Shown piece by piece: positions 1-38,038 of a DNA stretch of 38,038 bases. How positions within the stretch are numbered: the first letter of the stretch is position 1; each line of letters opens with the position of its first letter. The position numbers were made by a program, and so were the translations under genes. Below the pieces are notes generated by a model. It was not told the DNA's origin. It worked only from the letters and a program-made list of their open reading frames with translations, and searched no databases. Origin of the DNA: a virus. The DNA lies in IMG/VR virus record IMGVR_UViG_3300046167_000204, positions 1 to 38,038 of that record. The stretch is one strand, 5' to 3'.

Positions 1-211
1 ATTAGTGTGATGGACGATGGTTTCTAGCACTCATTCCAACCTTCAGTCTACGACCACCTTTAAGGATTTTATAGTAGGCTCATCTTACACTAAACTTTAA
101 AACTTAGTCTGGTTTTAGAGGCACTAGACCAGAAACTAGCACGATTACTCGTATGTCTTTAGGTTAAGGAAGGTTAGTTGAGGGCTACACCTTATGACAT
201 ACCTTAAATAA
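1..211 (-). ncRNA. candidate structured non-coding RNA, continuing beyond the window start
   Basis: No ORF of useful length exists here on either strand. The stretch is packed with inverted repeats: 2-12 pairs with 81-93 (11 bp, 2-nt bulge), 45-51 with 74-80, 19-22 with 38-41, 108-113 with 128-133 (TCTGGT/ACCAGA), 142-144 with 149-151, and 151-157 with 196-202 (GTATGTC/GACATAC). The strand is inferred from the perfect promoter at 218-246, which would start transcription near 211. On that strand the 145-148 loop reads GTAA, a GNRA tetraloop. One pair (47/78) is a G-U wobble only in the plus-strand RNA, so orientation is not settled. It does not match a tRNA, tmRNA or RNase P pattern that I can recognise. 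Confidence 0.45.
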
Positions 212-217
212 GTAACT

Positions 218-246
218 ATTATATTAGACTTCAACTCCTCTGTCAA
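218..246 (-). promoter_or_regulatory. perfect sigma70-type promoter
   Basis: On the minus strand TTGACA (246-241) is followed by 17 nt and TATAAT (223-218), a 12/12 consensus match with ideal spacing. It sits over the last codons and stop of the 60-aa gene, so it cannot serve that gene. It points into the non-coding 1-211 stretch, with a predicted start near 211. Confidence 0.75.
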
Positions 247-406
247 CCTTTAAGTCTAATAAAGTTACACTATATATTTCATCTTTCCAACTGACCTCGT
301 AAGCTATCTGGTCTTGAGGATTGTCATAATTGTACTGAACAATATAACTCTCCCAACACCTGTACTCTTCCTTGCTCATTGGAGTCAACACACAATTCTC
401 TTTCAT
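224..406 (-). CDS. small hypothetical protein (60 aa)
   Basis: I do not recognise the family. The protein is soluble-looking and acidic, with a W-x4-IVQY segment and a C-terminal beta-like stretch (YEVSWKDEIYSVTLLDLKV). Its ATG overlaps the stop of the 26-aa membrane peptide (TAATG), so it is translationally coupled to it. It is the last gene of the leftward array inside this window. Its final codons carry the -35 box of a promoter for the non-coding stretch beyond it. Confidence 0.6.
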   Translation of the reverse strand: MKENCVLTPMSKEEYRCWESYIVQYNYDNPQDQIAYEVSWKDEIYSVTLLDLKVDRGVEV

Positions 407-486
407 TACCCAAGTAATATGTTAAGTACCAGAACAGATACCAACATACCCAAGATTGCAAAGTTTACTAAATCATCATGGCTCAT
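406..486 (-). CDS. 26-aa single-helix membrane peptide
   Basis: This tiny ORF starts with ATG at 486-484, overlapping the upstream stop as ATGA, and ends in a TAA that shares its last base with the next ATG. The peptide begins MSHDDLVN and continues as one hydrophobic helix (FAILGMLVSVLVLNILLG). Coupling on both sides and a clean transmembrane helix argue that it is a real gene. A role in the host inner membrane is inference; no family is recognised. Confidence 0.6.
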   Translation of the reverse strand: MSHDDLVNFAILGMLVSVLVLNILLG

Positions 487-851
487 TCTACCACCTCTTC
501 TATAGCTTCCTCTACCACTTCTTCTACAGGTAGTATTTCTCCTGTCAATACTCCAAAGCCACCAGTAGCAGACTGCTCATTGAACTTATCATCAACAGCT
601 TGTTCTACTAACCTATCAACTTCTACAGTTCTATTATCTAAAGCATCTCTCAATCCTTTATGCATAATTTGTAGATAGTTTTGCTGTTCTTTAACAGCTT
701 GTAAAGTTTCTTCTAAAGATTGTACCTTCCTGTTCAAAGTTATTATCTCATCACTGTTCTCTACAGTATCATCATTAACAATGATAATGCTAACATACAT
801 TGTCAAGAATACTGCTAGTGTTGTTAGTAATTTTATTAAAAACATTTTCAT
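483..851 (-). CDS. membrane-anchored coiled-coil protein (122 aa)
   Basis: The N-terminus is a hydrophobic anchor (about residues 4-26, LIKLLTTLAVFLTMYVSIII). It is followed by a heptad-like helix (about 35-75, NRKVQSLEETLQAVKEQQ) and a Glu/Val-rich acidic tail (VEEVVEEAIEEVVE). The layout resembles an inner-membrane protein with a periplasmic coiled coil, as in i-spanins, but no spanin partner is recognisable next to it, so that role is only a possibility. It overlaps the following 26-aa peptide gene by ATGA. Confidence 0.65.
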   Translation of the reverse strand: MKMFLIKLLTTLAVFLTMYVSIIIVNDDTVENSDEIITLNRKVQSLEETLQAVKEQQNYLQIMHKGLRDALDNRTVEVDRLVEQAVDDKFNEQSATGGFGVLTGEILPVEEVVEEAIEEVVE

Positions 852-852
852 A

Positions 853-1089
853 TTATTTACTACCTCTCTTTACATATCTATAAGTATCTTGATTCCACTC
901 AGCATCTAAAAGCTTTGTTAATTCCCACCTAAGACTGCTTAAGTTATGAACATCAGACAACCATAAATCATTTGTTTCTTGTAAAGTATTTAACATACTA
1001 TCAAGTTTATCCATGTATTTAAACAAGTCATCATACTCACTAACACTCATGTCAATAGTTACTTTGTTTTTTAGTATTTTAGTTTTCAT
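853..1089 (-). CDS. hypothetical helical protein (78 aa)
   Basis: A GAGGGA ribosome-binding sequence lies about 9 nt before the ATG. The protein has a short beta-like start (ILKNKVTIDMSVSEYDDL) reminiscent of the strand of ribbon-helix-helix proteins, followed by helices. That resemblance is weak and DNA binding is not claimed. The stop lies one base before the next ATG, so it belongs to the same leftward operon. Confidence 0.6.
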   Translation of the reverse strand: MKTKILKNKVTIDMSVSEYDDLFKYMDKLDSMLNTLQETNDLWLSDVHNLSSLRWELTKLLDAEWNQDTYRYVKRGSK

Positions 1090-1105
1090 ATTTATTTTCC
1101 CTCTT

Positions 1106-1306
1106 TTATTTATAAAGTTTTTTCAAACCTTTTATTTGTTGTTTACTTAAACCTTTTAAATGATTAGGAATATTATCTTTAATATCTTTATCAATAATTA
1201 TTTTATTATTTTGTTTAAGCTTTTTAAGCATTCTATACTTTTCATTTATGTTGTCAAGTGTTTTATCTAATTTTTTTCTAAGGCTTTCTAAGAGCTTGTT
1301 AGTCAT
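1106..1306 (-). CDS. small basic coiled-coil protein (66 aa)
   Basis: The protein is lysine- and leucine-rich, with a long predicted coiled coil (LLESLRKKLDKTLDNINEKYRMLKK in two turns) and a C-terminal LSKQQIKGLKKLYK helix. It overlaps the upstream gene by 8 nt. No family is recognised; the basic helical make-up could suit nucleic-acid or protein binding. Confidence 0.55.
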   Translation of the reverse strand: MTNKLLESLRKKLDKTLDNINEKYRMLKKLKQNNKIIIDKDIKDNIPNHLKGLSKQQIKGLKKLYK

Positions 1307-1535
1307 GAGTAGTACCTGTATGTGTATTGGTTAGTATACGTGCAACCATGTGGCTTAGATGCTCTTCTATCCTATACATAACATCATTATCTGATACTTC
1401 TGTAGGATTGTCCCACGTTCTTATGTCATCGTAAAGAAAGTCAACAAATGTTCTGAACTTATCTTTAGTTAATTTATTAATGACATATTCTCTGGCACAT
1501 ATATCTTCTAGTCTTTTGTATAATGTTTCGTTCAT
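1299..1535 (-). CDS. hypothetical protein (78 aa)
   Basis: A mixed, mostly helical small protein (FRTFVDFLYDDIRTWDNPTE, then IEEHLSHMVARIL). It is separated by one base from the upstream gene and overlaps the downstream one, within the leftward operon. Function unknown. Confidence 0.6.
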   Translation of the reverse strand: MNETLYKRLEDICAREYVINKLTKDKFRTFVDFLYDDIRTWDNPTEVSDNDVMYRIEEHLSHMVARILTNTHTGTTHD

Positions 1536-1536
1536 A

Positions 1537-1746
1537 TTATCTTTCTCCTACTATCCAACAGTCTCTATGATAAGCTTTTAAATACTTACCCTCATCTTGT
1601 CCAACGTTATCAAAGGATTCACTAACCCCACAATAAGCATCAACAAGTTCTTTGGCTAACTTCCTAGCATCTTCAACGTTAGGTGCTGTTACCTCTACTG
1701 AAAAGCCTTCCTCATAATGTACTGCTACGTTATATTTATTCATCAT
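1537..1746 (-). CDS. small phage protein with an alpha/beta repeat fold (69 aa)
   Basis: The sequence runs as a strand (YNVAVHYEEGFSVEVTAP), a helix (NVEDARKLAKELVDAY) and a C-terminal strand. This 'VxVxAxxxxDAxxxA' pattern occurs in many small phage accessory proteins. Two Met codons begin the ORF (1746 and 1743). The GAGGAGGAAG sequence just upstream fits either start. It overlaps the end of the 44-aa gene, so the two are coupled. Molecular role unknown. Confidence 0.6.
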   Translation of the reverse strand: MMNKYNVAVHYEEGFSVEVTAPNVEDARKLAKELVDAYCGVSESFDNVGQDEGKYLKAYHRDCWIVGER

Positions 1747-1870
1747 CTTCCTCCTCTAATTCATTTAAAAATTCATCTACTCTTGTTGCTACCCAATCTG
1801 GAATATCTGCTAAAGCTTCTTCTGTGCCATCATCCCAGACGATACCTATATGCCATGCTGTTATCTTCAT
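1736..1870 (-). CDS. 44-aa acidic protein
   Basis: It starts at ATG 1870-1868, overlapping the upstream TGA as ATGA, with AGGAGA just before it. The peptide reads MKITAWHIGIVWDDGTEE, then a helix and an EEEDDE tail. The 'GIVWDDGTEE' segment looks like a conserved small fold I associate with marine phage proteins, but this is from memory only. Downstream it overlaps the 69-aa gene. Confidence 0.6.
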   Translation of the reverse strand: MKITAWHIGIVWDDGTEEALADIPDWVATRVDEFLNELEEEDDE

Positions 1871-2019
1871 GTTATCTCCTGTGTTGTGTCTATCTCATCT
1901 ACCATATCCCATACATCATCAAAGGCTTCTGATACTTTAACATCACATATCTTACTGTCTACCTCATCACTCAATGTAGTTAAAAGTTCTCTAAAATCAC
2001 ACCATTGTTTATATGTCAT
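1867..2019 (-). CDS. 50-aa acidic helical protein
   Basis: ATG at 2019-2017 is preceded by a good ribosome-binding sequence (AGGAAGTGAG). The peptide starts MTYKQWCDFRELLTTL and is acidic throughout. Its TGA overlaps the next ATG. No family recognised. Confidence 0.55.
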   Translation of the reverse strand: MTYKQWCDFRELLTTLSDEVDSKICDVKVSEAFDDVWDMVDEIDTTQEIT

Positions 2020-2231
2020 CTCACTTCCTCCTCTAGTAATTCTCTTATCATGTTAGTATCAAACCAATTAAACTTTCTATTGGCATTCTTTTCTAGTATA
2101 TATCTAGCGTTCTCTAAGCCTTCTGGCTCATCTACCCACTTGTCCAGAAACCTTACACTCATGCCAAGCTTGTCAAGTGTGTCAAGTATGTCAAGCTTTT
2201 CAAAATAATAATCGTTGTATGTTCTGCTCAT
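2016..2231 (-). CDS. hypothetical acidic protein (71 aa)
   Basis: A helical protein with an internal Leu-Asp repeat (KLDILDTLDKLG) and an acidic C-terminus (IRELLEEEVR). The DNA of the repeat holds three CTTGACA words about 11 bp apart, flanked by AAGCTT on each side. This resembles sequence words of the putative origin near 5.9 kb. Function unknown. It overlaps the downstream gene by 4 nt. Confidence 0.6.
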   Translation of the reverse strand: MSRTYNDYYFEKLDILDTLDKLGMSVRFLDKWVDEPEGLENARYILEKNANRKFNWFDTNMIRELLEEEVR

Positions 2232-2234
2232 TAG

Positions 2235-2393
2235 TTATCCCTCCATTTCTAAGTTATCAACATCTTCCATAGCCATTCTATCAGCCATCTCTTCTACTTG
2301 TCCAATGTCTTTTATATCCTTACACAACTCATCATAATAATGTTGCCATCTCTCATCATAATAATCGTGTATCCATTTGTTATCGTTGCTCAT
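2235..2393 (-). CDS. 52-aa acidic protein rich in Tyr/Asp
   Basis: ATG at 2393-2391, preceded by AGGACAA and overlapping the upstream TGA. The peptide contains WIHDYYDERWQHYYDELC and ends MEDVDNLEMEG. The stop lies shortly before the 71-aa gene. No family is recognised; coupling and a clear start support it. Confidence 0.55.
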   Translation of the reverse strand: MSNDNKWIHDYYDERWQHYYDELCKDIKDIGQVEEMADRMAMEDVDNLEMEG

Positions 2394-2488
2394 TTGTCCT
2401 GCTCCTTATCTTTAATTATTAAATATGCTCCATGTAGGCAAAAGACCATGAATGAAAGCACGATTAAAATTTCTATACAGTTAATCAT
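2390..2488 (-). CDS. 32-aa single-helix membrane peptide
   Basis: It starts at ATG 2488-2486, with GGAGG nearby and overlapping the upstream stop. The sequence has a hydrophobic helix (CIEILIVLSFMVFCLHGAYL) followed by a charged tail (IIKDKEQDK). The stop overlaps the next ATG (ATGA). Probably an inner-membrane microprotein; function unknown. Confidence 0.55.
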   Translation of the reverse strand: MINCIEILIVLSFMVFCLHGAYLIIKDKEQDK

Positions 2489-2625
2489 TGTGGTTGCACC
2501 TCCTCTCTTGCCTGTACATCATCTTTAAATATATTGCAATCATCACATTTCTGTATCTCTTGCACCTCTCTATCTGTGTTAAATGTATCTATCCACCCAA
2601 CACCATTACATAATTCACATTTCAT
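2485..2625 (-). CDS. 46-aa CxxC...CxxC zinc-ribbon-like protein
   Basis: It starts at ATG 2625-2623 with GGGAGGG 7 nt upstream. Two cysteine pairs are present, C3-x2-C6 (CELCNGVGW) and C27-x2-C30 (KCDDCNIF), the spacing of a small treble-clef or zinc ribbon and similar to DnaJ-type CxxCxGxG motifs. Zn binding is inferred from the motif. Such mini zinc proteins are common in phages as accessory or regulatory proteins. Confidence 0.65.
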   Translation of the reverse strand: MKCELCNGVGWIDTFNTDREVQEIQKCDDCNIFKDDVQAREEVQPQ

Positions 2626-2627
2626 TC

Positions 2628-2711
2628 TCAATCCCTCCCATTAAAGTAGTAAGCCACTATTAGCCCTACAATTATATAAACTAACACACCTGCCATGTTT
2701 AAGTCAAACAT
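2628..2711 (-). CDS. 27-aa single-helix membrane peptide
   Basis: ATG at 2711-2709, preceded by AAGGAG. The peptide is MFDLNMAG, then a hydrophobic helix (VLVYIIVGLIVAYYF), then NGRD. It overlaps the 3' end of the 55-aa gene and stops 2 nt before the zinc-ribbon gene. It is the third transmembrane microprotein in this operon. Confidence 0.55.
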   Translation of the reverse strand: MFDLNMAGVLVYIIVGLIVAYYFNGRD

Positions 2712-2866
2712 TCTTTTAATCTCCTTACTTCTACATTTTTATTTTCAGATATCTCATTAGGTTTTACAACTACCCAGACATTTTTCCACTTGCGGACACC
2801 CTTAAGCTTTTTATAATCCTTGTAACTAATCACCTTGTATTCGTATATGTCTGTATATTTTTTCAT
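2699..2866 (-). CDS. 55-aa basic protein
   Basis: ATG at 2866-2864 follows directly on the upstream TAG, with GGGAGGG upstream. The peptide is lysine- and tyrosine-rich, with a beta-like middle (KWKNVWVVVKP). It overlaps the 27-aa membrane peptide gene by 13 nt. Function unknown. Confidence 0.55.
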   Translation of the reverse strand: MKKYTDIYEYKVISYKDYKKLKGVRKWKNVWVVVKPNEISENKNVEVRRLKECLT

Positions 2867-3076
2867 CTACTTACCCTCCCTTATAAACATATTCTTTGAT
2901 AGCACATTGACACATACTACATTTTCTTTGTGTATCTTATGCTTATTCTTTTCTCTTTCCCTTTGGTCAACTGTCATTCTTGAAAATGCGTCCCCATCTA
3001 TAAAGATTTCTTTTACCATGTCTAATCTTTTCTTGTTATTAAAGATTAAAAAGTTCGTTAGTTTATTTGTTTCCAT
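2867..3076 (-). CDS. hypothetical basic protein (69 aa)
   Basis: A small lysine-rich protein (FLIFNNKKRLDMVKEIF, then MTVDQREREKNKHKIHKE). AAGGAGGGC lies upstream of the ATG within the overlapping previous gene. Overlaps on both sides fit one polycistronic unit. No family recognised. Confidence 0.55.
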   Translation of the reverse strand: METNKLTNFLIFNNKKRLDMVKEIFIDGDAFSRMTVDQREREKNKHKIHKENVVCVNVLSKNMFIREGK

Positions 3077-3221
3077 TTGTGTTGCCCTCCTTGTTGGCTT
3101 GTCTATTTATTTTAGCTTCATATCTTCGTTGCTGTCTAGCAGTTCTGACATCATTACTTAGCATGGCACTAGTGTTCTTAGTACCTTTTCGTTCTGCTCT
3201 ATAAATTGTTTTACTTATCAT
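3063..3221 (-). CDS. 52-aa Arg/Lys/Asn-rich protein, first gene of its operon
   Basis: ATG at 3221-3219, with TAGAGGGC upstream. The peptide begins MISKTIYRAERKGTKNTS and ends in a very polar tail (NKEGNTNGNK). It is the first gene after the promoter at 3249-3278 and overlaps the 69-aa gene. Its basic nature suggests nucleic-acid contact, which is only inference. Confidence 0.55.
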   Translation of the reverse strand: MISKTIYRAERKGTKNTSAMLSNDVRTARQQRRYEAKINRQANKEGNTNGNK

Positions 3222-3248
3222 CTTGTAGCCCTCTAGCTAGTTATTTAT

Positions 3249-3278
3249 TTGATACCTATAAATTTAATTTAGTGTCAA
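3249..3278 (-). promoter_or_regulatory. promoter of the left small-gene operon
   Basis: Minus strand: TTGACA (3278-3273), 18-nt spacer, TATCAA (3254-3249). It lies about 28 nt upstream of the first gene of the operon. The leader after it (TAACTA...GCTAGAGGGCT) resembles that in front of the 4531-4677 gene. Confidence 0.6.
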
Positions 3279-3598
3279 CAAATAAGCAACATATTTATTT
3301 TATTTATTTTTAATATATTTCTTTACATTGTACTTTATATAGTGTAGTGATTTTAGTAAAATCGAGCTTAGACTTTTTAGATACTAGGGGTAGACTTTGC
3401 CCAACTATTCAACACAGAGGCTCTCATTGAGTCCGATAAATTAGAATGATAATCTATTATAAGTGGGGTTTATATCTTGTAAATCTTGTATAGTTTTAGG
3501 AGTTTGTGAAGTTATAAAACAATCATGCACAGTCAGTCTCTCTTATTATGTATTTTAAAAAGCTAACAGCACCCCCAAATTAATGGGGGGTTTTTATT
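3279..3598. other. intergenic stretch, candidate plus-strand small RNA
   Basis: About 320 bp without a credible ORF. It contains a perfect hairpin at 3349-3363 (GATTTT-AGT-AAAATC), a pairing of 3364-3369 with 3418-3423, a G/C pairing around 3387-3402 and a CTC-ATT-GAG hairpin at 3423-3431. It ends in a plus-strand terminator at 3571-3600. The terminator faces away from all neighbouring genes, so an unseen plus-strand transcript may end here. I found no convincing plus-strand promoter. Confidence 0.3.
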
Positions 3599-3600
3599 TT
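3571..3600 (+). terminator. intrinsic terminator on the plus strand
   Basis: ACCCCC (3571-3576) pairs with GGGGGT (3586-3591) around a 9-nt AT-rich loop and is followed by TTTTATTTT. On the minus strand there is no U-tract after the hairpin, although it starts close after the stop of the 91-aa gene and could protect that mRNA end. Confidence 0.65.
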
Positions 3601-3874
3601 ATTTTACATTCCATTCTATAAATTCGTCAAGCTTTAAAATCTTTTCAAGTTCTAAAGTATAATCAGATATGGATTCGTCCCAATCATTCCAAAAAGTCCA
3701 ATAAATCCACCCTAAAGAATACCCGTCCTTATCTATAATATATATATGAGCGTCGTCTACTTGAGTTAATGCTTCATCTTGCGTGATTCCCTCGCCCTCG
3801 CATTCACAGTCTACTGTGTAGCCTTTAGATTCAATATAATTGAAAAGCCTTTTTAAATATTCTATATGCTTCAT
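3599..3874 (-). CDS. hypothetical acidic protein (91 aa)
   Basis: An acidic protein with an N-terminal helix (HIEYLKRLFNYIESKGY), a two-Cys segment (CECEGEG), a beta-rich middle with several Trp (GWIYWTFWNDW) and a C-terminal helix. Its ATG lies one base after the stop of the Gp88-like gene, so the two are co-translated. Fold and function are not recognised. Confidence 0.6.
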   Translation of the reverse strand: MKHIEYLKRLFNYIESKGYTVDCECEGEGITQDEALTQVDDAHIYIIDKDGYSLGWIYWTFWNDWDESISDYTLELEKILKLDEFIEWNVK

Positions 3875-3875
3875 A

Positions 3876-4529
3876 CTATGCCACCTCCATGACTTGAATT
3901 AATTCTCTTTGTTGTTTCTTCATCTTCGCCCCGTGTCCTGCATATGCTATAACTTTTATTGATTTATCCCAACATAAACGGCACTTCTTACACTTGCCAT
4001 CTTGAAGCGGTGCATTACACACGGTAGCAACTGTAACGCTATCAATAAAAGGAATAATAGTTGATGAATATTCCGCCTCTTCTATTATTTCTCCGTTGAT
4101 TCCATCACTTGATAACCTTACAACAACGTTATCAAGAGCATTGAGCCTATCAATTACATCTCTAAACTTTTTAAATTTGTGCATTCTTGTTGGTATCCAA
4201 TGTTTAGTCCATGGTGTAGCCTTGCAAATCTCATACATCTTTTCAGCTAACGCTAGGCTGTACATGTCGCCACTATCGAACCATCTAAAATATCTATCAG
4301 AATCTAACTCCTCTATCATATCCGCCACCCATTCGCTACGTTGCCAATCTTTTTTATTGTGGCTTCTAGCTTCTTTAACGTTCTTAAAACGATAGTTTCC
4401 ACCCACTGCATAGCAACCCTTACAAGCGGGGACTAATTCCCCATCTGAGCCTTTAGAAGCGGGGCAAGTTTCCAACGCTTCAAGACTCCAACTCCTCGAA
4501 TTTAATTTACCTACTTTTGATATCTTCAT
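3876..4529 (-). CDS. cysteine-rich Gp88-like phage protein (217 aa)
   Basis: It resembles the 'gene product 88' family of phage proteins, recalled by pattern. The N-terminal Cys cluster is C22, C36 and C39 (TCPASKGS, then ACKGCYAVGG), followed by an FDSGDMYSL segment, TPWTKHWIPTRMHK, and a C-terminal cluster C171, C180, C183, C186 (CKKCRLCW). The cysteines suggest bound Zn or an Fe-S cluster. The family's biochemical role is unknown to me. It is the largest protein of the leftward array and lies between two small genes with almost no spacing. Confidence 0.65.
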   Translation of the reverse strand: MKISKVGKLNSRSWSLEALETCPASKGSDGELVPACKGCYAVGGNYRFKNVKEARSHNKKDWQRSEWVADMIEELDSDRYFRWFDSGDMYSLALAEKMYEICKATPWTKHWIPTRMHKFKKFRDVIDRLNALDNVVVRLSSDGINGEIIEEAEYSSTIIPFIDSVTVATVCNAPLQDGKCKKCRLCWDKSIKVIAYAGHGAKMKKQQRELIQVMEVA

Positions 4530-4530
4530 A

Positions 4531-4677
4531 CTAACCCTCTTTTATAAGATTAATTATTAATTCTCTAAGTTGATTAGGCATATAATAATTTTTATTAACA
4601 GCTATCAACTCTTTTTTATTTAAACTTTTTATACGTTTAATTAGTTCTTTATTATGTTTGATTAGTTCTTTATTCAT
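4531..4677 (-). CDS. 48-aa basic helical protein
   Basis: ATG at 4677-4675; an AGAGGG sequence lies about 12 nt upstream. The peptide has two near-repeats (NKELIKHN, NKELIKRI) and is Lys/Asn/Leu-rich. The stop is one base before the Gp88-like start. It is the first gene after a probable extended -10 promoter. Function unknown. Confidence 0.5.
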   Translation of the reverse strand: MNKELIKHNKELIKRIKSLNKKELIAVNKNYYMPNQLRELIINLIKEG

Positions 4678-4712
4678 AATTTTAAAGCCCTCTCTAGCTT
4701 TGTTTAGTTATC

Positions 4713-4721
4713 TTTATACCA
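4713..4721 (-). promoter_or_regulatory. probable extended -10 promoter
   Basis: The minus strand reads TGG-TATAAA, an extended -10 element (TGnTATAAT, one mismatch), without a recognisable -35 box. The leader after it shares TAACTA and GCTAGAG(AG)GGCT with the leader at 3222-3254. Confidence 0.35.
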
Positions 4722-4724
4722 CGA

Positions 4725-4744
4725 AAGCCCCAAAAGAGGGGCTT
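4725..4744 (-). terminator. hairpin, weak intrinsic terminator
   Basis: AAGCCCC pairs with GGGGCTT (7 bp, 6-nt loop) between two leftward genes. On the minus strand it is followed by only TTT then CG, so termination may be partial. It directly precedes the extended -10 element and would separate two transcription units. Confidence 0.45.
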
Positions 4745-4761
4745 GATAAGTGGTTAGGGGT

Positions 4762-5004
4762 TTAATATGTTTTTAGTTCTAATTCCTCGTTTAATCTATC
4801 TGTATAATAAGATGATACAGTTTCTAAATATTCCTCGCAAATATTATATAAACTATCTTTATGTAAAACATGAGTTCTATATTTAAAAACCTTTTCCAAT
4901 GTATCTAAACCAAACTCACCACATAATAAATATAACTCGCCATAATTAAAGTTATATTCTTTTCCTAGTTTAAAAAGTCTTTGTTTATCTTGTTTATTAA
5001 TCAT
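4762..5004 (-). CDS. hypothetical protein (80 aa)
   Basis: A helical protein (DKQRLFKLGKEYNFNYGELY, LDTLEKVFKYRTHVL, YLETVSSYYTDRLNEELEL) with two cysteines. AGAGAGGAAAT precedes the ATG. It lies 14 nt after the upstream gene and just before the hairpin at 4725-4744. No family recognised. Confidence 0.6.
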   Translation of the reverse strand: MINKQDKQRLFKLGKEYNFNYGELYLLCGEFGLDTLEKVFKYRTHVLHKDSLYNICEEYLETVSSYYTDRLNEELELKTY

Positions 5005-5018
5005 TTTTATTTCCTCTC

Positions 5019-5291
5019 TTAAAATATAAAGTTAGTAAATACTAAAGTATTACCATCTTTTAAAGTTTCGTTATTAATATCAGTCCACTTAGTAGCCCAA
5101 TATTTGCCCGTGCTTTTGTCATAGTCTCCCTTTACTAATACATTTTTATTATTAGCTGTTGGTTTAAGCTTAAAGACTTCTTCGTTATCTAAGTCTTTTA
5201 AAGCCTTAACTATCATTACATCATGGCAAGGTTCGTTGTCTTCGTCACCTTTAAAGAAATAGTTTATTTTATCGTTTATTTTATAAGTCAT
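5019..5291 (-). CDS. hypothetical beta-rich protein (90 aa)
   Basis: Mostly predicted beta structure, with conserved-looking segments (DKINYFFKGDEDNEPCHDVM, VFKLKPTANNKNVLVKGDYD) and an aromatic C-terminus (NTLVFTNFIF). The ATG overlaps the last base of the upstream stop (TAATG). Function unknown. Confidence 0.6.
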   Translation of the reverse strand: MTYKINDKINYFFKGDEDNEPCHDVMIVKALKDLDNEEVFKLKPTANNKNVLVKGDYDKSTGKYWATKWTDINNETLKDGNTLVFTNFIF

Positions 5292-5569
5292 TATTTAGCC
5301 TCTTTGATTTCATTGATTCTATTTAATATAACTTTTGCATTACCTTTCTCACTAGCTAAGTACATCAAACGCTCTTCTATCTTGTAAAGTCTTTTAAAGT
5401 TAGAACAGTCACAGTTGCAAATTGCACTGGCTACCTTGTCCCAATCATTTTCTTTTAATCCTTCAGCTATTTTCAAAGCCCTTGTATTTGCTAACCCTCT
5501 ATCTATTAAAGACAATGCAAAATAATCTGTATCGTCATTTGTTATTGGTGTGTGTTTAAATGTTTTCAT
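5291..5569 (-). CDS. hypothetical protein (92 aa), first gene of the leftward unit
   Basis: I choose the ATG at 5569 (MKTFKHTPITNDD) rather than an in-frame ATG at 5641. The -10 box at 5652-5647 places the predicted transcription start at about 5640, and AAGGGAAT precedes 5569. The protein has helices and a CNCDC motif (AICNCDCSNFKRLYKIEER). It heads the leftward unit nearest the control region. No family recognised. Confidence 0.6.
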   Translation of the reverse strand: MKTFKHTPITNDDTDYFALSLIDRGLANTRALKIAEGLKENDWDKVASAICNCDCSNFKRLYKIEERLMYLASEKGNAKVILNRINEIKEAK

Positions 5570-5646
5570 AATAATATTCCCTTTTGTTATGCACTGTAAA
5601 GTGTACTTGACATCTTGATAAGTGCTTGTTTTCGTTTTCATGCCCT

Positions 5647-5652
5647 ATTATA
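5647..5652 (-). promoter_or_regulatory. -10 box TATAAT, leftward
   Basis: A perfect TATAAT on the minus strand (5652-5647), with a TG two bases upstream and a TTGCAT -35-like word at 5677-5672 (19-nt spacer, longer than ideal). It would drive the genes from 5569 leftward. Confidence 0.5.
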
Positions 5653-5671
5653 AGCACACCAGGAACACAGA

Positions 5672-5821
5672 ATGCAACACTTTAAAAAAGCCTATAAGAA
5701 TGCGGGTTGTAGAGGTGGTGATGTTGAAAAATTGTTCAATGGTATTTCACGAGAGCAAATTCAAGCTTCAGAGTTTTTTGAATTTGTCAAGTTTTGTTAC
5801 AGAATTTATTCAAGCTTTTAA
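5672..5821 (+). CDS. possible 49-aa protein in the control region
   Basis: ATG at 5672 is preceded by AGGA at good distance. The peptide (MQHFKKAYKNAGCRGGDVEK, ending FCYRIYSSF) has a balanced, protein-like composition. Its 3' end runs into the first iteron copy at 5811. There is no clear rightward promoter, and it lies over the leftward -10 box region, so it may be fortuitous. Confidence 0.35.
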   Translation: MQHFKKAYKNAGCRGGDVEKLFNGISREQIQASEFFEFVKFCYRIYSSF

Positions 5822-5904
5822 AGTCTATCAAGCTTGTAAAGTAAACTTTACACACTTAATTAACTTTCAACGGGGCATAAACTAGGCTTCAAAAGCTTGT
5901 AAAG

Positions 5905-5942
5905 TATGACACTTTTCAAGGGGTGGTATGACACTTTTCAAG
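5905..5942 (+). repeat. 16-bp direct repeats with 22-bp period
   Basis: TATGACACTTTTCAAG occurs at 5905-5920 and again at 5927-5942. The 22-bp period equals two helix turns, typical of iteron arrays that place bound proteins on one DNA face. Confidence 0.8.
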
Positions 5943-5971
5943 CTTGTGAAGTTTGTAAAGTTACACACAAG

Positions 5972-5980
5972 TTATCCACA
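5972..5980 (+). promoter_or_regulatory. DnaA box (perfect)
   Basis: TTATCCACA is identical to the strong E. coli DnaA box. It lies 10 bp beyond the left inverted-repeat arm. Confidence 0.6.
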
Positions 5981-6003
5981 TGTTATACATGGCACACTTT
6001 AAA

Positions 6004-6012
6004 AGTGGATAA
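6004..6012 (-). promoter_or_regulatory. DnaA box (one mismatch)
   Basis: The minus strand reads TTATCCACT, one base from consensus, in opposite orientation to the box at 5972-5980 and 23 bp away from it. Confidence 0.5.
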
Positions 6013-6284
6013 GCTGTTGATATCCTGTGTGAAGTTTTTAAAGTAGGGGGGAGCAGGATGCACAAGGGGGTGGGTGGGTATATATATAAATCTTATACAT
6101 TTCTACCCAATAGTGGTATTAACCAGTTGGGCTTTATAAAGCTTTAAAACTTTACAAACTTCATAAGCTTTTATATACTTTACAACACAGAATAACTCCT
6201 AATATTTTATAGTTGTTAGTGTTAGTTTGGGGGATAATAAAGAAGGAATAAGGTGGGTAGTCAGTATGACTAGGGTGGGGCTTT

Positions 6285-6307
6285 ATAGGTATTATCCTAT
6301 CAGGATA
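6285..6307 (-). promoter_or_regulatory. pair of mutually exclusive hairpins in the leftward leader
   Basis: ATAGG (6285-6289) can pair with CCTAT (6296-6300), or TATCCT (6293-6298) with AGGATA (6302-6307). The two share bases and exclude each other. They lie about 27-50 nt downstream of the predicted leftward start near 6334, where an attenuator or regulatory switch could act. A further hairpin, TAGTC-AGTAT-GACTA, follows at 6258-6272. Confidence 0.35.
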
Positions 6308-6340
6308 TATGTATTTAAAACGGGGGACATTTTCAATTAT

Positions 6341-6369
6341 ATTATACACATACTTTTCAATTTTGTCAA
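6341..6369 (-). promoter_or_regulatory. perfect sigma70-type promoter, leftward
   Basis: Minus strand: TTGACA (6369-6364), 17-nt spacer, TATAAT (6346-6341). It is back to back with the rightward promoter at 6407-6435. Transcription would run through the putative origin toward the leftward genes, or provide origin RNA. Confidence 0.75.
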
Positions 6370-6414
6370 GTGCTTTCTTCAATTACTTTAAATTACATCA
6401 AAAGACTTGACAAA
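6362..6414. repeat. inverted repeat over the two -35 boxes
   Basis: TTTGTCAAGT (6362-6371) and ACTTGACAAA (6405-6414) are perfect 10-bp inverted arms that contain the -35 boxes of the divergent promoters. A dimeric regulator bound here could control both directions. Confidence 0.6.
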
Positions 6415-6435
6415 TGTTAAAAGATACTATATAAT
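6407..6435 (+). promoter_or_regulatory. perfect sigma70-type promoter, rightward
   Basis: TTGACA (6407-6412), 17-nt spacer, TATAAT (6430-6435). Only six bases separate the -10 box from the TerS ATG, so the predicted transcript start coincides with the start codon. Confidence 0.8.
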
Positions 6436-6441
6436 AATACC

Positions 6442-6852
6442 ATGAGTTACTTGCCAGAGAAGAAAAGAAATCTAACTGAGAAACAAGAAGCATTCTTGAA
6501 TCACTTAGTAGAGACTGGTGGGGATTTCAAAAAGTCAGCCGAACTTGCAGGGTATTCAGGCAATCACTATCAAATATTAAAATCACTTAAAAACGAAGTA
6601 GTGGATTTAGCCAGTGACGTACTTGCAAGGGAAGCTCCTACTGCAGCATTCAAGCTTATAGAGGTTATGAAATCTGATAAGCCTGTTCCTCAAGCTAACA
6701 ACAAGCTACAAGCTGCACAGACGATACTAGATAGGGCTGGTGTTGTTAAGACCGATAAGGTTGATATTAATCATAATGTCAGTGGTGGTATCTTTATACT
6801 ACCAGAGAAACATACGATTGATATAGAAGCAGAAGATGTTAGCTATGAATAA
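6442..6852 (+). CDS. terS: terminase small subunit
   Basis: A 136-aa protein with an N-terminal helix-turn-helix of terminase small-subunit type (residues about 11-40: LTEKQEAFLNHLVETGG, then KKSAELAGYS), a helical middle (LIEVMKSDKP, NNKLQAAQTILDRAGV) and a short acidic tail. TerS recognises phage DNA and stimulates TerL ATPase during headful or site-specific packaging. It is the first rightward gene. No Shine-Dalgarno sequence precedes the ATG, and the promoter geometry predicts a leaderless mRNA. The next in-frame Met (in EVMKSDK) is too far inside to be the start. Confidence 0.8.
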   Translation: MSYLPEKKRNLTEKQEAFLNHLVETGGDFKKSAELAGYSGNHYQILKSLKNEVVDLASDVLAREAPTAAFKLIEVMKSDKPVPQANNKLQAAQTILDRAGVVKTDKVDINHNVSGGIFILPEKHTIDIEAEDVSYE

Positions 6853-7027
6853 GCTTTGGATAACTGAATATATAGATGCACATGAAGGAATTGCAATAGG
6901 TCCTTACATTAAAGCAGATACCATTGCCCAAGCAAGTAGAATAGCTATACAGTATGGGTTGTTAGTTCTAGGAGAGATTCAAGAGCTACAACATGATGAA
7001 CAAGAAATAAAAAAAATAGTCCATTAG
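6845..7027 (+). CDS. small conserved phage protein (60 aa)
   Basis: It begins MNKLWITEYIDAHEGIAIGP and continues with a helix and a KADTIAQASRIAIQYGLLVLGEI segment. An earlier in-frame ATG at 6836 gives three more residues; I prefer 6845, which sits just before the terS stop (overlap 8 nt). The alpha/beta pattern resembles the 69-aa protein at 1537-1746. Role unknown; its place between terS and terL suggests a virion or packaging accessory. Confidence 0.6.
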   Translation: MNKLWITEYIDAHEGIAIGPYIKADTIAQASRIAIQYGLLVLGEIQELQHDEQEIKKIVH

Positions 7028-7045
7028 GACTAGGACAGTACACTA

Positions 7046-7324
7046 ATGAGCATTGAATATAGAGGAGAAAGGTTTTCAGGTTATAACAAACCTAAACGTA
7101 CTCCAAAACATCCGACTAAATCACACGTGGTTCTTGCAAAAGAAGGGACTACTATTAAAATGATTAGGTTTGGTGAACAAGGTGCTAAGACTGCTGGTAA
7201 ACCTAAAGCAGGTGAATCAGCTAGAATGAAAGCAAAGAGAAAGTCTTTTAAAGCGAGACACGGTAAGAATATTAAGAAAGGTAAACTATCAGCAGCTTAT
7301 TGGGCTGATAAGGTTAAGTGGTAA
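7046..7324 (+). CDS. small basic phage protein (92 aa)
   Basis: Strongly Lys/Arg-rich. The sequence starts MSIEYRGERFSGYNKPKRTP, with a beta-like core (HVVLAKEGTTIKMIRFGEQG) and a C-terminal basic helix (KRKSFKARHGKNIKKGKLSA) ending in YWADKVKW. I recall such proteins beside terminases in marine phages, without known function. It is one of four neighbouring very basic small proteins and may bind DNA or RNA. Confidence 0.7.
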   Translation: MSIEYRGERFSGYNKPKRTPKHPTKSHVVLAKEGTTIKMIRFGEQGAKTAGKPKAGESARMKAKRKSFKARHGKNIKKGKLSAAYWADKVKW

Positions 7325-7325
7325 G

Positions 7326-7520
7326 ATGGGTAAACAAATAGGAAGCGATAGTCCTGACGGAGCTGTTAAGTTTAGAGAAAGAGTATATAAACCTTCATGG
7401 CACGGAGGTAAAGGTTCTAAACCTCGTATCGATATACACTCTAAACAATACAGAGATAATTGGGATGCAATATTTGGAAAGTCAAAAGGAGATGAAGATG
7501 CCGACAAAGAAGAAAGCTAA
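7326..7520 (+). CDS. small basic phage protein (64 aa)
   Basis: It begins one base after the previous stop. The sequence contains DSPDGAVKFRERVYKPSWHG and GKGSKPRIDIHSKQYRDNWD, then an acidic tail. No known domain is recognised. Overlap with the next gene suggests co-translation in the basic-protein cluster. Confidence 0.6.
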   Translation: MGKQIGSDSPDGAVKFRERVYKPSWHGGKGSKPRIDIHSKQYRDNWDAIFGKSKGDEDADKEES

Positions 7521-7686
7521 ATCAACCGTGAACAAAGCTGGTAACTATACCAAGCCAACCTTGCGTAAGAGACTTTTCGAGAAGGTTAAACGCGGTACTA
7601 AAGGTGGTAAAGCCGGTCAGTGGTCTGCTCGAAAAGCCCAGCTCTTAGCTAAACTTTACAAAGCTGCAGGGGGCGGCTATAAATAA
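7495..7686 (+). CDS. small very basic phage protein (63 aa)
   Basis: I take the ATG at 7495 (MKMPTKKKAKSTVNKAGNYT), with AAAGGAG upstream, rather than the in-frame ATG at 7465. The core TKPTLRKRLFEKVKRGTKGG and the end GQWSARKAQLLAKLYKAAGG match, from memory, a family frequent in marine phages. Net charge is highly positive. It overlaps the previous gene in another frame by 26 nt. Confidence 0.65.
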   Translation, partial: KMPTKKKAKSTVNKAGNYTKPTLRKRLFEKVKRGTKGGKAGQWSARKAQLLAKLYKAAGGGYK

Positions 7687-7687
7687 T

Positions 7688-7822
7688 ATGAAAAGGATAA
7701 AAGAATTTATGATAGATATGATGGATAAACTAAACAAAGCATACGCTAAGTTATTTAAAAAGTGTTTAACACCAAAAACAAAGAAAAAGAATGTCGCTAA
7801 AAGAAAGCCAAAGAAGTCTTAG
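7688..7822 (+). CDS. 44-aa Lys-rich protein
   Basis: ATG at 7688 lies just after the previous stop. The peptide has a Met/Lys helix (KRIKEFMIDMMDKLNKAYAK) and a KKKNVAKRKPKKS tail. It overlaps the start of the next gene by 32 nt. It is short enough to be uncertain, but it fits the gapless layout and basic composition of its neighbours. Confidence 0.45.
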   Translation: MKRIKEFMIDMMDKLNKAYAKLFKKCLTPKTKKKNVAKRKPKKS

Positions 7823-8036
7823 AGCTTGGACCAAACAAGACTGGGGTACTAAGAGCGGTAAAAAGTCGTCAGAGACGGGTGAAAGATATCTCCCGAAAAA
7901 GGCGATTGCATCACTTTCGGATTCGGAGTATGCGTCTACAACGAGAGCTAAAAGAAAAGGAACAAAAGCTGGAAAGCAACACGTAGCACAACCTGATAAA
8001 ATTAAAAGAAAGACAAGACAGTATAGAAAAGTATGA
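7791..8036 (+). CDS. small basic phage protein (81 aa)
   Basis: The sequence (SLKESQRSLRAWTKQDWGTK, SGKKSSETGERYLPKKAI, TTRAKRKGTKAGKQHVAQP) matches a pattern I recall as a recurrent domain of unknown function in marine phages and some large viruses. It is Lys/Arg/Ser-rich and likely nucleic-acid binding (inference). Its stop overlaps the next ATG (ATGA). Confidence 0.65.
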   Translation: MSLKESQRSLRAWTKQDWGTKSGKKSSETGERYLPKKAIASLSDSEYASTTRAKRKGTKAGKQHVAQPDKIKRKTRQYRKV

Positions 8037-8323
8037 AAGAAGGATATATAAAAAGAGCTACATCAACGATACCTTTCGGGTATCAGTTAGCTGAAGAAGC
8101 TAGTTCTTTTTTAAAACCTATTGAAGATGAGTTAGAAGCTTTGCAGATTGCAGAGAACATGGTAGTCAACGAAGAGATATCGTTACAGGCTGCATGTGAT
8201 TGGTTAGAATATAAAACGGACAGACGCATGTCTGCTCCGGGACTTAAAAAACACATAGATAAAAAGTATGGATTACGAAGCGAAAGATTGGGAATTGAAT
8301 CCTCATCTTTACTTGCAAGATAA
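8033..8323 (+). CDS. helix-turn-helix-like protein upstream of TerL (96 aa)
   Basis: The N-terminus is KRATSTIPFGYQLAEEAS. Residues about 38-80 (ALQIAENMVVNEEISLQAAC, DWLEYKTDRRMSAPGLKKHI) look like a helix-turn-helix of the kind that reads repeated DNA. It overlaps the terL start by 56 nt in another frame. Such a gene immediately before terL could be a second DNA-recognition subunit or a regulator of packaging. Confidence 0.55.
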   Translation: MKEGYIKRATSTIPFGYQLAEEASSFLKPIEDELEALQIAENMVVNEEISLQAACDWLEYKTDRRMSAPGLKKHIDKKYGLRSERLGIESSSLLAR

Positions 8324-9917
8324 CGAAGGTAATTTTGTAAAGAATAAAGATGGTACGCCTCGTAAGAAAGGTGGTAGACCTCCTAAAGATGCACAAGATG
8401 CAGCACGTAGGACTATTACTCGTAAACAAAAGAACATCAGAAAACTTGAAGAAAAGCTAAACAACGCTAAGAAATCATTCAAGAAACAAAAGACAACACT
8501 TGAAAAGCTGGACAATACTAAAGAAGGTATTGTTACAGAAAGTGATTTAGACACATTACCCAAAGCTGTAAAAGAAGTACTTGATAATCATCATGTATTC
8601 TTCCACGCTAACGAAGGTCCACAAACAGACTTCCTTGCTGCTGGTGAGAAAGATGTATTATATGGTGGAGCTGCTGGTGGTGGTAAATCATATGCCATGA
8701 TTGTTGACCCTTTAAGATATGCACACAGGTCTGCACACAGAGCCTTAATACTTAGAAGGTCTATGCCAGAACTTCGTGAGATGATTGATAAGTCTCGTGA
8801 ACTATATCCACAAGCATTTCCCGGTGCTAAGTTCAGAGAAGTAGAAAAGCTTTGGAACTTTCCAAGCGGTGCAAAGGTAGAGTTTGGATTCCTTGAGAGA
8901 GATGCAGACGTATATCGTTATCAAGGACAAGCATATAGCTGGATAGGGTTTGATGAGATAACCCATCTACCTACAGAGTTCAGTTGGAACTATCTTGCTT
9001 CACGTCTTAGAACAACAGACAAAGAAATAGAAACGTACCTACGATGTACTGCTAACCCCGGTGGTGTTGGTTCCCATTGGGTAAAGAAAAGATACATAGA
9101 ACCAAACGAATCAAACAAATCATTCAAAGGTCATGATGGACTAACACGAAAGTTTATTCCTGCTAAGTTAGCTGATAACCCTTATCTAGCAGAAGATGGT
9201 ATATACGAGCAGATGCTTAAGTCTTTACCACCTATACAACGTAGACAACTGTTAGAAGGTAACTGGGATGTAGCTGAAGGAGCTGCATTTGTTGAGTTTA
9301 GTCCTGAAAATCACATCATTACACCTTTTGTACTACCTGTACATTGGGAAAGAGTTAAAGCAGTTGACTACGGATACGCTGCAGAATCTTGTTGTTTATG
9401 GGGTATTATGGACATGAACGATAATACTTTAATAATATATAGAGAATTATACAGAAAAGGCTTGACAGGAGAAGAATTAGGTGCTATAATAACTGATATG
9501 GAGACAGAAGACCCATTCTCAGTGAACGGTGTCTTAGATACTGCAGCATGGGCAAGAACTGGTACAACCGGTCCAACTGTAGGAGAAAGTTTAGTTAAGG
9601 CTGGTCATAAGTTAAGACGAGCTGATAAGAATAGAATACAAGGTAAGATACAAATACATGAGTATTTAAAGGTTAGAGAGAACGGTAGACCTAAGTTACA
9701 GATATTTAATACATGTCCTAACTTAATAAGAGAGTTACAGTCTATACCGTTATCTAAAACTAACCCTGAAGATGTAGACACAAAAGCTTCAGACCACGCA
9801 TATGATGCATTACGTTATATGATAATGAGTAGACCAAGAATGGAAAACCCATTAGAACGTATTAGAGGTTTGAAACGTGATATGTACAGACCAGTAGACT
9901 CAACCTTTGGTTATTAA
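8268..9917 (+). CDS. terL: terminase large subunit
   Basis: A 549-aa packaging motor. The first ~110 residues are a charged, coiled-coil extension. The ATPase domain has Walker A GGAAGGGKS (133-141) and Walker B WIGFDE (225-230, catalytic E230). A coupling motif (CTANPGG) follows. The C-terminal RNase H-like nuclease domain shows acidic residues D367 (AVDYGY), D424 (VLDTAAW) and D513 (SDHAYDALRY). The protein translocates DNA into the procapsid through the portal and cuts it. A perfect promoter lies inside the gene at 9462-9490, directly before the in-frame codon M411. Confidence 0.95.
   Translation: MDYEAKDWELNPHLYLQDNEGNFVKNKDGTPRKKGGRPPKDAQDAARRTITRKQKNIRKLEEKLNNAKKSFKKQKTTLEKLDNTKEGIVTESDLDTLPKAVKEVLDNHHVFFHANEGPQTDFLAAGEKDVLYGGAAGGGKSYAMIVDPLRYAHRSAHRALILRRSMPELREMIDKSRELYPQAFPGAKFREVEKLWNFPSGAKVEFGFLERDADVYRYQGQAYSWIGFDEITHLPTEFSWNYLASRLRTTDKEIETYLRCTANPGGVGSHWVKKRYIEPNESNKSFKGHDGLTRKFIPAKLADNPYLAEDGIYEQMLKSLPPIQRRQLLEGNWDVAEGAAFVEFSPENHIITPFVLPVHWERVKAVDYGYAAESCCLWGIMDMNDNTLIIYRELYRKGLTGEELGAIITDMETEDPFSVNGVLDTAAWARTGTTGPTVGESLVKAGHKLRRADKNRIQGKIQIHEYLKVRENGRPKLQIFNTCPNLIRELQSIPLSKTNPEDVDTKASDHAYDALRYMIMSRPRMENPLERIRGLKRDMYRPVDSTFGY
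9462..9490 (+). promoter_or_regulatory. perfect sigma70-type promoter inside terL
   Basis: TTGACA (9462-9467), 17-nt spacer, TATAAT (9485-9490), in sense orientation. The predicted start near 9497-9498 coincides with an in-frame ATG of terL (9498-9500). It would also supply extra mRNA for the portal and downstream structural genes. Confidence 0.6.
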
Positions 9918-9922
9918 AATAT

Positions 9923-12124
9923 ATGGCAGACAACGATAATACATTTTTAAACGCTAATGATATCTACGAAGAAGTAGAAGGCGAAGCTGGAGTACAGCTT
10001 ACTCTTGAAGAAGACCAACAAAGAAATCTTATTGGTATTATTAAAGGACGTTATGCTCAAGCTGAAGACGCTAGACAAACTGATGAGACTCGTTGGTTAA
10101 AAGCATATGAGAACTATAGAGGTCTTTATGCTAAAGGTGTTAAATTTAGAGAATCAGAAAAGTCTAGAGTATTTGTAAAAGTTACTAAGACTAAAGTACT
10201 TGCTGCATTTGGACAGCTTGTTGATGTTATCTTTGGTACAGGTAAGTTCCCTATAGGAATTGCTGAAACTAAAATAGCAGAAGGTGAAACAAACTTTGCA
10301 CACCTTGATACAGCTAACCCTACACCCGGATTAGAAACTACAGAAGCTGAAATACCAGATGATATTGGTAACAGAATAGATAACCCATATGATGTTGGTT
10401 ACGAAGGAGATGGTAAAACTTTAAAGCCCGGTGCAAGTTTTTATAACGGTATCTTTGAAGATACTATTGAAGACCAAGCTGAAGAAGCTGGTATTCTTAC
10501 AGATGGTGTAAGCCCTAACCCACAAGCAATAGAAGTATCTCCTGCACAAAGAGCTGCAAGAAGAATGGAGAAACTTATCCATGACCAAATTGAAGAATCA
10601 AACGGTAACTCAGAATTACGAAATGCTCTTTTAGAATCTGCCCTACTCGGTACGGGGATTGTAAAAGGACCATTTAACTTTAACAAGAAACTTCACAAGT
10701 GGGATACCGATGAAGAAGGTAATAGAAATTATAACCCATTAGAAGTTAGAGTACCTAGAATTGAGTTTGTTAGTTGTTGGGATTTTTATCCTGACCCTAA
10801 TGCTACTAACATGGAAGAGTGTGAATATATAATACATAGACACAAGATGAATAGAAGTCAATTAAGGCAACTACGTAATATGCCTTACTTTGATGATGAT
10901 GCAATACGTAGTGCAATACAAATGGGTGCTAATTACGTAGAGAAAGATTTTGAAAGCCAGTTAAAAGACGATGCTAGAAGTGACGAAGACATAAACAGTA
11001 GTTACGAAGTCTTAGAATACTGGGGAATGATGGATGCAGAATACGCTAGAGAAGTAGGAATTGACTTACCCGACACTGTTGATGACCTAGATGAAGTACA
11101 AGTAAACATATGGACATGTGGCACTTACTTGTTAAGGGCTGTACTTAATCCATTCACTCCGTATAGAATACCATACAATGCTTTCCCATACGAAAGAAAC
11201 CCATATAACTTCTTTGGTATTGGTGTAGCAGAGAACATGGATGATTCACAACAAATTATGAATGGTCATGCAAGAATGGCTATAGATAACTTAGCAATGT
11301 CTGGTTCTCTAGTGTTTGATGTAGATGAGTCTGCCCTAGTAGGTGGACAATCAATGGAGATATATCCGGGTAAAGTCTTTAGAAGACAAGCTGGAATGCC
11401 GGGACAAGCTATACACGGTTTGAAGTTTCCTAATACATCACAAGAAAACTTAATGATGTTTGATAAGTTCAGACAACTTGCAGACGAACAAACAGGTATA
11501 CCTAGTTACTCACACGGACAAACAGGTGTTCAAAGTATGACAAGGACTGCTTCTGGTATGTCTATGTTACTTGGAGCATCAAGTTTAAATATTAAAACAG
11601 TTATCAAAAACCTTGATGACTTTTTATTAAAGCCACTAGGGGAGTCTTACTTCCAGTGGAACATGCAATTCTTAGAAGATGAGTTGGATGTTAAAGGTGA
11701 TTTAGAAGTTAAGGCTACAGGTACGAATAGCTTGATGCAGAAAGAAGTTAGGAGTCAAAGACTTACTATGTTCTTACAAACTGCACAAAGTCCTGCTATT
11801 GCTCCGTTTGTTAAGATTTCTAAACTCGTAAGTGAACTTGCCTACAGCTTAGACTTAGACCCTGATGAAATACTCAATGACCCTGAAGAAGCTGCAATCA
11901 TGGCACAAATAATAGGAATGCAGAATGCTGGACAAACAAATGGCGAGGAAGCTCAACCCGGTGGTCAACAGCCCTCAATGGGAGGACCTGAAGGAGTACC
12001 TCAACAGCCTCAAGAACTTGGAGCTACAGGCACTGGCGGTGGCAACATCGGAACAGGAAATGTACCGGTTGCAGGGGAGAGTGAGTTCTCTGGTCAGACT
12101 GGAGCAACTGGACAAGCAGGTTAA
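9923..12124 (+). CDS. portal (head-tail connector) protein
   Basis: At 733 aa it is in the size range of large podovirus-type portals. It follows terL by 5 nt. Supporting features are the N-terminal region with RQTDETRWLKAYENYRGLYA, the central portal-like region (FVSCWDFYPDPNATNMEECE, then YIIHRHKMNRSQLRQLR), NPYNFFGIGVAENMDD, and MTRTASGMSMLLGASS. These resemble podophage connector proteins. Dodecamers would form the DNA channel at one capsid vertex. The last ~65 residues are Gly/Gln/Pro/Thr-rich low-complexity sequence, and the same DNA encodes a second protein in another frame. Confidence 0.85.
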   Translation: MADNDNTFLNANDIYEEVEGEAGVQLTLEEDQQRNLIGIIKGRYAQAEDARQTDETRWLKAYENYRGLYAKGVKFRESEKSRVFVKVTKTKVLAAFGQLVDVIFGTGKFPIGIAETKIAEGETNFAHLDTANPTPGLETTEAEIPDDIGNRIDNPYDVGYEGDGKTLKPGASFYNGIFEDTIEDQAEEAGILTDGVSPNPQAIEVSPAQRAARRMEKLIHDQIEESNGNSELRNALLESALLGTGIVKGPFNFNKKLHKWDTDEEGNRNYNPLEVRVPRIEFVSCWDFYPDPNATNMEECEYIIHRHKMNRSQLRQLRNMPYFDDDAIRSAIQMGANYVEKDFESQLKDDARSDEDINSSYEVLEYWGMMDAEYAREVGIDLPDTVDDLDEVQVNIWTCGTYLLRAVLNPFTPYRIPYNAFPYERNPYNFFGIGVAENMDDSQQIMNGHARMAIDNLAMSGSLVFDVDESALVGGQSMEIYPGKVFRRQAGMPGQAIHGLKFPNTSQENLMMFDKFRQLADEQTGIPSYSHGQTGVQSMTRTASGMSMLLGASSLNIKTVIKNLDDFLLKPLGESYFQWNMQFLEDELDVKGDLEVKATGTNSLMQKEVRSQRLTMFLQTAQSPAIAPFVKISKLVSELAYSLDLDPDEILNDPEEAAIMAQIIGMQNAGQTNGEEAQPGGQQPSMGGPEGVPQQPQELGATGTGGGNIGTGNVPVAGESEFSGQTGATGQAG

Positions 12125-12155
12125 AGAAGCAATTAACAGAAAACAAGAGGGATAA
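11925..12155 (+). CDS. small helical protein overprinted on the portal 3' end (76 aa)
   Basis: It shares 200 nt with the portal gene in a different frame. The product (MLDKQMARKLNPVVNSPQWE, DLKEYLNSLKNLELQALAVA, SEQEMYRLQGRVSSLVRLEQ) has the 'SPxWExLxEYL...QGRxxxLxxL' pattern of a short helical protein I associate with podovirus-like phages. The overlapping portal frame is low complexity, so this frame appears the more constrained. An alternative ATG is at 11940. It ends 4 nt before the next gene, as expected for a real gene. Confidence 0.7.
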   Translation: MLDKQMARKLNPVVNSPQWEDLKEYLNSLKNLELQALAVATSEQEMYRLQGRVSSLVRLEQLDKQVKEAINRKQEG

Positions 12156-12159
12156 ATAT

Positions 12160-12333
12160 ATGTTAAGTTTTATACAAACAATAAACGAATGGATAGCCGT
12201 AATACCAACTATAGTAATGGGAGCATCTTTAATTTGTTCTCTTACACCTACACCAAAAGATGATGCATGGGTAGGTAAAGCTTACAGAATATTAGACTGG
12301 TGTGCATTGAACGTAGGTAAGGCAAAACAATGA
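12160..12333 (+). CDS. 57-aa membrane protein
   Basis: ATG at 12160 is preceded by AGAGGG. A hydrophobic segment (WIAVIPTIVMGASLICSL) is followed by TPTPKDDAWVGKAYRILDW and CALNVGKAKQ. This arrangement recurs, from memory, in short membrane proteins of marine phages. One transmembrane helix could make it a small holin-like or virion-membrane protein; neither is shown. The stop overlaps the next ATG (ATGA). Confidence 0.65.
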   Translation: MLSFIQTINEWIAVIPTIVMGASLICSLTPTPKDDAWVGKAYRILDWCALNVGKAKQ

Positions 12334-13025
12334 GTATGTTAAAAGACGATAATGACATCAGAATTAAGTATAAAGATGGAGCTGAAGTAAAACTTCCTAA
12401 TAAAGGATTAGAAGCTTTAAAGAAATCAGCTCCTGAAGTAGTAGCCAGAATGGGTTACGAAGAAGGTGGAGAAATAGATAACCAAATGTTAATGGTTATG
12501 ACACCATCACAAGAATCTGAAATGGAAACTGACGATAACATGGAAGATAACTACACAAAATTTATAATGGAAGAAGCATTAAGTGAAGATGAAGAAGATA
12601 TGCTAACTTCTAAACTAGAACAAGATGAACAACTATCTATGTTATTCGATAAGATAATAGATGTTGCTCAAGAATTTGCTGGGTCTGGTCCTGTTGAAGG
12701 TCCGGGTTCAGGAGTCTCTGACAGTATACCTGCTAGGTTATCTGACGGAGAGTTTGTCTTTACTGCAAAAGCTGTAGAAGAAATCGGAGCTGACAATTTA
12801 ATGTCAATGATGAAAGACGCTGAAGCTAAAGCAGAAGAAAGGCAACAAGCTTATGGCGGAGGAGTTATGGGTGACCAACTTGAAAAAGTTGTAACAACAG
12901 AAACTCGTATTACTAAACCTGCAGATGCTATGTCTCCAGCACTAGGTGCTAAAGAAGATAACATGATACAGGAAGAAGTAACACGGAATATGTTAGACCC
13001 TAGAGTTCCACACGTAAGAAGCTAA
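12330..13025 (+). CDS. phage structural-module protein (231 aa)
   Basis: An acidic, Met/Glu-rich protein. Residues about 115-155 carry GPGSGVSDSIPARLSDGEFV followed by FTAKAVEEIGADNLMSMM, a motif widespread in phage virion proteins, including the ends of tape-measure-like and connector-associated proteins. Its exact role is unknown to me. It lies between the portal and scaffold genes, suggesting a minor virion or assembly protein. Confidence 0.6.
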   Translation: MSMLKDDNDIRIKYKDGAEVKLPNKGLEALKKSAPEVVARMGYEEGGEIDNQMLMVMTPSQESEMETDDNMEDNYTKFIMEEALSEDEEDMLTSKLEQDEQLSMLFDKIIDVAQEFAGSGPVEGPGSGVSDSIPARLSDGEFVFTAKAVEEIGADNLMSMMKDAEAKAEERQQAYGGGVMGDQLEKVVTTETRITKPADAMSPALGAKEDNMIQEEVTRNMLDPRVPHVRS

Positions 13026-13159
13026 ATAACGATAAAGCTACCTGAATTAATTACTCAGCCCTTTATCATTTTAATAACCGAAAGGCTACCTTTACAAACA
13101 AGCCCTCTAGTCGACATAGAGCTACCTTGTGAAACAAGCCCTGAGTAGGAGAAAAGAAA
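13026..13159 (+). ncRNA. structured multi-hairpin RNA leader of the scaffold gene
   Basis: The 134-nt gap has three copies of a module, GCTACC followed 16-20 nt later by AGCCC (13037-13061, 13085-13105, 13121-13141). Each encloses a small hairpin: CTGA/TCAG (13042-13045/13055-13058), CTT/AAG (13090-13092/13100-13102) and CTTGT/ACAAG (13126-13130/13134-13138). Linker hairpins are GATAAAG/CTTTATC (13031-13037/13061-13067), its alternative CTTT/AAAG (13061-13064/13081-13084), and CTCTA/TAGAG (13105-13109/13117-13121). TACTCAG (13052-13058) can instead pair with CTGAGTA (13141-13147), which abuts the AGGAG ribosome-binding site (13147-13151). This looks like a cis-regulatory or protein-binding RNA. 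Confidence 0.6.
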
Positions 13160-14041
13160 ATGACTAATACAGTCCAAAAAGAGGAAACGCCAAATCCTTA
13201 TAACGCAAAGAAAGATTGGCATGGTGGAGAAGATAAACCTTTTATCTCATCAGAAAATATGTATTTTGAAGAGCCACAGAATAAGCTCTTTAACAGCAAC
13301 GACATAACTGAAGTGGAAGCTGAAGGAAGTGTTAATGCTCAAGAACTGGAAACTAAAAAGGATACTCCTTATAAAAAACCAGACTATAAAAAAAGATACG
13401 ATGATTTGAAAAAACATTATGATAGTAAACTTAACGAGTTTAAAAGCAGAGAACAAGAGTTAATTGAAGAGGCTACTAGTAATAGAACCGAATACAAAGC
13501 TCCTAAATCTGAAGAAGAACTTGAAGAGTTTAAAAATAACTATCCTGATGTTTACGAAGTTGTAGAAACTGTTGCTCATATGCAATCGGAGACTAAAGCA
13601 AAAGTTCTAGAAGAACGCCTTAGTAAACTCCAAGAACGTGAGAATCAATTAGTACGACAGAGTGCAGAAAAAAGGTTAATGGAAAGACATCCTGATTTTG
13701 AAGATATTAAAAACAGTGATGACTTTCATGGTTGGGCAAAAGAGCAGCCAAAGTCTATTCAAGATTGGATATACAAAAACGCTGACGATGCTGACCTAGC
13801 TTCCCGTGCTTTAGATTTGTTTAAAAAAGATTTTGGTATTGATGCTCCAAAGGCTAAGTCATCTTCTAAACCGACTAGAAAATCTGCTGCTGATATGGTT
13901 TCTACTAAAACAAAAAGTATAGAACCTACGCAACAGAAAGTATGGTCAGAAAAAGAGATTGCTGCAATGAGTGTTGCTGAATTTGATAAATTTGAAAAAG
14001 AGATATCAGATGCAATGCAAGAAGGCAGAATCACAAAATAA
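13160..14041 (+). CDS. capsid assembly scaffold protein
   Basis: A 293-aa, highly charged, helical protein immediately before the major capsid gene, the usual position of podovirus scaffolds. It has an acidic N-terminal part, a coiled-coil middle (about residues 75-175: YDDLKKHYDSKLNEFKSREQ, LEERLSKLQERENQLVRQ), a DFEDIKNSDDFHGWAKEQP segment and a Lys-rich C-terminus that would bind coat protein. Scaffolds direct procapsid assembly and leave before DNA filling. GGAG precedes the ATG, next to the structured leader. Confidence 0.8.
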   Translation: MTNTVQKEETPNPYNAKKDWHGGEDKPFISSENMYFEEPQNKLFNSNDITEVEAEGSVNAQELETKKDTPYKKPDYKKRYDDLKKHYDSKLNEFKSREQELIEEATSNRTEYKAPKSEEELEEFKNNYPDVYEVVETVAHMQSETKAKVLEERLSKLQERENQLVRQSAEKRLMERHPDFEDIKNSDDFHGWAKEQPKSIQDWIYKNADDADLASRALDLFKKDFGIDAPKAKSSSKPTRKSAADMVSTKTKSIEPTQQKVWSEKEIAAMSVAEFDKFEKEISDAMQEGRITK

Positions 14042-14068
14042 ACTATAATTAACTAAAAGGAAAATAAA

Positions 14069-15046
14069 ATGGCTCAATTTTTTCAAACTGGCTCTGACGG
14101 GTCAGCAACGAGTAACTTTGACGCAGGTACAGCCGGACAGACTAATAGTTTCTTTTTACCATCGGTTTACTCTAAAAAGGTTTTAAACTTCTTTAGAAAA
14201 GCCTCAGTGGTAGAAGCTATTACTAACACCGACTATGCTGGTGAAATATCTGCTTACGGAGACTCTGTAAAAATAATAAAAGAACCTGTAATTTCTGTGT
14301 CTGATTACACAAGAAATGCAGATACAAGTGCGACCCTACTAACCGACCAAGAAATATCTTTGGTTGTTGACAGTGCTAAAGCTTTTAAATTCATCGTAGA
14401 TGATATCGAAAGCAACATGTCACATGTGAACTTCAAAGAAATTGCTTCTAGCTCAGCTGCATATGCTCTTAAAGATGCATACGATGCTGCTGTTATAGCA
14501 AAAATGTTTGCTGGTTGTTCCGCAGCTACACCTAATCACATCTTAGGTGCAGACAATGCTACAGCATTAGGTGCTGGTGTATTTGATGGAACTGGTTCTG
14601 TAGACTTAGGTCAAACTGGTGAAACAGACCCTCTAGACTTAATGGCTAGAATGGCAAGACTATTAGACGAACAGAATGTACCTGAAGAAGGTAGATGGTT
14701 CGTTGCTGGTCCTGACTTCTACGAGCAATTAGGACAGTCTGGGTCTAAACTTCTTTCTGTTGACTTTAACGCTGGTCAAGGTTCAATCAGAAATGGTTTA
14801 GTTTCAAGTGGAAAACTAAGAGGATTTGATATGTATAAATCAAACAATATTGCAGGTACATCTAATGCTACCGGTAAATGTTTGGCTGGTCATATGAGTT
14901 CTACTGCTACTGCTAACACTATCCTTTCAACAGAAGTGTTGAGAGACCCAACATCGTTTGGTGATATTGTTAGAGGCTTACATGTCTATGGATGTAAAGT
15001 TCTTAGAGATGAAGCTTTAGTATCAGCTTTCTACAAAATTGACTAA
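14069..15046 (+). CDS. major capsid protein
   Basis: A 325-aa coat protein, placed just after the scaffold with a good AAGGAAA ribosome-binding site. The sequence has an N-arm with FFLPSVYSKKVLNFFRKASV, a beta-rich segment (ISAYGDSVKIIKEPVISVSD), SLVVDSAKAFKFIVDDIES, and WFVAGPDFYEQLGQSGSKLL. These features fit HK97-fold coat proteins of podovirus-like marine phages. A hairpin terminator follows, probably limiting read-through and keeping coat mRNA abundant. Confidence 0.88.
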   Translation: MAQFFQTGSDGSATSNFDAGTAGQTNSFFLPSVYSKKVLNFFRKASVVEAITNTDYAGEISAYGDSVKIIKEPVISVSDYTRNADTSATLLTDQEISLVVDSAKAFKFIVDDIESNMSHVNFKEIASSSAAYALKDAYDAAVIAKMFAGCSAATPNHILGADNATALGAGVFDGTGSVDLGQTGETDPLDLMARMARLLDEQNVPEEGRWFVAGPDFYEQLGQSGSKLLSVDFNAGQGSIRNGLVSSGKLRGFDMYKSNNIAGTSNATGKCLAGHMSSTATANTILSTEVLRDPTSFGDIVRGLHVYGCKVLRDEALVSAFYKID

Positions 15047-15058
15047 TTGTCAAAACTC

Positions 15059-15090
15059 GGAGGAGTCTTCGGATTCCTCCACTATTTTTA
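15059..15090 (+). terminator. intrinsic terminator with UUCG tetraloop
   Basis: A 9-bp stem (15059-15067 with 15072-15080, one G-U pair) closed by the exceptionally stable C(UUCG)G loop is followed by ACTATTTTTA. It lies 12 nt after the capsid gene. Confidence 0.8.
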
Positions 15091-15100
15091 AGGTAATAAA

Positions 15101-15274
15101 ATGAAAGGCGTAAAACACTATAAAAGAGACGGTACACTACATAAAGGCGGTTCTCATAAAATGCCTAACGGAGATTTACATTCTGGCAAGACACACGGTA
15201 AGACCAGTGTAAAACTTTTTCATTTTAAAGATTTAAGTAAAAAAGCAAAGTTAAAAGCTAAAGGTACTAAATAA
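15101..15274 (+). CDS. 57-aa basic protein
   Basis: ATG at 15101 follows AAGGTAAT. The peptide (MKGVKHYKRDGTLHKGGSHK, MPNGDLHSGKTHGKTSVKLF) is His/Lys/Gly-rich and matches, from memory, a short protein found next to capsid genes in marine phages. Its stop shares a base with the next ATG (TAATG). It may be a minor virion or capsid-associated protein; function unknown. Confidence 0.65.
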   Translation: MKGVKHYKRDGTLHKGGSHKMPNGDLHSGKTHGKTSVKLFHFKDLSKKAKLKAKGTK

Positions 15275-16041
15275 TGGCTACAACATATCTTGACATAACT
15301 AACGAAGTACTAAGAGAACTCAATGAAGTTCCATTAACGTCTTCAAACTTTGGAGCTGCTACAGGTATTCAAAAGTTTGTAAAAGATTCAATTAATAAAT
15401 CTTTGTTTGATATAGCCAATGAAGAACCACAACTGCCTTTTTTCTCAGCAGGAGTCAGTGGAACTACTGACCCTTTTTATGGTAACGTAACAGTCCCTAG
15501 TGTAGCAGGACAACGATGGTACTTACTAAAAGCTGATAGTTCTAGTATTACTACAGACTATGCTTCTGTAGACTGGGATGATTTCTATGCTACAACAATT
15601 AACGTAAGTGGAGAAACAGCTCCTCACGTCTCTAAAGGTTTGAAATTTATTTCACATACAGATTGGAAAAGATATTATAGAGACAGTGAAAATGCAGACG
15701 ATGCAAATACACAGGCGTACGGAGAGCCTAAATTCGTAATTAAATCTCCAGACAACAGGAAGTTTGGATTAAGTCCAATACCTGACAAAGTTTATAACGT
15801 ACACTTTTATGCTTTTACAAAGCCTGTAGAGCTTGTAGCACATGGTGATACGATAGCATTACCAGACCAATATGCTAATATTATAACTGCTAAAGCAAGA
15901 TACTATGTATGGCAGTTTAAAGAAAGTCCACAACAAGCAGCATTTGCTTTAGAAGACTTTAAAAAGGGAATGAAATACATGAAGTCTAACCTCATGAATC
16001 CAGCTCCTAATTATATGACAGACGACAGAACCTACTTTTAA
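15274..16041 (+). CDS. tail tube-like/head-tail adaptor protein
   Basis: A 255-aa protein with the order expected for a tail tubular protein A or connector-ring protein of podoviruses. It begins with helices (TYLDITNEVLRELNEVPL) and has a beta-rich middle (FISHTDWKRYYRDSENA; KFVIKSPDNRKFGLSPIPDK) and a helical end (FALEDFKKGMKYMKSNLM). It would form the first ring below the portal. It is coupled to the 57-aa gene before it and lies 3 nt from the next gene. Confidence 0.75.
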   Translation: MATTYLDITNEVLRELNEVPLTSSNFGAATGIQKFVKDSINKSLFDIANEEPQLPFFSAGVSGTTDPFYGNVTVPSVAGQRWYLLKADSSSITTDYASVDWDDFYATTINVSGETAPHVSKGLKFISHTDWKRYYRDSENADDANTQAYGEPKFVIKSPDNRKFGLSPIPDKVYNVHFYAFTKPVELVAHGDTIALPDQYANIITAKARYYVWQFKESPQQAAFALEDFKKGMKYMKSNLMNPAPNYMTDDRTYF

Positions 16042-16044
16042 AAT

Positions 16045-17643
16045 ATGCCAAGTTCACAACCTTATACCGTTGCCTGTAACGGAGGTTTGGTAAAGTCAGT
16101 AAACTCTATTGACTTACTTAAAACTCCGGGATTAGCAAAGACATTACAAAACTTTGAAGTAGCTACAGAAGGTGGCTACAGACGTATCAATGGTTATACA
16201 AAATATAAAATTGATGGTGTCACAGCTTCACAACCTTCAGGGACAACTGAAAATATTTTAGGAGTTTTTCCTTATGCAGATGGTGTAGTTGTTTGTGTAA
16301 GTGATGACATATACTTTAGTAACGATGGAGCTAACTGGTTACAGATAAATAAACTATCTCACAGCTCTGGAGACAACCACACAACCTTTACAGGTAAAGC
16401 TGTAACAGCTAGAACTAATCAAGGACAATGTTCTTTTGCATTGTTTGAAGGTGCTACATTTGATTATGGTGAGTTAAACATAGCTGATGGAGCTAATGTT
16501 GTTTTTAGTTTTAGAATGGAAGGTACTGGTAATTTAAACACTAGAACTTTTTTTACTAGTGAATTAGCGGTAGCAAGTACTAAAGCTGTTAAATATGTAA
16601 CAGTTCATGACCATCATTTGATAGCAGCAGGAGTTGAAGATAACTTAAATACTTTATACTATAGTTCTAAAAATACTTTTTCATCTTTTCCAAGTACAAA
16701 TGCAATAACAATATCTGACCAAATAGTAGGTATTAAAGGTTTCCGTGAAGACTTATTTATATTTTGTGAGAATAGTATTCATAAACTTATAAATATAAAT
16801 GATTCTAATAACATAGCAATCGTTCCTGTCGCAGAAAACGTAGGTTGTTTAAGTGGCTATAGTATTCAAGAGATTGGTGGTGACTTAATGTTCTTAGCAC
16901 CGGATGGAATAAGAACAGTAGCTGGTACAGCAAGAATTGGTGACGTAGAGTTAGGAACAGTTTCAAAAGCTATACAGCCTGTAATAGTTAGTTTAGCAAG
17001 AAACATTGATAACTTTACAATTAATAGTTTAGTCATTAGGGAAAAGTCACAGTACAGATTATTCTATACTAATACAGGTCAGCCTAATGCTTCACAAAAA
17101 GGAATCATAGGAACACTTAGACCAAACGGATTTGAATGGTCAGAAACAAAAGGATTAGAAGTTACAACAATAAACTCTAACTTTAATCAAGACGGAGTAG
17201 AAGTTTATTATCACGGAGATAGTAACGGTTATATTTATACTCATGACACAGGTAATGACTTTGACGGTGGTAACATAGATGCACTATATCAAACTCCGGA
17301 TTATGATTATGGAGACTTAGGAACTTTAAAAACTTTGCACTATATTAAAATGTCAATAGCTCCAGAAGGAGACGTAACTCCTACATTAAGAGTTAGATAT
17401 GATTACGATAGTACAGATTTACCACAACCAGAAGACTATACATTTAATGTAGATGCTCCTTCTTTATTTGGCGGAGCTACGTTTGGCTCTTCACTTTTTG
17501 GAGCTGGAGAACAGCCATTGGTTAGAGTAGCATTACAGGGTAGTGGACACAGTAACTCTTTTAGAATTTCAACAAACAATAAAGTAGCACCATATATAGT
17601 AAATGGTTTTTACATAGACTTTATACCTTCAGGCAGGAGATAA
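16045..17643 (+). CDS. tail tubular protein B-like/tail hub protein
   Basis: A 532-aa beta-rich protein. The N-terminal segment (LKTPGLAKTLQNFEVATEGG, YRRINGYTKY) resembles the start of podovirus nozzle and DNA-stabilising proteins such as T7 gp12 or P22 gp10. Repeated strand motifs follow (VYYHGDSNGYIYTHDTGND), consistent with a beta-propeller. It would plug the tail end and anchor fibres. It follows the adaptor gene and precedes the fibre, as in podoviruses. Confidence 0.75.
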   Translation: MPSSQPYTVACNGGLVKSVNSIDLLKTPGLAKTLQNFEVATEGGYRRINGYTKYKIDGVTASQPSGTTENILGVFPYADGVVVCVSDDIYFSNDGANWLQINKLSHSSGDNHTTFTGKAVTARTNQGQCSFALFEGATFDYGELNIADGANVVFSFRMEGTGNLNTRTFFTSELAVASTKAVKYVTVHDHHLIAAGVEDNLNTLYYSSKNTFSSFPSTNAITISDQIVGIKGFREDLFIFCENSIHKLININDSNNIAIVPVAENVGCLSGYSIQEIGGDLMFLAPDGIRTVAGTARIGDVELGTVSKAIQPVIVSLARNIDNFTINSLVIREKSQYRLFYTNTGQPNASQKGIIGTLRPNGFEWSETKGLEVTTINSNFNQDGVEVYYHGDSNGYIYTHDTGNDFDGGNIDALYQTPDYDYGDLGTLKTLHYIKMSIAPEGDVTPTLRVRYDYDSTDLPQPEDYTFNVDAPSLFGGATFGSSLFGAGEQPLVRVALQGSGHSNSFRISTNNKVAPYIVNGFYIDFIPSGRR

Positions 17644-17646
17644 TAC

Positions 17647-20600
17647 ATGGCAAGTTATACTAGACAAAGTACATTTTCAGATGGTGATTTAATAACTGCT
17701 GCACTATTTAATAACGAATATAATCAATTAGTAGATGCTTTTAATAATGTTACAGGTCATAAACATGATGGTACTGTAGGCGAAGGACCAGTTATAGGAT
17801 TAATTGGTGATGCAGGTGTAGTAACTCCACTTAACAAAATTTTAGTAGATACAACTAATGACCATATAGAATTCTGGATAGATGTATCAGGAACTTCAAC
17901 ACAACAATTTTACGTAGCTGATGGAGCTATTGTACCTGTTACAGATAATGATGTAGACTTAGGTACAAGTTCTTTACAGTTTAAAGACCTTTACATAAAC
18001 GGTACTGCAAACATTGATAGTCTTGTAGCTGATACTGCAGATATTAACGGTGGTACAATAGACGGTGTTACAATCGGTGGTAGTTCTGCAGGAGCTATTA
18101 CAGGTACAACTATTACAGGTACAAGCTTTGTAATTGGTAGTGCATCTATTAACGAAACAGAGTTAGAAATACTTGATGGAGCTACACTAACTACTACAGA
18201 ATTAAACTACGTTGATGGTGTTACATCAAGCATACAAACACAATTAAACACTAAAGCTCCTCTAAGCTCTCCTAGCTTAACAGGAATACCAACAGCTCCT
18301 ACTGCATCAGCTAACACTAATACTACGCAGGTAGCGACTACAGCTTACGTACAGACAGAAATTACAGACCTAATAGGTGCAGCTCCGGGAACACTTGACA
18401 CACTTAACGAACTTGCAGCAGCTATTAACGATGATGCAAACTATAATACAACTTTAACAACTGCATTAGCTACTAAGCTTCCACTAGCTGGTGGAACTAT
18501 GACAGGAGATGTAACTTACAGTGACAATGTTAAAGCACAGTTTGGAACTTCTCAAGACTTACAGATTTATCATGATGGTAGTCATAGTTATATATCAGAA
18601 AATGGTACAGGTAATTTAATATTAAAAGGTGGCGGACAAATACTATTAAAATCACCAGCAGATGAAAATATGATTGTTGCTAATGGTAATGGTGCAGTAA
18701 ATCTTTTTTATGACAATGCAGCCAAACTAGCCACAACCTCAACAGGTATAGACGTAACAGGCGTAATAACAACAGATGGCTTAACAACTTCAGCGGATAT
18801 AAATTTTGGCGATGATGACAAAGCCATATTCGGTACAGGCTCAGATTTACAAATCTACCATGATGGTTCTAACTCAAACATTGTTGATACAGGAACAGGT
18901 TATTTATCTTTAAGAGGTACTGATTTAAGACTGCAAGACTCTAGTGGTTGGAACTTTGTTATATGTACAGATTTAGGACAAGGTGGTGAAGTAGCTTTAT
19001 TACATTCAAATATCCAAAAGCTAAAAACAACCTCAACAGGCATAGACGTAACAGGAGCAGTAACAAGTGATGGTTTGACTGTTGGTGCAAACGATAAAAT
19101 ACAGTTTGGCACATCAGATATAACAGGAATTTATCGCACAAACTCAGGTAGTGACTTTACCATGCAACATTGGGGAAACCTGTCAATGCTTATTGATAGC
19201 GATAACAATGATTCAGGTACTCGTCAATTTATGATTGGTCGTAACTCGCAAGATGCTTCAACAGCAACTAAAATCGCTTTATTTTCTGAAGGTGGAGACA
19301 TATCCTTTTACGAAGATACAGGAACAACTGCAAAACTTTTCTGGGATGCAAGTGCTGAATCGCTTGGAATAGGTACAACTTCGCCAATGAATACCTTATC
19401 CATAAAGGGTAGTGTTAATCAATTAGACATTGAAACAACTACCTCAGGTGTAACAATGGAAAGTATCGACCGTTCAGACCTTAATGCACAATCTGATTTG
19501 TCGTTCTATGCTAGGCATGGGGAGTTTAAATTTTTCGGAAGTTCATATTCTGAAAGAGCAAGAATAGATAGTAGTGGTAATTTATTAGTTGGAACTACAT
19601 CAGGAGGTAATTCATCTGCTGGATTTCGTGCATACTCAGGCGGTAATGGTGCTTTTACTATTGCTGGTACTACATTAAGTCTTAATCGTTTATCAAGTAA
19701 TGGAGAGATTTTAAACTTTCAAAAAGATACAGTTAATGTTGGAAGTATTGGCGTAGGTGGTTCTAATAAAATGACCATTATTGGTACAAATGCTAACCTA
19801 CAATTAGGTGCAAATAATACAGCTCTACTTAACTTAGATACAAATAAGTTCTACCCACAGACTGATAACTCAGTAGACTTAGGTTTTAATTCATCTGCAG
19901 GTAGATTTAGAGACCTTTATCTTACAGGAACAGCTAACTTCGGAAGCCTCTCAGACGGTACAATAACCATAACAGGATTTGCCGATGAAGATAATATGTC
20001 TTCAAACTCTGCAACGCTTGTACCGACTCAACAGTCTGTAAAAGCTTATGTAGATAGTCAAGTTAGTTCAGCCGGTGGAAATGGTATAAGCTTTGAAGAC
20101 AACGAAAAAGCACAGTTTGGTGCTAGTAATGATTTACAGATTTACCATGATGGTAGTAATAGTTATATAAAAGAAAATGGCACAGGTAATTTGTATTTAG
20201 CAGGTACGTCACTGGTTGTAAGTAATTCAGTGGGTGCTAATTATTTGGTAGCTTATGATGGTGGCAGTGTAAATCTATATCACAATGCCAATCAAAAACT
20301 AGCCACAACCAGTTCAGGCATAGACGTAACAGGAACAGTTACAAGTGATGGTTTGACTGTTGATGGTGCTGATGTATTTTTTAATAGTGGTTGGATAAAA
20401 TCAAATTCTAGCCTTCGTATTGATATTGACAACGACAACAACCAAACAGATAGAGCATTTTTTATAAGTCATGGCAATGCTTCTAAAGATATATTTAAAG
20501 CATCAGAGAACGGAGACATATCCTTCTATGACGATACAGGCTCAACTCAAGGTTTCTTTTGGGATTCTAGTGCTGAGTCTTTGGGTATTGGTACAACAGC

Positions 20601-21948
20601 ACCAAGTGCAGCTTTACACATATCAGGTACAAGTGCAAACCAAATAAGATTAGAAAGAACTAACCATGATACATTTAGAATAGGACTACAAAGTGCAGTT
20701 GGTTTAGGATTTCATAACGTAACAGACAATCGCACAGACATGATGATAAAAGGCGATGGTAATGTTGGAATTGGCACAAGTTCGCCAAGTACAACGCTTG
20801 AATTATCCAATGGATTTAATGCACCAATACTAAGACTTTCAAATGAAAATAACTCTATAACAGCAGGTGGAGACTTAGGTGTTATTGAATTTTATTCAGG
20901 AGATAACAGTAATAGTGGTGATAGTGTTCAAGCAAGTCTATCTGTTATTCAACCAACAACAGACAATGTTTCAGGTGAATTTGTTTTTAAAACAAGTAAT
21001 GCTGTAGAAAACTCTGGTGCTTTAACTGAACGTCTTCGTATTGCTAAAGACGGCTCAGTTGGCATAGGGACAACTTCGCCAACTTCTCCTTTACACGTTG
21101 TTGGTACAATTACAGCAGACACACATTTTACTTCTTCTGATACAAATACAACTTTAAGTACATCAGGAAGCGGTGGAACTGTTCGCTTGAGACCTAACGG
21201 ACTTTCTTCAACAACAGGTCAAGTTACAGTTGTTAGTTCAGGAAATGTTGGCATAGGAACTGATTCGCCCGACACAAAAATGCATATTTCTGACACATCT
21301 GGAAATGCAATCATTAGATTAGAACGTAATGATAATACAATATCAACAAACGATATTTATGGTGAAATACAATTTGAAGGTCAAGACGCAAGTGCAGCTT
21401 CTGCAGCAGGTGTAAGAGGTAAAATTTTAGGTGTATCAGAAGGCACAACTGGACAGATGGCAATTGCTTTCCATACAGCAAATAGTTACAGTCCAGCAAC
21501 GGAAGCCCTCAGAATCGATAGCAGCCAAAAGGTTGGAATCGGTATAACTTCACCAACTTCTCCTCTAACAGTAAAATCAAATTCTACAGGTTCACAGGAT
21601 GCTGGGTTTACTCTACAAGCTAATGGTAGTACAAATGCTATATTTAAAGTTGGTGAAAAATCAAATGGCAAAGCTCGTTTGCACATGTTTGATGGTACTA
21701 CAGAAAAAATAGCTTTACATACAGATGGAACAGCAAGTCATATAAGTGCTGGTAATTTTGGAATCGGCACAGCTTCGCCAAGTACAGCTTTACACGTTTC
21801 AGCAGGTGACGGTAGTGCAGAATTAACAGTAGCTAGAACAGGTACGTATGCTTCATCATGGAGTTTAAAACCTTTCAATGCTGATTTTATATTAGAGAAA
21901 GTGGAACAGACAGGGTTACTATTAAAGCTGGTGGCTTGGTTGGCATAG
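17647..21948 (+). CDS. giant tail fibre, N-terminal part (frame-shifted)
   Basis: A 1433-codon reading frame. The N-terminal ~120 residues (YTRQSTFSDGDLITAALFNN, NVTGHKHDGTVGEGPV) form the virion-attachment region of marine phage fibres. The shaft then has repeated modules: FGTSQDLQIYHDGSxSYI, 'LATTSTGIDVTG', and GIGT-SP-x-x-x-LxV units (seven in this part). The shaft is a Gly/Thr/Ser-rich trimeric beta structure reaching for the host surface. The stop at 21946-21948 is not natural: the fibre motifs continue in the -1 frame at about 21893 and return to the original frame at about 22018. The repaired gene would run to 25089 with about 2480 residues. Confidence 0.8.
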   Translation: MASYTRQSTFSDGDLITAALFNNEYNQLVDAFNNVTGHKHDGTVGEGPVIGLIGDAGVVTPLNKILVDTTNDHIEFWIDVSGTSTQQFYVADGAIVPVTDNDVDLGTSSLQFKDLYINGTANIDSLVADTADINGGTIDGVTIGGSSAGAITGTTITGTSFVIGSASINETELEILDGATLTTTELNYVDGVTSSIQTQLNTKAPLSSPSLTGIPTAPTASANTNTTQVATTAYVQTEITDLIGAAPGTLDTLNELAAAINDDANYNTTLTTALATKLPLAGGTMTGDVTYSDNVKAQFGTSQDLQIYHDGSHSYISENGTGNLILKGGGQILLKSPADENMIVANGNGAVNLFYDNAAKLATTSTGIDVTGVITTDGLTTSADINFGDDDKAIFGTGSDLQIYHDGSNSNIVDTGTGYLSLRGTDLRLQDSSGWNFVICTDLGQGGEVALLHSNIQKLKTTSTGIDVTGAVTSDGLTVGANDKIQFGTSDITGIYRTNSGSDFTMQHWGNLSMLIDSDNNDSGTRQFMIGRNSQDASTATKIALFSEGGDISFYEDTGTTAKLFWDASAESLGIGTTSPMNTLSIKGSVNQLDIETTTSGVTMESIDRSDLNAQSDLSFYARHGEFKFFGSSYSERARIDSSGNLLVGTTSGGNSSAGFRAYSGGNGAFTIAGTTLSLNRLSSNGEILNFQKDTVNVGSIGVGGSNKMTIIGTNANLQLGANNTALLNLDTNKFYPQTDNSVDLGFNSSAGRFRDLYLTGTANFGSLSDGTITITGFADEDNMSSNSATLVPTQQSVKAYVDSQVSSAGGNGISFEDNEKAQFGASNDLQIYHDGSNSYIKENGTGNLYLAGTSLVVSNSVGANYLVAYDGGSVNLYHNANQKLATTSSGIDVTGTVTSDGLTVDGADVFFNSGWIKSNSSLRIDIDNDNNQTDRAFFISHGNASKDIFKASENGDISFYDDTGSTQGFFWDSSAESLGIGTTAPSAALHISGTSANQIRLERTNHDTFRIGLQSAVGLGFHNVTDNRTDMMIKGDGNVGIGTSSPSTTLELSNGFNAPILRLSNENNSITAGGDLGVIEFYSGDNSNSGDSVQASLSVIQPTTDNVSGEFVFKTSNAVENSGALTERLRIAKDGSVGIGTTSPTSPLHVVGTITADTHFTSSDTNTTLSTSGSGGTVRLRPNGLSSTTGQVTVVSSGNVGIGTDSPDTKMHISDTSGNAIIRLERNDNTISTNDIYGEIQFEGQDASAASAAGVRGKILGVSEGTTGQMAIAFHTANSYSPATEALRIDSSQKVGIGITSPTSPLTVKSNSTGSQDAGFTLQANGSTNAIFKVGEKSNGKARLHMFDGTTEKIALHTDGTASHISAGNFGIGTASPSTALHVSAGDGSAELTVARTGTYASSWSLKPFNADFILEKVEQTGLLLKLVAWLA

Positions 21949-22017
21949 GCACAACTTCGCCAAGTTATACACTTGATGTACGCGATGATTCGAATATCAG
22001 ATTACTGGGGACAAGCA
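21893..22017 (+). other. 41-codon out-of-frame segment within the fibre gene
   Basis: In the -1 frame this stretch encodes a normal fibre unit (GTDRVTIKAGG, then GIGTTSPSYTLDV). In the main frame it contains a TAG. Two compensating one-base changes, near 21892-21896 and near 22009-22018, would restore one continuous gene. No classic slippery heptamer is seen. Confidence 0.75.
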
Positions 22018-25000
22018 GACAATCTTGTTGTAGGTGGTACTGGCAACGATGGTATAACCATTAAATCTTCAACAGCAGGAAATGGAAGATTGGTATTTAC
22101 TGATACAGCATCTAGTACCGCAGGATTAAATGATGGTGGTATGATTTATTACCACCATACCAGTGACGTAATGGGATTTCAGACTGATGGTGATTTAGCA
22201 ATGACCATAGATTCTAGTCAAAACATTGGAATCGGCACAAGTTCACCAAGTAATATTTTACATATAAAATCTTCAAGTGCTACTGGTGCTATTTTAAATT
22301 TAGAAACAACACATCCAAGTGGCATACCTATCTACAGTATGAAAGGTGCACACTCAGCACAATTAAGGTATCAAGATGAAAATGGAAATAATCAGTCAAG
22401 GATAGACTTTTTAGATGGTGGTGATTTTAATTTTATAGATGCTACTAGCGGAACATCCCACATGAAAATTAGTTCTAGTGGTAATGTTGGAATAGGTACA
22501 ATTTCACCTGATGCTCTTTTAGAAATTGATAAAGGTAGTGAAGGTGAATATCTAAGAGTCGGTGGTGATAATGCTTCAAATGCACGTTCATTAAGATTTA
22601 CAAGCTCAACAGCAAGTGGAAGTAGTGTTGGTGCTTTACATACAATTAAAGCAAATAGTGTTGGTGGTGAAATTGCCTTTGCGAATGGTAATGGCAATAT
22701 TATGTATCTCGATGTTAACCGTAATGTTGGTATAGGAACAGATTCACCAGCAAGAAATCTACATGTTCACGCATCTAACTTTACAGATTTACATTTAACA
22801 AACGATACAACTGGTGCTACAGCTAGTGATGGTACAAGTTTTACTGCTATTGGTTCAGATATTTATTTAACTAACAGAGAAGCTGGAAACATGGTTTTCC
22901 AAACTTCAGGAACAGAAAGAGCTAGAATAGACTCATCAGGTAATCTTGCCATAGGTAATATAAGTGCTGCTGCTAAATTAGATATTAGACAAGATTCAGG
23001 CTCGGCTATTAGATGTGAAGATGGTAGTGGTGCATATTTTGTAGTTAAACAGGGTGGTCTTGTTGGTATAGGAACGCCTTCACCCGATGCACCTTTAACA
23101 GTACATAACAGTTCTGACCCTGAAATAAGATTTGGGTACAGTTCAACACAAGACCACAAAATTGCATGGGATAGTTCTAAAGTATTTATTCATGCTGACC
23201 CTGAAAATGCTAATGGTAGTTCAGCTATAGGATTTGCAGTTGATGGAACTGAAAGAGCTAGGATAGACTCATCAGGTAATTTGGGAATTGGAACTGATTC
23301 ACCTGATGCTTTATTGCATTTATCTGCTAACACAGGTGCAACTTTAAGACTAGAAAGCACAGATACAGCTATTGCAGCTAATGAAGTTATAGGTGCTATT
23401 GAGTGGGAAGGTAACGATGCCACAACTGGTTCTTCAGGTATTGCTGGAAAAATTGATGTTATAGCTGAAGATGCTACACCCGAATATTCTATGAGATTTT
23501 TCACACAAGATAATCTCTCAGGTACTTATGAATTAGCAGAACGTATGAGAATTGTGTCAGATGGCAAGGTTGGAATTGGAACTGATTCACCCGGTGAAAA
23601 ATTAACAGTTGGCGGAAACACTTTAACTTATGGCTCTACTGGTAACGTAGGTGCTGGTGCTTCTTACTTTCTAGGTAACAGTCAAAACTCAAGAGATATT
23701 GCTTTAACAAGAGTAGGCTCTGCAACTTTAGCTATTGGATACTATAGTAGTGGTTGGCAAGAGTCTGCTAGGTTTGATAGTAGTGGTAATTTTTTGGTTT
23801 CCAATACAAGCACATCTCCTTGGACAAATTCTGCAAACTCTTCATCTGATAATGGTATTGCTCTTAGAAACGATGGAATAATTGCTGCATCTGCTTATAA
23901 AGGAACTGCAAATAGTGGTAATGTAGCTATCCTTAATCGTACTGGCACAGATGGTGGTATTTTATCTTTTTATAAATCAGGTGCAACAGTTGGGAGTATT
24001 GGTACTGTAGGTGCTGATGTAACTATAGGCACAGGAGATACTGGATTACGTTTTCGTGATGAGTTTGATGCTATACAGCCTCATAACATTACTACAAACG
24101 GAACAGTTGATGGTGTTATATCTCTAGGTAAGACTGGTGCTACATTCAAAGACCTTCACCTTTCAGGAACAGTTAATGCATCTACAGGTTACTTTTCAAA
24201 ATCAGGTGGAAATAATATAACTATTAATTCTACAACAGCAAATGCTACATTTTTAAAATTACAAAATAGTGTGAGGGCATATTCTGTAACTACCACTTAT
24301 GATGGTGCTTTAAGTTTTTATGATAATACTGGAACATCTGAAAGAGCTAGAATAGATACTAGTGGTAATTTATTAGTTGGTACTGCAAATACTTTCCCAC
24401 CAAGCGACACAGGTAACGAAGGTGTTGCTGTTAAGCCTGACAATATTGCTATAAGCAGAAACGCAAGTACGCCTTTATTCCTAGATAGAATGACGAGTGA
24501 TGGTGTTCTAATAGACTTAAGAAAAGATAATGTTACAGGCGGAGTTATAGGAATACAAGAACCGCAAGATGACGCTCCTGAATTTTATATAGCCAATGGC
24601 ACTGGAAGTAATACTGTTGGTTTAGCGTTTTGGGATTACATACAAACTGCAAGAATAGCACCATGTAACGGACTTGGAGCATATAAAGATAATTACATTG
24701 ACCTTGGTTTTTCAGGTGCAAGATTCGATGACATCTATGCAACCAATGGAACTATACAAACTTCAGACAGGAACGACAAACAAGACATTGAAGAAATTAC
24801 AGATGTAGAGACTAGAGTTGCTGTAGCTTGTAAAGGCTTGATAAGAAAATTTAGATGGAAAAGTGCTGTAGCAGAAAAAGACGATAACTCTGATTCTGAT
24901 GAAACAGCTAGAATTCACTTCGGTATAATAGCTCAAGACTTACAAGATGCTTTTACCGCTGAAGGATTAGACGCAGGTGACTACGCTATGTTCACATCAC

Positions 25001-25089
25001 AAACTTGGGAAGACTCTGATGGAGTCGAACAAACTAGGTTAGGAGTTCGCTACAGTGAACTACTAGCATTTATAATTGCAGCAATATAA
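21973..25089 (+). CDS. giant tail fibre, C-terminal part with S74 chaperone domain
   Basis: It is the same frame as the N-terminal part and its true continuation; the ATG at 21973 is probably not a start. Six more GIGT-SP units occur (e.g. GIGTDSPDALLHLSAN), along with GTERARIDSSGNLxIG repeats. The end (about residues 925-1038) is a peptidase S74 intramolecular chaperone: SDRNDKQDIEEI carries the Ser-x4-Lys dyad (S931, K936 of this ORF), and the last residues are RYSELLAFIIAAI. The chaperone helps trimerise the fibre and then cuts itself off. The dyad is intact, so the 3' part appears under selection. Confidence 0.85.
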   Translation: MMYAMIRISDYWGQADNLVVGGTGNDGITIKSSTAGNGRLVFTDTASSTAGLNDGGMIYYHHTSDVMGFQTDGDLAMTIDSSQNIGIGTSSPSNILHIKSSSATGAILNLETTHPSGIPIYSMKGAHSAQLRYQDENGNNQSRIDFLDGGDFNFIDATSGTSHMKISSSGNVGIGTISPDALLEIDKGSEGEYLRVGGDNASNARSLRFTSSTASGSSVGALHTIKANSVGGEIAFANGNGNIMYLDVNRNVGIGTDSPARNLHVHASNFTDLHLTNDTTGATASDGTSFTAIGSDIYLTNREAGNMVFQTSGTERARIDSSGNLAIGNISAAAKLDIRQDSGSAIRCEDGSGAYFVVKQGGLVGIGTPSPDAPLTVHNSSDPEIRFGYSSTQDHKIAWDSSKVFIHADPENANGSSAIGFAVDGTERARIDSSGNLGIGTDSPDALLHLSANTGATLRLESTDTAIAANEVIGAIEWEGNDATTGSSGIAGKIDVIAEDATPEYSMRFFTQDNLSGTYELAERMRIVSDGKVGIGTDSPGEKLTVGGNTLTYGSTGNVGAGASYFLGNSQNSRDIALTRVGSATLAIGYYSSGWQESARFDSSGNFLVSNTSTSPWTNSANSSSDNGIALRNDGIIAASAYKGTANSGNVAILNRTGTDGGILSFYKSGATVGSIGTVGADVTIGTGDTGLRFRDEFDAIQPHNITTNGTVDGVISLGKTGATFKDLHLSGTVNASTGYFSKSGGNNITINSTTANATFLKLQNSVRAYSVTTTYDGALSFYDNTGTSERARIDTSGNLLVGTANTFPPSDTGNEGVAVKPDNIAISRNASTPLFLDRMTSDGVLIDLRKDNVTGGVIGIQEPQDDAPEFYIANGTGSNTVGLAFWDYIQTARIAPCNGLGAYKDNYIDLGFSGARFDDIYATNGTIQTSDRNDKQDIEEITDVETRVAVACKGLIRKFRWKSAVAEKDDNSDSDETARIHFGIIAQDLQDAFTAEGLDAGDYAMFTSQTWEDSDGVEQTRLGVRYSELLAFIIAAI

Positions 25090-25107
25090 TAACAAAGGAG
25101 AAATACT

Positions 25108-25471
25108 ATGGCAATTGGATATACTTGGGACGTTTCAACAGTTGATACTTACCCATCAAAAACGGATGATAACGCAGTTACTGCAACTGATGTTATTTAT
25201 AATGTTCATTGGAGGCTTAACGCTGAAGATGATGGAAATCAAGATGCAGACGGTAACAACCTAACAGCATCTGTCTATGGTACATGTGGTTTAGATACTA
25301 CAGACTTAGGAACTTTTACAGCTTTTGCAGATTTAGAAGTTGCTGATGTTCAAGCATGGGTAGAAGCAGGATTAGGTGAAGAAGAAGTAACAAGCTTAAA
25401 AACAGCACTTAGATGGAAAAATAGCTGAGACTATTACACCAACAAGCGTTACTAAAACAATCGGAGCTTAA
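25108..25471 (+). CDS. small virion-associated protein with apparent frameshift
   Basis: The frame from ATG 25108 reads a compact protein (MAIGYTWDVSTVDTYPSKTD, ATDVIYNVHWRLNAEDDG, TFTAFADLEVADVQAWVEAG) and stops at 25428 after a non-homologous RWKNS. The frame one base later continues with AETITPTSVTKTIGA to TAA at 25471, an ending that suits this type of protein. Removing one A from the A5 run at 25398-25402 gives a continuous ~120-aa product. It follows the fibre with a good AAAGGAG site. From memory it belongs to a small virion-protein family common in marine phages. The shift may be a homopolymer sequencing error or a true +1 event. Confidence 0.65.
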
Positions 25472-25476
25472 GTACT

Positions 25477-25719
25477 ATGGAACTAACACCTTATTTATTT
25501 TGGAATATATTTATAACTTTGGTGTTAGCTCCGGTGCTTTACGGCATACGACAAAACACAGAAGAGTCTAAAAGACTTGACATACTCTTAAACAAGACTC
25601 GTGAAGAGATAGCAAGAGAGTACGTAACAAAGAACGAATTAAAAGATGACATGGGTAGACTCATGGATAGGATAGATAAAATTGGAGAAAAGCTTGACAA
25701 ACTCTTCGAAGTCAAGTAA
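25477..25719 (+). CDS. small membrane-anchored coiled-coil protein (80 aa)
   Basis: An N-terminal transmembrane helix (LFWNIFITLVLAPVLYGI) is followed by a coiled coil (RLDILLNKTREEIAREYV, MGRLMDRIDKIGEKLDKLF). This layout is common for small phage membrane proteins near virion or lysis genes. A TTGACA -35 box for the next gene lies inside its last codons. Confidence 0.6.
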   Translation: MELTPYLFWNIFITLVLAPVLYGIRQNTEESKRLDILLNKTREEIAREYVTKNELKDDMGRLMDRIDKIGEKLDKLFEVK

Positions 25720-25722
25720 AAT
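25694..25722 (+). promoter_or_regulatory. strong promoter upstream of the internal virion gene cluster
   Basis: TTGACA (25694-25699), 17-nt spacer, TAAAAT (25717-25722; 11 of 12 consensus bases). CTTGAC and GTCAAG form an inverted repeat across the -35 region, similar to that at 6362-6414. The predicted start is about 10 nt before the next ATG. Confidence 0.6.
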
Positions 25723-25737
25723 AGGTATAAAAGTACT

Positions 25738-28380
25738 ATGAAAAATAAAAAGAAACAACGAAATAAAAAGTATAAGCAATCTTATAAGTCTGAAAGACAA
25801 GACTATCGTCAAGGTGGTAGAGTACAAAAAGCTAAAGGTGGTGTAAATACTAGAAGTGTTGAGCCTGATGATGTGTTAGATAAAATTAATAAACCTAACA
25901 GACCTATAGCTGAACCTATACGTAAGCCTATAGCACAAAAACCTCAAAAACCTATACAACCGGGAATACCTGTAACAGGTGGTGGAGACCTTGGAAGTGG
26001 TAAAATGCCTAGAGCTGATTTACCTACAGGTCCAGCTAAAGCTCCTGTAAATACTGCAAGACCTATTCAACGTGGAGGTGTTGGTGGTATAAAGCAAATT
26101 GATTCTAGTAGTAATCAAATAATACCTAATGTAAGTGCAGCTACTTCACAAACTGGACAACCTGCACAACCAAGTCTTAGAAAGCAAAGAGAAATAGAAT
26201 TACAAAATATGGCTGGTAAAACTATTAATGTAGGACCAGAGGGTTTAAAAAGTAATAGACCCAGAAATGCACAAGATGCGGTAGAACAATCTTCACAAAC
26301 TCTTCTAAGAAGACCAACAACCGGTAAAGGCTCTGACCAAATGTCTATAGGAGGTATCGGTGGTGGTAATACTCCTCAACCCCAACCGAATCAAGAAGAA
26401 TCTTGGTGGAAAAATGCAGGATTTAACAGTGCTGCTGAAGCAAAAGCTGCAGGATGGACATATGAAGGAGAGATAGGTGAGTGGGTTCCTCCGGGTGGTG
26501 GAACTCCTGCAGGTGGTGGTACAACTACAGATGATAATACAACTACAACAACTACTACTGAACCCACTGCTGAAGAGTTAGCAGCTCAAGAAAAAACTAG
26601 GCAACAAGAACTTGCTAGAGATACTGCAGAAGCTGCTGCAAGAGGTGAAGTTTCAGAAGCTGCACAAATACCTGATGCTGTTAAAATAGAAGAAGGAACT
26701 CCTCAACAAGTTACAACAATGGCTCCCGTCACTGCAGCTAGAACAGATATACAAGCTGAAGGACAAGCTCCTGAACAAGTTAGTACGGTTGATAAGACTG
26801 TTATAGCACCTACGCCAGATGCTATTACCACAGAAGAAATGCCTGTAACAACAGTAGATGAAGAAGTACAGGTAGAAACTGCTGAAGGTGTTGTATCAGA
26901 CGAAGCACTTGCAAAAGCTGCAGAAGTAGACAGAGTTGCACCTATAGAAGGTGCTGATGTTGACATTCCTGAAGGAGCTTTGGCTGAAAGAGTTGTAGGT
27001 ACTATTAGCGAAGGTGCTAAAGCTACAGCAGCTATGAACGCTGGTACAAGCTTATCAAGAATTACAAGAGCTAAGAAACAATTAAGTAGAGCTGGATTGT
27101 CTGATGAAGACATAGCAGAAATAGGTAATGACCCTGAAGCTTTAGAAGATAGACTAGCAGACTTTAGTGAAGAACAAAGAGGTATTATAGAAGGATTACC
27201 TCAAGAAGCTTTAGTATCTACACAGATGAATGGTTTGTTAGAAGGAATAGAAAATGGTGAGATACCTACATGGGCTAGACCTGCTGTTGCACAAGTAGAA
27301 CAGATGTTAGCACGAAGAGGTATGTCAGCTTCTACAGTAGGTAGAGATAGTTTATTTAATTCTATCATTCAATCAGCTATGCCTATAGCTCAGAGCAACG
27401 CACAAGCCATACAACAGAGTGTTAGTCAACAGAAGACTATAGAAGCTCAGACTGCAGAAGCAAATGCACAGAGAGTACAACAGACAGCTCTAACAAATGC
27501 ACAGAACGTGTTTAATATGGACATGGCTCAGTTTAACTCTGACCAACAGATAGCATTATCTAATAGTAAGTTTTTACAAACTGTAGGTTTAACAGAAGCT
27601 AATAATGACCAACAAGGAATTATTCAAGATGCTATGTTAATGTCACAAGCTAATTTAACTGAAGCAGATTTTTATCAGAAAAACCAAATACAGAATGCTC
27701 AAGCTTTTTTACAGATGGATATGCAAAACTTAGCTAACGAACAACAAGCTAATGTATTAAAAGCTCAACAAACTCAGCAACGTATGTTATCTAACCAGTC
27801 AGCTCAAAATGCTGCAGCTCAATTTAATGCTGCTAGTGAAAATCAAACTCAACAGTTTATGTCTAATTTAAATGCTCAAGTTAATCAGTATAATGCTTCT
27901 CAAACAAATGCAGTTGCTCAGTTTAATTCTACTCAAGAAAATGCTGCTTCTGCTAGAGACGCTGGTAGAGCTGCTGACGTTGAAAAGTTTAATACTCAAC
28001 TTGAAACACAGGTAGACCAGTTTAACGCTAATCAAGACTTTGCAAGGAATCAATGGAACTCACAGAACCAAGCGGTAGTAGAACAATCTAATACTCAATG
28101 GAGAAGAAATTTAAACACTGCAAATACTGCAATGCAAAATCAAATCAATGCACAGAATGCTCAGAACTCTTTTGCCATGTCTCAAACAGCTCAATCATTT
28201 TTATGGCAAGAGTTACGAGACCAAGCTGATTATGATTTTAGAAATGGAGAAAATGAAAAGAATAGAATTGCACAACTTGTAAATACTGCACTGGCTTCAG
28301 ACCCTTCTAAATACGGTGGAAGTATTTCAAGTATTGAACAATTAATAGGAGCAATAACAGGAGACTTGTTTTCAAGTTAA
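25738..28380 (+). CDS. large Gln/Asn-rich internal virion protein (880 aa)
   Basis: The N-terminus is very basic (KNKKKQRNKKYKQSYKSERQ). Pro/Gly-rich linkers and a Thr/acidic region follow, then a compact helical block (about 440-540: LSRITRAKKQLSRAGLSDED). Residues about 545-835 are a long Gln/Asn/Ala-rich helical repeat with recurrent QFN-A motifs, and the end has SFLWQELRDQADYDFRNGEN. This resembles podovirus internal or ejection proteins of marine phages. It may cross the envelope or line the DNA path during infection; this is inference from position and composition. Confidence 0.6.
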   Translation: MKNKKKQRNKKYKQSYKSERQDYRQGGRVQKAKGGVNTRSVEPDDVLDKINKPNRPIAEPIRKPIAQKPQKPIQPGIPVTGGGDLGSGKMPRADLPTGPAKAPVNTARPIQRGGVGGIKQIDSSSNQIIPNVSAATSQTGQPAQPSLRKQREIELQNMAGKTINVGPEGLKSNRPRNAQDAVEQSSQTLLRRPTTGKGSDQMSIGGIGGGNTPQPQPNQEESWWKNAGFNSAAEAKAAGWTYEGEIGEWVPPGGGTPAGGGTTTDDNTTTTTTTEPTAEELAAQEKTRQQELARDTAEAAARGEVSEAAQIPDAVKIEEGTPQQVTTMAPVTAARTDIQAEGQAPEQVSTVDKTVIAPTPDAITTEEMPVTTVDEEVQVETAEGVVSDEALAKAAEVDRVAPIEGADVDIPEGALAERVVGTISEGAKATAAMNAGTSLSRITRAKKQLSRAGLSDEDIAEIGNDPEALEDRLADFSEEQRGIIEGLPQEALVSTQMNGLLEGIENGEIPTWARPAVAQVEQMLARRGMSASTVGRDSLFNSIIQSAMPIAQSNAQAIQQSVSQQKTIEAQTAEANAQRVQQTALTNAQNVFNMDMAQFNSDQQIALSNSKFLQTVGLTEANNDQQGIIQDAMLMSQANLTEADFYQKNQIQNAQAFLQMDMQNLANEQQANVLKAQQTQQRMLSNQSAQNAAAQFNAASENQTQQFMSNLNAQVNQYNASQTNAVAQFNSTQENAASARDAGRAADVEKFNTQLETQVDQFNANQDFARNQWNSQNQAVVEQSNTQWRRNLNTANTAMQNQINAQNAQNSFAMSQTAQSFLWQELRDQADYDFRNGENEKNRIAQLVNTALASDPSKYGGSISSIEQLIGAITGDLFSS

Positions 28381-28394
28381 TAAGGAATTATATT

Positions 28395-29396
28395 ATGGGA
28401 TTATTTAAAAAATTAAAAAAGGCATTTAAAAAAGTTACAGGCTTTGTAAAAAAAGTAGTTAAGAAAACTGTAAAAGCTGTAAAGAAAATAGGTAAGAAAA
28501 TAGGAAGTAGTAAAATTCTTAAAGCTTTAGCAATTGCTGCTGCAGTCGTAGTCACGGGTGGGGCTGCTCTTGGTGCTATGGGAGCAACAACAGGAGCAGG
28601 ATTATTTGGTAGTGCTGCTGCTGCAGGTGGAACAGGATTTGCAGGTTGGATGACTGGTACTGCTGCTTCATTAACATCTACTACTTTAGGTTCTGCACTA
28701 GCTACACCTTTTACTATGTTAGGAACTGGAATTGGAAAAGCTGCACTAGCTTTAGGAGTACCTGCTATTAGTAATGCTGCACCTTTAACATCAGCACAAA
28801 TAAATACAGTTTTAAGTACAAACCCTGCTGCTGCTGCTAAAGCAAGTACTGCAGCATCAAGAGGAGCTTTAAATTTACCAAGTACTCTTCCCGGAGCTTC
28901 TGCTGCTTCTAGTGCTACTGGAACTGCAGCACAACAATTAGCTGCTACTACTAGTACTCTTCCGGCTGCTACAGCAGGTTCATATGCTACCTCTACAGGA
29001 ATGGTAGGTACAGCTACTGGCACTGCTGCACAACAATTAGCAGTTACTGTGCCTAATGCTTTAGGAACTACTGCTGCATCTGCACCTGCTCAAGCAAGTT
29101 GGTTTGCTAGACATCCTAAACTTACTGCTGCAGGAGTTGGTGTAGGAAGTGCGGTAGGTACAGCTTTAGTTCAAGGAGCTGTAGGACAATACATAGCTGG
29201 AGACCCTGAACAACAAGGTTCTATGGCTGGTGCTGCTGTTGAAGGTGAAGAATATTTAGACCCTTTAAAAGTTTATGCAGCTCAACAAGGAATTAGTACA
29301 GATAGTATTTATCAAAATATGATGTATGGTAACGTAGACCCTAGCAGTCAATACGGTAATGATTTATATAGACAACAAACATTCGGAGTAGCTTAA
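28395..29396 (+). CDS. Ala-rich membrane-active internal virion protein (333 aa)
   Basis: The first ~36 residues are a Lys-rich amphipathic helix (GLFKKLKKAFKKVTGFVKKV), followed by a Gly/Ala hydrophobic stretch (about 42-75: ALAIAAAVVVTGGAALGAMG). The middle is Ala/Thr-rich with repeats (TGTAAQQLA twice). A further hydrophobic stretch around 240-260 precedes an acidic C-terminus. Such a protein could insert in the host inner membrane as part of an ejection channel, like the small internal proteins of T7-type phages. It is coupled to the next gene by TAATG. Confidence 0.6.
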   Translation: MGLFKKLKKAFKKVTGFVKKVVKKTVKAVKKIGKKIGSSKILKALAIAAAVVVTGGAALGAMGATTGAGLFGSAAAAGGTGFAGWMTGTAASLTSTTLGSALATPFTMLGTGIGKAALALGVPAISNAAPLTSAQINTVLSTNPAAAAKASTAASRGALNLPSTLPGASAASSATGTAAQQLAATTSTLPAATAGSYATSTGMVGTATGTAAQQLAVTVPNALGTTAASAPAQASWFARHPKLTAAGVGVGSAVGTALVQGAVGQYIAGDPEQQGSMAGAAVEGEEYLDPLKVYAAQQGISTDSIYQNMMYGNVDPSSQYGNDLYRQQTFGVA

Positions 29397-30124
29397 TGAG
29401 TACACCTAAAAGACAACCTAATCCTATTATATCTTCTAGTTTAAGTGAAGCTGCTGCTTCTTCTGTACTAGATGGATTAGACGCAGGTTTTACTATTGAT
29501 GAAATAGCACCTGATAAAGGTCCTAAGATAAGAGGTGAAGCTAAGTTTAGTCAAGAAGGATTAGATAAGCTTGTCAACTTGTCAAGTAAAGGAACAGTTA
29601 TTCCCGGACAAAGTTTAACTAACAATACTGAACAACCTTATCCTTGGGAAACTCCACCAGATTTTGCAAACCCTAGAGAAGCTTTAGATGATGTTGTAGG
29701 TTCTATAATGCAGCCTGAAGCTATGAAAAATATTGTAAGTGCTTTGGCTCAAGGCGGTGCAGTTGCTGATATAGGTACTGCTATTTTATATACTAAGTTT
29801 AACGAAGGTAAAATATCTCCAGATGTTATGATGTTGTTAGCTGAACCAGTAATGTATACTATCATGGCTATTGGCGAAGAAGCTAACATTAAATATAACA
29901 TAGAAGGTAACGACTTAGATGAGTTTGATGACGAAGATGATGCTGAAGATGGAGATGTTAAACTAAATGAATTTAGAAACGTATTAACTGATATTAAAAA
30001 AGGAGCTAGTAAAAATATAGAGCCTTCTAAGATTGATAGCAACGTAGTTCCTGAAAGCATACTAGCACAGGTAAAAGAAAAAGGTCCAGAGATAAAAAGT
30101 TTATTAAGTAAAGGAGAAGAGTAA
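29396..30124 (+). CDS. virion-module protein (242 aa)
   Basis: An acidic protein with a helical middle (FANPREALDDVVGSIMQPEA, AVADIGTAILYTKFNEGK) and an Asp/Glu-rich stretch (LDEFDDEDDAEDGDVKLNEF). No domain is recognised. Single-base stop/start overlaps on both sides place it firmly in the internal-virion operon, so a virion or assembly role is likely. Confidence 0.6.
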   Translation: MSTPKRQPNPIISSSLSEAAASSVLDGLDAGFTIDEIAPDKGPKIRGEAKFSQEGLDKLVNLSSKGTVIPGQSLTNNTEQPYPWETPPDFANPREALDDVVGSIMQPEAMKNIVSALAQGGAVADIGTAILYTKFNEGKISPDVMMLLAEPVMYTIMAIGEEANIKYNIEGNDLDEFDDEDDAEDGDVKLNEFRNVLTDIKKGASKNIEPSKIDSNVVPESILAQVKEKGPEIKSLLSKGEE

Positions 30125-31839
30125 TGGCTATAGAAGATTATTTTAAAGGCAGTAGTCAAGCATACGGACAGTTAGCAGGTTCTCTGTTAGCAGGTAGAAG
30201 AAAAGAAGATAAGAAACAAGCTAAAAAAGCTTTACTAGCTTCTGTAGTTATGAATACTTTTGGAGCTTTACAAAACCAACAAAAGCAAACTATTGTTGAC
30301 GGTGCTAATGATGTTAAAGATAAGTATCAAGATATATTTGATAATAACGAAGAAATATATAATAAAAAACGTGGAGCTAGAGCAGATTATTTAGCTTATA
30401 AAGAAAATCCAAATGATTATATTGAAACAAAAGCTGCTGAATTATTTAATAAAGATTTAGAATTACAAGCTGAGTTAGGGACTAATCCTTATTCAAAGAT
30501 AAGTAGAGCAGACTTAACTCCTGAAAGTTATGAGTCTGCTATGGAAGTTTTAAATGATAAAAGAAAAATAGCTAAAGAGTATATAGAAGCTCAAGCCGGT
30601 AATGCAGCAGTAACTACACAAACATTTACAAAATTTAATGCAGCAGCTAAAGAAGAATATGAAGCTGCAATGGCTGAAGTAAAAGATGACCCTTACAAGC
30701 AAGGTCTTATCAGGTCTGCATTTAGTAAAATATTTGGAACAGGCGAAGAAAAGAAAAATAAATTACTTATAGATTTACAAACTGCAAAAACTAAAAGAAT
30801 ACAACAAGAATCTACAATACCTTATATGGATACTGTTAAAGGTAAAGAAGAATTAATTAACAAGCAAATTAAAATTGGTGAAGAAAAAGCATCTAAAGAT
30901 AGTTTTATGTATGAAACAAAAACTATGAAATTAGAGAAACAAGAAAAAGAAATTATAAAATATATAGAAGAAGCAAGAACTAAAAATATATTAGCTGGTT
31001 CAAAAGAAGAAAAAGAATTAGAAGATAATATAATTACTGCTTATAGAAAAGGTTATAAGGTTAGTAAAATAAAAGAACTTGATGAAATACAAGAAAATGA
31101 TATACCAGCTTTTGTATCTACTTTTACAAAAGTTGACCGTATTAGAGAAGATGCTCCTGATATGGACCCAACAGATTTTTTAACTGTTAAAGAAAGAGAT
31201 TTGTATGATTTAGGAATGGGACTAACTAGAGATGATATAAATGCTGTAGAAGAAATAAGAAACACAGAAAATAGATTAGAAGTTGTTTCTCAAATTAATT
31301 CAATAATAGGTCAAGAAAATGACGTTAGTAAAAAACTTTCTATGATAGATGGTGATTTTGGTACAAACGGTGAAGATGCTACAGGTCTTTCAAGTGTATA
31401 CATTAGTAATGTTATTAGAGCTAAAACACATCTTATAAATAAATATGATATGGACGATATAGAAGCTTTACAAACTGCAATGGATATGCAATTAGAAGGA
31501 GTTTCTATAGGAAAAGGTGGTAGTACTACGGATGATGAATATAATAGAGGTTGGATTAAAAAATTCTTTACTTCCCAAGAAAAAACTCACGGTATTGAAT
31601 ATGTAAATCCAGATGTAGAAAATTTACCAATTATACCAGACACTGCTAATGTACATGCTCAAAATTTAAACGAGTATAAATACTTACAAAACAGAAGTTA
31701 CATAGATGATGAAGGAAATTCACAAACTTTAAGACCTGATAGAGTAGGTAAAGAATATACTGTAGATGATGAAGACTTTACAGTTTCGTTTATTGTAAAT
31801 GACGAAAATAAATGGGTTCCGTCAGTTACTTATAAATAA
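30124..31839 (+). CDS. large helical virion-module protein (571 aa)
   Basis: Begins MAIEDYFKGSSQAYGQLAGS with a short Ala/Leu segment (LAGSLLAGRRKEDKKQAKKA), then long charged helices (about 60-300; Lys/Glu-rich). Sequence identity to known families is not recognised. Position between the internal virion proteins and the lysozyme-bearing protein suggests an internal core component. Confidence 0.6.
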   Translation: MAIEDYFKGSSQAYGQLAGSLLAGRRKEDKKQAKKALLASVVMNTFGALQNQQKQTIVDGANDVKDKYQDIFDNNEEIYNKKRGARADYLAYKENPNDYIETKAAELFNKDLELQAELGTNPYSKISRADLTPESYESAMEVLNDKRKIAKEYIEAQAGNAAVTTQTFTKFNAAAKEEYEAAMAEVKDDPYKQGLIRSAFSKIFGTGEEKKNKLLIDLQTAKTKRIQQESTIPYMDTVKGKEELINKQIKIGEEKASKDSFMYETKTMKLEKQEKEIIKYIEEARTKNILAGSKEEKELEDNIITAYRKGYKVSKIKELDEIQENDIPAFVSTFTKVDRIREDAPDMDPTDFLTVKERDLYDLGMGLTRDDINAVEEIRNTENRLEVVSQINSIIGQENDVSKKLSMIDGDFGTNGEDATGLSSVYISNVIRAKTHLINKYDMDDIEALQTAMDMQLEGVSIGKGGSTTDDEYNRGWIKKFFTSQEKTHGIEYVNPDVENLPIIPDTANVHAQNLNEYKYLQNRSYIDDEGNSQTLRPDRVGKEYTVDDEDFTVSFIVNDENKWVPSVTYK

Positions 31840-31851
31840 GGATTATATAAT

Positions 31852-34800
31852 ATGTCGACTTTTGGAGACCTTAGTAAATATAAACAAAATGCTAGTACAT
31901 ATGCTGTACCTAGTTATGTTGCTAAACAAAAACATTCTCTTACTGATTTAAGAAAAGACGAAGAGTTTAATAAAGTAACAGAAAGATTTTTAACTTCTTT
32001 AGGAGAAGGAGAAACTGTTGGTGATTTGTTTGGTTATTTTAGAGGTGCTGATTATAATTTAGGTGATGCTACTAAAATGGTTTTTGAAAGTGGTAAGTTT
32101 AATCAACAACAAAAAACAGATTATCAGTATTTACGTAATAAATTTGATAACGCAGATGTAGGTGGTTTTGGGGAATGGGTTCGTGCAGGTGCAAATGTTA
32201 CCAAAGAAATTATAACAGACCCTACGATGATAGCTAGTGCATTATTTATTCCTTGGACAGGAGGAACTTCTGCTGCAGCTCGTATAGCTGCTGGTAAAGC
32301 TGTACAAACTACTTTAAAAAAATTAGCTAATAAAGAAATAGCTGAAGGTGTCTCTAAAGGAGTAGCTAAACTTCCCGGTCAAACTTTAAAAACTCCTATG
32401 AGTAAAAATGCTAAAACTGTTGTTGCAGGTACAGAAGGTTTTATTTATGGAAGTACGGCAAACTTTACAAAACAACATGCAGATGTAAATACTGATAGAA
32501 GAGAAGAAATAAAGCCTGAAGAAAGTTTAGCAATGGGAGCCATAACTGCAGCGATTCCTGCTGTTTTTAGAGGAGCTGGTGCAGGATACACAAAGTTTAA
32601 TAAATCTATAACTGATAGAAGGGCTGCAAAAATTGATGGTAACGAAGATTATAAAGTAGGAATCATTGATAAAGGTATTGAAAAAACAGATGCTATAGTA
32701 GATTATGTTACACCTAACATGAGAAAGCTTACAGGTTTTGTAAATAAACCTACCTCTATGCTTTTAGAAAAAATGGAAGCTTCTCCAAAACTTGACAAGA
32801 TTGTAAAGTATTTTAGGTATGATGCAGCTAGAAGTATAACTGCAAAAGATTACAACGTATCTAAAAAAGTTTCAAATAGAAGTTTTTATGAAGATGTTAA
32901 TTCTTTAATAGGGTTTAGAGGTGAGCAATTAAGAAGTATTTTAGACCCTTTAAAAACTAAAGGTAAAGTAATGGTTCCTAAATTAGGTTCTAGAGATGCA
33001 TTTTTTAAAATTCCATTTAAAGAAACTGCTAAAGCAGAAAGACAAAGTTTTTTTAAACGTCAAAGAATTGCAGATAATGTTAATGATGCATTAGCTTATT
33101 ATTTAAGAACAGGTAGGAAAACTGTGACAGTTGATGGTAAGCAAATTAAATTAGAAAAAGCTTTTAAATTAACAGATAAATCAACAGATGATATAATAAC
33201 AGCCGGACAAAGCATTAAGAAATTAATGACTGAAATTAGAAATGATGCGAAAAAAGAAGGTTTAGAAATTGGTTTAATAAAAAATTATTTACCTAGAGGT
33301 TTTTCTTACGGAGAAGTTAAGTCTGAAATAAAAAACTTAGAAAAAGGTATAGAAGGTAAATTAGTAAAAGAATTAAAAGCTAAAGAAGGTTTAAAAACTA
33401 ATGAAGAAGTTATAACCTTATTAGAAGAAATAATTAATCCTTCTACAGTAACTGGTAAAAGTTACACCGAGTTAGCAACTGTTGGTAAAGGAGCTACTAG
33501 AGGAGCATATTTTTCAAAACGTACTCCCGGACTGACAAAAGAAAGAACTCTTAAAAACATAGATGAAAATAATATTGTTGATTATTTAGATAATAATGTT
33601 GAAAATTTATTAAATGATTATATACATCAATCTTCTAATTTTATACAGAGAAAAGCTGGATTAGGAGAAGACTTAGATGAGTTTATTACAAGATTTGTAA
33701 ATCCTATAAAAGAAGAATTAGCTGCTAAAGGTAAAAAACTTAGTTCACAAGAGTACAAAAGATTAGAAGATATTTATTTAGTAACTACTGGTCAAGTGCA
33801 ACAAATAGATAATGTTATTGGTAGAACTCTATCAGACATTGCTGTTGTTGGAAATCAATTAGCTTTGTTACCCATGGCTACTATAACAAGTTTATCAGAG
33901 GTTGCTGTTCCTTTAGTTAGAGGAGCAGGTAAAAAATCTTTTCAAAAAGGTAAAACAGAATCTGGAGTAGATAAGGGAGGAGTAAGAATTCTTTGGGAAA
34001 CTGCAGGAGACTACAGGAAAATGTGGTGGAATGATGTAGTTAAAAAAGATATTTCTGATGCTAGACCTGATTCTTTAAAAGAGTTAAACAGATTTAATAG
34101 GGCTATGAATAGAGCAGGAGAGGACAGGTCTCTTGCTATGTATGGTCAAGGTTTTGGAAGACGTGCAACTCAAGCACAAAACAAATTCTTTAAAATAAAT
34201 TTACTACATGACTGGACAAGATTTGTACAGCTTACAAGTTTTAATGTTGGTAAAGCTAAGATGTATGAAAACTTACACGAACTTACTACTACTAAAAAAA
34301 TTTCTACAAAAAGAAAAATAAGACTTACTAACGAATTAAAAGAGTTAGGTGTAGATGTAACATCGGGTAAAAGATGGGTGAAGTCTGGTGGAAAAGCTTC
34401 TGGTAAATTTTATGATGAAAACTTTTTACCTAGTGCTGCAAGATATGTAGATGAAGTTATTATGAATCCTACTGCTGCATCTAATCAAAAACCTTTATGG
34501 CATTCAATGCCTTCAACAAGATGGGCTTTTGGTTTAATGGGTTTTCCTACTGCTTTTAGTAATACAGTATTAAAAAATGCAGCTAGAGAAATTGCTATTG
34601 ATGTAAAGACTGGTAGTTTAAAAGGAACTGGACAAGCTGTATCAGGAGTTACTGCTATGACATCTATAGCTATGTTTGGTAACACTATTAGGAGTAACGG
34701 TAAAAATTTAGAAGACCTTGAAAGCGGTGAAAAAGACATAGGTGATGAAGTATTAGATGCTGCAATTAGGACAGGTTTATTAGGACCAACTGAACAATTA

Positions 34801-36351
34801 TACAGAACTCAAAAAGGTTTAGAATATGATAACTTTGCAAGGTCTATTACCCAAAGATTTACAGGTCCGGCAGTAGATGACATATTAAGATTTTTTGATG
34901 ATTGGACAGGACCTTTAAGTTTTGGAGTTGATGAAGTTCCCGGAATTGCATTGTTAAGAAGTACAAATCCTGAAGCTTATAAAGAAATAAAGTCTGCTGC
35001 TAAAGAAGCTGATAAAGCTTTAGGTTTAACTAGAAAAACAAAAACTAAAGAAAAAGAAGAAAAGGTTTACATACCTTTATATTCAACCGGTGGAATAGTA
35101 AAAGGTAAAGATGACGTACCTTATACTAAAGAAGACCCTTCAGACAGAGTAGATTCTTTTACAGGTAAACCTTACTCTGACCAAATGACTAGGGTTGGAT
35201 TAGCTGATGGAGGAATGCCTAAACCACAAGAAAATAAAATAAATGTTTATTTTTATTTAAGAGAAAAAGGACTAAAACATAAGGCTATTGTTGGAATAAT
35301 GGCTAACATAGGTAAAGAAACTTACGATACATACTCTTATAAAACTCAGCAAAAAGATGGTCCGGGATATGGATTGTTTCAGTTAGACCCCGGTGGAGAC
35401 CATGTTAAACAATATAATATGTTTCTAGAAAGAAAGAAACAAAAAGATTCTATGGAATCTCAAATTGATTATTTCTTAGAAAGTATATATGATACAAAAA
35501 GTCCAGCATTAAAATCAAACGGTGTAGGAAACGCTAAAAATTTAAGAAACCTTTTTGATTCAGGAACTGTAAAAGAAATTACTCAGGGTATTACTGAAAA
35601 ATGGGAAAGACCTGATGATTATTTAAAAAGAGAAAAAAACCCGAAAGCTTGGAACAAAAATTTAAAAGACAGACAGGTTAGAGCTAATAAATTAAATAAA
35701 GAAGTTAATATATTTAATGAACAATTTGATTTTGTTTCTCAAAAAGATTTAAGATACTTACCTACTAACGCTAATAGAATAATTGACAAATTTACAAAAG
35801 TAAAAGGTAAAGTGTATTTACCTAAAAAAGAATCAGATAGTTTTAATCGTGAAATAACTGCTGAAAGAATGAGTGAAAGAGCTTTACGTAACGACCCCCA
35901 AGGTAAAGGATTTCATGGGGGAGACCCGGAATATGACCCTCGTGTAGTAACTGGAGACCCTTCTGAAATTAGAGGTAGAGAAGGTTTAGATAAATATGGA
36001 ACAAGACCAAAAATTTATAGAGCTATTGACCCTGTAGGTGCTATTTTTCACGATAAATATACCTTAAAAAATATGGGTCAGTTTGATAAAGGTTCTCCTG
36101 CTATACGTGGAGGATATATGAAATACACTGATGAGCTTTTATTATCTTCTACGAAAAACAATTCAATGAAAAAAAATACAGAGCCACATGAGTATATGCA
36201 TAGAGGGTTGTTAGGTAAGGGATTAACGTCTGACCAAGAGCATGATTATATTGATGAAGTTTTTGAAAAAAAAGAAATGAAAGAATTTAAAGATAAAATA
36301 GAAAACATGGACATGGAAGAGTTAATAAAATACAGAGAAAAACTTTCATAA
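31852..36351 (+). CDS. giant internal virion protein with tail-lysozyme-like and HExxH domains (1499 aa)
   Basis: The largest single intact ORF of the window. Residues ~1-1080 are helical with hydrophobic segments (e.g. about 120-145 and 655-685), as in podovirus ejection proteins. At about 1090-1120 comes a linker with DRVDSFTGKPYSDQMTRVG. Residues about 1124-1280 resemble phage tail lysozymes (KHKAIVGIMANIGKETYDTY, then GYGLFQLDPGGDH), which cut peptidoglycan to let DNA pass. The extreme C-terminus has EPHEYMHRGLLG with a zincin-type HExxH (H1446, E1447, H1450) and later acidic residues (EHDYIDEVFE). Protease activity is inferred from the motif only. Its TAA shares a base with the next ATG. 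Confidence 0.7.
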   Translation: MSTFGDLSKYKQNASTYAVPSYVAKQKHSLTDLRKDEEFNKVTERFLTSLGEGETVGDLFGYFRGADYNLGDATKMVFESGKFNQQQKTDYQYLRNKFDNADVGGFGEWVRAGANVTKEIITDPTMIASALFIPWTGGTSAAARIAAGKAVQTTLKKLANKEIAEGVSKGVAKLPGQTLKTPMSKNAKTVVAGTEGFIYGSTANFTKQHADVNTDRREEIKPEESLAMGAITAAIPAVFRGAGAGYTKFNKSITDRRAAKIDGNEDYKVGIIDKGIEKTDAIVDYVTPNMRKLTGFVNKPTSMLLEKMEASPKLDKIVKYFRYDAARSITAKDYNVSKKVSNRSFYEDVNSLIGFRGEQLRSILDPLKTKGKVMVPKLGSRDAFFKIPFKETAKAERQSFFKRQRIADNVNDALAYYLRTGRKTVTVDGKQIKLEKAFKLTDKSTDDIITAGQSIKKLMTEIRNDAKKEGLEIGLIKNYLPRGFSYGEVKSEIKNLEKGIEGKLVKELKAKEGLKTNEEVITLLEEIINPSTVTGKSYTELATVGKGATRGAYFSKRTPGLTKERTLKNIDENNIVDYLDNNVENLLNDYIHQSSNFIQRKAGLGEDLDEFITRFVNPIKEELAAKGKKLSSQEYKRLEDIYLVTTGQVQQIDNVIGRTLSDIAVVGNQLALLPMATITSLSEVAVPLVRGAGKKSFQKGKTESGVDKGGVRILWETAGDYRKMWWNDVVKKDISDARPDSLKELNRFNRAMNRAGEDRSLAMYGQGFGRRATQAQNKFFKINLLHDWTRFVQLTSFNVGKAKMYENLHELTTTKKISTKRKIRLTNELKELGVDVTSGKRWVKSGGKASGKFYDENFLPSAARYVDEVIMNPTAASNQKPLWHSMPSTRWAFGLMGFPTAFSNTVLKNAAREIAIDVKTGSLKGTGQAVSGVTAMTSIAMFGNTIRSNGKNLEDLESGEKDIGDEVLDAAIRTGLLGPTEQLYRTQKGLEYDNFARSITQRFTGPAVDDILRFFDDWTGPLSFGVDEVPGIALLRSTNPEAYKEIKSAAKEADKALGLTRKTKTKEKEEKVYIPLYSTGGIVKGKDDVPYTKEDPSDRVDSFTGKPYSDQMTRVGLADGGMPKPQENKINVYFYLREKGLKHKAIVGIMANIGKETYDTYSYKTQQKDGPGYGLFQLDPGGDHVKQYNMFLERKKQKDSMESQIDYFLESIYDTKSPALKSNGVGNAKNLRNLFDSGTVKEITQGITEKWERPDDYLKREKNPKAWNKNLKDRQVRANKLNKEVNIFNEQFDFVSQKDLRYLPTNANRIIDKFTKVKGKVYLPKKESDSFNREITAERMSERALRNDPQGKGFHGGDPEYDPRVVTGDPSEIRGREGLDKYGTRPKIYRAIDPVGAIFHDKYTLKNMGQFDKGSPAIRGGYMKYTDELLLSSTKNNSMKKNTEPHEYMHRGLLGKGLTSDQEHDYIDEVFEKKEMKEFKDKIENMDMEELIKYREKLS

Positions 36352-36488
36352 TGATACTTTACACAGAGATACAACTTGAAAAGGCTTATAAAGTCTACAG
36401 AATCCACCAGATAGAAAAAGACTTAGGCTTTATGCAGTTAGAAGATTTTAGAATACTATACGAAGACTTGATGGCGGATGTAGTTTAA
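36351..36488 (+). CDS. 45-aa protein between virion and holin genes
   Basis: ATG at 36351 shares its A with the preceding TAA, and its own TAA shares a base with the following ATG. The peptide (MILYTEIQLEKAYKVYRIHQ, IEKDLGFMQLEDFRILYEDL) is helical and soluble. Coupling on both sides supports a real gene. Function unknown. Confidence 0.65.
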   Translation: MILYTEIQLEKAYKVYRIHQIEKDLGFMQLEDFRILYEDLMADVV

Positions 36489-36922
36489 TGGGTTTTCCAT
36501 TTGAAATAATAACTATGCTTGGCTCTACTGTACTTGGTGGAGTTATGAGTGTCTGGGCAGAGAGTCGTAAGGCTAAACAAGACAACCAGAAGTTACTTAT
36601 AACACGTGGCGAGTTTGAAATGAAAGCTCGTAAAGCTGCAAGAGATGTTAAAGATAAAGGATTCCAATGGACAAGAAGAATCATAGCACTAACATCAGTG
36701 TTTGCTATAGTAGTGTTACCTAAACTTGTAGCTGTGTATTATCCTAATGTAGATGTTACTGTAGGTTATACAAACTTTCAACCGGGATTCTGGTTCTTCA
36801 AAGAAGGTAGAGATGTATTTGAGTGGATAACTTTTCAAGGCTTGGTAATAACACAACTAGATACTAACCTAGTATCAGCTATCATAGGTATGTACTTTGG
36901 TGGTAGTTTAGTTAAGAAGTAA
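36488..36922 (+). CDS. putative holin-type membrane protein (144 aa)
   Basis: Hydrophobic segments occur at residues ~5-25 (FEIITMLGSTVLGGVMSVWA), ~64-82 (IIALTSVFAIVVLPKLVAVY) and ~118-141 (FQGLVITQLDTNLVSAIIGM). Between the first two lies a Lys/Arg-rich cytoplasmic helix. Three membrane segments in a small late phage protein fit the three-TM holin families (as in gene transfer agents), which open the inner membrane for lysis. No endolysin gene follows directly. A structural membrane role is the alternative. Confidence 0.55.
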   Translation: MGFPFEIITMLGSTVLGGVMSVWAESRKAKQDNQKLLITRGEFEMKARKAARDVKDKGFQWTRRIIALTSVFAIVVLPKLVAVYYPNVDVTVGYTNFQPGFWFFKEGRDVFEWITFQGLVITQLDTNLVSAIIGMYFGGSLVKK

Positions 36923-36923
36923 T

Positions 36924-37205
36924 ATGAACGATTGGGTACAAGCTATAGAGACTATAGGTATACCGGCAGCAGGTGCAGCAGGTTTAGGGTACTTAGTATG
37001 GATACTTTTCAAGTCTTTAATAGCAGACATACATAAGAAGTTAGATACTCAACAAGGCATGATAGTTGCATTGATAGATAGAATAAGACAGATGGATAAC
37101 GACATGATTAGAATAGATGCTATGTGTCGGGCAGCAATGGGTTTAAAACCTGATATAGATAGGATAGCTAGAGCAGATGGAAAGAAAGACCAAAGAAAAG
37201 ATTAA
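36924..37205 (+). CDS. small membrane protein (93 aa), holin or lysis accessory candidate
   Basis: One N-terminal transmembrane segment (about 12-34: GIPAAGAAGLGYLVWILFKS) is followed by a coiled coil (LDTQQGMIVALIDRIRQMDN) and a short basic tail. It starts 1 nt after the previous stop and overlaps csgF by 29 nt. The TM-plus-coil layout is common among phage lysis accessories, but no family is certain. Confidence 0.6.
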   Translation: MNDWVQAIETIGIPAAGAAGLGYLVWILFKSLIADIHKKLDTQQGMIVALIDRIRQMDNDMIRIDAMCRAAMGLKPDIDRIARADGKKDQRKD

Positions 37206-37653
37206 GTTTGAATTTTCAGTAATTACTATTTTTGTATTACTGTTTTCAATTAGTGTATTAAGAGCTGATGAAATGGTATTCAAGTTTAAAAGTCCTAGCT
37301 TCAATGGTGTTGGTACATCATCACATTATCTTACTATACAAAACCAAGAGTTCAATCGTAAAGCAGCTTTGAAGGCAGAGATAAAAGCACTTCAAGATGA
37401 GATAGAAAGAGATAAAGAGAATACAACACTTGCAAGGTTTATAAGGAACTTAGAATCTAGAATATATGCACAGTTATCTAGACAGCTTGTAGAGAACTTG
37501 TTTGGTGAGACTGCTAGTGATAGTGGTGTATTAGAATTAGAAGGTAACAGAATAGAATACACTGTTATAGATGGAATAATAACTTTAACAATAACGGATT
37601 CAAATGGTGATACAACGACTATATCTTTGCCTGTTGGTAACTTTACTTTCTAA
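37177..37653 (+). CDS. csgF: CsgF-like curli pore accessory protein
   Basis: A 158-aa exported protein. The signal peptide spans residues ~11-30 (FEFSVITIFVLLFSISVLRA), with likely cleavage before D31. The mature start EMVFKFKSPSFNG parallels the N-terminal motif of CsgF (TMTFQFRNPNFGG), the part that inserts in the CsgG pore. The C-terminal part (YAQLSRQLVENLFGE, then YTVIDGIITLTITDSNGDT) follows the family pattern. In bacteria CsgF caps the CsgG secretion pore and helps attach curli. The gene overlaps csgG by 50 nt in another frame. No csgA or csgB (curlin) gene is in the window. Confidence 0.85.
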   Translation: MERKTKEKIKFEFSVITIFVLLFSISVLRADEMVFKFKSPSFNGVGTSSHYLTIQNQEFNRKAALKAEIKALQDEIERDKENTTLARFIRNLESRIYAQLSRQLVENLFGETASDSGVLELEGNRIEYTVIDGIITLTITDSNGDTTTISLPVGNFTF

Positions 37654-38038
37654 CTGTGCAGTTATAAGTCATAACGAAGATTTAGTATTATCAAAGAAGA
37701 TACAATCTCCGGACATATTAGAACTACAGTCAGAAGAACTAAAGAATTTACCGGCAGCTTCAGTGATGCCAACAGTAGCTATATACCCTAATAGCTTTAA
37801 AGATTTAACAGGGCAGAGAAGAAGTAACAGTACGTTTGCTTTATTTAGTACAGCTATTACACAAGCTCCAGAAGCTTTTCTTATAAGAGCTTTGAAGCAT
37901 ACTTCAGGTGGAGAGTTTTTTAGAGTTGTAGAAAGAGTAGGCTTGGATGACCTAACAAAAGAAAGACAACTTATTAGAAGTACTCGTAAAGAGTTTAAAG
38001 AAGATAACAAAATGAAACCCTTGCTATTTGCAGGGTTG
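37604..38038 (+). CDS. csgG: CsgG-like outer-membrane pore lipoprotein, 5' part (window edge)
   Basis: The ORF starts at ATG 37604 within csgF and is open to the window end (145 codons). Residues 1-18 (MVIQRLYLCLLVTLLSNC) are a lipoprotein signal with lipobox LSNC (C18; Asn at -1 is slightly unusual). The mature part shows the CsgG pattern: VAIYPNSFKDLTGQRRS, FSTAITQAPEAFLIRAL, FFRVVERVGLDDLTKERQLI, KMKPLLFAGL. CsgG forms a large oligomeric beta-barrel export pore in the outer membrane. The start overlaps csgF, as expected of coupled partner genes. The rest lies beyond the window. Confidence 0.85.
   Translation, partial: MVIQRLYLCLLVTLLSNCAVISHNEDLVLSKKIQSPDILELQSEELKNLPAASVMPTVAIYPNSFKDLTGQRRSNSTFALFSTAITQAPEAFLIRALKHTSGGEFFRVVERVGLDDLTKERQLIRSTRKEFKEDNKMKPLLFAGL

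Follow-up and report, generated by a model that had tools for sequence, protein, structure and literature searches.

The two back-to-back promoters at positions 6341-6435 of the window (by which we mean the whole stretch of viral DNA that was analysed, 38,038 nt) are most probably the principal pair of divergent promoters in HTVC103P-like pelagiphages, made up of two independent maximal-consensus promoters, the rightward of which is predicted to produce a leaderless late mRNA for terS, the gene of the small terminase subunit. The rightward promoter, P_right, occupies positions 6407-6435 on the plus strand and the leftward promoter, P_left, positions 6341-6369 on the minus strand; each is an exact TTGACA-17-TATAAT match to the sigma70 consensus (12/12 + 12/12 for the pair), and both are kept in relatives. 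In P_right a 17-bp spacer separates the -35 element (6407-6412) from the -10 element (6430-6435), and the predicted transcription start (+1), which was placed seven bases past the -10 element, falls on position 6442. P_left has its -35 element at 6369-6364, likewise a 17-bp spacer, its -10 element at 6346-6341, directly preceded by TG, and its predicted +1 at 6334. A preliminary description had noted two exact-consensus promoters with 17-bp spacers and -35 boxes inside 10-bp inverted arms, and both observations were borne out. The left arm (TTTGTCAAGT, 6362-6371) contains the -35 box of P_left and the right arm (ACTTGACAAA, 6405-6414) that of P_right; the arms are perfect reverse complements, in which the TTGACA boxes account for six of the ten bases and leave four extra bases per arm. 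Both arms fall within a longer imperfect repeat, I1, and the stretch separating the two -35 boxes (6370-6406) measures 37 bp.

The same description had the inverted word recurring at a promoter at 25694. The word (GCTTGACAAA) is indeed present there, but it reads as coding sequence (K-L-D-K), and the weak promoter-like site (TTGACA-17-TAAAAT, 25694-25722, plus strand) matches the consensus in only 11/12 positions. We rejected it as a promoter because it lies within a gene ending at 25719, with the stop codon of that gene in its -10 element; the equivalent place in 15 relatives scores 7-11/12 and is perfect in none of them. A search of Rfam at gathering scores gave no match within the window.

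Judged by its terminase proteins and gene layout, the window is an HTVC103P-like pelagiphage in which the pair sits between the leftward genes and terS; the assignment to the HTVC103P type is made by TerS, TerL and layout, no DNA polymerase or primase gene having been assigned in the 38-kb record. The nearest named relatives, by DNA as well as by TerS, are the Pelagibacter phages HTVC103P, HTVC104P and HTVC115P, to which the window TerS is 51-57% identical; the TerL identity is 65% to HTVC103P and 67% to HTVC115P. The terS gene (6442-6852, plus strand; phrog_2538, 5.4e-06) begins with an ATG that coincides with the predicted +1 of P_right, terL lies at 8268-9917 (plus strand; phrog_979, 8.2e-63), and the rightward gene order terS-terL-portal-capsid with a divergent left arm is that of HTVC103P-type phages. 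The genes for ssDNA-binding protein, primase and DNA polymerase lie on the divergent left arm in HTVC103P and HTVC115P. The leftward genes of the window are small and mostly without an assigned function, as is the first of them (5291-5641, minus strand, 116 aa). The window is a whole virus record of 38 kb, and the genomes of the named relatives measure 54 kb.

Four scans of viral contigs, together with the named phages, yielded 307 loci, 290 of them with a terS match and 267 usable, that is, with an ATG in frame and no fewer than 200 bases ahead of the terS match (23 of the 290 were dropped). The scans took the best 80 loci wherever matches exceeded that number, and the locus counts include some contigs twice, plus close relatives. 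A divergent pair scoring at least 21/24 was found in 225 of the 267 listed terS loci (score 24 in 131, 23 in 88, 22 in two and 21 in four) and in none of 690 shuffled controls. At identity thresholds of 90%, 80% and 70%, the TerS proteins of the pair-bearing loci form 56, 25 and 15 clusters, respectively, and while the hexamers of the pair hardly vary, the spacer letters do. Both promoters are 12/12 in HTVC115P; HTVC103P and HTVC104P have a right promoter of 11/12 and a left one of 12/12, HTVC033P carries promoters of 12/12 and 11/12, and the left spacer is 16 bp in HTVC103P, HTVC104P and HTVC115P (host HTCC7211). No pair was found in 37 of the 267 listed loci: four are from roseophages, and the other 33, which all came from one scan, are 43-46% identical to the HTVC115P query; a further five loci, HMO-2011 included, have a weak pair (<21/24). 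The terS gene of HMO-2011 and of the four roseophages is located within an operon. Since it is near-perfect over 25 divergent clusters, the pair can serve as an anchor when metagenomes are searched for the control region of such phages.

From the predicted starts, the terS mRNA would be a conserved leaderless late mRNA. In 215 of the 225 listed pair-bearing loci no more than 4 nt separate the terS ATG from the predicted +1, with leaders of 0 nt in 93, 1 nt in 98, 2 nt in 9, 3 nt in 9 and 4 nt in 6 loci, and the cultured phages HTVC103P, HTVC104P and HTVC115P have this layout too. The remaining ten leaders measure 5, 9, 13 (two loci), 17 (four loci), 20 and 150 nt; the longest is that of HTVC033P, and the nine loci with 5-20 nt belong to five clusters. 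Among 39 distinct close sequences, terS codons 2-15 show 234 synonymous versus 9 non-synonymous differences and codons 16-20 show 43 versus 28. Upstream in-frame ATG, GTG or TTG codons of terS were single in 13 and several in 5 of 18 loci. The cI mRNA made from PRM of phage lambda is leaderless, and according to the accessible part of PMC7566282 the alphaproteobacterium Zymomonas mobilis has 119 leaderless transcripts with a leader of ≤5 nt. The pelagiphage layout resembles these cases in that the start codon is at or within a few nucleotides of the transcript start; it differs from them in that the gene is terS, the first packaging and structural gene, that the start is a predicted one, and that the layout is conserved within a phage group and turns up again in a second TerS family.

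This second family (phrog_3802, 8.2e-38), one member of which is led by a perfect promoter in the SAR11-family genome set, has no detectable similarity to the window TerS. Among the 76 relatives of the phrog_3802-type terS with usable upstream DNA (L765-L844), 69 carry an 11-12/12 promoter with an ATG at +1 (62) or +2 (7), and seven do not. Its named relatives, among the matches listed, include Demerecviridae (T5-like) phages, all <60% identical; in three named T5-like relatives terS lies directly behind a same-strand gene (two phages) or behind a divergent gene (Ceto). For viral perfect promoters as a whole, a leaderless start is the minority mode: in the loci of the second scan 8 ORFs start at +1 or +2 versus 97 at +17 to +35, among the matches listed. 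Of 22 other perfect promoters in 20 stretches of relatives, two have an ATG at +1 to +5, and both open a short ORF (35 and 50 aa). Many other phage genes on viral contigs were seen to start exactly at the +1 of a perfect promoter, with ORFs of at least 60 aa at 52 of 84 sites (L465-L544, among the matches listed).

With its GC content of 35% and its many weak promoter-like sites, the window might be thought to produce such promoters by chance or through its AT-rich composition. The probability of this is negligible, as four perfect promoters (spacers of 16-18 bp) are present against a mean of 0.06 and a maximum of 1 in 300 Markov sequences of the same composition, and conservation rules it out, none of the 690 shuffles attaining the pair score. 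The TTGACA hexamer taken alone is not enriched in the window (30 sites against 28 expected). That terS is not leaderless in vivo, being translated mainly from longer transcripts and having its ATG near the -10 element through compaction, is rather unlikely. Such a view could draw on the predicted nature of the transcript starts, on the ten loci with leaders of 5-150 nt and on the minority status of leaderless starts among viral perfect promoters, but it is at odds with the short distance (0-4 nt), which 215 of the 225 loci keep and which recurs in the second, dissimilar TerS family. Moreover, among the matches listed, an ATG at +1 of a viral perfect promoter opens an ORF of at least 60 aa in 79 of 124 cases, and an ATG at +6 does so in 28 of 115. 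More bears on how the two promoters are controlled. The preliminary description took the inverted arms for one symmetric operator, through which one regulator would switch both promoters between early and late. We regard this as very improbable. The perfect 10-bp arms of the window speak in its favour, but the arms keep no fixed distance: in a pair search that allowed gaps of 5-80 bp, the -35 boxes were separated by 7-59 bp across the 25 clusters (37 bp in the window; 7-9, 13-23, 25-28, 32-33, 36-38, 40 or 57-59 bp in relatives), and because the gap runs over this range, a symmetric site of fixed geometry was not found and a single rigid symmetric operator is unsupported. Gaps near 16, 27, 37 and 58 bp had hinted at a fixed helical phase between the boxes, an idea that was dropped by eye when further relatives gave, among others, 7-9, 13-15 and 19-23 bp. 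The flanks of the -35 boxes can be read both ways. A C precedes the box in 19 and 18 of the 25 cluster representatives in the two arms, respectively, and AA follows it in 16 and 18, so that the pair exceeds in both respects 429 other viral perfect promoters, a comparison sample with a bias, since the scans demanded an ATG (C 72-76% versus 50%, where it is the commonest base; AA 64-72% versus 29%). There is a weak association between the two arms in their AA flanks (of the 25 representatives, 14 have AA in both arms, 5 in neither and 6 in one; Fisher one-sided 0.034, two-sided 0.058, uncorrected for relatedness). However, all four flank positions (C and AA in both arms) match in only 8 of the 25 representatives, and the C before the -35 box is likewise fixed at P_terL, a promoter inside terL for which no partner promoter was noted. 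Free variation of the arms outside the -35 boxes, which the preliminary description had named as evidence against a common operator, was seen in part only, the variation being moderate. The search for a conserved regulator that it had proposed, here covering two families, found the LexA DNA-binding domain (PF01726) in 2 of 21 relatives, HTVC103P and HTVC104P, and HTH_3 (PF01381) in none of the 21, some of the records being fragments.

What stands of the proposed natural early/late switch is a conserved divergent pair between the gene arms, a natural place for early/late control; the single shared operator does not stand. The inverted repeat would rather be the trace of two -35 elements sharing a common favoured context, C-TTGACA-AA, and a single fixed operator is unlikely. 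Two perfect promoters firing simultaneously would leave the early/late timing unexplained. Possible, though on the doubtful side, is a separate control of each promoter by a phage or host repressor or an RNA-polymerase-binding protein that reads C-TTGACA-AA or the GC-rich patch below P_left. It would fit the extra conservation of the flanks, the sharp GC-rich patch at +5 to +14 of the left transcript in 23 representatives, the LexA-like protein of HTVC103P and HTVC104P and a lytic programme that plausibly needs delayed late genes. It is weakened by the two families tested, which gave no group-wide regulator (one may yet lie among the many small early proteins without assignment), and by CtrA boxes, which are not enriched at the pair (TTAA-N7-TTAA, 5 seen versus 5.8 expected). 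TTAA-TTAA with a 6-bp spacer was found there 17 times versus 7.0 expected. By the lack of enrichment of CtrA boxes the pelagiphage pair differs from CtrA-controlled systems; in the leader, CtrA sites are only mildly above chance (37 versus 24).

We thus favour two independent promoters of maximal consensus, lying back to back between the gene arms, which the sigma70 RNA polymerase of the host would recognise, apparently without a shared repressor. P_left would drive the leftward arm, with its replication genes and small early genes, via a non-coding leader of ~700 nt, perhaps with a replication origin, and P_right would drive the packaging and structural genes with an mRNA starting at the AUG of terS, leading to leaderless translation of terS.

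The leader of the leftward transcript (5642-6334, minus strand, ~690 nt) is apparently non-coding, contains CTTGTAAAGT-like repeats and is a candidate replication origin. It carries the GC-rich patch TCCCCCG (6321-6327, minus strand) at +8 to +14 of the left transcript, and in the 23 cluster representatives the GC content at +5 to +14 amounts to 67-83%. The patch is sharp amid AT-rich DNA and could be a pause site, a protein site or a cohesive end. Further along, a block CTGGTTAATACC...GTAGAAATGTAT...TATATATA (6072-6126, minus strand) recurs in relatives; the strict pattern CTGGTTAAYA ... GTAGAAATGTAT ... TATATATA was found in 22 of 164 loci and in 0 of 3280 shuffles. Patch and block together suggest an origin or a regulatory leader. 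A perfect DnaA box (TTATCCACA, 5972-5980, plus strand) and a second one with one mismatch (6004-6012, minus strand) lie beside the repeats, and the minimum of the cumulative GC skew falls into the 5-6 kb bin of the window, which makes this region a candidate origin. Over 150 loci the excess of DnaA boxes with ≤1 mismatch is modest (0.59 versus 0.22 per locus by chance; 41 perfect boxes in total), and few distant representatives carry such boxes.

Divergent sigma70 promoter pairs are found in the control regions of other phages, such as PR/PRM of lambda and A2/A3 of phi29. The pelagiphage pair shares with these the back-to-back arrangement between gene arms and the predicted use of the host RNA polymerase, but it is distinguished by its perfect or near-perfect consensus and widely variable spacing, and the analysis, within the families tested, yielded neither an operator nor a shared regulator for it. 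Genetic work on SAR11 and its phages is difficult, and searchable papers say little about their transcription signals. As far as the accessible text of PMC10504331 goes, four sigma70 promoters and two Pribnow boxes have been predicted in Polarivirus skadi, which is similar in being a pelagiphage without its own RNA polymerase and with sigma70-like promoters, and differs in belonging to the HTVC010P-type group, with no divergent pair or leaderless genes described in that text. A published pelagiphage transcriptome concerns HTVC022P and HTVC027P (PMC12753301, accessible part). In the open-licence literature searched, including the accessible parts of PMC9038755, PMC8528129, PMC12753301, PMC10504331, PMC9004378, PMC2704228, PMC7029224, PMC8163748 and PMC9437464, we saw neither promoters nor leaderless genes described for HTVC103P-type phages.

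Perfect promoters are distributed very differently between these phages and their SAR11 hosts. Thirty phage records (1.22 Mb), which were picked for holding relatives of these genes, contain TTGACA-17-TATAAT 103 times (in 29 of the 30) and the reversed-pattern control once. In 99 SAR11-family genomes (~101 Mb, from rounded sizes) the promoter pattern occurs four times, in three genomes, and the control 78 times. A set of 12 genomes (two also among the 99) contains no perfect promoter versus 6 control matches, and with ≤1 mismatch 151 promoters versus 316 control matches. The reversed pattern is a rough control; the contrast between phages and hosts is large. Of the four sites in the host set, two are found together on a contig that also carries a phage TerS gene, a third falls within an ORF with a match to a phage exonuclease family, and the fourth (L431) has no assignment. 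Since perfect promoters are nearly absent from the SAR11 sample, their avoidance by the host and the use of maximal promoters by the phages would lend themselves to a joint study. A recurrent TTGACA...TATGAT in hosts was discarded as a host promoter, as it appears to be coding: the translation has an NPPY motif, presumably that of a PrmC-like protein; Rfam at gathering scores found nothing in three host loci.

A further perfect sigma70 promoter, P_terL, lies within the coding sequence of terL (9462-9490, plus strand; predicted +1 at 9497). Among 185 distinct sequences it scores 12/12 in 122, 11/12 in none and ≤10/12 in 63. In all 122 P_terL sequences Leu399 is encoded by TTG (0-25% at other conserved Leu) and Thr400 by ACA (8-77% elsewhere), and residue 398, where it is Gly, is always GGC (0-21% elsewhere); ATA at Ile407 and Ile408 (100 and 99%) is less telling, with 17-91% elsewhere. 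The TTG and GGC choices go beyond protein constraint, and the codon pattern points to a synonymous constraint on the promoter. Met411 places an ATG at the predicted +2 in 121 of the 122 sequences (L144 is without it) versus 7 of the 63 without the promoter, and opens an in-frame internal ORF (9498-9917, plus strand) with a putative product of TerL residues 411-549. When grouped at 80% identity, four of 14 clusters have P_terL, in all of their 153 loci, as against none of the 82 loci in the remaining ten, and because of this confinement the association of promoter and ATG may come from one origin; HTVC103P, HTVC104P and HTVC115P are without P_terL.

P_terL could raise portal and capsid expression, make a C-terminal TerL fragment, or both. 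The structure model of TerL is poor (mean pLDDT 40) and unusable to judge the fragment, and a comparison with solved structures gave no sequence match at E 0.001. Gene 17, the large terminase gene of phage T4, yields internal products, which are in frame like the putative TerL fragment; the proposal made here, based on sequence alone, differs in having an internal promoter followed by an ATG at +2. The accessible part of PMC3012670 holds no mention of internal products of T4 gene 17. A broader proposal, whose probability we put below even, is that marine phages of streamlined hosts use perfect promoters, which the host avoids, as a phage-only mark coupled to leaderless packaging mRNAs, and that P_terL would give an in-frame leaderless message for the C-terminal portion of the nuclease domain of the terminase (residues 411-549) as a separate packaging protein. 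Both the leaderless terS layout and the synonymous fixation at P_terL give rise to predictions that can be checked by 5'-end mapping. A perfect promoter inside an apparent same-strand coding sequence was also seen at L743-L749, where seven relatives carry two versions that are one base apart.
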